From contig NZ_OLMM01000004.1 of assembly GCF_900291475.1 (NCBI RefSeq), positions 386,029 through 428,116 of the forward strand: a stretch of 42,088 nt of DNA, read 5' to 3'. Both the position numbers and the translations under genes were made by a program. Shown here in pieces: positions 1 to 42,088 of the stretch. The number at the start of each line of letters is the position of its first letter. Positions within the stretch are counted from its first letter, which is position 1. Below the pieces are notes generated by a model, which searched no databases, was not told the origin of the DNA, and saw nothing but the letters and a program-made list of their open reading frames with translations. This DNA is from Acidaminococcus hominis. Lineage in GTDB: Bacteria; Bacillota; Negativicutes; Acidaminococcales; Acidaminococcaceae.

Positions 1-64
1 CATGAGCAAGAACAGCTTTGACAGCCTTTAATTTATCCTCTGCACTGACTTTCGATATAGACAT
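1..64 (-). CDS. Partial CDS, N-terminal 21 residues, possibly IS3-type transposase OrfA
   Basis: The start of a minus-strand gene that runs off the left edge. An ATG at 62-64 follows an AAAGGAG ribosome site about 10 bases upstream and reads MSISKVSAEDKLKAVKAVLA before the window ends. The pattern of a short charged start followed by SAEDKLKAVKAVL resembles the first helix of helix-turn-helix OrfA proteins of IS3/IS150-type elements. That is only a resemblance over 21 residues and could equally be another small HTH protein. The gene lies just beyond the terminator of the hydroxyglutarate operon. Confidence 0.4.
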   Translation of the reverse strand, partial: MSISKVSAEDKLKAVKAVLAH

Positions 65-171
65 TTTACATACTCTCCTTTCAACGAATCCAGGAGGTTT
101 AACTATATGCCAGTCTACTTTATTCATAGCATACCAGACTGCTGCGCAGCCCGCTTTTAAGCTATTATAAC

Positions 172-215
172 AAAAAAATGAAGGATGATTCACCACGAAT
201 CATCCTTCATTTTTT
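172..215 (-). terminator. Rho-independent terminator of the hydroxyglutarate operon
   Basis: A perfect 19-bp inverted repeat (173-191 with 197-215) around a 5-base loop. The minus-strand transcript ends in a run of U (the A tract at 172-178). It lies about 35 bases past the hgdB stop. A smaller 8-bp hairpin at 222-239 sits between the stop codon and this terminator. Confidence 0.92.
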
Positions 216-248
216 GTACCTCAGCCTGCAAGCAGGCTGGAGGAAGAA

Positions 249-1388
249 TTATAAGCTTTCAGCAAAGGCTTCCAGAGCAGTTTGTGCTTGGCCAAAGTCG
301 CGGGTCTGTTGATCCACACCAACTTTGATCTGAGGAATATGGTGTTTGTTCAGAGCCTTCTTCAGGTCCGGATATTCCATTTCTTCAGGATCGCAGAACT
401 GCATCATGAAGACTACAACGCCTTCGGCGCCGCTTTCTTCAGCCAGTTTGCAGACATGTTCGGAACGGGCATCTTTGGCGTAGTCCGGATCGTACAGGAT
501 AACATCGTTGTCCTGTCTGCCGAATTGTACAGCCAGAGCCTGCAGGCCGTTGTCCAGATCTTCCGGAGCATCTTTTGCGAAGCTGCGGCTTTCGTAAGCC
601 ACATCATCAGCAGCGATGGCCAGTTTGTTGTCGTCCAAAGCTTTCAGGATGCCAGGCATGTTGTAGGTGATACCGGAAACCAGAATCTTGTGACCATCGA
701 ATTTGCCCACAGGAGTGGCAGCCAATTCTTTGTTCAGTTGTTCCAGTTTGGCAGTGTATTCATCCTTCAGCATGAAGTAGGCAGCTTGCAGCACATAGGA
801 ACGAGCGCTGGCGGTGATTACATCGCAATGTTCGTTGGCCAGTTTGCAGAATTCACGACGAGCCTTGCGGCTGGCGTTGTAAACTTTGATTGCATTCAGG
901 ATGGCATCGTTGGCGATTTCATGGCCGCAGATTGCTTCCAGATGGGTCTTTACATTGTTGTATTGGTCATAGGTGTACTGCTTACCAGCAACATCTTGAC
1001 GAACCTGAGGATGGGCCAGGAAAATAACCGGCATTTTGCCTTCCATGGCTACCTTGAAGTTCTGGCTCATAGGACGCAGGGTATCGCACAGAACGGGGGT
1101 AATGATACCGTCCAGGCAATCCAGGGTGCCGTCCAGCAGCATTTCCAGGGACAGCTGGGCCAGCGTGCAATAGAACGTAGCGCAGTATTCCTTGGAACGA
1201 ACTTCGGTTTTGCCATTGGCGCCCCAAACACCCATGGGAACCATGTCAGCAGCATAAACCAGTTCTTCCGGGCAATAGTAAGGCAGGCAGCCGATCAGCT
1301 TTTTGCCTTCTGCCTTATATTTGGCAGCTTGTGCCTTCGGATTCAAAGCGATCTGTTTAAACTCTTCAATAAGTGTATTGATTGCCAT
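249..1388 (-). CDS. hgdB: (R)-2-hydroxyglutaryl-CoA dehydratase, beta subunit
   Basis: 379 residues. This is the smaller subunit of component D, the enzyme that removes water from (R)-2-hydroxyglutaryl-CoA to give glutaconyl-CoA by ketyl-radical chemistry in the cytoplasm. The protein belongs to the HgdB/FldC/BcrC-type dehydratase family and carries the family's scattered cysteines, for example in LIGCLPYYCPEE near residue 33 and in the CATFYC region. The start ATG follows AGGGGAAA and lies 2 bases after the hgdA stop, so the two subunits are almost certainly translationally coupled. It is the last gene of the gctA-gctB-gcdA-hgdC-hgdA-hgdB operon and is followed by a strong terminator. Identification rests on operon order and similarity to the A. 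fermentans protein as I know it. Confidence 0.96.
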   Translation of the reverse strand: MAINTLIEEFKQIALNPKAQAAKYKAEGKKLIGCLPYYCPEELVYAADMVPMGVWGANGKTEVRSKEYCATFYCTLAQLSLEMLLDGTLDCLDGIITPVLCDTLRPMSQNFKVAMEGKMPVIFLAHPQVRQDVAGKQYTYDQYNNVKTHLEAICGHEIANDAILNAIKVYNASRKARREFCKLANEHCDVITASARSYVLQAAYFMLKDEYTAKLEQLNKELAATPVGKFDGHKILVSGITYNMPGILKALDDNKLAIAADDVAYESRSFAKDAPEDLDNGLQALAVQFGRQDNDVILYDPDYAKDARSEHVCKLAEESGAEGVVVFMMQFCDPEEMEYPDLKKALNKHHIPQIKVGVDQQTRDFGQAQTALEAFAESL

Positions 1389-1390
1389 TT

Positions 1391-2827
1391 TTATTTCCCC
1401 TTCTTCTCAGCGTTAGCTTCCATGGCCTCGACCAAACCTTGGACACGAGTCTCATACTGTGCAGCGTTGAAGTTTCTGGGATCGGCCTGGTCACCGTCGA
1501 AACCGGCAGTGGGGATACCCAGATCCTTGGTGAAGCGGCGCTGCATTTCAGGCATGTAGCCGGACCAAGGTTTGCAGGAACGGTTGTAGTGAACCAGAAC
1601 GCCGTCAACCTTGTTTTCACGGCACAGGCCTTCACGCCAAGCAACGCCCTGTTCCAGACATACGGAGTTAGGAGCCTTGCAGTAGGCGCGTACCAGTTCA
1701 TCGTAGTTGTTGTAAACGAAACCAAATGCAGGAGCGTATACAACACCGGTGATGTTCAGACCGTTGGCTTTCAGCGGCTTGAACAGGTCAGGCAGCTTCG
1801 GCCAGCAGGGGATACCTTCGAACATGATACGATATTTTTCTTTGAAAGGAGCGGTAGTGGTTCCTTCTTTTACGTGTTGTTCCAATTCGCTGGCCAGCAG
1901 TTCGAAAGCTTCAGCAGCTTCTACTCTGCCACGGGCGGTAACAACGTCAGCCATATGGTTGAACAGGTCAAAGCCGTTGAACGGAGCCGGTTTGTATTGC
2001 AGATAGTCACAAACCTTTAACCAAGCCTTAGCGGTACGGTTAGCGTATTGGCAGCATTTTTCGAACTTATCTTCGTCAAATTTCTTGCCGGAGATTTCTT
2101 CCATTTGACGGATGGCTTTGTCAAATTGGGAACGAATGTATTTTACGTTGCTTTCGCTGACTTGGTCAGTTTCGTTGTAAGGAACGTCAACCATAATCAG
2201 GGGAATGTTGTGTCTGCGGGCAATATCTTCATACCATTTGGTCATGCAGTTGCAAATGTTGTTGCAGCACAGAACAAAGTCCGGCATGGGCATGATCATC
2301 TGACGATATTTATGCAGGGCGTTGGTACGGCGGGTCTTTTCTTCGCCGTCCGGCAGAGCTGCGATTTCATAGATATCATCGATAACGGTATAAGGTTTAC
2401 GGGTCTTAGGATCGATAACCGGTTTGCCGGTTTCAGGATCGATGACCTTTTTGCCGTTTTCATCTTTCAGCGGTTTGCCGCTGTTGGGGTTGATGATATA
2501 GTTACCATCTTTGTCCATCTTGTTAGCAGCTCTCTTACCAGCGGCATAGGCCAGGCTGATACGGGAGTAACCGCAGATATCGTTGTCGTAACCCAGATCT
2601 TCAGCAGCTTGGCACATTACTTCGCCGTCACGGTTGGCAGCGATACCAGCGGCCTGGTTTTCCGGATATACAACGTGCAGGCCGAAAGATTCAGCCAATT
2701 CGCAGGGGAACTTGGAAGAAGACCAACCTACAGGTTCGCCTGCAGCTTTTGCTTCACGGGCTTCCCGGTAAACTTTTTCAACTACATCTCTCAATGCCTG
2801 AACGCCAGGGCTTACTGTCTTTGGCAT
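1391..2827 (-). CDS. hgdA: (R)-2-hydroxyglutaryl-CoA dehydratase, alpha subunit
   Basis: 478 residues, the size known for A. fermentans HgdA. With HgdB it forms the [4Fe-4S]-containing dehydratase that receives one high-energy electron from HgdC. Cysteine-bearing segments typical of the family are visible: GEVMCQAAED (Cys72), NDICGYSR (Cys85) and DFVLCCNNICNCM. Residues about 104-147 form a hydrophilic insert with repeated K-P and V-I-D-P units that is unlike the rest of the fold. The ATG follows AAGGAAGG. The gene sits 42 bases downstream of hgdC. Confidence 0.97.
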   Translation of the reverse strand: MPKTVSPGVQALRDVVEKVYREAREAKAAGEPVGWSSSKFPCELAESFGLHVVYPENQAAGIAANRDGEVMCQAAEDLGYDNDICGYSRISLAYAAGKRAANKMDKDGNYIINPNSGKPLKDENGKKVIDPETGKPVIDPKTRKPYTVIDDIYEIAALPDGEEKTRRTNALHKYRQMIMPMPDFVLCCNNICNCMTKWYEDIARRHNIPLIMVDVPYNETDQVSESNVKYIRSQFDKAIRQMEEISGKKFDEDKFEKCCQYANRTAKAWLKVCDYLQYKPAPFNGFDLFNHMADVVTARGRVEAAEAFELLASELEQHVKEGTTTAPFKEKYRIMFEGIPCWPKLPDLFKPLKANGLNITGVVYAPAFGFVYNNYDELVRAYCKAPNSVCLEQGVAWREGLCRENKVDGVLVHYNRSCKPWSGYMPEMQRRFTKDLGIPTAGFDGDQADPRNFNAAQYETRVQGLVEAMEANAEKKGK

Positions 2828-2869
2828 AATTATCCTTCCTTCTTCACATGAGTGAACTGTTGTAAAACT

Positions 2870-3652
2870 TTATTTGGTTGCTTTCTTGTAGGCATACAGG
2901 GCGGCACCCAGGGCACCGTTGTACTGTGCAAGAGGAGAAGTTTGGATTTCTACTCCCAAACCTTCCCGCAAAGCATCCACCACACCATAGTTCTGGGCTA
3001 CGCCGCCGGTCATCACCACGTCGGGAACAATCCCCACCCGGTTTGCCAGACCGATTACCCGGCTTGCAACAGAACGATGGATACCAGCAATGATGTCGAT
3101 CTTGTCCGTACCCTTGGACAGCTGGCTGATAACCTCGCTTTCCGCAAATACGGTACAGGTAGAGCTGATGGCCACCCGTTTTTTGGACTGTGCGCCCAAG
3201 GGAGCCAGGTCAGACACTTTTACTTCCAGGACATTGGCCATTACATCCAGGAAACGGCCAGTACCTGCAGCACATTTATCATTCATTTGGAAATTGGTCA
3301 TGGCACCATTTTCCACATGGATGACCTTTACGTCCTGCCCACCGATATCAATAACGGTGTGCACGTTAGGCCAAATGAAGTAGGCGCCCATAGCATGGCA
3401 GCTCAGTTCGCTCATCTGCTTGTCGGCAATGCCTTCCAAGGAGTTGCGGCCGTAGCCGGTAGCCAGGGTATAAGCCATATCTTCTTTTTTCATGTGGGCA
3501 TTCTCCAGTACTTCGGAGATGGAGCGTGCAGGACCGGAAGTACCGGTCCCCACGTCTACCAGGGATTTTGCCACAATTTCTTTACCGTCTTTCAGAATTA
3601 CGCACTTGGAAGCGGTAGATCCAACATCAATACCTAAGGTATAAATACTCAT
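2870..3652 (-). CDS. hgdC: 2-hydroxyglutaryl-CoA dehydratase activator (component A), ATP-dependent archerase
   Basis: 260 residues, ASKHA-fold ATPase. Homodimeric HgdC uses ATP hydrolysis to lower the potential of an electron and inject it into HgdAB, starting the radical cycle. The ATPase phosphate loops are visible as GIDVGSTASK (residues 7-16) and DIGGQDVK (102-109), with a further TGGVAQNYG near the C-terminus. Cys127 and Cys166, which bridge the single [4Fe-4S] cluster across the dimer in the A. fermentans enzyme, are both at the expected positions. The start follows CGGAGGAAG. It is upstream of hgdA in the operon, as in A. fermentans. Such activators are highly oxygen sensitive, in line with a strict anaerobe. 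Confidence 0.97.
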   Translation of the reverse strand: MSIYTLGIDVGSTASKCVILKDGKEIVAKSLVDVGTGTSGPARSISEVLENAHMKKEDMAYTLATGYGRNSLEGIADKQMSELSCHAMGAYFIWPNVHTVIDIGGQDVKVIHVENGAMTNFQMNDKCAAGTGRFLDVMANVLEVKVSDLAPLGAQSKKRVAISSTCTVFAESEVISQLSKGTDKIDIIAGIHRSVASRVIGLANRVGIVPDVVMTGGVAQNYGVVDALREGLGVEIQTSPLAQYNGALGAALYAYKKATK

Positions 3653-3675
3653 TTAGCTTTCTTCCTCCGTAAGGA

Positions 3676-5439
3676 TTATTTCTTTACGAAAGTGTCAAAT
3701 TCTCTAATGGCTCTAGGAAGAAGCATTTGATGGAACGGGCAAATCGATTCAGGGTTCTGATATGCAGCTTCCGTAAATGCTTCTACATAGCCGCGCAGAG
3801 CCGTCATGTCAACGATTTCGTCAACCAGACCCAATTCAGCGCACACTTTCGGACGAGATTTCGTATGGAAAGCCTGGATCAGATCGTTCATCTTGTCGAT
3901 GGTCGGCTGCAAATCCTTACCAGCTTTTCTGTCCTTCGCCAGTCTCCGGGAGTACATAGCGGTAGCAGCGGTTTCACCGTTCATTACGTAGATTTCCGTT
4001 GCAGCAGTACCAATGGAGAATGCGTTGGTGTCGTTGCCCTGAGGTCCACCCAATACGTAATGGGCTGCAGCAGAACCTTTTCTCAGGGTAATTTCAAATT
4101 GAGGAACATGGGAGGTCTGGATGGAATAAATCAGGGATTGGCCCAAGCCCAGCAATTCAGCTTTTTCAGCGTCGTTGCCTACATCAATACCGGTGGTATC
4201 CTGAACCCAAACGATGGGCAAACGGTCTCTGGCGCACAGCGTCACAAACTCGTTCATTTTTACCAGGCCCTGACGGTACAGCTTGCCGCCCATACCAACG
4301 GAGCCGGCAGCCTTGTATTCAGGGTAATTCATCAGCAGGCCTTGTACGTTGGCAACAACGCCAACCAGCAGGCCGTTGACTTTGGCCATACCAGTAATCA
4401 TTTCGGGGCCATAGCCCTTCTTGTATTCCTTCAGTTCGCTGTTATCGAACAGACGACCCAGAACATTGTAGATATCGTAGGCTCTCTTGTCATTCAGAGG
4501 AACCATGCTGTACAGGTCTTCGCTGGGCAGAGCCGGAGCTTTGGGATCGTCAACGCGGAAGAATTCCGGGTTGTAGCTGGGCAGCATACCGATATACTTT
4601 TTGATACCTTCCAGAACGCCTTCTTCGGAAGCATAAACTTCGCGCATGAAGCCGGTTTCCGTAAAGTGGATATCAACAGCTCCAGGGGGTTCTTGCTTGC
4701 CGCTGCGGTCTACCATGTCAGCAATCTGGTTAGCGCCTTCCATGTCAATGTAGCCTTTGGGGTTCATGCCGCCCAAAATGCCGGCGCCGCCTACTGCCAT
4801 GTTGGCCTTTTCATGGGCAATCAGGACAGTGGGGCTGATGCTGTGGTAACCGCCGCCAGCAGGGTTGGTACCATAGATGCCGACGATTACGGGAACACCC
4901 AGTTGGTTCAGTTCAGCGTTTCTGAAGAACGGGGTGCCGCCGCCGCGGCGGTTCGGATAAACTTTTTCCTGCTCGTCGAATTTAACGCCGGAGCAGTTCA
5001 GCACATACACCAGGGGAATGTGCAGGGTTTTTGCGGTGTCGGAAGCACGCAGCAGGCATTCAGCCTGGCCAGGTACCCAAGCGCCGGCCAGCTTCTTGTT
5101 ATCGGAAGCGACCACAACAGCCCATTTGCCGTTGATTTTGCCCAGGCCCTTAACGATGCTTACGGAACCGTTTTTGTTGCCTTCCGGGTTGAACAAGGAG
5201 TTCAGCGGTCTCCAGGTGCCCGGTTCTACCAGTTTTTCCACTCTCTGCAGGGCGGTCAATTGACCGGATGCATTCAGGGATTCGGTGGAACGGCCTGCAT
5301 CTTCAGCAGCTTTCACCAATTGGTGAATTTCTTCTTCGATGGCTTTCAGTTTGGCAGTATTGTCTTCGTCTACTTTTTTCAGCACCTTGCCGACTTGGGG
5401 CAGTTGTTGAAAATATCTAGGCATTGAATAGAAACCCAT
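3676..5439 (-). CDS. gcdA: Glutaconyl-CoA decarboxylase, carboxyltransferase alpha subunit
   Basis: 587 residues, the same length as A. fermentans GcdA. It moves CO2 from glutaconyl-CoA to the biotin on GcdC; GcdB then decarboxylates carboxybiotin and exports Na+. Two crotonase-like carboxyltransferase halves are present, with glycine-rich oxyanion-hole segments such as GTNPAGGGYHSISP in the N half and GGPQGNDTNAFS in the C half. The start MGFYSMPRYF follows GGGAGGAAT. The other three subunits (gcdD, gcdC, gcdB) are 16 kb away in their own operon, so the pump is assembled from two transcripts. Confidence 0.97.
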   Translation of the reverse strand: MGFYSMPRYFQQLPQVGKVLKKVDEDNTAKLKAIEEEIHQLVKAAEDAGRSTESLNASGQLTALQRVEKLVEPGTWRPLNSLFNPEGNKNGSVSIVKGLGKINGKWAVVVASDNKKLAGAWVPGQAECLLRASDTAKTLHIPLVYVLNCSGVKFDEQEKVYPNRRGGGTPFFRNAELNQLGVPVIVGIYGTNPAGGGYHSISPTVLIAHEKANMAVGGAGILGGMNPKGYIDMEGANQIADMVDRSGKQEPPGAVDIHFTETGFMREVYASEEGVLEGIKKYIGMLPSYNPEFFRVDDPKAPALPSEDLYSMVPLNDKRAYDIYNVLGRLFDNSELKEYKKGYGPEMITGMAKVNGLLVGVVANVQGLLMNYPEYKAAGSVGMGGKLYRQGLVKMNEFVTLCARDRLPIVWVQDTTGIDVGNDAEKAELLGLGQSLIYSIQTSHVPQFEITLRKGSAAAHYVLGGPQGNDTNAFSIGTAATEIYVMNGETAATAMYSRRLAKDRKAGKDLQPTIDKMNDLIQAFHTKSRPKVCAELGLVDEIVDMTALRGYVEAFTEAAYQNPESICPFHQMLLPRAIREFDTFVKK

Positions 5440-5465
5440 TTAAATGATTCCTCCCTAATTCTCTC

Positions 5466-6269
5466 TTATTTCTTGTCTTCTACGGGAACTTGAATGAAGG
5501 CTTGGCCCGGGTCGATTTCTTCTCTGATCAATTTGATAACAGAGGGTTCCGGAGCTTCCAGCAGAACGGCTCTGGATACATCCAGATCGAAACCGGTGTT
5601 TTCCAATACGTCTTCAGGGGAAGAAGTCGGATAGTAGCCAGCCAGGTACATCCGTTTGGTCTTTTCATCAAACTTCAGTACGCCGCGGTCGGTAACAACC
5701 ATTTGCGGACCTACATCGCCGGGCAGACCCAGTCTTTCACGTCCGCCAGGGCCGTCGATCCAGCCAGGGCTGGTTACATAGTCAATTTTCTGCATGAATC
5801 TGCGTTTTTCATGCTGCATCATAATGATGGTGTTGGAGTAGGTAGCAATACCATTGGCACCGCCGGAACCGGTGAAACGGGTTTTCGGATGATGGTAATC
5901 ACCAATGGAGGTGGAGTTTACGTTGCCGTACGGGTCGATTTGAGCGCCGCCGATGAAAGCAATCAGACGGTTGGCTTTATGCAGGTATTCGTTGATTTCG
6001 AAGCCAACGAAACGAACGTTGGGCCAAATGGTGCCGCAATGGGCCATGAATCTCAGATCGCCTACGCTGCGGGGAACTTCCACAGGAGAGCAGTCCATCA
6101 GGCCGCTTTCCACGATGATGTGGCAGTCAGGAGCGTATACTCTCTTGGCAACGCTGGCGCCGATCAGAGGAAGACCGGTACCTACGGTTACAACCTGACC
6201 ATTTTTGATTTGCTTGGCAATGGTCACAGCCTGCATTTCTTTATTGGTATAATTCGTGTAATCAGCCAT
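5466..6269 (-). CDS. gctB: Glutaconate CoA-transferase, subunit B
   Basis: 267 residues. The GctAB heterooctamer transfers CoA from acetyl-CoA to (R)-2-hydroxyglutarate or glutaconate through an enzyme-CoA thioester. The catalytic glutamate known from A. fermentans (Glu54 of the beta subunit) is present in the segment HIIVESGLM. The C-terminal half contains the SPGWIDGPGGRERLGLPGD stretch typical of family I CoA-transferase B chains. The ATG follows GAAGGAGGAC. The gene starts 2 bases after the gctA stop, giving coupled synthesis of the two chains. Confidence 0.97.
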   Translation of the reverse strand: MADYTNYTNKEMQAVTIAKQIKNGQVVTVGTGLPLIGASVAKRVYAPDCHIIVESGLMDCSPVEVPRSVGDLRFMAHCGTIWPNVRFVGFEINEYLHKANRLIAFIGGAQIDPYGNVNSTSIGDYHHPKTRFTGSGGANGIATYSNTIIMMQHEKRRFMQKIDYVTSPGWIDGPGGRERLGLPGDVGPQMVVTDRGVLKFDEKTKRMYLAGYYPTSSPEDVLENTGFDLDVSRAVLLEAPEPSVIKLIREEIDPGQAFIQVPVEDKK

Positions 6270-6271
6270 TG

Positions 6272-7234
6272 TTATTTGTCCTCCTTCGTCATGTCGATAT
6301 GGTAGCCCAGGCCAGGAACTACTTTCAGGTTGATCAAACGGGTAGCACCCAGTTTGTTCAGGTATTCGTCATGATCTTTCAGGTCAAACACCCATTCTTT
6401 GCAGAAAGCATCGAAGTCTTCCTGGGTCTTGCTGACTTTGTCATAAACCTTCAGGAACGGATTATCATAGTCATACATACCATAGCATTGAGAAGGATGT
6501 GCACCATAAGGAGCCAGAACAACAGCATCTACGCACATGCCGGGAATGTCATTCTGAGTAGGATCTCTTCTGATTTCTTCATTGCTGATGATTTCTTCAG
6601 CAGTAACGATCGTGTATTTGGCAGCCATGGCAATATCCACATCCTGGAATTTGCCGCCCCAAATGCGTACAGTGCCGTCCGGAGAAGCCTGTTGTGCATG
6701 GATAATAGCTACATCAATTTGCGGAACAGGAACAGCAACAACTTTTTCGCCTTTTTTGAAGGGGTTATCAATATAAACGAATTTGTCATCAGGAACCTTG
6801 TCCAAAGTCTTGCGGACTTCCTTGCTGATGCCCCATTCATCGGTCAGGCCGGAGCCTTGCATCAGGGTTACAGGCAGGAAGGGCAGACCCAGTGCAGCAG
6901 CATGCCACATCATGTAGATTACATCCTGGGAATAGTCTTCCATGATCAGTTTGCCAGCTTCAAACCATTTTCTGAACCGTCTGGAAACGTTGGTAACACC
7001 GGAGTTGGCAGTATAGCAGTTGATATATGCCTTTACCCGGCCGCAGCCGATCAGCATATCCCAGTCGCCGCCGGCAGCGCCGCCCAGACCAGTCAAATCG
7101 GTGATACCTTGTCTTAAGATTTCATAAACGGCAGCATACGGTTTCCGGTCAGTTGTGAAACCGCCCAGGGCGATATGATCACCACTATGCACATACTTGG
7201 CAACTGCGTCTTTTAACGTCATTACTTTACTCAA
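6272..7234 (-). CDS. gctA: Glutaconate CoA-transferase, subunit A (TTG start)
   Basis: 320 residues from a TTG codon at 7232-7234. A longer in-frame ATG exists at 7256-7258, but the near-perfect ribosome site AAGGAGGT lies between the two and is spaced 7 bases from the TTG. The protein then begins SKVMTLKD, as in A. fermentans GctA. GctA is the partner chain of the CoA-transferase and has the family I glycine motif GGFTTDRKPYA near residue 28 and the GLGGAAGGDWD segment. It is the first gene of the hydroxyglutarate operon, behind a promoter with a leader of about 130 bases. Confidence 0.96.
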   Translation of the reverse strand: MSKVMTLKDAVAKYVHSGDHIALGGFTTDRKPYAAVYEILRQGITDLTGLGGAAGGDWDMLIGCGRVKAYINCYTANSGVTNVSRRFRKWFEAGKLIMEDYSQDVIYMMWHAAALGLPFLPVTLMQGSGLTDEWGISKEVRKTLDKVPDDKFVYIDNPFKKGEKVVAVPVPQIDVAIIHAQQASPDGTVRIWGGKFQDVDIAMAAKYTIVTAEEIISNEEIRRDPTQNDIPGMCVDAVVLAPYGAHPSQCYGMYDYDNPFLKVYDKVSKTQEDFDAFCKEWVFDLKDHDEYLNKLGATRLINLKVVPGLGYHIDMTKEDK

Positions 7235-7372
7235 AGCAAAAACCTCCTTAAGATCCATACTAGTTTTGAAACGTCCGGAACCCTCCTCTAATGAAATAAT
7301 CCATCCCCCTTTGTAATTGAGTATTTTTTCAATTCGAATTCCGGTAGACCTGCTTTTTCATAGTACACGTTG
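7235..7372 (-). other. Leader of the hydroxyglutarate operon
   Basis: About 130 bases between the predicted transcription start (near 7365) and the gctA TTG. It holds a 10-bp perfect palindrome AATTCGAATT at 7331-7340, overlapping a 6-bp A/T-rich inverted repeat (7315-7320 with 7329-7334). A 14-codon reading frame is at 7260-7304, but its ATG abuts the purine tract without proper spacing. I recognise no riboswitch class in it. Confidence 0.5.
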
Positions 7373-7400
7373 ATTATAGCACAAATAATTTTTTTTTAAA
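7373..7400 (-). promoter_or_regulatory. Promoter of the hydroxyglutarate operon (extended -10)
   Basis: On the minus strand TGCTATAAT gives a perfect -10 hexamer (7373-7378) with the extended TGn element. A weak -35, TTTAAA (7395-7400), lies 16 bases upstream. The region is strongly A+T rich, consistent with a highly expressed operon promoter. Predicted start near 7365. Confidence 0.75.
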
Positions 7401-7568
7401 TCTCAAGTGATTAATTTGCGCTTTTTTTGCCAATTCTATGTTAATTCTAATAATTTTTATCAATTTTACTTATTTTTGACATTCATTCCCCATAAAATTG
7501 GCAACACGTACACCTATATATTCTCACAATTTTTCTGTATTGTCTATACCCAAAAGTATTTGTCTCAT
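7401..7568. other. A+T-rich intergenic stretch, no gene seen
   Basis: Between the hydroxyglutarate operon promoter and the terminator of the mre-cca gene run. It is poly-T/poly-A rich. A 79-codon plus-strand frame at 7407-7646 exists, but its composition (many Phe, Tyr, Lys) simply reflects the base bias and it runs into the end of cca. I see no ribosome site or family motif. Confidence 0.6.
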
Positions 7569-7607
7569 AAAAAAAAACTGAGGGATACGAAAAAACATAT
7601 CTCTCAG
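7569..7607 (-). terminator. Terminator after cca
   Basis: A 10-bp stem (7578-7587 with 7598-7607, one G-U pair) and a loop of 10 bases, followed on the minus strand by nine U (7569-7577). It lies 13 bases past the cca stop and marks the end of the long housekeeping run. Confidence 0.88.
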
Positions 7608-7620
7608 TGTATGATTTTAC

Positions 7621-9069
7621 CTATTTTTTGTTTTTTTGACGTATAACCCAATTCTTTGCAGCCTGTTCCAAGGCTTCCGGTTCGTTTTCCAGTTTCAGGT
7701 CCTGGACCCGCTGGAGCAGAACGGGCATCAGTTCCCGGAGCTGTTTGGGCTGGGCCCCTGCCTTTAAGGCATCCCAACCGGTGAAATTCAGGTCTGACGT
7801 GTGCACGGGCATCAAATAGGCCATGGAAACCAAGCGCTTGCCGTACATCTGGGCATGGATAATATCCGTCTGACCGGCATTGGCCGCTGCCACATCGGCG
7901 GTGCACAGGGCGGTCAGCTGCTTAAAGGCTTCGGCCATTTCCTTGTTCAGCCGAAAATGGCCGCTGCGGGCCTCCTTGCGCAGCCAGCGCCAGGTCTGGG
8001 CGTCGGTTTGGGCCATGGCAAAGCCAAAGTGCATATGGTTCTTTACCAGCCAGGCCACCCGGTCCGCCAGTTTTCCCGGCAGCTGCAGCCGAGCCAAAAT
8101 GGCATGGGCCATTTTGGCTCCCACCACCTCGTGGCCATAGTCGCAGGGCTGGCCCTCCTTGTTGATGCCCCGGACCCCTTCCCGGCCCTTGGCAATATCG
8201 TGGAGCAAAATAGCCCAGCCCACCGGCAGAGTCCGGTCTCCCTGATCCAGGGCAGCCGCCGTATGGTTCCACACATCGTACCGATGGTAAAGGGGATTTT
8301 GCTCCACCCCTACCAAATCCAGCAGCTCCGGCAAAATGGGCACCTGACTCCAGGTTCCCCCGTGCCGGACCCGGCAGCTTTCAGCCGCCAGCCCGCTGCG
8401 CACCATTAGGTCCATGCCCCGTCCGGCGTAGGTGCCGCACAGGGTCTTGTTCAGCTCCGTCCGCACCCGCTCCAGGGACAAGCCTTCCGTCCGGGCCAGG
8501 TTGGCCTGAATGGCCGGCAGAATCTTTTCATCCGGGGTAAAGCCCAGCTGGGCCACAAAACGGCAGACCCGGAACATCCGCAGGGCATCCTCCTGAAACC
8601 GCTTGTTGGCATTGCCCACCGTGCGCAGCACCCGGCCCCGCAGGTCGCTGAGCCCGTCGTAATAATCGATAATATTCCCCTGTTGATCCAGGGCCAGGGC
8701 GTTGATGGTAAAATCCCTGCGTCCCAGGTCCTCTTCCAGGGTTTCACAGTACCAGACCTCTGCCGGCCGGTGGGCATCGGCACTGCCGTAGGTTTCGTTC
8801 CGGTAGGAGGCCACTTCCACCGCCATACGGTCGGAAACCAGGATTACCACCCCGAAGTTCTGGCCCAGGTCTCTGACCACAGGAATCTGGGCCTTTTCTG
8901 CCAAAAGCTGGATTTCGTCCGGCCGGGCGTTGGTCACCACGTCGTAGTCGTCCGGAGTGCGCCCCAGCAGCAAATCCCGGACTGCTCCGCCCACCACGTA
9001 GGCTTCAAAGCCGTGGGAACGCAGGAGCTCCATTACTTTTTGCACATATGCCGGTATTTCCAGATTCAT
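7621..9069 (-). CDS. cca: CCA tRNA nucleotidyltransferase / poly(A) polymerase family, with HD domain
   Basis: 482 residues from the ATG at 9067-9069; the AGGAGG site lies 8 bases upstream of it and overlaps the alternative GTG start at 9076-9078. The head domain shows the nucleotidyltransferase signature GGAVRDLLLGR followed by DDYDVVTNA (metal-binding DYD). RRDFTINALALD and the ARG/RFQEDALRMFR region follow. An HD domain carries AILLHDIAKG, and a second basic KNHMHFG motif lies downstream. It adds or repairs the 3' CCA of tRNAs. Specialised A-adding enzymes of this family cannot be excluded from sequence alone. Last gene of the mre-cca run. Confidence 0.9.
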   Translation of the reverse strand: MNLEIPAYVQKVMELLRSHGFEAYVVGGAVRDLLLGRTPDDYDVVTNARPDEIQLLAEKAQIPVVRDLGQNFGVVILVSDRMAVEVASYRNETYGSADAHRPAEVWYCETLEEDLGRRDFTINALALDQQGNIIDYYDGLSDLRGRVLRTVGNANKRFQEDALRMFRVCRFVAQLGFTPDEKILPAIQANLARTEGLSLERVRTELNKTLCGTYAGRGMDLMVRSGLAAESCRVRHGGTWSQVPILPELLDLVGVEQNPLYHRYDVWNHTAAALDQGDRTLPVGWAILLHDIAKGREGVRGINKEGQPCDYGHEVVGAKMAHAILARLQLPGKLADRVAWLVKNHMHFGFAMAQTDAQTWRWLRKEARSGHFRLNKEMAEAFKQLTALCTADVAAANAGQTDIIHAQMYGKRLVSMAYLMPVHTSDLNFTGWDALKAGAQPKQLRELMPVLLQRVQDLKLENEPEALEQAAKNWVIRQKNKK

Positions 9070-9086
9070 GCCTGCCACCTCCTGGC

Positions 9087-10490
9087 TCAGTGATCCGCTG
9101 CCAGGATGGTAAAGACTCCTATATCCAGCGCCGCGTCACTGGCGGTTTTGATTTTGCAGCTGAATTCCCGTTCCATATCCTTGACGCCCTGTTCCATGAT
9201 CCAGCTGTAGACCATGGGATGAACGGTAATCAGCAGCGAATGACTCATATTGCCCTCTGCAAAAATGCTCCGGAGCCGGCGGCGGATTTCCACGTACACC
9301 GTTTCCGGGGAAAGAACCCGGCCGCTGCCCCGGCACGTGGGACAGGTGCTGTACAGGACGCTGGCCAGGTTTTTCCGGGCCTTCATCCGGGTCATTTCCA
9401 CCAGGTTCAGAGAGGTAATATCAATCACCTTGGGTTTCATTTTGTCGGAAGCAAATTCCTTCCGCAGGATTTGCAGGATTTCCTCCTGCTCCTCCTGGGT
9501 GTCCATATCAATAAAGTCGGCCACAATAATGCCGCCGATATCCCGAAGCCGCAGCTGCCGGGCAATTTCCACAGCCGCTTCCCGGTTGGTGGCCATACCG
9601 GTTTCATCCCGGTCCCCACCTCCCGAGTAGCGGCCGCTGTTGACGTCCACTACGGTCATGGCTTCCGTATAGTCAAATACCAGGTAGCCGCCTCCCGGCA
9701 GCCACACCACCCGGTCCGACATACTTTCGATTTCCTCATCCAGCTGGTAACTGGAAAACAGGTCATCGGTACCACTGTAGAGCTTCACCTCAATTTGGGG
9801 CAGCCCCATTTCCTTTAGCATATTGGTCAGGGTATGGTAGATGGTTACATCGTCCACCACAATCTTCTGCACATCTTCCGTCACGTAGTCCCGAATCATC
9901 CGGATGGACAGGTCCAGTTCCCGGTACAATAGATGGGGTCCCCGCCCCAATTTGCTCCGGCGCAGGAGGATTTTCCAGCTGTGGAGCTGGTTTTCCACGT
10001 CTGCCTGGATTTCCTTCTTGTCCGCACTGGCTGCGGCGGTCCGGAGCACCAGGCCCATCTTGGGCGGCAGCACCTGGGAAGCCCATTCCCGCAGCTGGCT
10101 GCGCTTGGTCTTGGACTCGATTTTCCGGGACAGGGAAATCCGGGAGCCAAAGGGCTCCAGCACCACATACCGGCCCGGCAGGGTAATATTCCGGGTAATG
10201 GCCGGGCCCTTGCTGCCCCGGGCATCCTTCACTACCTGTACCAATATCATTTGACCCTGAGAGAGTTTTTCCTCTTTTTTTAAGGTCAAAAAACCGTTTT
10301 TGCCTACATCCAAATCTACAAAGGCGGCCTGTATCCCAGGAACCACATTGCACACCTGGCCCCGATACACATTTCCCACCAAGTTGTCCGTGTTCCTACG
10401 CTCCACCGCATAGTCCCGGAGACGTCCTTCCTCCACCAGGCCCATGCGGGTTTCTTCGGGCCGGACACTGACATAAATGATCTTGGTCAT
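9087..10490 (-). CDS. rng: Ribonuclease G/E family endoribonuclease
   Basis: 467 residues, the compact RNase G size without the long C-terminal scaffold of RNase E. An S1-like RNA-binding domain lies at about 35-115 (GNVYRGQVCNVVPGIQAAFV). The DNase I-like catalytic part has metal-binding aspartates in the VFDYTEAMTVVDVNSG segment and in IVADFIDMD. The zinc-link cysteines are in CPTCRGSG. It functions in rRNA and mRNA processing in the cytoplasm. Its ATG overlaps the TGA of the upstream DUF2344 gene (ATGA), indicating coupling. RNase G next to a radical-SAM/DUF2344 pair is a common Firmicutes arrangement. Confidence 0.93.
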   Translation of the reverse strand: MTKIIYVSVRPEETRMGLVEEGRLRDYAVERRNTDNLVGNVYRGQVCNVVPGIQAAFVDLDVGKNGFLTLKKEEKLSQGQMILVQVVKDARGSKGPAITRNITLPGRYVVLEPFGSRISLSRKIESKTKRSQLREWASQVLPPKMGLVLRTAAASADKKEIQADVENQLHSWKILLRRSKLGRGPHLLYRELDLSIRMIRDYVTEDVQKIVVDDVTIYHTLTNMLKEMGLPQIEVKLYSGTDDLFSSYQLDEEIESMSDRVVWLPGGGYLVFDYTEAMTVVDVNSGRYSGGGDRDETGMATNREAAVEIARQLRLRDIGGIIVADFIDMDTQEEQEEILQILRKEFASDKMKPKVIDITSLNLVEMTRMKARKNLASVLYSTCPTCRGSGRVLSPETVYVEIRRRLRSIFAEGNMSHSLLITVHPMVYSWIMEQGVKDMEREFSCKIKTASDAALDIGVFTILAADH

Positions 10491-11185
10491 GGCTGCGCCG
10501 TGCCGATTAGCGAGGTTTTATGCCCCGCCGCATCCCGTCCGAACAGGTCCGTACGGCGGATATCGGCTTCATTGAAGGACAGTCCCACCCCAAAATCCTT
10601 TTCCAGAATTTCCAGGAGCTGGGACGCTTTCATGCTGCCCGTAGGTGTGATACGGCAGTCAAAAGCCAGCTTCAGGACCCCATCCTGCCAGGCTGCGTCC
10701 ACCTGGGGAATAAAGTCCTTGACGTTGATGGTTTTGGGTTTTCCCTTGGCCTTGTTGTGGGTTTTGGTGTAGGGCACCTCTGAGGCCTGGTTAAAGGCCG
10801 CAATACCCGCTGCCGGGTCTTCCGGGCAGGGTACCTCCACCTGGTAGCTGGCCCCTTGGGCGGAGGCCATGAGCATGGGGGCCTTGTCGTCCGCCAGGTC
10901 CGCCTTGACAATCCGGATGCCCATGGGCAGGGCTGCCTTGAGGGCAGTTACCAGCTCCTCCAGGGGCCGCTCTTCCACCAGCCGTACCTCGGCAAACTCG
11001 CAGGTGCTGGTAACGCCCACGCTAAGGGCCGATGCCAGGGAAAACTTCATATGGGGATTGAAGCCTTCCGAATAGGCCACCGGTAGGTCCGCCCGCCGGA
11101 TGGCTTTTTCCAGGCTCCGCTGGTATTCCAGATGGGAAATGAAGCGGATGCCCGGCTCTTTGGTTATCTGCAGCCGTAATTTCAT
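10487..11185 (-). CDS. TIGR03936/DUF2344 family radical-SAM-associated protein
   Basis: 232 residues from the ATG at 11183-11185, which overlaps the TGA of the upstream radical SAM gene and follows AAGGAGAC by 6 bases; a frame extending to 11203 lacks a site. The N-terminus LRLQITKEPGIRFISHLEYQRSLEKA and the following SEGFNPHMKFSLASALSVGV are the conserved core of DUF2344. Its role is unknown. In many bacteria this domain is fused to the C-terminus of the radical SAM protein encoded next door, so the two probably act as one enzyme, perhaps on tRNA or ribosomal components. No catalytic residues can be assigned. Confidence 0.88.
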   Translation of the reverse strand: MKLRLQITKEPGIRFISHLEYQRSLEKAIRRADLPVAYSEGFNPHMKFSLASALSVGVTSTCEFAEVRLVEERPLEELVTALKAALPMGIRIVKADLADDKAPMLMASAQGASYQVEVPCPEDPAAGIAAFNQASEVPYTKTHNKAKGKPKTINVKDFIPQVDAAWQDGVLKLAFDCRITPTGSMKASQLLEILEKDFGVGLSFNEADIRRTDLFGRDAAGHKTSLIGTAQP

Positions 11186-13044
11186 GCTTCCGTCTCCTTC
11201 CAATCGATGATTTTTACGTTCAGTTTCTGGCAGACCCCGCAGCCCGTGCAGGTATCCCGCCGGCAGTCATGGGTCAGGTCCGCCCGTTTGGCCTTTTCCA
11301 GTTCGCTCCACAGGAACTGCCGGGTCACTCCGCAGCTGGTATGCTCCCAGGAGAACACTTCCTTTTCGCCCCGGGGCCGGCTGTTGTAGAAGTCCATGGT
11401 AAGGCCCACGTCTTCAATGGCCTGTTTCCACCGGTCATAGTCAAAGAACTCACCCCAGCTGTCAAACTTGGCGCCCCGCTGCCAGGCCAGATAGATGGCT
11501 TTTCCCAGCCGCCGGTCACCCCGGGCCAGGACCCCTTCCATCAGGCTGGTACGGGAATCGTGGTATTGGTAATTGATGTTCTTCAATTTGGCGAAGGCAT
11601 TCTTGAGCAGCATGTGCTTCCGGTCAAATTCAGCCTTGGTATTCTGGCCGGCCCACTGGAAGGGCGTATAGGGCTTGGGCACAAAGTTGGCCACGCTGAC
11701 CGTAACCTTGGCGCCGCCCTTGCCGGTAACCTGCTTGTACTTCCACTGGACCATTTGGGCCAGCTTGGCAATGGCCAAGACGTCCTCGTCGGTTTCCGTG
11801 GGCAGGCCAATCATAAAGTACAGCTTCACCTGGGACCAGCCGTTGGCAAAGGCTGCCCCCACGGCGTTCATCAGGTCTTCTTCCGTTACACCCTTGTTGA
11901 TGACGTCCCGCATCCGCTGGCTGCCCGCTTCCGGAGCAAAGGTCAGCCCGCTTTTCCGCACCGCCTGGACCTCCTGGGCCAATTTTACGGAGAAGCTGTC
12001 AATACGCAGGGAGGGCAGGGACACGCTGACCCGGTCCTTTTTGAACTCGGAAATCAGCTTTTGGGTTAACGGTTCCAGGTAAGAATAATCCGCGGTGCTC
12101 AGGGAGAACAGGGAAATTTCGTTGTAGCCCGTTGCCGGCACCAGTTTCTCCGCCAGCTTCAGCACCGTTTCCGGCCGCCGTTCCCGGATGGGCCGGTAGA
12201 TCATGCCGGCATTGCAGAACCGGCAGCCCCGGGTGCAACCCCGGAACAATTCCAGCATAATCCGGTCGTGGACCGTATCACTGTAGGGCACAATGGGATT
12301 GGTAGGAAAGGCCAGGCCGTCCACATCCTGCTCCACCCGTTTGTACACCACTTCCGGTGCCGTAGGTTCATTGGGGGTATAGGCCTTCAGGGTACCATCC
12401 TCGTTATAGGTGACATCATAAAAGCTGGGTACGTAAACCCCCTGAATCTGGGAAACCCGGCGCAGAAATTCCTTCCGGCCTCCAGGCTTGCCTTCCCGCT
12501 TCCAATCCCGGTACAGCAGGGAGACTTCCACAATAATCTTTTCCCCATCCCCCAGCATGCAGAAATCCAGGAAATCTGCCAAGGGTTCGCTGTTAAACAC
12601 ACAGCAGCCCCCGGCACAGACAAAGGGATCGTCCAGGGTCCGGTCCTTGGCCCAAATGGGCACCCCGCCCATATCCAGCATATTCACAATGTTGGAATAG
12701 GACATTTCGTACAGCAGGGTAAAGCCCACCAGGTCAAAATCCTTCAGGGCCCGGGAATTTTCCAAAGAGGCCAAGGGCAGCTTCCGCTCCCGCATTTTTT
12801 CCTCCATATCCACCCAAGGGGCAAAAGCCCGCTCGGCGGCAATCCCTTCCACAGCATTCAGGCAGGCGTACAGGATTTTAAAACCCAGGTAGCTCATGCC
12901 GATTTCGTAGGTGTCCGGGAAAGCCAGGCAGAAGGAAACCTCCGTTTCGGCTTCGGATTTGACAATGCTGCCGAATTCCATTCCCGTATAACGGGCCGGT
13001 TTTTCTACAGCGCTGAGTATATCGATAGGAAAATCTTTTTTCAT
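11182..13044 (-). CDS. TIGR03960 family radical SAM protein with B12-binding-like N-terminal domain
   Basis: 620 residues. The N-terminal third (about 30-180) resembles the B12-binding-like domain of YgiQ-type radical SAM enzymes, including FCLAFPDTYEIGMSYLG. The radical SAM cluster motif CxxxCxxC is in ELFRGCTRGCRFCNAG near residue 260, and TFAPEAGSQRMRDVINKG is the typical downstream segment. The C-terminal tail CRRDTCTGCGVCQ could hold another iron-sulfur cluster. Substrate unknown. The stop codon overlaps the DUF2344 start by four bases, and the two are usually paired or fused. Confidence 0.9.
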   Translation of the reverse strand: MKKDFPIDILSAVEKPARYTGMEFGSIVKSEAETEVSFCLAFPDTYEIGMSYLGFKILYACLNAVEGIAAERAFAPWVDMEEKMRERKLPLASLENSRALKDFDLVGFTLLYEMSYSNIVNMLDMGGVPIWAKDRTLDDPFVCAGGCCVFNSEPLADFLDFCMLGDGEKIIVEVSLLYRDWKREGKPGGRKEFLRRVSQIQGVYVPSFYDVTYNEDGTLKAYTPNEPTAPEVVYKRVEQDVDGLAFPTNPIVPYSDTVHDRIMLELFRGCTRGCRFCNAGMIYRPIRERRPETVLKLAEKLVPATGYNEISLFSLSTADYSYLEPLTQKLISEFKKDRVSVSLPSLRIDSFSVKLAQEVQAVRKSGLTFAPEAGSQRMRDVINKGVTEEDLMNAVGAAFANGWSQVKLYFMIGLPTETDEDVLAIAKLAQMVQWKYKQVTGKGGAKVTVSVANFVPKPYTPFQWAGQNTKAEFDRKHMLLKNAFAKLKNINYQYHDSRTSLMEGVLARGDRRLGKAIYLAWQRGAKFDSWGEFFDYDRWKQAIEDVGLTMDFYNSRPRGEKEVFSWEHTSCGVTRQFLWSELEKAKRADLTHDCRRDTCTGCGVCQKLNVKIIDWKETEA

Positions 13045-13053
13045 GGTCTCTCC

Positions 13054-14169
13054 TTAATGAAAACGTAATGTCTGATGATGGGCGTTGATGTTCAGCAGCA
13101 GGGTGACCATCAGCATATTGGTGGTCAGGGAGCTGACGCCGTAGCTCATAAAGGGCAGGGGCACGCCGGTAACGGGCATAATGCCGCTGGTCATGCCCAC
13201 ATTCACCAGAATATGGAACAAAAACATGGATACGATGCCCACGGACAATAGGGTGCCAAAGTCATCGGAGGCATGCAGGGCAATCTTGATGCCCCGGTAC
13301 ACCACCACCCCGTAAAGCAGCAGGATAATCGTTACCCCGATAAAGCCAAATTCTTCCCCGGCCACCGCAAAAATAAAGTCCGTGTGGTTTTCCGGCAGGA
13401 AGTTTAACTGGCTCTGGGTTCCCTGGAACAGTCCCTTGCCAAAAAACAGGCCGGAGCCAATGGCAATCATGGACTGGATTACGTGGTAGCCGCTGCCGTA
13501 GGGCTCCAGGCCAGGGTTCAAAAATACCCGGATCCGGTTCCGCTGGTACTCGTGAAGCACCCGCCAGACCAGGGGCGCTGAAGCAAGACCCAGACCGCCC
13601 ATGGCCAAAAAATAGCGGAGCTTAAAGCCGCAGACAATCATGGTGCCCAACAAAATGGCCAGGAAAACCAAAGAGGTTCCCAGGTCGGGCTGCTTCATAA
13701 CAAATAGGAAGGGCACCAGCACGTAGCCAAATACCGGCAGCCAGCTACGAAAATCCGTTAAAAGCGGCAGCCGGTCGTCCACGTAGGAGGACAGGGCGAT
13801 AATCATAATGGCCTTGGCAAACTCACTGGGCTGGATGCTGATGGGTCCCAGCTGCAGCCAGCGCTGGGCGCCCAGGGCACTTTTGCCAAAGAGCATGACG
13901 CACAGCAGCATGACGATGTTGAAAATGTAGAGGGGCCGGGCCAACTGTTTCAGCACCCGGTAATCAAACCGCAGGAGGAAAGCCCCCAGCACCAGGTTGA
14001 TGCCCGCAAAGCTCAGCTGCCGCAGCACAAAGCTGTAGCGCTTGGGGCCGGGCACATTGGCGTGGGTGGCGCTGCCAATCAGGATAATGCCAATGGTAAT
14101 CAGCAGCAGGACACTGACCAGCAGCGGCATATCGATATTGCGAAAATATTTTTTGATCTGTATCCGCAT
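13054..14169 (-). CDS. rodA: Rod-shape SEDS peptidoglycan polymerase
   Basis: 371 residues, about ten hydrophobic segments. RodA is the SEDS glycosyltransferase that polymerises lipid II together with its cognate class B PBP (encoded just upstream as mrdA) in the elongasome. The family signature is clear in NFLPENHTDFIFAVAGEEFG (acidic catalytic-site region) and in the C-terminal GVPLPFMSYGVSSL. The ATG follows AAGGAGCAG. A partner in the mreB-mreC-mreD-mrdA-rodA block. Confidence 0.95.
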   Translation of the reverse strand: MRIQIKKYFRNIDMPLLVSVLLLITIGIILIGSATHANVPGPKRYSFVLRQLSFAGINLVLGAFLLRFDYRVLKQLARPLYIFNIVMLLCVMLFGKSALGAQRWLQLGPISIQPSEFAKAIMIIALSSYVDDRLPLLTDFRSWLPVFGYVLVPFLFVMKQPDLGTSLVFLAILLGTMIVCGFKLRYFLAMGGLGLASAPLVWRVLHEYQRNRIRVFLNPGLEPYGSGYHVIQSMIAIGSGLFFGKGLFQGTQSQLNFLPENHTDFIFAVAGEEFGFIGVTIILLLYGVVVYRGIKIALHASDDFGTLLSVGIVSMFLFHILVNVGMTSGIMPVTGVPLPFMSYGVSSLTTNMLMVTLLLNINAHHQTLRFH

Positions 14170-14178
14170 AGCTGCTCC

Positions 14179-15966
14179 TTATTTCTTGTTGCCTTCCCGG
14201 CGTACCCGGGGATCCGTAAAGGCATATTCCAAAATACTTTTGACAATAGGCACTGCGGACACGGCACCGTAACTGCCCTGTTCCACAATGCACACCACTA
14301 CCAGCTGAGGTTTCTTGGCTGGGGCATAGGCGGCAAACCAGCCATGGTCCAAGCCATGGGGGTTTTCTGCCGTACCGGTCTTGCCCGCTACGGCCACCGG
14401 CAGGTTCTTCAGGGAAGAAGCGGTACCGCCTTCTTCCGTAACGGCTTCCAGGCCTTCCTGCACCAGTTTCAGGGTAGCCTCCGAAACCGGCAGTTTCCCC
14501 TCCTCCACCGGTTCAAAGGTCTGGTCCACACTGCCGTCATCGTTGATGATCTTGCTGACCAGATGGGGCTTAAAGCGACGGCCGTCGGTAGCCACCGCAC
14601 TCATCATTTCCGCCACCTGAATGGGGGTTGCCAGGGTAAAGCCCTGGCCAATGGCGGTATTGAAGGTATCCCCCAAATACCAGTCTTCGTCAAACACTTT
14701 CTTCTTGTATTCCGGCGTAGCAATAAGCCCCTCGGCTTCCCCGTGAAGGTCAATGCCCGTCCGCTGTCCAAAGCCAAAGTCCTTGGCGTATTTGTCAATC
14801 AGATTGATGCCCAGTCGGTTGCCCATTTCGTAGAAGTACACGTTATCGGAAGCCGCCAGGGCCCGTTTGAAGTTGATATACCCCAGGGCTTCCCCGCCGG
14901 CGTTGCGCATATCAATCAGCCAGTGCCGGCCGGAGTCGTAGATCAGTTCGTCCGGAGTTACCTTCTTTTCTTCCAATGCCGCCGAACCGGTGACAATCTT
15001 AAACGTAGAACCGGGAGGATATTCCCCGGCAATGGCCTTGTCGGTCATGGGATGGAAAGGGTCCGTATTCAGGTAGTTCCAGTTCTTTTCGCTGATGCCG
15101 TTCACAAACCAGTTGGGGTCAAAGCCCGGCCGGGAGACCAGGGCCTTCACTTCCCCGTTGTTGGGGTCCAGCACCACCACGGCGCAGCCCCGGGCCCCAA
15201 TGGCCTTCAGCTGGCGGTCCACCGCTTCTTCCGTGATTTTCTGGAGCTTGGCATCGATGGTGAGCACCAGGCCCTCCCCGGGCTTGGGCTCCACCTTATC
15301 CATGACCTGGACCACACGGCCCACCACGTCCACTTCTTCCCGGTAGCTGCCGTCTTCCCCTCTCAGGTTGGCGTCATAGTAGCTTTCCAGGCCTGCCTTG
15401 CCGATAATGTCCCCGGCTTTCAGGTCGCTGTACACCCCTTGTTCAATTTCGTAATCGCTGACTTCCCCCACATACCCCAGTACGTGGACGGCCAGCTCCT
15501 TGTTGGGATAGTACCGCACCGGCTGCACTTCCACCATTACCCCGGGCAGGTAGCGCAGATTTTCTTCAATCTTGGCCACCACTTCCGGAGAAGCATTCCG
15601 TACCAGCCGGATGGGTTCCGCCCCTACGGAATGGAGCTTGATGGTATCCTGGATTTTCTCCATGGGCAGGTTCAAAATAACGGACAACCGCTCCAGAGTT
15701 TCCTTGTTGTAGCCGTCGGAACGGCGCACTAAGGAAATCATAAAGCCCGGCTTGTTGTTGGCCAGTTCTTCCCCGTTGCAGTCGTAGATAATGCCCCGGG
15801 GGGCCACAATCCGGGTGTAGCGGGTCCGGTTCCCTTCTGCCTGACGGCTGTAGTAGCTGCCCCGCAGGATTTGCAGGTAGAACATCCGCCCAATCAGGAT
15901 GCAGATAATGATAACGCCGGAAAACAGCAGGAATTCCAGACGGTAAGCAAACTTTTTATTCAGCAC
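14179..15966 (-). CDS. mrdA: Penicillin-binding protein 2, peptidoglycan transpeptidase
   Basis: 595 residues, GTG start at 15964-15966 with GGAG seven bases upstream. One N-terminal membrane anchor (about residues 11-31), a PBP dimerisation domain, then the transpeptidase domain with SxxK at Ser320 (PPGSTFKIV), the SDN motif (ALAASDNVYFYEMG) and KTGT at 529-532 (AGKTGTAENP). It cross-links the glycan made by RodA, encoded 9 bases downstream. The C-terminus is short and basic, as in other class B PBPs of this type. Confidence 0.95.
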   Translation of the reverse strand: MLNKKFAYRLEFLLFSGVIIICILIGRMFYLQILRGSYYSRQAEGNRTRYTRIVAPRGIIYDCNGEELANNKPGFMISLVRRSDGYNKETLERLSVILNLPMEKIQDTIKLHSVGAEPIRLVRNASPEVVAKIEENLRYLPGVMVEVQPVRYYPNKELAVHVLGYVGEVSDYEIEQGVYSDLKAGDIIGKAGLESYYDANLRGEDGSYREEVDVVGRVVQVMDKVEPKPGEGLVLTIDAKLQKITEEAVDRQLKAIGARGCAVVVLDPNNGEVKALVSRPGFDPNWFVNGISEKNWNYLNTDPFHPMTDKAIAGEYPPGSTFKIVTGSAALEEKKVTPDELIYDSGRHWLIDMRNAGGEALGYINFKRALAASDNVYFYEMGNRLGINLIDKYAKDFGFGQRTGIDLHGEAEGLIATPEYKKKVFDEDWYLGDTFNTAIGQGFTLATPIQVAEMMSAVATDGRRFKPHLVSKIINDDGSVDQTFEPVEEGKLPVSEATLKLVQEGLEAVTEEGGTASSLKNLPVAVAGKTGTAENPHGLDHGWFAAYAPAKKPQLVVVCIVEQGSYGAVSAVPIVKSILEYAFTDPRVRREGNKK

Positions 15967-15976
15967 AGCGTTTCTC

Positions 15977-16489
15977 CTACAGATGATAATAATAATCCAT
16001 CCGACTGTGGAGCCGTTGTTTCAGCTTGTGGTACAAAAACCACATGACCGGGGCACAGATCAGATTCCAGCCTATACTTTTCACCGTCAGCACCAAAAAC
16101 GGCCAAAAAGGGAGCCACCTGCCCTGCATGATGCACAAAAACAGGGAGGTTGCCACCCGCAAAAGCAAGGTTACCATAAAGGTCAAAATCAAATAGGTGG
16201 GCAGCCGGTCTGCAAACATATTCAGCCGGTTCTTTCCCACCACGTAGCCGATAAAAACCCGGGTCACCATATGCCAGCCAAAATAGCTGAACGTGACCAC
16301 ATCCAATAATGCACCAATACCCAGTCCGTAGAACGTGCCGCCCCGCTCTCCCTGGTCCAGCGCGTAGAGCAGGAGGAAGAGCAGCAGCAAGTCAGGAGAC
16401 TGGGTGGTGGTGAAAAACATAAACCAATGATTTTCCAAACTAAACAAAAACAGGGTAAAAAACAGCCAAGCCAAGGCGCGCAGGATCAT
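15977..16489 (-). CDS. mreD: Rod shape-determining membrane protein MreD
   Basis: 170 residues with five or so hydrophobic segments (LAWLFFTLFLFS, DLLLLFLLLYAL and others), the usual size and pattern for MreD. It belongs to the elongasome in the membrane with MreC and RodA. The ATG overlaps the mreC TGA (ATGA) and follows AAGGAGG. The family is poorly conserved, so the call rests on topology and position between mreC and mrdA. Confidence 0.9.
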   Translation of the reverse strand: MILRALAWLFFTLFLFSLENHWFMFFTTTQSPDLLLLFLLLYALDQGERGGTFYGLGIGALLDVVTFSYFGWHMVTRVFIGYVVGKNRLNMFADRLPTYLILTFMVTLLLRVATSLFLCIMQGRWLPFWPFLVLTVKSIGWNLICAPVMWFLYHKLKQRLHSRMDYYYHL

Positions 16490-17394
16490 GATCTGCCTCC
16501 TTTGGAAGCGGGCACATCAGGGTCCTTCCCTTCCTCCCGGAGGAAATCTGCAAACCCATGGAAGTTGGTAATGACCAGGGCTTCCTCCAAATGGGCATAA
16601 TCCACCGCTGGAGCAATGGAAGCACTCTTAGTCAGGCCCCCAGGGTCCATGCGGACTTCCTCAATGGTGCCAATGATGATGCCTCCAGGATTGTAGCCGC
16701 TGTAACCGCTGGTCACAATGGTATCCCCCGGCAGCACATCTGCGTTCCGAGTCAAGTTCCGCATTTCCAGCTGCTGGTCCGGCCCGGCCACGCCGTTGAC
16801 GATTCCCGCCGCCCGAGAATCTCCCCGGAGGTTCAGGCCGCCAATCCGGCTTCTGGGGCTGGAAATCAGCAGTACTTTGGCCATATGGGGATACACCCCA
16901 TCGATAATGCCTATCAGGCCGGAGCTGTTCACCACCGGCATATTCATCTGGAGGCCGTCGTCGCTGCCCTTATCAATCAGGATCACGTCCTTGAAATCCC
17001 CCAGGTCCCGGCTGATGACCTTGGCCGGGGTGGTCTGCCAGGCAGGATGAAGTTCCGTAAACTTCAGCAGTTTGGCCAAGCGGACATTTTCCGCCTTCAT
17101 GGCCAAAAGCTCTGCGTTGCTTTGGCGCAACTCCTCATTTTCCCGTTTCAGGTCCTTGTTTTCCTTGGCCACCCCATTGCGGTTCGTCAAGAAGTCGGAG
17201 GCCCCCTGTACCCCTTTGCCCAGGCCGCCCACAATAAAGTTCACGGGCCGGGAAAGGGTGGAAAGCACGGTGTTGCCCGCTGCAAAATGATGCAGCAGGT
17301 CCCAGCCTACGCCGCCCAGTACCAGGACAATGGCAGCCACCACTGCCAGCCGTATTTTTCTCTCCTTCTTCATTACCACTCGTCGCTTTCTCAT
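16486..17394 (-). CDS. mreC: Rod shape-determining protein MreC
   Basis: 302 residues. A basic start, then one membrane segment (about 13-31), a coiled coil with heptads at about 70-110 (KENKDLKRENEELRQSNAEL), and two beta-rich domains that form the extracytoplasmic scaffold. GSDDGLQMNMPVVNSSGLIG is the conserved family segment. MreC activates PBP2-RodA. The ATG overlaps the mreB stop (ATGA). The site GGGGAG is only 3 bases from the ATG, so coupling to mreB translation is likely. Confidence 0.94.
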   Translation of the reverse strand: MRKRRVVMKKERKIRLAVVAAIVLVLGGVGWDLLHHFAAGNTVLSTLSRPVNFIVGGLGKGVQGASDFLTNRNGVAKENKDLKRENEELRQSNAELLAMKAENVRLAKLLKFTELHPAWQTTPAKVISRDLGDFKDVILIDKGSDDGLQMNMPVVNSSGLIGIIDGVYPHMAKVLLISSPRSRIGGLNLRGDSRAAGIVNGVAGPDQQLEMRNLTRNADVLPGDTIVTSGYSGYNPGGIIIGTIEEVRMDPGGLTKSASIAPAVDYAHLEEALVITNFHGFADFLREEGKDPDVPASKGGRS

Positions 17395-18422
17395 TTGCTC
17401 CCCGCCGGTCGATGTCCCTTATGGAACAGATTCATATTTTCCGCAGCTCGTCCTGTGCCCAGGGCCACACAGCCCAGGGCGTTTTCGGCCACCACTACCG
17501 TCAGACCCGTTTCCCGGGTCAGTACCCAGTCCAGGTCCCGCAGCAGGGCGGCCCCGCCGGTGAGCACAATGCCCCGATCCAGCACATCTGCCGCCATTTC
17601 GGACGGCATCTGTTCCAGGGTTCCCCGAATGGTCTCCACAATGCTGCGCACCGGTTCCAATAGGGCTTCCCGGACCTGGTTCTGATCCAAAAGGCGGCTT
17701 TGGGGGAGCCCTGTCAGCAGGTCCCGGCCCCGGATTTCCATCACAGCGCTGGGGGTTGTTTTTCGCAGGGTTCCAATTTCAAGCTTGATGGTTTCCGCCA
17801 TCTGTTCACCGATAAGAAGATTATACTTTTTCTTGATAGCCCGTACAAGAGCATCATCCATTTCTGCGCCGCCCAGCCGGAGGGTTCGGGAGAAGACAAT
17901 CTGGCCCAGGGAGATGACCGCCACTTCCGTGGTGCCGCCTCCCAGATTCACCACCATAAGCCCGGTGGCTTCCTTAATGGGCAGGCCTGCCCCCAGAGCC
18001 GCAGCCAAAGGTTCTTCCAGCAGGTAGGCTTCCTTGACCCCGGCTTCCAGGGCCGCATCGATGACCGCCCGTCGTTCCACATTGGTCACTCCGCAGGGAA
18101 CGCTGATCACCGCCCGGCTGCGGACAAAGGAACGCTTTTGGAGAGCCTGCCGGAGCAGGTGCCGCAGCATCACCGCCGCCAGTTCAAAATCGGCAATTAC
18201 CCCGTGGCGCAGGGGCCGTACCGTACTGATGCCCTGGGGCGTCCGGCCCACCATCTGTTTGGCAGCCTTGCCCACCGCCAGTACCTTGCCGGTACGGTCA
18301 TCCACCGCCACCACGGACGGTTCCTGGAGGGCGATTCCCTGGTGCTTCAGGCAAATCAGGGTATTGGCCGTACCCAAATCAATGCCCACATCCGTATGCA
18401 GCGAATCAAAAAATTCCAGCAT
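17391..18422 (-). CDS. mreB: Rod shape-determining actin MreB
   Basis: 343 residues, the usual MreB length. Actin-fold nucleotide-binding segments are all present: DVGIDLGTANTLI at the N-terminus, LMVVNLGGGTTEVAVIS in the middle and GIVLTGGAALLRDLD near the C-terminus. A membrane-binding N-terminal LEFFDSL is also visible. It directs lateral wall synthesis. Rod-shape genes in a genus usually described as coccoid are worth noting, although many Negativicutes cocci keep them. The start follows GGGAGGGG. Confidence 0.94.
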   Translation of the reverse strand: MLEFFDSLHTDVGIDLGTANTLICLKHQGIALQEPSVVAVDDRTGKVLAVGKAAKQMVGRTPQGISTVRPLRHGVIADFELAAVMLRHLLRQALQKRSFVRSRAVISVPCGVTNVERRAVIDAALEAGVKEAYLLEEPLAAALGAGLPIKEATGLMVVNLGGGTTEVAVISLGQIVFSRTLRLGGAEMDDALVRAIKKKYNLLIGEQMAETIKLEIGTLRKTTPSAVMEIRGRDLLTGLPQSRLLDQNQVREALLEPVRSIVETIRGTLEQMPSEMAADVLDRGIVLTGGAALLRDLDWVLTRETGLTVVVAENALGCVALGTGRAAENMNLFHKGHRPAGSK

Positions 18423-18467
18423 GGGTTTCCCCTCCCTTTCTTTTCTATATTTCCGGCAGCTGCCGGC

Positions 18468-19154
18468 CTAAATCAAATCATGTTCCTTAAAACTATAGTA
18501 GACCCCATCCCCGATGACCAAATGGTCCACCACGGGAATGCCCAAAATTTCTCCGGCCTTGACCAGGGTCCGGGTCAGGTCCCGGTCTTCCTGGCTGGGC
18601 GTGGGATCCCCGGAAGGATGGTTGTGCACGGCCAAAAGGGCCGCTGCATGATGCACCACCGCCGGAGCAAACACTTCCCGGGGATGGACCACCGACGCGT
18701 TCAGGGAGCCTTGGGAGATTTCCTTGATGGCCGTTACCCGCCCTTTGCTGTTGAGCAGGATTACCTGAAAATGTTCCTGGTTTTCGTGGCGCAGCCGGCT
18801 CATCACCAGCATGGCCCCGTCTTCCGGGCAGCGGATCAGGCCCATTTTGGGCTTGCTGTTGGCGGCCACCCGGCGGCCCAGCTCCAGGGCAGCCATAATC
18901 ACCGCCGCCTTGCTGGGACCCAGCCCATGAACCACCGTCAGTTCCTGCAGGTCCTGGGTCCGGGCCAGGGCTTCATCCTTCAGCAGGTCCCCTACCAGTT
19001 CTCCGGCAATATCCAGGGCCGACCGGCCCTTGGTGCCGCTGCCAATGAGAATGGCCAAAAGTTCCCGAGGGGTCAGGGCCTGGGGTCCCAGCGCCAGCAT
19101 TTTTTCACGAGGCCGTTCCTCCGGCAGCATTTCCTTGATCAAATAGTGTGTCAT
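18468..19154 (-). CDS. radC: RadC family JAB/MPN-domain protein
   Basis: 228 residues. An N-terminal helix-hairpin-helix-like part (ELTVVHGLGPSKAAVI) and a C-terminal JAB metalloprotease-like domain with the zinc motif HNHPSGDPTPSQED. The name is historic: no DNA repair function has been firmly shown for the family. The ATG chosen gives the family-typical start YLIKEMLPEERPREK and overlaps the last 50 bases of maf. A later ATG at 19130 would lose conserved residues. Located between maf and mreB, a common arrangement. Confidence 0.92.
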   Translation of the reverse strand: MTHYLIKEMLPEERPREKMLALGPQALTPRELLAILIGSGTKGRSALDIAGELVGDLLKDEALARTQDLQELTVVHGLGPSKAAVIMAALELGRRVAANSKPKMGLIRCPEDGAMLVMSRLRHENQEHFQVILLNSKGRVTAIKEISQGSLNASVVHPREVFAPAVVHHAAALLAVHNHPSGDPTPSQEDRDLTRTLVKAGEILGIPVVDHLVIGDGVYYSFKEHDLI

Positions 19155-19716
19155 CTTGCATCACGTCCATTTCTGCGAATAGTGTAAGTAAAGTTGCTAA
19201 GGGAAGTCCTACCACATTACTGTAGGACCCGTGTATAGTGGGTATAAAAAGTGCTGCTTTTCCCTGAATGCCGTAGGCTCCGGCTTTATCCAGGGGTTCC
19301 CCAGTACCAATGTACCAGGCGATCTGCTGGTCCGTCAAGGGTGCAAAAGTCACCTCTGTCACGTCCACCCGGGCTTTCTCCTGCCCCCGGTAAAACAGGG
19401 CTACCCCGGTAAGTACCTGATGGGTCCGGCCGCTGAGCAGCCGCAGCATCCGGGCAGCGTCCTTGGTATCCTGGGGTTTGCCCAGGATTTTCCCGTCCAC
19501 CGCTACCACCGTATCGGCGGCAATCACCAGAGCTGAAGGGTTTTCCTGGGAGGCCACAGCCCGCCCCTTGGCCAGAGCATTGTGCAGCACCAGATCCTCC
19601 GGAGAAGCGCTTTCCTTCAGTTCTTCGCAGTGGCTTACCACCACCCGGGGATTCAGGCCCGCCTGACGCAGCAGTTCCAGCCGGCGGGGAGAAGCAGAAG
19701 CCAAAAGTATCTCCAT
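19105..19716 (-). CDS. maf: Maf-like nucleoside triphosphate pyrophosphatase
   Basis: 203 residues. Maf proteins hydrolyse dTTP, UTP or modified nucleotides to monophosphates and are thought to clean the nucleotide pool. The signature ILLASASPRRLELL at the N-terminus and the catalytic ALVIAADTVV near residue 70 are clear, as is QVLTGVAL. The C-terminal 17 codons overlap the start of radC in another frame. The start follows AAGGAGG. Confidence 0.93.
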   Translation of the reverse strand: MEILLASASPRRLELLRQAGLNPRVVVSHCEELKESASPEDLVLHNALAKGRAVASQENPSALVIAADTVVAVDGKILGKPQDTKDAARMLRLLSGRTHQVLTGVALFYRGQEKARVDVTEVTFAPLTDQQIAWYIGTGEPLDKAGAYGIQGKAALFIPTIHGSYSNVVGLPLATLLTLFAEMDVMQDDTLFDQGNAAGGTAS

Positions 19717-19725
19717 AGGTCCTCC

Positions 19726-19992
19726 TTATAACTTGTTATAAATAATGGCTCCCAGCACCATGCCAACAATCGCCACCAGGTTGGGAGAAAAGGTAAAGCC
19801 GATGGTCAGCTTGGCAATGTACAAATCCACATCCACCGGCGGCACGGAAATAATCTGGTACTGCCGCACCAGGGTATCCGTAATGGGGCCCAGTACTTGG
19901 GACGCCTGGAGGCTTTCTGCCACAAGCCCTCCCATCACAGCCCCTGCCGCCAGGGCTCCTACCAGCCACAATCCATTTTTTGCGCCCAGCAT
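19726..19992 (-). CDS. DUF4321 family small membrane protein
   Basis: 88 residues. One hydrophobic segment at the N-terminus (LWLVGALAAGAVMGGLV) and one at the C-terminus (NLVAIVGMVLGAIIYNKL), a polar middle with an ITDTLVRQYQIISVPPVDVDL-like stretch. The size, topology and place directly before maf fit the DUF4321 family of Firmicutes. Function unknown. A good site GAGGAGG precedes the ATG. Confidence 0.75.
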   Translation of the reverse strand: MLGAKNGLWLVGALAAGAVMGGLVAESLQASQVLGPITDTLVRQYQIISVPPVDVDLYIAKLTIGFTFSPNLVAIVGMVLGAIIYNKL

Positions 19993-19994
19993 GC

Positions 19995-20429
19995 TTATTC
20001 CTCCTCAGAAGAAACCGGGTCGTCCACACCAGGAATCATCCCATCGCTGTAGTACCCGGTAACGGTCCACTGGGCACCCCGGGGATTGACCACCTTGCGA
20101 AAATTCCGGGCGTAGTTCCAGCCCAAAAGCAGCCAGATAACAGTGCTGCCCAGCACCACCTGCCACTGGGGCAGGGGGAAAAAGTGGGCCATAGCCCGTC
20201 CAAAAGCCGCCCCGGCCACTGCGGTCAGCACAGGAATGCCCCGGGCAATGAGTTTGGCCTTGCCAGCTTCTACTTCCTGGCGTTCCACCAGGACCCGCAT
20301 TCCCCGCTTGGCTTCGCAGGCGTTCCAGCAATCCAGCTGCTTGGGGCGCTGCTCCCCTGGCTTTTGTTCAATTTTTACTCGTGCCTGCTGGCCATGAATG
20401 GCCACCACGGTTCCAATATACGTATTCAC
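19995..20429 (-). CDS. RseC/MucC-like membrane protein
   Basis: 144 residues from a GTG at 20427-20429, 7 bases after AAAGGAG; an ATG at 20433-20435 is too close to the site. An N-terminal beta-rich part (YIGTVVAIHGQQARVKI) is followed by two membrane segments (IPVLTAVAGAAFGRAMA and WQVVLGSTVIWLLLG). This is the layout of RseC/MucC proteins, which in proteobacteria modulate SoxR reduction or sigma-E and in anaerobes often accompany Rnf complexes. The usual cluster of four cysteines is reduced to CWNAC, so redox activity is doubtful. Family membership is moderately supported. Confidence 0.55.
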   Translation of the reverse strand: MNTYIGTVVAIHGQQARVKIEQKPGEQRPKQLDCWNACEAKRGMRVLVERQEVEAGKAKLIARGIPVLTAVAGAAFGRAMAHFFPLPQWQVVLGSTVIWLLLGWNYARNFRKVVNPRGAQWTVTGYYSDGMIPGVDDPVSSEEE

Positions 20430-20441
20430 AACCATTCTCCT

Positions 20442-20954
20442 TTATTCCGGGAATTGCAGGTACTGCTTGGGGTACCGCTCTGCCAGCAGCTGCATCAGCT
20501 TACCGCTGGATTTGAACAGCAGGGCGCACAATTTGCCGTTCTCCCTATACACCAGGATCCGCTGGGGATTGGGATCGATGGAAGAATAGCGGTGCACATA
20601 CTTTTTGATGGCAGTTTTGCGGAAAAAGCTCCGCTTATACTGATTGGAAAAACTTTCCATATCTTTTAAATGGACGGTCATCCGGCGCTCAATGCCCAGG
20701 CCATACATAATCACCCGCAGGTCCTTGCCGGTAAGCACCACCGTATAATCAAACATACAGCGCCAGCACCACAGGAGCAAAAACAGCACATTGTAGCCCC
20801 AGCCCATCAGGCTGAACTGGTACAGGGCAAAGGTATGGTACCCTTCGTAGGCCCAAGAAATGCCAATTACGGCCAGGGCCGCCCACTGCAAATACCGTCG
20901 TTCCTTACTGACTGTTGAATATTCCTTGTATTCTTCCACGTGTTTCTCCTTCAT
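20442..20954 (-). CDS. Hypothetical membrane protein with PH-like C-terminal part
   Basis: 170 residues from the ATG at 20952-20954, 8 bases after GAGG; a GTG at 20967-20969 or one further in is possible. The order is a charged N-terminus, two hydrophobic segments (LQWAALAVIGISWAYEG and WGYNVLFLLLWCW), then a basic beta-rich region (YTVVLTGKDLRVIMYGLGIERR) that resembles the bacterial PH-like fold of YdbS-type proteins. I do not recognise a named family. It is the first gene of the run that leads to mreB and cca. Confidence 0.6.
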   Translation of the reverse strand: MKEKHVEEYKEYSTVSKERRYLQWAALAVIGISWAYEGYHTFALYQFSLMGWGYNVLFLLLWCWRCMFDYTVVLTGKDLRVIMYGLGIERRMTVHLKDMESFSNQYKRSFFRKTAIKKYVHRYSSIDPNPQRILVYRENGKLCALLFKSSGKLMQLLAERYPKQYLQFPE

Positions 20955-20990
20955 TTCTTCATTCCTCACCTAAAAATCCTTAACTTCCTT

Positions 20991-21019
20991 ATTATATCAA
21001 AATTTACCCGTAAAGTAAG
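20991..21019 (-). promoter_or_regulatory. Promoter of the maf-mreB-rodA-rng-cca gene run
   Basis: A perfect -10 TATAAT on the minus strand (20991-20996) and a poor -35 (CTTACT) 17 bases upstream. The gap to the first gene is about 30 bases. It is the only clear promoter I find upstream of the 14-gene run; internal promoters are possible. Confidence 0.55.
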
Positions 21020-21123
21020 GCATTTCTTGGGATTCTGGGGAATTTCGGGAAAGAGCCGGGAAATTTCTGTTCCGTCCCTTGGTAAAGTATCGGTATGGGC
21101 CTGAAGCAGAAGGGCTGCCTGAC

Positions 21124-21161
21124 AAAACAAGGCCCCTTCTCTTTAAAAGGAGCCTTGTTTT
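21124..21161. terminator. Bidirectional-type hairpin terminator
   Basis: A 10-bp stem AAAACAAGGC paired with GCCTTGTTTT (21124-21133 with 21152-21161) plus four more pairs inside. It has U-rich tails on both strands. It lies 18 bases beyond the gcdB terminator and probably insulates the gcd operon from the next promoter. Confidence 0.7.
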
Positions 21162-21175
21162 TGCGTTAACTCATT

Positions 21176-21214
21176 AAAAAAAGTGGTTATGACATTTCTG
21201 TCATAACCACTTTT
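21176..21214 (-). terminator. Terminator of the gcdDCB operon
   Basis: A perfect 16-bp stem (21179-21194 with 21199-21214), a 4-base loop and an A tract at 21176-21182 that reads as U in the minus-strand RNA. It lies 12 bases past the gcdB stop. Confidence 0.92.
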
Positions 21215-21225
21215 CAGGTTAAAGC

Positions 21226-22356
21226 TTATTGTGCAGGTCCAATCATTGCCAGCATGGTACCAGCAGCAACTGCCGTACCAATTACACCAGCCACGTTGGG
21301 GCCCATAGCATGCATCAGCAGGAAGTTGCCAGGGTTGGCCTGTTGTCCCACAATCTGGGAAACACGGGCAGCCATAGGCACTGCGGATACACCGGCACTG
21401 CCGATCAGCGGGTTGGTCTTGCCACCGTCAACGATGCACATCAGTTTACCGAAGATAACGCCAACAGCAGTACCACCGGCGAAAGCAACCAGGCCCAAGA
21501 AGATAATCAGCAGGGTTTGGGTGGTCAGGAAGCTTTCAGACTTCATGGTCAAACCAGTACCAGTAGCCAGCATAATGGTAACCGTGTTCATCAAAGCATT
21601 TTGTGCGGTATCGGACAGACGGTCCATACAGCCGGATTCAGTGAACAGGTTGCCCAGCATCAGCATACCGATCAGAGAGCAAACGGAGGGCAGCAGCAGG
21701 GAGATGAAAATGGTGCACATAATCGGGAAAACCACTTTTTCGAAGTGGGTTACCGTACGCAGCTGAGCCATTTTGATCTGACGGTCTTTCTTGGTGGTGA
21801 ACAGCTTCATGATAGGAGGCTGAATCAGGGGAACCAAGGACATGTAGGAGTAAGCAGCTACAGCGATTGCGCCCAGCAGATGGGGAGCCATCTTGGTTGC
21901 CAGGTAAATGGAAGTCGGGCCGTCAGCACCACCGATGATGCCGATAGCAGCAGCTTCACGCACGTTGAAGCCCAGCAGCATTGCACCCAGCAGGGCAACG
22001 AATACGCCGGCCTGGGCAGCTGCGCCCAGGAGCAGGGTTTTGGGGTTGGCAATCAGGGGACCGAAGTCGGTCATGGCGCCTACGCCCATGAAAATCAGCG
22101 GCGGGAATACTTCGTATTTGATACCGCCCAGGATCAATTGCATTACACCAGGATCGGTTTCGAAACCGGTGCGGGGTACGTTAGCCAGCAGGCAGCCGAA
22201 CGCAATCGGGGTCAGCAGCAACGGCTCGAAACCCTTTACGATTGCCAGATACAGCAGGACACAGCCTACCAGCATCATGATGGCATTGCCTGTGGTAAAA
22301 GCCACGAAGCCGCTGTCGTTGATGACAGAAGCAAGGGCTACCAGAAAAGCATCCAT
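21226..22356 (-). CDS. gcdB: Glutaconyl-CoA decarboxylase, Na+-pumping beta subunit
   Basis: 376 residues, very hydrophobic, with about 11 membrane segments. GcdB decarboxylates carboxybiotin on GcdC and couples this to Na+ export. The family segment IIGGADGPTSIYLA (about 140-153) contains the conserved aspartate implicated in Na+ binding in the oxaloacetate decarboxylase homologue. Cys243 (SGCMDRL), which Na+ protected from alkylation in A. fermentans, is present at the same number. The ATG follows AAGGAGG. Last gene of gcdD-gcdC-gcdB; shared use with the MmdA-like subunit is possible. Confidence 0.97.
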   Translation of the reverse strand: MDAFLVALASVINDSGFVAFTTGNAIMMLVGCVLLYLAIVKGFEPLLLTPIAFGCLLANVPRTGFETDPGVMQLILGGIKYEVFPPLIFMGVGAMTDFGPLIANPKTLLLGAAAQAGVFVALLGAMLLGFNVREAAAIGIIGGADGPTSIYLATKMAPHLLGAIAVAAYSYMSLVPLIQPPIMKLFTTKKDRQIKMAQLRTVTHFEKVVFPIMCTIFISLLLPSVCSLIGMLMLGNLFTESGCMDRLSDTAQNALMNTVTIMLATGTGLTMKSESFLTTQTLLIIFLGLVAFAGGTAVGVIFGKLMCIVDGGKTNPLIGSAGVSAVPMAARVSQIVGQQANPGNFLLMHAMGPNVAGVIGTAVAAGTMLAMIGPAQ

Positions 22357-22393
22357 ATTTTAATATCCTCCTTTAGATTGGTGGCGCAAGGAA

Positions 22394-22825
22394 TTAGAGA
22401 ATTACCATTACGTCGCCAGTAGCAACGGTGTCACCAGCGTTTACGCGAACGTCGGTAACGGTGCCATCTTCAGGAGCCATAATTTCATTCTGCATTTTCA
22501 TGGCTTCCAGAATCAGCAGGACATCGCCAGCTTCAACTTTGTCGCCAGGTTTAACGTTTACGGACAGAACCTTACCAGGCATAGGAGCTTCGATGGTGTT
22601 GGCACCAGCAGGAGCAGCCGGGGCAGCAGCAGGAGAGGGAGCAGCGGCAGGAGCCGGAGCAGGAGCAGCAGCAGGAGCAGCAGGAGCGGCTACAGGAGCA
22701 GCAGCTACAGGAGCAGCAGCGGCAGGAGCAGCAGGAGCAGCAGGAGCTGCGCTTACAGTACCGCCAACTTCTTCAACTTCCACTTGGTATACAGTGCCAT
22801 TTACGTTAACATTGAACTTTTTCAT
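22394..22825 (-). CDS. gcdC: Glutaconyl-CoA decarboxylase, biotin carrier gamma subunit
   Basis: 143 residues. A short N-terminal domain (1-23), a flexible Ala/Pro linker (about 24-75) made almost only of Ala, Pro and a few Val and Ser, and a C-terminal biotinyl domain with the attachment site EAMKM, Lys110. The swinging biotin carries CO2 from GcdA to GcdB. A. fermentans GcdC has the same Ala/Pro linker. The GC-rich repeats in the DNA at 22600-22750 come from this linker and could cause slippage and length variation. The site GAGGAGGG precedes the ATG. Confidence 0.96.
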   Translation of the reverse strand: MKKFNVNVNGTVYQVEVEEVGGTVSAAPAAPAAPAAAAPVAAAPVAAPAAPAAAPAPAPAAAPSPAAAPAAPAGANTIEAPMPGKVLSVNVKPGDKVEAGDVLLILEAMKMQNEIMAPEDGTVTDVRVNAGDTVATGDVMVIL

Positions 22826-22893
22826 TAGAAAACCCTCCTCGAATTTTGGAAAAATAGAATGTGGTCCATCACGAATCGCCCCTCAACGATTCC

Positions 22894-23220
22894 TTAAAAG
22901 AAATGATGAGGCAGAGCCATAGGTTCCATCATTTTCTTATGCTGTGCGATAGCGGCCATCAGGGCGGCTGCAACAGCATCATCTTCGTCCTGTACCATTG
23001 CCAGGACAGCGGCGATAGCCGCTACTTTTTCTTCTTCCTGCCGTTTGTTGGCAGCAACGGAAGGAGCCGGCTTAGCAGCTACAGGCTTTTTTTTTGCGGC
23101 AGCTTTCTTTTTTGTCGGGTCAATCATATGGATGATGGTCATCATGATGCCCAGTATAATCAGCACGCCGAACACGATTGTCATGTTGATCACGGCAATC
23201 AGCCACGGGTTGTCGGTCAT
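22894..23220 (-). CDS. gcdD: Glutaconyl-CoA decarboxylase, delta subunit (membrane anchor)
   Basis: 108 residues from the ATG at 23218-23220. A GTG three codons earlier overlaps the GAGGTGA ribosome site and is unlikely. One membrane helix (about 7-30), the conserved DPTKKK, a Lys/Ala/Pro linker and a C-terminal acidic-hydrophobic helix region (EEEKVAAIAAVLAMVQ) typical of OadG/GcdD proteins. It is thought to anchor the soluble alpha subunit to GcdB. The first 39 residues are duplicated by the small gene immediately upstream. Confidence 0.93.
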   Translation of the reverse strand: MTDNPWLIAVINMTIVFGVLIILGIMMTIIHMIDPTKKKAAAKKKPVAAKPAPSVAANKRQEEEKVAAIAAVLAMVQDEDDAVAAALMAAIAQHKKMMEPMALPHHFF

Positions 23221-23229
23221 GTACGTCAC

Positions 23230-23468
23230 CTCGCTTTCCTCTAAATGGAAAAAATGGTTTATATCAAAATCCCAGCGGAACGGATGCTTTTGCTTGGCAA
23301 ATTGCTTCCCGCTTCGATTTCAACATACAAACAAGCAGCACGCTGCGAAAACCAAGGTAGAGAGAGATGAGTAGCGCCGCGGGCGATTGGCCCGTATGCG
23401 GCTCATGAGCCTCTAGAAACTGCAGCTGAAGGGCAGTCTAGACACTGCATTTGAATTGTGTAGACAGG
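23230..23468 (-). other. Spacer between the 39-codon gene and gcdD, with hairpins
   Basis: 239 bases with no further gene. A bulged hairpin (TCTAG and ACTGC on one side, GCAGT and CTAGA on the other) lies at about 23412-23443, and a small CGGGC/GCCCG hairpin at about 23380-23394. Neither is followed by a U tract on the minus strand, so they look like RNA stability or processing elements rather than terminators. Literature on A. fermentans places the gcdDCB promoter in this region; the TATAAA at about 23260 has no convincing -35. Confidence 0.45.
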
Positions 23469-23588
23469 TTATTTTTTCTTCGTTGGATCGATTGCATGGA
23501 CAAGGGTCATCATAATGCCCAACACAATCAGCACGCCAAAAACAATCGTCAGATTGATGGCTGCAATAAGCAACGGATTCTCTGTCAT
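23469..23588 (-). CDS. 39-residue GcdD-like membrane anchor peptide
   Basis: A tiny gene too short for most ORF callers. ATG at 23586-23588 follows GAGGTGAGG. The peptide starts MTENPLLIAAINLTIVFG and ends DPTKKK followed directly by TAA. It matches residues 1-39 of GcdD at 31 of 39 positions, and its ribosome-site region also resembles that of gcdD, so the copy includes the leader. It has only the membrane helix and basic end, and lacks the linker and C-terminal part thought to bind the carboxyltransferase. It lies between mmdA and gcdD, the position of mmdE in Veillonella. That epsilon subunit (55 residues) is reported to match the other end of the delta chain. Substitutions are conservative, which suggests it is expressed. 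Confidence 0.8.
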   Translation of the reverse strand: MTENPLLIAAINLTIVFGVLIVLGIMMTLVHAIDPTKKK

Positions 23589-23646
23589 TACCTCACCTCT
23601 CTTTCCTCTTGGTCGTTTTGTGGGTCAAGGGGTGCGCAGCACCAAA

Positions 23647-25173
23647 TTACAGCGGGATATTGCCGTGCTTTTTCTTAGGACGGTCTTCCTGCTTGCTCTT
23701 GAGCATGCGCAATGCTTTAATCAGGGTAGGACGGGTGGTCTTCGGTTCGATGACCATTTCCACCATACCATGCTTAGCAGCATAATAAGGGGTAGCGAAG
23801 TTGTTGATGTATTCTTCCGTCTTCTGTTCCACATCGGGATCATGACGGAAAATAATCTTGGCAGCGCCTTGGGGTCCCATTACGGCAATTTCTGCCGTGG
23901 GCCAGGCGATAACGTGATCGGCACCCAGGTCTTGGGCACACATGGCCAGATATGCGCCGCCGTAAGCTTTCCGGGTTACCAGGGTAATCTTGGGAACGGT
24001 TGCTTCACAGTAGGCGTACAGCATTTTGGCACCGTGGCGGATAATGCCGCCGTATTCTTGGTCCGTACCGGGCAGGAACCCAGGCACGTCCACGATGTTG
24101 ATCAGGGGAATCCGGAACGCATCGCAGAAACGGATGAAGCGGGCAGCCTTATCCGAAGCGTTGATGTCCAGGCAGCCGGCCATAATCCGGGGCTGGTTGG
24201 CAATGATGCCCACCGTAGAGCCGTCCAGACGGGCCAGGCAGGTGATGATGTTCCGGGCATACATCCGGTGGGGTTCCACATACTCCCCATTATCCACAAT
24301 GCTACGGATAACCTTGTACATATCGTAGGGCAGGTGGGAACCATCGGGGATGATGGTGTTCAGGGACTCATCCATCCGGAAAGCGCTGTCGCCGGTGTCG
24401 TACACAGGCGGGTTTTCCCGGTTGTTGGAAGGCAGGAAACTCAGCAGGTACCGGATCTGTTCCAGGCAGTCTGCATCGTTTTCGGCCGCAAAATCAGCTA
24501 CGCCAGAGCGGGTGCTGTGGGTAAAGGTACCACCCAGGTCTTCCTGGCCCACATCCTCGCCGGTAACGGATTTCACCACTTCCGGTCCGGTAATGAACAT
24601 CTTGGAGCTTTTCTTCACCATGTAGATGAAGTCCGTCAGGGCCGGGCTGTACACGGCGCCGCCGGCACAGGGTCCCATGATGGCGGAAATCTGGGGGATT
24701 ACCCCGGAGGACATGGTATTCTGCTTGAACATCTTACCAAAGCCTGCCAGGGCATCCGTGGCTTCCTGAATGCGGGCACCGCCGGAATCGGCCATGCCCA
24801 CAATGGGAGCTCCAGTTTTTAAAGCCATTTCTTGAACTTTTGCAATTTTATTGGCGTGCATTTCGCCCAAAGAGCCACCTTCTACGGTGAAATCCTGTGC
24901 GAAAACAAATACTGTGCGACCGTTAACCGTGCCATAACCAGTTACTACACCGTCTCCAGCCAGATATTTCTTTTCCTGTCCGAAATTGGTGCACCGGTGT
25001 TCTACGAATTTATCCAGTTCCACGAAACTGCCTTCATCCAAAAATGCGGCAATCCGTTCCCGGGCAGTCATTTTGCCAGAGTCATGCTGCTTGCCGACTC
25101 TCTTGGCACCGCCGCCGGCTTCGATTTTTTCGTAGCGGGCAAACATATCATCGATTTTTTCTTGTGTTGTCAA
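23647..25173 (-). CDS. mmdA: Methylmalonyl-CoA decarboxylase / propionyl-CoA carboxylase type carboxyltransferase alpha subunit (TTG start)
   Basis: 508 residues from a TTG at 25171-25173, 7 bases after GAGGAGGTG; a frame reaching 25191 has no site. The protein is very close to Veillonella MmdA as I remember it, including GEMHANKIAKVQ, DSGGARIQEA, the GPCAGGAVYSPALTDF oxyanion segment, RKAYGGAYLAMC and the identical C-terminus KKHGNIPL. It would move CO2 from (S)-methylmalonyl-CoA to biotin. With GcdD, GcdC and GcdB downstream it could form a Na+-pumping methylmalonyl-CoA decarboxylase. In A. fermentans a corresponding gene fragment was found, but no activity was detected. Confidence 0.88.
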   Translation of the reverse strand: MTTQEKIDDMFARYEKIEAGGGAKRVGKQHDSGKMTARERIAAFLDEGSFVELDKFVEHRCTNFGQEKKYLAGDGVVTGYGTVNGRTVFVFAQDFTVEGGSLGEMHANKIAKVQEMALKTGAPIVGMADSGGARIQEATDALAGFGKMFKQNTMSSGVIPQISAIMGPCAGGAVYSPALTDFIYMVKKSSKMFITGPEVVKSVTGEDVGQEDLGGTFTHSTRSGVADFAAENDADCLEQIRYLLSFLPSNNRENPPVYDTGDSAFRMDESLNTIIPDGSHLPYDMYKVIRSIVDNGEYVEPHRMYARNIITCLARLDGSTVGIIANQPRIMAGCLDINASDKAARFIRFCDAFRIPLINIVDVPGFLPGTDQEYGGIIRHGAKMLYAYCEATVPKITLVTRKAYGGAYLAMCAQDLGADHVIAWPTAEIAVMGPQGAAKIIFRHDPDVEQKTEEYINNFATPYYAAKHGMVEMVIEPKTTRPTLIKALRMLKSKQEDRPKKKHGNIPL

Positions 25174-25226
25174 ATACACGCACCTCCTCAAACATGATTA
25201 TTTATGCGAAAAACCAAAACACGGTA

Positions 25227-25255
25227 ATTGTAACATAAATATCATTGTGTTGCCA
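25227..25255 (-). promoter_or_regulatory. Candidate promoter of mmdA
   Basis: On the minus strand TGGCAA (25250-25255), 17 bases, TACAAT (25227-25232). The -10 is good, the -35 is poor. It lies about 50 bases upstream of the mmdA start and just after the CoA-transferase stop, with no terminator between them. Confidence 0.5.
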
Positions 25256-25277
25256 CATGTTTTCGGAAAATTGGGTT

Positions 25278-26801
25278 TTACTTCACTTCCATGGTGCCAG
25301 TTTTCAGTAGACGTTCATGGAAGGAGAACGCTTCTTCCAGGATGTGCGGGGTCTGGCTGTTATGGCAGGCTACGCAGGCCCGTTCAAAGTAATCCTTCAG
25401 CAGGGGCTGGTATTTGGGGTTGGCAATCTTGTCGATGATGATGGGTGCTCTTTCTTTCGGGGACAGGCCGCGCAGGTCGGCAACGCCCCGTTCGGAAACG
25501 ATAATGTCCACATCGTGTTCGGTGCTGTCGATATGGGAGCAGAAGGGAACCACGGAGCTGATCTTGCCGCCCTTGGCCATGCTGTTGGTAAAGAATACCG
25601 TCAGGTAGCCGTTTCTGGCAAAGTCACCGCTGCCGCCGATACCGTTCATGATGTTGGTGCCGCAGATGTGGGAGGAGTTGATGTTGCCGTAGATATCGCA
25701 TTCAATGGCGGTGTTCATAGCAATAACGCCCAAACGGCGCAACACTTCCGGGTTGTTGGAAATTTCCTGCGGACGCAGGATCAGGTGTTTCTTATATTTG
25801 TCAAAGTTCTTGTACAGTTTTTCCATATACGGAGCGGACGGGGTCAGGGAAGCGCCAGAAGCCACTCTCAGCTTGCCGGCATCAATCAGGTCGAACATCC
25901 CGTCTTGGATAACTTCCGTAAATACGGTCAGGTCCTCAAAATCGGAGTTTACCAGGCCGTTGATAACAGCATTGGCTACAGAGCCTACGCCGGATTGCAG
26001 CGGCAGCAGGTTCTTGGGCAGACGGCCGGCCTTGACTTCTGCCTTGAAGAAGTCTACCAGGTTCTGGCCCATAGCCCGGGCATCGTCGTCTACGGCAGAC
26101 AATTTGCTGGGTTTATCCGGAATGTCGCAGGGAACAATGGCCGCTACCTTGTCCAGGTCGCAGGGAATGTACGGAGTACCAATCAAATCTTCCGGCTTTT
26201 CAATGGGGATGATTTTCCGGTACGGAGGATCCAGGGGAACGTAGCAGTCATGCATACCTTCCAATTCCACCGGCTGGGTCACATTGACTTCGATGATGAC
26301 CTTCTTGGCGCTCTGCACATAGCCGCAGCTGCCGCCCAGGCTGGTGGTGGGGATGATGCCGATTTTGCCCTTGCCCAGGTCTTTGATGGCGCAGGCTTCA
26401 ATAATGGCCACATCGACATCCCGGCGTTCCGGCAGGAAGCCAAAGCGAGCCAATTGGTTGAAATGGCTGATGTGGGCATCCACGTATTTAATTTGGCCAT
26501 TATTGATGGCATTCCGGCAGGTCTTGTCGGTTTGGTACGGCATACGGTTGCCTACAATACCGGCGTTGACCATTTCCGTATCGATTTCCGGACCAGCTAA
26601 TACCGTCCATACGTTAACCTTGAAGGGTTCCTTCTTGCCTCTTTCCGCCAGAGCCAAGGGCAGTGCCTTGGGATAGCCGGAGGGCGTGAAACCGCTCATG
26701 CCCAGGTTCATGCCATCTTGGATAATTTCGGCGGCTTTTTCAGCCGTGGTGATTTTGCTCAGTGCTGCTGCACAATGGACTCGATCGTTAATATTGATCA
26801 T
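25278..26801 (-). CDS. Acetyl-CoA hydrolase/transferase family CoA-transferase (succinyl-CoA:acetate type)
   Basis: 507 residues from the ATG at 26799-26801, which follows GGGAGGAAT; the open frame extends to 26903 without a better site. The fold shows the two CoA-transferase halves. The catalytic glutamate is expected at Glu296 in VFTEVIQDGMF, and the nearby GVGSVANAV and GIGGSGDFARNGY segments are typical of the AarC/Cat1 class that moves CoA between succinyl-CoA (or butyryl-CoA) and acetate. The exact substrate cannot be told from sequence. Neighbouring mmdA hints at succinate/propionate chemistry, but an acetate-butyrate role is also plausible in this fermenter. Confidence 0.85.
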   Translation of the reverse strand: MININDRVHCAAALSKITTAEKAAEIIQDGMNLGMSGFTPSGYPKALPLALAERGKKEPFKVNVWTVLAGPEIDTEMVNAGIVGNRMPYQTDKTCRNAINNGQIKYVDAHISHFNQLARFGFLPERRDVDVAIIEACAIKDLGKGKIGIIPTTSLGGSCGYVQSAKKVIIEVNVTQPVELEGMHDCYVPLDPPYRKIIPIEKPEDLIGTPYIPCDLDKVAAIVPCDIPDKPSKLSAVDDDARAMGQNLVDFFKAEVKAGRLPKNLLPLQSGVGSVANAVINGLVNSDFEDLTVFTEVIQDGMFDLIDAGKLRVASGASLTPSAPYMEKLYKNFDKYKKHLILRPQEISNNPEVLRRLGVIAMNTAIECDIYGNINSSHICGTNIMNGIGGSGDFARNGYLTVFFTNSMAKGGKISSVVPFCSHIDSTEHDVDIIVSERGVADLRGLSPKERAPIIIDKIANPKYQPLLKDYFERACVACHNSQTPHILEEAFSFHERLLKTGTMEVK

Positions 26802-26893
26802 TTGCAATTCCTCCCGTTTTGCCTGTTGCCAGGCGCAGTGAAATTTGGTATTTCTGAAAATTGCTATATTTAAGACAGACATCCATGCCATAA

Positions 26894-26922
26894 ATAATAA
26901 CAATATTTTCTGTAACTTGCAA
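26894..26922 (-). promoter_or_regulatory. Promoter of the CoA-transferase gene
   Basis: TTGCAA (26917-26922), a 17-base spacer and TATTAT (26894-26899) on the minus strand. The leader to the ATG at 26801 is about 85 bases. Confidence 0.6.
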
Positions 26923-26969
26923 GAACAAAGCTAGCTATAATGGGAAAAACTTTCGATAGAAAAGCTGAC

Positions 26970-28271
26970 CTATTGATTTTTCCTATCTTTCCCCCACTCT
27001 TTCCGGTACACAAAGATGCAGTCGTCCTTCTGGGCATAGCCCCTAACCACATCTTCTGCCAGGGTATTGCAGGTAGGTGCCCCGCAGGCTCCGCAGTCGA
27101 TTTGGGGAAGTTCTGCCTGAAGCTGCCGCAGCTGGGACAGCTTGTCCAGCGCCTCCCGAAAATCTTCTGCCAGGGGCGGATCCGGCCGGGGCTGGAGAGC
27201 CTTGATGTAGCCTTCCGACAGGGGGAAATCCTCGCACACCTGGTGGCGATGCAGGGTTTCCAACCGGTCCTGGGGTTCCCGTTCCCGGCGCCGCTGGACC
27301 CGGCGATGCAGCTGGGCATTGCCCACAAATTTATTGACGGCCACGCAGGGACCGCCTACGCAGCCCCCGGCGCAGCTATAGCAGCAGGCATAGCGTACTT
27401 CTGACAGCTTGTTCAGGCTGATCTGCTGGAGCAGCTCGTCCACTTCCTGGGGGCCCTGGGCTGCCACATAGCTGGTGGTGCCAGTGGAAAGGACTTCCCC
27501 CTCCCAGGTGCCCCAGCTGAGGCCGTAGGACGACCCCAGGGTGGCTTCCGGCCACTCGTGGCGCTTTTCCCGCAGTTCCTTTACGGCCTTGCTTAACGGT
27601 CCGTAAATGGAGGCAATGGTAAAGGAGCCCGTAACGGCTGTGTGAAGTACGTCCACGGACTGATGGATGTTGGTACCCTTGGCCGGACAGGGAGAAATAA
27701 ACCAGATGCCCACCTGCTCCGGGTCAGGGCCCAGCCGCTTGGTGGTCTCCCGGCGGGTATAGATGGCTGCCGCTTCTGCCGGAGCCAATACCGGCAGCAC
27801 CTGCTTAACCAGTTCCGGGTACCGGGTCTGAATCAGCCGGAGCACCGCCGGGCAAGCCGAAGAAATTACCGGCCAGGGGCCCTGATATTGGGCCAGATAC
27901 CGTTCCATTTCCCCACTGACATAATCCCCTGCCAGGGCCACGTCAAAGACCCCGTCAAAGCCAATTTCACGCAAGCCTTCCCATAAAATGGACGCCGGCA
28001 GATCCCCGGGGAACTGGGCATACAGGGAAGGGGTGGCCAGAGCCAGGTTTACCCGGTAGTCCTTTAGCCGGTCCAGCGGGTCCGCCAGGCCCTCAATGGC
28101 CCGGGGCGGGCAGCAGCGGATGCACTCCCCACAATCAATGCATTTGTCGGAAATAATCTGGGCTTTGCCCTGCCGGACCCGGATGGCCTGCACCAGGCAA
28201 TTTTTGACGCAGAGCAGACAGCCCGTGCATTTTTCCCGGTCCACCTGGACCGAACACAAATAGCTCTCCAT
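26970..28271 (-). CDS. [FeFe]-hydrogenase H-cluster-domain protein, HsfB-like, with ferredoxin and C-terminal Fe-S domains
   Basis: 433 residues. N-terminal two-cluster ferredoxin (CTGCLLCVKNC at 15-25; CIDCGECIRCCP at 44-55), then an [FeFe]-hydrogenase-like domain, then a PF04060-type 4Fe-4S domain (IDCGACGAPTC). The H-cluster ligand cysteines can be placed: Cys140 in SSACPA, Cys195 in SPCPAK, and Cys300/Cys304 in SCAGGCVGG. The proton-relay cysteine that precedes the first ligand in active hydrogenases (TSCCP) is Ala139 here. With the GHKL ATPase and DRTGG genes upstream in the same run, a sensory or regulatory role is more likely than bulk H2 turnover; this is inference. Confidence 0.85.
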   Translation of the reverse strand: MESYLCSVQVDREKCTGCLLCVKNCLVQAIRVRQGKAQIISDKCIDCGECIRCCPPRAIEGLADPLDRLKDYRVNLALATPSLYAQFPGDLPASILWEGLREIGFDGVFDVALAGDYVSGEMERYLAQYQGPWPVISSACPAVLRLIQTRYPELVKQVLPVLAPAEAAAIYTRRETTKRLGPDPEQVGIWFISPCPAKGTNIHQSVDVLHTAVTGSFTIASIYGPLSKAVKELREKRHEWPEATLGSSYGLSWGTWEGEVLSTGTTSYVAAQGPQEVDELLQQISLNKLSEVRYACCYSCAGGCVGGPCVAVNKFVGNAQLHRRVQRRREREPQDRLETLHRHQVCEDFPLSEGYIKALQPRPDPPLAEDFREALDKLSQLRQLQAELPQIDCGACGAPTCNTLAEDVVRGYAQKDDCIFVYRKEWGKDRKNQ

Positions 28272-28714
28272 CAGGCCTCACCTGTCTTTCCCGCCGTTTT
28301 CCCTGGCAGGGAAAACGTCATGGTTACCTTGGTCCCCTTTCCCACTGTGGACTGGATATCCAGCTGGTCCGCCACTTTTTTCATATTGGGCAAACCCATG
28401 CCGGCCCCAAAGCCCATGGAGCGGATTTTGGCAGAAGCGGTGGACCAGCCTTCCTGCATGGCCTGGGGAATATCCGGGATGCCGGGGCCGTCATCGCTGA
28501 CCTGGACCCGGATGGCGTCCGGCTCCACCTGGAGCTTCACCTGGCCGCCGCCTCCGTGGATCAGGCAGTTCATTTCCCCTTCGTAGGCTCCAATGGCCAC
28601 CCGCCGGATAAATTCCGGAGGCAGGCCCAGCTGTTTCAGCAGGTCCTTGATGGCCATGGAAGCCGCTCCGGCCCGTTCGAAATCCTCCGGCACCACCGGA
28701 TAGAGCTCTTCCAT
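28271..28714 (-). CDS. Small GHKL ATPase, anti-sigma/serine-kinase-like
   Basis: 147 residues from the ATG at 28712-28714 (GGAGGAA eight bases upstream); a frame extending to 28882 overlaps the DRTGG gene and is non-homologous. The ATP-lid motifs of the Bergerat fold are visible: EGEMNCLIHG (N box), VSDDGPGIPD (G1) and MGFGAGMGLPNMKK (G2). Stand-alone domains like this act as anti-sigma kinases or as modified sensor kinases. The gene starts 1 base after the DRTGG stop and ends one base into the H-cluster gene, so the three are coupled. Confidence 0.85.
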   Translation of the reverse strand: MEELYPVVPEDFERAGAASMAIKDLLKQLGLPPEFIRRVAIGAYEGEMNCLIHGGGGQVKLQVEPDAIRVQVSDDGPGIPDIPQAMQEGWSTASAKIRSMGFGAGMGLPNMKKVADQLDIQSTVGKGTKVTMTFSLPGKTAGKTGEA

Positions 28715-28715
28715 G

Positions 28716-29087
28716 TTACAGTTCCTCCGTACTGTCCTTGGGAGAGCAGCCTCTAAGGCCCAGGGTGTACAGCCGGCCGCAGGCTTCAAACATGGTGCAG
28801 CGGGTGTAGAGCACAGGGATATTCTTGGCCTTGGCTGCCAGCAGCACCTCCTGTTCCGGATGCTTATCCCGGACGAAGACAATGGCGGAAATATCGCTGA
28901 TGTCCGCCGTACGCACCACCTGGATGTTCAAAAGTCCGGTAAGCAGTACCGCCCGGTCCTTGGCGTAAGCCAGTACATCGCTCATCATATCGCTGCCGCA
29001 GGCAGAATTCACTTCCCGGTTCAGCTCCTTGGCGCCTACCACAACCTGTGCATCCAGTACTTCCATTACTTTTTTCAAAGAAACCAT
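28716..29087 (-). CDS. DRTGG-domain protein
   Basis: 123 residues from the ATG at 29085-29087; GGGAGGA lies 6 bases before it, and an ATG two codons earlier abuts the site. The core NREVNSACGSDMMSDVLAYA and LLTGLLNIQVVRTADIS is typical of the DRTGG domain also found in phosphotransacetylase and in CBS-domain regulators. The protein has no enzymatic motif and probably binds a ligand or a partner. First gene of the module with the GHKL ATPase and the H-cluster protein, an arrangement repeated in many Clostridia. Confidence 0.82.
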   Translation of the reverse strand: MVSLKKVMEVLDAQVVVGAKELNREVNSACGSDMMSDVLAYAKDRAVLLTGLLNIQVVRTADISDISAIVFVRDKHPEQEVLLAAKAKNIPVLYTRCTMFEACGRLYTLGLRGCSPKDSTEEL

Positions 29088-29399
29088 ATTCATTCCTCCC
29101 CGCACAAACTTGCTTCCCTGCGGGTGACCGCCTTTGGCAGAGGCCCCTGCAGGAGGCCGGACCCGGCTTTTCGACCAGGGCCAGCTGCTGGCCATTCATC
29201 ACATTTATTTATGCTTGCTCAGTCAAAGTGACTGGAAAAACCGCCATTTTCCGCAAAGAAACTACAATCATTCTTATGTTGCAAAGGTCAATTTTCGAAC
29301 TAATATAATTATACCTTATTATAATATAATTTCGCCTCCGGAAAAAGGGGCAAAAAAAGACTGCCGGGGAAATCGGCAGTCCTAAAAAGGGGTATTTTA
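29088..29399 (-). other. Spacer upstream of the DRTGG gene
   Basis: 312 bases with no gene. It holds the yuiF terminator (29352-29381), then a very A+T-rich block (29298-29332) with two TATAAT-like hexamers on the minus strand, the probable promoter region of the three-gene module. A leader of about 200 bases includes G+C-rich inverted segments. I could not choose a single -35/-10 pair. Confidence 0.45.
29352..29381 (-). terminator. Terminator after the first yuiF-like gene
   Basis: An 8-bp stem GACTGCCG / CGGCAGTC (29359-29366 with 29374-29381) with seven U downstream on the minus strand (29352-29358). Confidence 0.88.
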
Positions 29400-30704
29400 T
29401 TAGCCCAAAAGCATGGCGCCAATCAGGCCGCCGATAAACAGGGTAATATCGTAGAAAATAAAGGTGGGTACGCAGGTATCCCAGATATGGTTGTGCTGCC
29501 CATCGGCGTTCAAACCGGAGGTAGGGCCCAAGGTGGAGTCAGAAGCAGGAGACCCAGCATCCCCCAAGGCCGCAGCAATCCCAATCAGCAGGATGATGGC
29601 CGGTGTACCAAAGCCCAGTTGATAGCCCAAAGGAATGTAGATGGAAGCAACTACGGGAATGGTCCCAAAAGAAGTGCCGATACCCATGGTAATCAGAAGT
29701 CCCACCGCCAGCATCAGGAAGGCACCGCTGAATTTGGTATTGATGACGGTGGTGGTGGCAGCCACCAGGGCTTCTACAGAGTGGGTTTCCCGCAGCACAT
29801 TGGCGTAGCCGGCGGCAATCAGCATAACGAAGGCAATGAAACCCATCATGGCAACACCGCCGTTAATGATTTCATCCATGTCCTTCCATTTGATGGAACC
29901 GGTAACAATCATCACCAAAAGGCCGCACATGGCGCCAATGGGCAGGGATTCGAAATACAGCTGCGCCAGGAATGCCGTTACGGCGCCGGCCAGGGCTTTC
30001 CAGCATTCGGCGTTCATGGTTACTTCCTCAGCGTGTTCATCCATGCCGGTAATGGGCAGATCCTCGTATTCCCGGTCACCGCTGTAGAAGAAGACAGCCA
30101 GTACCAGACCCACCACCATGGAAACCCCGCCAATCCACATAACAGAAGAAATGTCACTGATGGAAACGGTCACATTGTTGGCCACCATCTGGTCCTTGAT
30201 GATGGTCATAAAGAGCAGGCCAAAACCTACCGGCAGGGATACGTAGGGGGCTTTCAGGCCAAAGGTCAGGGCGCAGGCTACAGCCCGTCTGTCCAATTTC
30301 ATATGGTTCATGACCACCAACAGGGGCGGAATCAGGATGGGTATGAAGGCAATATGCACAGGAATCAGGTTCTGGGAGAAGCAGGAAACAAAGGCAATCA
30401 AGAAAACAAAAGCGGTCTTTTTCGTTCCCACCACTTTGGTAATTTTCCGGGCAGCGATATCCGCCAGGCCGCTGCGGCCAATGGCCACTGCCAAAGAGCC
30501 CAGCAGAATGTAGCTCAGAGCCGTTTCCGAGTTGCCCCCCATGCCGGCAATCAGGGTACTGATGGTAGTCACCACATTCATGCCGCCGGTAAGCCCGGCA
30601 ATGATGGCGGCCACCAGAATGGCCAGCATTACGTTAATCTTCAAGAGGCACAGGGCAGACATGACGATGACAGATACAACAATAGGATTTCCGATAATTT
30701 CCAT
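29400..30704 (-). CDS. YuiF-like Na+/H+ antiporter-family transporter, putative histidine permease (copy 1)
   Basis: 434 residues from the ATG at 30702-30704 (AAAGGAAG upstream); the open frame to 31025 is not coding. About 11 hydrophobic segments. PIVVSVIVMSALCLLKINVM is the N-terminal domain start and GDAGSPASDSTLGPTSGLN is the conserved C-terminal signature of the Na+/H+ antiporter-family group that includes YuiF. This group recurs beside hut genes, so histidine uptake is inferred. A second gene of the same length and about 94% identity (by eye) lies at 39412. Both proteins share the MDEHAEEV loop. Confidence 0.85.
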   Translation of the reverse strand: MEIIGNPIVVSVIVMSALCLLKINVMLAILVAAIIAGLTGGMNVVTTISTLIAGMGGNSETALSYILLGSLAVAIGRSGLADIAARKITKVVGTKKTAFVFLIAFVSCFSQNLIPVHIAFIPILIPPLLVVMNHMKLDRRAVACALTFGLKAPYVSLPVGFGLLFMTIIKDQMVANNVTVSISDISSVMWIGGVSMVVGLVLAVFFYSGDREYEDLPITGMDEHAEEVTMNAECWKALAGAVTAFLAQLYFESLPIGAMCGLLVMIVTGSIKWKDMDEIINGGVAMMGFIAFVMLIAAGYANVLRETHSVEALVAATTTVINTKFSGAFLMLAVGLLITMGIGTSFGTIPVVASIYIPLGYQLGFGTPAIILLIGIAAALGDAGSPASDSTLGPTSGLNADGQHNHIWDTCVPTFIFYDITLFIGGLIGAMLLG

Positions 30705-30878
30705 ACCAATCGACTTCCTTTCGTTTCCGGCATGCCTAGGCAAGGCTGCTGCCCACCCCTGGAAACAGCCTGCTGCACGCAGCGGGATTTGCTTTACTGT
30801 ATTAGAGTAGCAAGGAATTATAAATATTTCAAGCTGAAAATATTTTTGCACCAGGCCAGCTTGCCGTATTTTTGGCGC

Positions 30879-30910
30879 AAAAAAATCTGCCGGCAAACTG
30901 CGCCGGCAGA
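30879..30910 (-). terminator. Terminator after the BTAD regulator
   Basis: A 9-bp stem TCTGCCGGC / GCCGGCAGA (30886-30894 with 30902-30910) with seven U on the minus strand (30879-30885), five bases past the regulator stop. The yuiF copy 1 leader begins just beyond and has a TATAAT at about 30830 without a good -35. Confidence 0.88.
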
Positions 30911-30915
30911 AGCTA

Positions 30916-33900
30916 TCAAAACAATTTTTCCATTTGGGCCCGTTCCCAGGTATCCCGATAGGGATCCAGTTCCTGCAAAGCCCGGGTGCCGTAGGACAGC
31001 ACCGTCCCTTCGTAGTGCTGGGCAATCCGGCTATCCGGGTACTGTTTTTTCAGCAGGGCAATGACCATATACACATAGCCTGCCTCCCGGGGATTATTCA
31101 TATTCCCCAGTTTCTGGAGGGCGTCATCCAAGAAGCGGATAGCTTCCTCCTCCTTGTTTTCCCGCATGGCCAAAAGGCTGAGACCGGACTCCACAATGGG
31201 ATGCCGCCAGTAGAATACGTACCGGGGGAACAATTGGTAGGCCTGGAGAAAATATTTTTTGGCCTGGTCATAATCCCCCATATTCCAGCAGGCAACCCCT
31301 GCATTGCAGGAAAATACCACCCAGGAACTGTAGGCTTCCTGGTCCTTGCTGTAGTCCAGGGCCTGTTTGTAATAATCCAGGGCTTCCTGGAACTTGCCCT
31401 GGCCCCGGCGGATTTCCCCCAGGTAGTTATAGGCCCCGGCAATATTCAGGGCATACCGCCGCTTCACATTTTGGGTCACCATGAAGGTGGAAATGGATTC
31501 CTTCAGCAGCCGCTCTGCCTCCTCAAAGTTCCCCTGCATAATCATATTCAGGCCCTTCAGCCGGAGCAGGATACCCATTTCCTTGTGGTAGTTGCATTCA
31601 TCCGCCAGGTTCAGGGCGATTTCCAGATAGTTTTTCATTTCTTCCGTATTGCCAATCTGGATATCGTAGTAGATCATCTGCTTGTAACCCATGAGCATGT
31701 AGTCCCGGTTGTGGACCTCAGAGGCCTGCTCAATCAGGCTCAAAATGTTCCGCACGCCCTTCTCGTATTCCCCTACCCGGATATAGTGCCGGCCCATAAG
31801 GTGGAGATAGGTCATTTCCAAATCCCGGACCTCGGGAGTTTCCCCGTAGTTCCGCTTGATGGTATGCATCATCTCATCCACTTCTGACAGGAATTGGGAC
31901 AAATTGGTCTCAATGTAGCAGCTCTTTTCGTCATCGGGGGTAATCTCCGTGCTGCTGAGCACCGGGAACAGTTCGTTGCTGAAGTTCAGGTAGTACATCA
32001 AAATCTTCAGCTTGTAGCGGCCCATGTTCACCAGTTCCCCGGCCTCCTGATAATGGTACTCCAAATGGTGATACAGCCGAATATCCTGGGGCGAATGGGT
32101 CAGCCGCTTTTCCCACAGGCTAGCCACATAGCCGTGAAGGATCCGCCATTTTTCTGGGGATACCTGCTGATGGATGTATTCCTTGAGCTTTTGCTGGATG
32201 ATTTCGTACAGCACTTCCGGCTGCTGGGTCACCGGCCGGATCAGGTTTCGGCTCCGGAGTTCTTCCAGAATTTCCAGGGCCTGGAGGCTGTTCAGGTGCA
32301 TGTATTCGGAAATCATGGCCAGCGGCGCTCCATCGTAGAACAGAGCGATAAATTCCAACACCTTCTGCTGGGTGTCCGTCAGGGAGCAGCAGCCGGTCTT
32401 AAAAATGTTGATCATATTTTCCGTCAGATTATCCAAGCTGCCGGTATTTTTAAAGGCCGTCAGGCATTCCTTCAAAAGGAAAATATTTCCCTCCGACTCC
32501 TGCATCAAGCGATGGACCAGTTCGTCGGTTACCGGCACCTTGAGCTCCGCCTGCTGAGCAAAAAGCCGCACCACGTCTTCTCCCACCGGTTTCAGGTCCA
32601 GAGTTCGCAGTTTCTGGTACATACTCACCGCCGCCTCAAACTGCTGGAAAGCTTTTTCCTTGGATTCCTGGGCAGTCAGGAGAAACAGTAGCCGGGGGGA
32701 TTTCTTGTGAAGAATCAGGGAGCTTAACAGGGACAGACTCAGAGGGTCCATCCACTGGAGGTCCTCAAAGATAATTACCACAGTCTTATGGCTGGCCGCT
32801 GCCTCCAGGGTAGTGTACAAAGTATGGAATACCGCATCCACCTTGAGCATATCCTTGACTTCCGCCAGCCCCGCTTCCCGGTCCCCGCCCATGTCCATCT
32901 GGGGAAATAATTCGTTCAGCCGCAGGTTTTCCAGCCGGGGCACCTGCAGCCGCTCCCGCTCCACCAGATTACCGAGCCCCTCCACAATCCCCGTCCAGGG
33001 CCGCAGCAAAATGTTCTGTTCGGGCTGGTAGCAATTGGACTGGAGCACCACCACGTTGCTGGGCAGCCCTTTCACCAAGGCATCCTTCAGCAGGGTTTTG
33101 CCGCTGCCGGCGTCCCCTCGAATCAGCAGGGTTTCACTGCTGCCTCCCTGGAGAAATTCTTCCACAATCCGCCGGACCTGCTGCAATTCCTTTTCCCGGC
33201 CAGTAATCTGGGTCTGCTTGGGCAGTTCCACCTTGTAGGGCTGATTCCCCTGCTGCCGCCCCTGGCGGAGCAATTCGTCAATTTCCACCGGCACGCTGCT
33301 GCGCAGCTCCTCGTGGAACACCTTTTTCATTTCCTCGTACAATTCCTGGGCCTGGTGCACATTGCCTTCCTGGCAGTACACCTTCAAAAGGTGCAGGTAG
33401 ACCCCTTCATCGTAGGGATCATGGGCAATCAGCAGCCGGCCGTACCGGGTGACCTGGGGAATATTCTTCACCGCCGTGGCATCCTTCAGTTTCTGGAGCA
33501 GGGCTTCCATATACAGATTTTCCAGCCGGTCCCGCTGGGTCAGATACCAGTTTTCGTACTCCTCCGCTTCCTTGACGAAAAACCCCTGAAGGAATTCTCC
33601 CTGGTACAGTTCCAGCTGACCCCGGGGGTCCTTCTCAAACTGGTTGGCATCCACGGTCACCGCAATGGCCGGATTCACCTTAATTACCGCTTTCCGGGGC
33701 GAGATGAACACATCCTGTCCCAGAACCTTCTTGGTTTCGTAAATGGCGTTGCGGAGATTCTTCCGGGCCACTGTATCGGGCTTATCCGCCCACAGGATCC
33801 CGCTAAGCTCGTCCCGCAGCACAGTTCCTTTCACCAGCATATAATACACCAAGGCGTTCACCTTGTTGTAGGGAAAGAACATTTCCTTCCCGTCCTTATA

Positions 33901-33945
33901 GATTACAGGAACGCCCAAAAAACGCGCTTCAATCCGTTCTGTCAT
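30916..33945 (-). CDS. Large BTAD/AAA/TPR transcriptional activator (SARP/MalT-like layout)
   Basis: 1009 residues from the ATG at 33943-33945, which follows GAGGTG; the frame continues to 34056 without a site. N-terminal OmpR-like winged helix (about 1-95, RIEARFLGVPVIYKDG to KNLRNAIYETKKVLG), then a BTAD domain (about 100-235), an AAA/STAND ATPase with Walker A GDAGSGKT (277-284) and Walker B IIFEDLQWMD (Glu394 Asp395), then a helical TPR-rich half (about 640-1000). Such proteins are one-component activators whose ATPase and TPR parts sense a ligand or partner. Its position between hutI and a histidine-type transporter gene suggests control of histidine use; this is inference. Confidence 0.85.
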   Translation of the reverse strand: MTERIEARFLGVPVIYKDGKEMFFPYNKVNALVYYMLVKGTVLRDELSGILWADKPDTVARKNLRNAIYETKKVLGQDVFISPRKAVIKVNPAIAVTVDANQFEKDPRGQLELYQGEFLQGFFVKEAEEYENWYLTQRDRLENLYMEALLQKLKDATAVKNIPQVTRYGRLLIAHDPYDEGVYLHLLKVYCQEGNVHQAQELYEEMKKVFHEELRSSVPVEIDELLRQGRQQGNQPYKVELPKQTQITGREKELQQVRRIVEEFLQGGSSETLLIRGDAGSGKTLLKDALVKGLPSNVVVLQSNCYQPEQNILLRPWTGIVEGLGNLVERERLQVPRLENLRLNELFPQMDMGGDREAGLAEVKDMLKVDAVFHTLYTTLEAAASHKTVVIIFEDLQWMDPLSLSLLSSLILHKKSPRLLFLLTAQESKEKAFQQFEAAVSMYQKLRTLDLKPVGEDVVRLFAQQAELKVPVTDELVHRLMQESEGNIFLLKECLTAFKNTGSLDNLTENMINIFKTGCCSLTDTQQKVLEFIALFYDGAPLAMISEYMHLNSLQALEILEELRSRNLIRPVTQQPEVLYEIIQQKLKEYIHQQVSPEKWRILHGYVASLWEKRLTHSPQDIRLYHHLEYHYQEAGELVNMGRYKLKILMYYLNFSNELFPVLSSTEITPDDEKSCYIETNLSQFLSEVDEMMHTIKRNYGETPEVRDLEMTYLHLMGRHYIRVGEYEKGVRNILSLIEQASEVHNRDYMLMGYKQMIYYDIQIGNTEEMKNYLEIALNLADECNYHKEMGILLRLKGLNMIMQGNFEEAERLLKESISTFMVTQNVKRRYALNIAGAYNYLGEIRRGQGKFQEALDYYKQALDYSKDQEAYSSWVVFSCNAGVACWNMGDYDQAKKYFLQAYQLFPRYVFYWRHPIVESGLSLLAMRENKEEEAIRFLDDALQKLGNMNNPREAGYVYMVIALLKKQYPDSRIAQHYEGTVLSYGTRALQELDPYRDTWERAQMEKLF

Positions 33946-34027
33946 TGTTCTGCACCTCAACAAACCCTGATATTTTGACTCCGTTTGTCCTAATTTGGGG
34001 AACACTTCAAAACCATAACCAGTTCTT

Positions 34028-34056
34028 ATTATAATATAAATTCTGCTTGTACACAA
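34028..34056 (-). promoter_or_regulatory. Promoter of the BTAD regulator
   Basis: A perfect TATAAT (34028-34033) 17 bases after TTGTGT (34051-34056) on the minus strand. The -35 overlaps the U tract of the hutI terminator. Leader about 75 bases. Confidence 0.65.
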
Positions 34057-34100
34057 AAAAGAAGAAGGAATTATGTCATTTTTTACATAATTCCTTCTTC
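34055..34100 (-). terminator. Terminator after hutI
   Basis: A perfect 16-bp stem (34061-34076 with 34085-34100), an 8-base loop and six U (34055-34060). It lies 30 bases past the hutI stop, so the regulator is transcribed separately. Confidence 0.92.
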
Positions 34101-34130
34101 TGGAGTCAAAAAGTGGAGCTGCAATTTCTC

Positions 34131-35378
34131 TTAGGCGTTTTGGTGAACCACTTTACCGTTCTTTACCACCGTTTCTACAATGTTCACGCCGGTATGGTAG
34201 GGCAGGAATTTGTAGGAAGGATATTGGAGAATCACCAGGTCGGCCTGTTTACCGGCTTCCAGGGAACCAATCCGGTCCGCCCGGTCTACGGCAGCCGCCC
34301 CGTTCAGGGTCAGGGCCGTAATGGCTTCTTCGGCGCTCATACCCATGTAGATTACTGCCAGCCCAATCATCAAAGGCACGGAGAAGGTAAAGCCGCTGCC
34401 CGGATTAAAGTCCGTGGCCAAGGCTACCGCACAGCCGGCATCAATCATTTCCCGGGCCCGGGCAAAGGGTTCCTTCAGGCAGAAAGCCGTAGTGGGCAGC
34501 AAGGTGGATACTACCCCATTCTCGGCCATGGCCTTGATGCCAGCGTCGGAAGCGTGGAGCAGATGGTCCGCACTGGTGGCGTGGAGTTCTCCCGCCAGTT
34601 CAGCACCTCCCAGGCTGACAATTTCGTCGGCGTGGATTTTCAGCTTGAAGCCCATTTTCCGGGCTTCCGTCAAAAGGTGCCGGCTCTGTTCGATGGAGAA
34701 AACGCCCTTCTCGCAGAACACATCGCAGAATTCCGCCAGGTGATCCTGGGCCACTTCCGGCATGACGTCGTGAATGAGAAACTCCAGGAAGTCGTCCCCC
34801 CGACCGGCAAATTCCGGCGGTACCGCGTGGGCTCCCAGGAAGGTGGAGACCAGTTCAATGGGCTGCCGTTTGTTCAGTTCCCGGACGGCCTTCATTTGAC
34901 GGATTTCCGTATCGTGGTCCTGGCCGTAGCCGCTTTTGGCTTCTACGGTGGTCACGCCCATGGCCAGCATTTTTTTCAGATGGTCCAGGGCATGGTCCAC
35001 CAGTTCTTCTTCAGAAGCAGCCCGGGTAGCCTTCATGGTGTTCAGAATGCCCCCGCCCCGTTCCATGATTTCCATATAGCTCATGCCGCTCATCCGCCAT
35101 AGGAATTCATCCGGCCGGTAGCCTCCAAATACCAGATGGGTATGGGAATCCACAAAGCCCGGCAGTACCGCCTTGCCTTGGGCATTGAGCTGTTTCTCCG
35201 CCGGCACCTGTTTTTCCCAGTTAGGGTCCTGGCCGATGGCCTTGATTTTGCCGTCCTCAATCAGGATGGATTGGTTTTCGTAAATTTTTACGTCCTTCAT
35301 GGCCGCACCCTTCCGGGCCGTTTTTCCCAAGGGGGTCACAATCTGGGACGCATTTTTGATCAGCAGTTGTTCTGTCAT
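34131..35378 (-). CDS. hutI: Imidazolonepropionase
   Basis: 415 residues, amidohydrolase superfamily. HutI hydrolyses imidazolone-5-propionate to N-formimino-L-glutamate, the third step of histidine degradation. The metal-binding start of the TIM barrel is clear in LPGFVDSHTHLVFGG (about 72-86), and further metal/catalytic segments are KLKIHADEI and LATDFNPGSGF. The ATG follows AAGGAGGT. It is separated from hutU by 85 bases that contain a terminator-like hairpin. Confidence 0.96.
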   Translation of the reverse strand: MTEQLLIKNASQIVTPLGKTARKGAAMKDVKIYENQSILIEDGKIKAIGQDPNWEKQVPAEKQLNAQGKAVLPGFVDSHTHLVFGGYRPDEFLWRMSGMSYMEIMERGGGILNTMKATRAASEEELVDHALDHLKKMLAMGVTTVEAKSGYGQDHDTEIRQMKAVRELNKRQPIELVSTFLGAHAVPPEFAGRGDDFLEFLIHDVMPEVAQDHLAEFCDVFCEKGVFSIEQSRHLLTEARKMGFKLKIHADEIVSLGGAELAGELHATSADHLLHASDAGIKAMAENGVVSTLLPTTAFCLKEPFARAREMIDAGCAVALATDFNPGSGFTFSVPLMIGLAVIYMGMSAEEAITALTLNGAAAVDRADRIGSLEAGKQADLVILQYPSYKFLPYHTGVNIVETVVKNGKVVHQNA

Positions 35379-35419
35379 GCTTTACCTCCTTCTGCTTTCC
35401 AGCTTTTCAGCCAGAATAG

Positions 35420-35449
35420 AAACAAAGGGGTGTGAAAAAATCACACCCC
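35420..35449 (-). terminator. Hairpin between hutU and hutI
   Basis: A 9-bp stem GGGGTGTGA / TCACACCCC (35427-35435 with 35441-35449) followed on the minus strand by a U-rich tail interrupted by one G. It looks like a terminator or attenuator inside the hut gene run and would set hutI below hutU in expression. Confidence 0.75.
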
Positions 35450-35463
35450 TGTTTACTTGCAGC

Positions 35464-37512
35464 TTAGTCTTTTACTACGTGGGCATGCGGATAAACTTCT
35501 GCTACCGCAGCCTTAACCTTGTTTTCATCCGCCAGATACGGCAGGGTGATTTGGCCGATGCCGAAGCGGGTCTTATTGAATTCCATAGCGGTTTCCATGG
35601 CGTGTTCATTCCGGGCCCAGGAACGACGGGCTACACCGCCCATAACATCCCAGGACAGGGCACTGCGGATGATTTCATCCACTCTGTGGCTGCCATCCAG
35701 TACCAGACCAAAGCCGCCGTTGATGGCTTTGCCGATACCGGTGCCGCCGCCGTTGTGCAGGGCTACCAGGCTCATGCCTCTGGCAGCGTTGCCGGCGTAG
35801 CATTGTACAGCCATATCAGCCATTACGTTGGAACCATCTTTGATGTTAGAGGTTTCACGGAACGGAGAGTCCGTACCGGATACATCGTGGTGGTCACGGC
35901 CCATCATGACAGGACCGATTTCCTCGTTGCGTACCAGTTCGTTGAAGCGCAGGGCAATCTTAATCCGGCCTACTTCATCCTGGTACAGGATACGAGCCTG
36001 GGTACCTACCACCAGTTTGTTCTTCTCAGCATCCCGAATCCAGTTGTAGTTGTCCCGATCCTGATACCGGCGGTTCACGTCGATGCATTCCATAGCGGCC
36101 ATATCGGTCTTATGCAGGTCTTCGGGCTTGCCGCTGAGGCATACCCAACGGAACGGGCCATAGCCATAGTCGAACAGCTGGGGTCCCATAATATCTTCTA
36201 CATAGCTGGGCCAAATGAACCCATCTTTGTCGTCTACGCCGTTCTTGGAGATTTCCTTGACGCCGGAATCGAATACGGCTTTCAGGAAGGAGTTGCCATA
36301 ATCGAAGAAGTATACGCCTTTGGAGGTGATTTTCTTCAGGGCTGCGAAATGAGCATGGAGGGTCTTGTCCACCAGTTTACGGAATTTCACAGGATCTTCT
36401 GCCAGCATCTTGGTGCGTTCTTCGAAGGTCAGGCCCTGCGGGCAGTAGCCTCCGTTGTAGGCATTGTGGCAGGAGGTCTGGTCGGAAACCAGGTCTACGT
36501 GAATGTCGTGGTCGGCAATGTATTCCAGCAGATCTACAATGTTGCCATGGTAAGCATAGGCTTTGCCCACTTTTTCTGCCATGGCCTTATGAGCCATTTC
36601 AATAACTTCAGGAATGGAGTCGGATACACCGGAAATCCAGCCCTGATCCAGACGGGTCTTAATCCGGGAAGCATCCACTTCTGCGATGATGGCAGCGCAG
36701 TTGGCAATTTCAGCAGCCTTGCCCTGAGCACCGCTCATGCCGCCCAAACCGGAGGTAACAAACAGCCGGCCAGCCAGGTCGCCGTCTTCAGGAATCCCCA
36801 GTTTCATACGGCCAGCGTTCAAAATGGTGTTGAAGGTACCATGGACAATCCCTTGGGGTCCAATGTACATCCAGCCGCCAGCGGTCATTTGCCCATAGTT
36901 GGCAACGCCCATTTCTTCTGCGATTTCCCAATCCTTCAGGTTATCGTATTCACCAATCATCAGGCCGTTGGTGATGACAACCCGGGGAGCTTCCGGTTTG
37001 GAATGGAACAGGCCCACAGGGTGGCCGGATTCCATAACCAGGGTTTGGTCTTCGGTCATTTCTTCCAGGTACCGTTTGATCAGGTTGTACTGCATCCAGT
37101 CATGGCAGACGCTGCCGGTTTCCCCGTAGGTAACCAGTTCGTAAGGATACAGGGCTACTTCAAAGTCCAGGTTGTTGTCGATCATGACCTGGAAGGCTTT
37201 GCCAGCGGTGCATTTGCCTTTGTATTCGTTGATGGGTTTGCCGTAAATCCGGCCTTCCGGACGGAAACGATAGCCGTAAATCCGGCCCCGGGTAGTCAGT
37301 TCTTCCAGAAATTCAGGAATCAGTTCATCATGATATTTTTCAGGAATGTAGCGCAGGGCATTCTTCAAAGCGATTTCCGTTTGGGCAGGAGTCAGCCGGA
37401 AGCCCCGGTCAGGAGCTCTGCGGATGCCTTCCTGGAACGGTTTCTTCGGAGGCAGCCCGTTAGGGAATTCCAATTTAATCGTCATTGCCTTGGCAATATC
37501 TTCATTCTTCAT
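35464..37512 (-). CDS. hutU: Urocanate hydratase (long form)
   Basis: 682 residues, about 130 longer than the Bacillus-type enzyme; the extra length is mostly N-terminal and internal, as in the long form found in Fusobacteria and some Firmicutes. It converts urocanate to imidazolonepropionate with NAD+ as an electrophile. Recognisable segments are QTLVMESGHPVGLFHS, ANYGQMTAGGWMYIGPQG, the NAD-binding FVTSGLGGMSGAQGKA and the SPFRETSNIKDGSN region near the active site. The start MKNEDIAKAM follows AAAGGAG. It has its own promoter region upstream. Confidence 0.95.
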   Translation of the reverse strand: MKNEDIAKAMTIKLEFPNGLPPKKPFQEGIRRAPDRGFRLTPAQTEIALKNALRYIPEKYHDELIPEFLEELTTRGRIYGYRFRPEGRIYGKPINEYKGKCTAGKAFQVMIDNNLDFEVALYPYELVTYGETGSVCHDWMQYNLIKRYLEEMTEDQTLVMESGHPVGLFHSKPEAPRVVITNGLMIGEYDNLKDWEIAEEMGVANYGQMTAGGWMYIGPQGIVHGTFNTILNAGRMKLGIPEDGDLAGRLFVTSGLGGMSGAQGKAAEIANCAAIIAEVDASRIKTRLDQGWISGVSDSIPEVIEMAHKAMAEKVGKAYAYHGNIVDLLEYIADHDIHVDLVSDQTSCHNAYNGGYCPQGLTFEERTKMLAEDPVKFRKLVDKTLHAHFAALKKITSKGVYFFDYGNSFLKAVFDSGVKEISKNGVDDKDGFIWPSYVEDIMGPQLFDYGYGPFRWVCLSGKPEDLHKTDMAAMECIDVNRRYQDRDNYNWIRDAEKNKLVVGTQARILYQDEVGRIKIALRFNELVRNEEIGPVMMGRDHHDVSGTDSPFRETSNIKDGSNVMADMAVQCYAGNAARGMSLVALHNGGGTGIGKAINGGFGLVLDGSHRVDEIIRSALSWDVMGGVARRSWARNEHAMETAMEFNKTRFGIGQITLPYLADENKVKAAVAEVYPHAHVVKD

Positions 37513-37710
37513 TGATCAACACTCCTTTGCAGATAATGGGGGATCCTTCCGATCCCATCCTTGCACAATACTATTGTAGAAACTAAACATCTAAAAAACG
37601 TCTATGCAGCCGTCCAAAATCCGTTTTTTTCGGCTTTTTTCGTCTGCCGCTTTGGACGTTTCCCGCCCCCAGCGTCCATAAAGAATCAAAAAGCCCGGAT
37701 TTCTGGCAGA
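37513..37710 (-). promoter_or_regulatory. hutU promoter and candidate regulator-binding region
   Basis: A TACAAT -10 (37573-37578) with no convincing -35, which suggests activator dependence. Upstream on the minus strand, GGACG, AGACG and AGATG (37611-37615, 37599-37603, 37588-37592) repeat at 12- and 11-base steps. An ACAATA/TATTGT palindrome (37565-37577) overlaps the -10. Further out, two more copies of CGTCCA lie at about 37654-37677. Nothing coding is seen. Confidence 0.4.
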
Positions 37711-37742
37711 GAAAAAGCCCGTTGGGGGCAACAGGCTTTTTC
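37711..37742 (-). terminator. Terminator after hutH
   Basis: GAAAAAGCC (37711-37719) pairs with GGCTTTTTC (37734-37742), with four further pairs inside around a G-rich loop. U-rich on both strands, so it may work in both directions. It lies 21 bases past the hutH stop. Confidence 0.8.
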
Positions 37743-37763
37743 CCGTCAGAGGACCACTTTTTA

Positions 37764-39323
37764 TTAGAAGTAAGCCAGTTTGACTTTGTCTTCTACAGCA
37801 TCCAGGATGTCGCCATCCTCTACCAGTTTGGTAATCTTTTCCAGTTCCTTGAACATTTCAATGTCTTTATCGTAGGCAATGAACTTGTTGGTTTCACGCA
37901 CCCGGTCGTAGGCAGCCTGGGTACCAGCACCCAGTTTGAAGCCTTCGCCTTCCCGCAGGTCGATGGCCTGGCAGGCAGCCAGGATTTCCGTAGCAACCAC
38001 CCGGCGGGTATTGAAGGCAATTTCGCCGGCTTTCCGGGCTGCATGGGCACCCATGCTGACCAAGTCTTCCTGGTTTTCGCAGGTAGGAATGGAATCCACG
38101 GAAGCAGGATGTGCCAGCACCTTGTTTTCGCTGACCAGTGCAGCAGCAGCGTATTGGGTAATCATGAAACCGGAGTTCAGGCCGGAATGTTTAACCAGGA
38201 AGGAGGGGAAGCCGCTCAGGGAGTTGTTGATCAGTCTTTCCAGACGGCGTTCGGATACGTTGGCAATTTCGGAAATGCCGATGCCCAGGAAGTCGAAGGG
38301 CAGAGCCATGGGTTCGCCATGGAAGTTGCCGCCGCTGATAACATCGCCATCCGGCAGAACAATGGGGTTATCCGTAGCGGAGTTGATTTCGATATCCACT
38401 TTGTCTTTTACAAAGCCCAGGCAGTCCTTGCTGGCCCCATGAATCTGGGGTACGCAGCGCAGGGAGTAGGAATCCTGTACCTTGAGCTGAGCCTGGTGGG
38501 TTACGTAGGTGCTGCCGGCCAGCAAAGCTCTCATATTGGCAGCGGTGTCCAGCTGTCCTTTATGCGGACGGATGATGTGCAGCCGTTCGTCGTAGGCATC
38601 GATAATGCCTCTTTGGGCTTCTACGGACAGGGCAGCCGCAATATCGCTTTGTTTCAGCAGGTTCATGCCTTCCCACAGGGCAAAGACGCCCATAGCAGTC
38701 AGGATCGGAGTGCCGTTGATCAGGGCCAGGCCTTCTTTGGCTTCCAGATGGATGGTAGGAATGCCAGCCTTTTCCATGGCTTCCTTACCGGGCATTACCG
38801 TGCCTTGGTATTCCGCATCGCCCAGACCCAGCATGGGGAGAACCATATGGGCCAGGGGTGCCAAGTCACCGGAAGCGCCCAAGGAGCCTTTTTCCGGAAT
38901 GTAGGGATGTACACCCTTATTGATCATGGCCACCAAAGTTTCCAGGGTGGACAGCCGAATGCCGGAGTAGCCTTTTACCAGAGCGTTGGCACGAATGGTC
39001 ATGGCAGCCCGGACCACTTCCCTGCTCAGGGGTTTGCCGTAACCACAGGAGTGGGTACGGATCAGGTTTTCCTGCAGCTGGGAGCATTCATCTTGAGAAA
39101 TATGCACCCGGCACAAAGAGCCGAAGCCCGTGGTAACCCCGTAAACAACGCGATCGCTGTTGACGATATCATCAATCAAGGCACGGGAAGCCTTGATTTT
39201 TGCAACAGCGTCCGGATCAAAGGAAAGCTGTGCCCCATAGCGGCTGACTGCAATCAGTTGTTCCAGGGTCAAATCATCACCGGTCAATACGACTTCTTTA
39301 ATGGCTTTAACGTCTTTTAACAT
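37764..39323 (-). CDS. hutH: Histidine ammonia-lyase
   Basis: 519 residues. It deaminates L-histidine to urocanate with the autocatalytic MIO group, formed from Ala150-Ser151-Gly152 in KGSLGASGDLAPLAHM. Other conserved segments are YGVTTGFGSL (60-69), RANALVKGYSG and the NPIVLPDGDVISGGNFHG stretch. The ATG follows TAGGAGGA. It lies 88 bases downstream of the second yuiF-like gene with no terminator between them, so the two are probably cotranscribed. Confidence 0.97.
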   Translation of the reverse strand: MLKDVKAIKEVVLTGDDLTLEQLIAVSRYGAQLSFDPDAVAKIKASRALIDDIVNSDRVVYGVTTGFGSLCRVHISQDECSQLQENLIRTHSCGYGKPLSREVVRAAMTIRANALVKGYSGIRLSTLETLVAMINKGVHPYIPEKGSLGASGDLAPLAHMVLPMLGLGDAEYQGTVMPGKEAMEKAGIPTIHLEAKEGLALINGTPILTAMGVFALWEGMNLLKQSDIAAALSVEAQRGIIDAYDERLHIIRPHKGQLDTAANMRALLAGSTYVTHQAQLKVQDSYSLRCVPQIHGASKDCLGFVKDKVDIEINSATDNPIVLPDGDVISGGNFHGEPMALPFDFLGIGISEIANVSERRLERLINNSLSGFPSFLVKHSGLNSGFMITQYAAAALVSENKVLAHPASVDSIPTCENQEDLVSMGAHAARKAGEIAFNTRRVVATEILAACQAIDLREGEGFKLGAGTQAAYDRVRETNKFIAYDKDIEMFKELEKITKLVEDGDILDAVEDKVKLAYF

Positions 39324-39411
39324 TTGTGCATCCTCCTATAAAATGAAAGTCCCAAAGTGTTGGGTTTGTCAGGCGAAAAGGAAAATCAGCTAAACAGGTT
39401 ACAACGCGGCA

Positions 39412-40716
39412 TTACCCCAAAATCATAGCACCAATCATGCCGCCGATAAACAGGGTGACATCGAAGAAAATGAAGGTGGGTACGCAGGTATCCCAAATGT
39501 GGTTGTGCTGTCCGTCGGCGTTCAGACCGGAAGTAGGTCCCAAAGTAGAGTCGGAAGCAGGAGAACCAGCATCACCCAAGGCAGCAGCAATACCGATCAG
39601 CAGAATGATGGACGGAGTGCTGAAGCCCAGTTGGTAGCCCATGGGAATGTAAATGGAAGCCACAACAGGAATGGTCCCGAAGGAAGTACCAATACCCATG
39701 GTGATCAACAGGCCTACAGCCAGCATCAGGAAAGCCCCGCTGAATTTGGTGTTGATAACGGTGGTAGTGGCAGCTACCAGGGATTCTACCGAGTGGGTTT
39801 CCCGCAGTACATTGGCGTAGCCGGCTGCAATCAGCATAACGAAGGCAATGAAGCCCATCATGGCAACGCCGCCGTTGATGATTTCATCCATGTCCTTCCA
39901 TTTGATGGAGCCGGTGACAATCATCACCAACAGGCCGCACATAGCGCCAATGGGCAGGGATTCAAAGTACAGCTGAGCTAGGAAAGCCGTTACGGCACCG
40001 GCCAGAGCTTTCCAGCATTCGGCGTTCATGGATACCTCTTCTGCGTGTTCGTCCATGCCGGTAATGGGCAGGTCCTCGTATTCCCGGTCACCGCTGTAGA
40101 AGAAGACGGCCAGTACCAGGCCTACCAGCATGGCAGCGCCGCCGATCCACATAACGGAAGAAATGTCACTGATGGTAACGGAAACGTTGTTGGCAACCAT
40201 CTGGTCCTTGATGATGGTCATGAACAAAAGACCAAAGCCTACGGGCAAGGATACGTACGGGGCTTTCAGACCAAAGGTCAGAGCACAGGCTACGGCACGT
40301 CTGTCCAGTTTCATGTGGTTCATAACCGTCAGCAGAGGCGGAATCAAAATAGGAATGAAGGCGATGTGTACAGGAATCAGGTTCTGGGAGAAGCAGGAAA
40401 CAAAGGCAATCAGGAAAACAAAGGCCATTTTCTTCGTTCCTACTACCTTGGTAATTTTCCGGGCTGCAATGTCAGCCAAGCCGGAGCGGCCAATGGCCAC
40501 AGCCAGGGAGCCCAACAGGATGTAACTGAGTGCGGTTTCCGAGTTGCCGCCCATACCAGAGATCAGGGTGCTGATGGTGGTGGTAAGGTTCATGCCGCCG
40601 GTCAGGCCAGCAATAACGGCTGCGACCAGGATTGCCAGCATCACGTTCATCTTCAGCAGGCACAGCACTGACATGATAATAACGGATACGACAATCGGGT
40701 TGGTTAAGATATCCAT
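39412..40716 (-). CDS. YuiF-like Na+/H+ antiporter-family transporter, putative histidine permease (copy 2)
   Basis: 434 residues from the ATG at 40714-40716, 12 bases after GGAG; a TTG at 40726-40728 directly abuts the site and is less likely. The protein differs from copy 1 (29400-30704) at roughly 26 of 434 positions, mostly conservative and clustered at the ends, while the DNA shows many additional silent changes. The duplication is therefore not recent. As the first gene before hutH it is the better candidate for the histidine importer. Confidence 0.86.
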   Translation of the reverse strand: MDILTNPIVVSVIIMSVLCLLKMNVMLAILVAAVIAGLTGGMNLTTTISTLISGMGGNSETALSYILLGSLAVAIGRSGLADIAARKITKVVGTKKMAFVFLIAFVSCFSQNLIPVHIAFIPILIPPLLTVMNHMKLDRRAVACALTFGLKAPYVSLPVGFGLLFMTIIKDQMVANNVSVTISDISSVMWIGGAAMLVGLVLAVFFYSGDREYEDLPITGMDEHAEEVSMNAECWKALAGAVTAFLAQLYFESLPIGAMCGLLVMIVTGSIKWKDMDEIINGGVAMMGFIAFVMLIAAGYANVLRETHSVESLVAATTTVINTKFSGAFLMLAVGLLITMGIGTSFGTIPVVASIYIPMGYQLGFSTPSIILLIGIAAALGDAGSPASDSTLGPTSGLNADGQHNHIWDTCVPTFIFFDVTLFIGGMIGAMILG

Positions 40717-40784
40717 AACAATGATCAACTCCTTTTCAATATGTGATTTTCTTTGCGCCTGTACAAATCCTTTTCGCTATCCAT

Positions 40785-40814
40785 TGTATGGGCTGTCAGT
40801 CAGAGAATGGTCAA
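40785..40814 (-). promoter_or_regulatory. Candidate promoter of the yuiF copy 2-hutH transcript
   Basis: TTGACC (40809-40814), 18 bases, CATACA (40785-40790) on the minus strand; TACAAT is also possible at a longer spacing. The IS30 end lies only about 55 bases upstream. Confidence 0.35.
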
Positions 40815-40870
40815 AATCAGAGAAACGGCAAAATTCTTTTTATTGAAACTAGTACCAATAAAAAAACATC

Positions 40871-40900
40871 GGTCAGTTGTAAAATGAACTTGAACAGTTA
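40871..40900 (+). repeat. Left terminal inverted repeat of the IS30 element
   Basis: Starts GGTCAGTTGTAAAATGAAC and matches the reverse complement of 42059-42088 at 22 of 30 positions, including the uninterrupted TTGAACA block. Confidence 0.65.
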
Positions 40901-40978
40901 ATCAAAAAATAAAAATCCATAGTGAAGCCTCATGCTAAAATGGTTTTGCGAGAAATCATCAACAAAGGAGCAATCACG

Positions 40979-42055
40979 ATGGATCACATCCATTCTAACA
41001 CAATGGAGGACGTACGTATCCCCGGCCGCCATCTTTCTTTGGAAGAACGTGGTATGATTCAAGCTCTGCATCGTCAAGGGCTTTCCCTTCGCAACATTGC
41101 TGCTGCAGTAGGATGTGCTCATACGACTGTTTTCTATGAGCTTCGGCGTGGAACGCCGGAACGAAAAAGCAAGCACGGTCGTGCCCCACAGTATATGGCA
41201 AAGCGCGGTCAGAAGGCATACGCAAAGAATCGCAAGAACTCCAGGAAGACTTGCAAAATCGATCATGACGACTGCGAATCGTTCATCCAATGGATGGTAG
41301 AACAAGTCCGCCAGGAACGTTGGTCACTGGATGCCTGCGTTGGCTATGCTAGGCGGAACAAGCTATTTACGCCGGAACAGATTCCCTGTACCAAGACGCT
41401 TTACAACATGCTTTGGGCTAATAAGCTTCCGCTGTCGCTCTTCGAAGTCCCGCGAGCCTTAAAGCATAAACACCGTCGGAAATGGGTACGTAAGAACAAG
41501 CGTATGAAGGGTCGCTCCATTGAGGAACGTCCTGCCGTCGTCAATGAAGGTACCGAAATTGGCCACTGGGAAGTGGACACGGTCGTTGGTCAGCGTGCAG
41601 GCCGTGAGGCAGTAGTCTTCACTGCTGTTGAAAAGGTTACGCGCAACTACATCGCCATCCGCATTCCTGGACGTACCTGTGCCGGCGTTGAATCCGCTCT
41701 TGCACAGTTGCAGGAGCTATATGGCGCAGAGCGCTTCAGCCAGATTTTTAAGACGATGACGGCCGATAACGGTCCTGAGTTTGAGAACTTGTCACAGTTC
41801 GAGAGTCTCGGCACCAAGATGTACTTTACACATTCGTACAGCTCGTGGGAACGGGCTCAAAACGAACGCCACAATGGCTTGCTGAGGGATTTCATCCCAA
41901 AGGGCATGTCCGTAGAGCGGTTCTCTGATGAGGATATCCTGAACATGGCAGATACGCTGAACCAGCGCCCACGTCGTGTTTTGGGCTACCATACGCCGTC
42001 AGAGCTATTTGATGCATTCCTCGATGAAGTTTATGCTATTGAGTGTGTTTCTTGA
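40979..42055 (+). CDS. IS30-family transposase
   Basis: 358 residues from the ATG at 40979-40981 (AGGAG eight bases upstream); the frame from 40922 lacks a site. An N-terminal helix-turn-helix (LSLEERGMIQALHRQGLSLR, then GCAHTTVFYELRRG) and a DDE catalytic core with Asp in GHWEVDTVVGQ, Asp in TADNGPEF and Glu in ERHNGLLRDFIPKG. All catalytic residues are present and there is no frameshift, so the element may be active. It is the only gene on the plus strand. Confidence 0.95.
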   Translation: MDHIHSNTMEDVRIPGRHLSLEERGMIQALHRQGLSLRNIAAAVGCAHTTVFYELRRGTPERKSKHGRAPQYMAKRGQKAYAKNRKNSRKTCKIDHDDCESFIQWMVEQVRQERWSLDACVGYARRNKLFTPEQIPCTKTLYNMLWANKLPLSLFEVPRALKHKHRRKWVRKNKRMKGRSIEERPAVVNEGTEIGHWEVDTVVGQRAGREAVVFTAVEKVTRNYIAIRIPGRTCAGVESALAQLQELYGAERFSQIFKTMTADNGPEFENLSQFESLGTKMYFTHSYSSWERAQNERHNGLLRDFIPKGMSVERFSDEDILNMADTLNQRPRRVLGYHTPSELFDAFLDEVYAIECVS

Positions 42056-42058
42056 TTA

Positions 42059-42088
42059 TAGTTGTTCAAATTCAACTTGCAATTTACC
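42059..42088 (+). repeat. Right terminal inverted repeat of the IS30 element
   Basis: The last 30 bases of the window, starting 3 bases after the transposase stop codon. Pairs with 40871-40900; may extend past the edge. Confidence 0.6.

Follow-up and report, generated by a model that had tools for sequence, protein, structure and literature searches.

The locus considered here raises the question of why the operon of a biotin-dependent Na+ pump should contain a truncated second copy of one of its own subunits. The window, a stretch of 42,088 nt, comes from an Acidaminococcus species of the gut and carries, all on the minus strand, a succinate CoA-transferase gene, alpha, a 39-codon reading frame, a spacer, delta, gamma and beta, in that order (Table 1). 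The short frame, referred to below as mini-delta, repeats the head of delta. We consider it to be a partial duplicate of delta, and give about even chances to its having been kept as an anchor-only subunit of the pump.

Table 1. Positions in the window of mini-delta and of the features around it, in order of transcription, with the evidence for each.
Feature	Position	Strand	Evidence
Succinate CoA-transferase-type gene, upstream of alpha	25278..26795	-	TIGR03458 5e-210
Alpha, Mmd-type carboxyltransferase, TTG start likely	23647..25173	-	Profile searches
Mini-delta leader and ribosome site	23589..23610	-	Sequence
Mini-delta, 39-aa anchor-only delta paralogue	23469..23588	-	ORF, alignment, BLASTP and OAD_gamma profile
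Spacer part of unknown origin	23329..23468	-	No alpha-tail match, no Rfam family, folding like shuffles
Decayed alpha 3' end and ancestral alpha-delta intergenic stretch	23251..23328	-	Genus DNA search and local alignment
Candidate extended -10 element TGATATAAA of a putative delta-gamma-beta promoter	23258..23266	-	Inferred; TGATTTTGATATAA in 8/8 relatives
Delta, full-length, 108 aa	22894..23220	-	OAD_gamma 8.7e-14
Gamma, biotin carrier	22394..22825	-	Biotin_lipoyl 3.2e-23
Beta, carboxybiotin decarboxylase/Na+ pump	21226..22356	-	OAD_beta 5.5e-153; PDB 6iva E 2.8e-117

The frame is intact, running over 39 codons from ATG to TAA and preceded by AGAGGAAAGAGAGGTGAGGTA-ATG, which bears out the sequence-only reading of a complete small gene with a good ribosome site. 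The peptide is identical to residues 1-39 of the delta of its own operon at 31 of 39 positions, as that reading had also held, and the DNA at 87 of 117 nt; with a match of this extent a chance ORF is far off, and that candidate was ruled out. BLASTP against delta returns a local alignment with 28/36 identities (E 2e-19). The claim that the leader had been copied too stands for the ribosome-site stretch, whereas further upstream the two genes have different sequences. Nothing delta-like follows the stop, again as claimed: a search with full-length delta reached residue 59 only by reading through the TAA (58% overall identity).

The copied part is the N-terminal membrane-helix region, covering positions 2-37 of the 76 in OAD_gamma (PF04277; E 9e-5). 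Mini-delta stops after residue 39 with the C-terminus DPTKKK, and lacks both the cytoplasmic linker and the alpha-binding C-terminal region. Being a half-length piece of delta, it scores below the curated cut-offs of PF04277 (23.5 against 27 bits), TIGR01195 (29.6 against 36.05) and NF047902 (55.1 against 150; E 7.6e-15). Two conserved positions are altered, and this had been missed by the earlier reading: position 6 is L, where 29 of 29 other delta heads have W or F, and position 13 is L, where 28 of 29 have M. The comparison heads come from loci collected by a protein search independent of the pattern INM[TA][IV]VF[GA].

The sequence downstream of mini-delta points to how the copy came about. 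From the mini-delta stop to delta the spacer measures about 250 nt; in eight relatives from the genus the gap between alpha and delta is roughly 50-60 nt. Over its first 150 nt this spacer shows no homology to the alpha tail (local score 8.7, with 189 of 200 shuffles equally high). Its last 100 nt align to the alpha 3' end and alpha-delta intergenic stretch of the eight relatives with a mean local score of 39.0, against 10.1 (sd 1.0) for dinucleotide shuffles, none of which reached 39.0 in 200 trials; against the intact alpha tail of the same operon the score is 20.5. A genus-wide DNA search matched positions 23251-23328 to five relatives at 74-76%, and to three more in shorter pieces. In the alignment this copy of the alpha tail has lost its reading frame and its stop codon. 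The end of the spacer is a broken alpha tail with its intergenic stretch, and therefore the segment composed of alpha tail, intergenic stretch and delta head is present twice. Full delta has therefore retained the ancestral alpha-delta junction, and the segment's other copy is that of intact alpha and mini-delta. This decayed tail, the mark of a partial operon duplication, had likewise escaped the earlier reading.

The duplicated segment also seems to hold regulatory information. Among seven relatives (G007, a near copy of G008, was excluded from the alpha-constraint set, as from the tree and codon-model sets), the lowest pS of the 484 windows of alpha, 0.369, is that of its last 25 codons. 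The gene as a whole stands at 0.613, the value expected for the same amino acids as the last 25 codons is 0.611, and not one of 20000 random 25-codon sets was as low. Directly after this constrained tail, and starting at the alpha stop, TGATTTTGATATAA is found in all eight relatives. The window genome has lost the constraint in its intact alpha, where the last 25 codons show a pS of 0.80-1.00, against 0.53-0.71 over codons 1-483; its broken alpha tail retains GATTTTGATATAA. The alpha 3' end of the relatives thus probably holds the delta-gamma-beta promoter, which the window genome would carry on a separate copy. We infer the promoter from the silent-site constraint, since a consensus promoter scan did not report the candidate.

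Alpha scores 861.5 bits against TIGR01117 (methylmalonyl-CoA decarboxylase type), below the model cut-off of 998.8. A succinate CoA-transferase gene stands next to alpha in four of the eight relatives and not at that place in the other four. At about window positions 3724-5271, some 18 kb from delta-gamma-beta, there is another carboxyltransferase frame, 587 codons long; we take it to be GcdA, a protein of 587 residues. Because the window genome has two carboxyltransferase-domain genes, one full delta and two beta genes, the Mmd-type alpha and GcdA probably use its single full delta-gamma-beta set. A second beta gene is found in six of the nine genus genomes, and on another contig of the window genome (C7; locus L059, 1459-2782) an orphan beta is followed by a 53-aa protein that scores 23.6 bits against OadG_rel_small, just below the cut-off of 25. 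A tRNA scan gave nothing of use for the mini-delta question. In A. fermentans, gcdDCB is reported to make up a separate, second operon, at a distance of nearly 15 kb from that of gcdA (PMC3035267).

What a delta head could do without the rest of the subunit is suggested by the oxaloacetate decarboxylase (OAD) of Salmonella, whose beta and gamma chains assemble into a beta3-gamma3 hexamer (PMC7274780). Residues 2-43 of its gamma, the counterpart of delta, are visible and bound to beta, and the C-terminal tail binds alpha; removal of gamma residues 61-84 leaves beta-gamma binding in place and severely reduces alpha binding (PMC7274780). The delta/OadG small subunit has been described either as of unclear function or as a scaffold (PMC3035267; PMC7274780). 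Homology between the window beta and the beta chain of the OAD structure (PDB 6iva) is clear; among PDB sequences neither delta nor a mini-delta profile found a gamma chain by sequence. As mini-delta ends at position 37 of the 76 in OAD_gamma, the contact with beta should stay and that with alpha should be missing. Mini-delta is best read, by this analogy, as a beta-binding subunit that would be unable to dock alpha.

A mechanism may be proposed in three steps. In the first, which the sequence itself shows, a segment running from the alpha 3' end through the intergenic stretch into delta, as far as codon 39, is present in two copies: the upstream one has an unbroken end of alpha and the delta head that is mini-delta, and the downstream one has the broken alpha tail and the ancestral junction to full delta. 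In the second, suggested by the silent-site constraint, promoter copy and coding copy would have separated after the duplication, so that mini-delta would lie on the alpha transcript and delta-gamma-beta would have a start of their own. In the third, modelled on the published homologue and on the recurrence of such proteins, the mini-delta helix would pack on beta and take the place of delta in the beta trimer, but would lack the cytoplasmic tail by which alpha is held. If produced along with alpha, mini-delta might then complete or stabilise beta while leaving fewer docking arms for alpha.

The sequence-only reading was to be refuted by a frame that related genomes do not conserve. Inside the genus this is what is seen, with an extra delta head in one of nine genomes, that of the window, and one full-length delta in each of the nine; the architecture itself turns up independently elsewhere. 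A survey of named loci, based on the pattern INM[TA][IV]VF[GA] and for that reason biased towards M13, gave 91 delta-like rows in 78 loci: 63 of full length, 24 of mini length and four unusable (three running off a contig end and one five-residue fragment ahead of a stop). One of the 24 (L107, Veillonella caviae, 53 aa, with normal alpha, gamma and beta nearby) was set aside as a probable frameshift, leaving 23; L082 and L083 are near copies. A class-wide survey had a match in 212 of 299 genomes, a figure that is not a mini-delta frequency. Anchor-only deltas went unmentioned in the titles and abstract openings of the literature searched, mostly without subscription papers.

Most of these mini-deltas are associated with beta. 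Nineteen of the 23 precede it, 17 with beta no more than 1.5 kb downstream in the locus and two, cut by the locus end, in longer stretches; the other four stand alone, no alpha, gamma or beta having been found up to 1.5 kb away. Twenty end a few residues past D-P-T/S, and the window mini-delta shares the group's form, a closed frame of about 37-42 residues that ends just past the D-P motif. It departs from the group, where the next pump gene is beta or there is none, in its surroundings: in the window delta, gamma and beta follow. None of the 23 has alpha as the first pump gene met over 1.5 kb upstream, so that the position behind alpha is unique so far, which counts against a kept subunit. 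The solitary Acidaminococcaceae-type mini-deltas (L097, L103, L104 and L111, at about 3998-4120) differ by 0-1 amino-acid changes over 35 codons at a pS of 0.35-0.76, which points to strong selection on a free anchor. Near invariance here, and the recurrence of anchor-only deltas ahead of beta, support the reading of the window gene as a kept subunit.

The order found in the window, mini then full, is also present in a second, distant lineage. Megamonas sp. UBA1799 has five mini-deltas, each directly ahead of a second delta, which thus lies between mini-delta and beta; of these second deltas, three are full-length with closed frames, another continues over 245 residues and the last is truncated by the contig end. 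Two of these mini/full pairs, when compared, showed a pS of 0.65-0.67 and one amino-acid change. The Megamonas loci (L151 and L152) consist of repeated modules of a CitMHS-type transporter, mini-delta, second delta and beta, and no alpha or gamma was found in these stretches. Cassettes of mini-delta and beta adjoin extra beta genes in L041, L044, L045, L046, L048, L049 and L050; those of L041 and L050 also adjoin a CitMHS-type transporter, and those of L045 and L048 a sensor kinase and response regulator.

The main rival to an anchor-only subunit, and a possibility that we entertain tentatively, is that mini-delta is a relic, a delta head left behind by the duplication, which may still be translated from the alpha transcript but serves no purpose and is gradually decaying. 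Its presence in a single genus genome and the changes W6L and M13L, unique and at conserved positions, fit such a fate, and the adjacent copy of the alpha tail is plainly a relic. Yet next to that frame-broken copy the frame, start and ribosome site of mini-delta are intact. The substitution pattern points in the same direction: against its own delta, mini-delta is near silent saturation (pS 0.76) and yet has a pN of only 0.11, and against the deltas of the eight relatives pS is 0.53-0.84 and pN 0.09-0.18. A branch model gives omega of 0.02-0.03 for the mini-delta branch, which, like the intact frame, supports a kept subunit; neutrality of that branch is weakly rejected, with a 2dlnL of 3.8 (p 0.05) when placed beside its own delta and 4.9 (p 0.03) on the best tree, and this weakness leaves room for a relic. 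The strong conservation of anchor-only deltas elsewhere argues against one.

A further alternative touches only the origin, and would hold for a used and an unused piece alike: the alpha tail together with the delta head, or else all of alpha, might have been recombined in from an unsampled Acidaminococcus-like donor, the old alpha being lost save for its tail. The codon model keeps this idea alive, as it places mini-delta beside the delta of G006 in preference to its own by 4.4-4.6 lnL, and near silent saturation against its own delta is in keeping with it. We nevertheless regard import as unlikely. Alpha and beta of the window genome are similar in identity to each relative, and a tree of their aligned codons groups the genome with G003, G005 and G008. 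None of the eight relatives comes close to the intact alpha tail, whose pS of 0.85 to G006 ruled out a G006-like species as its donor. Mini-delta and its own delta, moreover, have M26 and T28 in common, both absent from the eight relatives, and duplication within the window lineage is favoured accordingly.

Control of delta-gamma-beta by translation of the short frame or by a spacer RNA, with an idle peptide, would suit a short same-strand frame upstream of delta but is most improbable and was rejected, because the spacer is no more stably folded than shuffled sequence (z -0.88), matches no Rfam family and has no terminator-like site on its coding strand in the scan, and because the peptide copies a structural helix.

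The anchor-only subunit is the reading carried forward here. The sequence-only reading had offered an alternative anchor, a competitor of delta or a structural subunit of the pump; these roles are partly supported, as they agree with the OAD structure and with anchor-only deltas that recur and are in part under selection. A wider proposal can be put forward with reserve: stand-alone anchor-only deltas of 37-42 residues may be a general part of biotin-dependent Na+ pumps in the Negativicutes, where beta trimers fitted with full delta, mini-delta or a mixture would set the number of docked carboxyltransferase arms, anywhere between complete pumps and membrane sectors devoid of alpha. The species of the window would have got there by an independent route, in which duplication of part of the operon also detached a promoter from the coding sequence with which it had overlapped. 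Natural anchor-only copies divide delta into a beta-binding and an alpha-binding half, and with the halves separated in nature both the sufficiency of the helix for beta and the tuning of docking stoichiometry become testable. The locus further offers an easily read example of the way in which a promoter may be released, through duplication, from overlapping coding sequence.

Among known proteins, OadG_rel_small (NF040909) is likewise short and anchor-like, but its model matched none of eight mini-deltas, the window one included, at E <= 1, nor the window mini-delta in a whole-genome search at E <= 10, and membership was ruled out; in 61 relatives four match at E <= 0.001 and none scores above the cut-off. 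The epsilon subunit of Veillonella methylmalonyl-CoA decarboxylase, MmdE, is a partial delta duplicate in the same kind of operon. The earlier reading was right that it copies the C-terminal part of delta (28/48 identical); its slot is not the equivalent one, since it lies between delta and gamma and not between alpha and delta, and as mini-delta copies the other half, the N-terminal one, the two are not equivalents. Free-standing mini-deltas of the Acidaminococcaceae, Megamonas and others have the same length as that of the window, most of them also ending just past D-P-T/S, and those of Megamonas share its place directly ahead of a delta. They stand ahead of beta or alone, several near a CitMHS-type transporter, whereas the window mini-delta stands behind alpha, and the 11 that were aligned with the window pair keep W/F6 and M13, unlike it. 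With the delta of GcdD/MmdD type (OadG family, PF04277) mini-delta shares the N-terminal helix region, the sequence motif and the operon, and it differs from that subunit in having neither linker nor C-terminal region and in its sub-threshold profile scores. Mini-delta is thus a new variant within the known delta/OadG subunit family, distinct from full delta, from MmdE and from NF040909.
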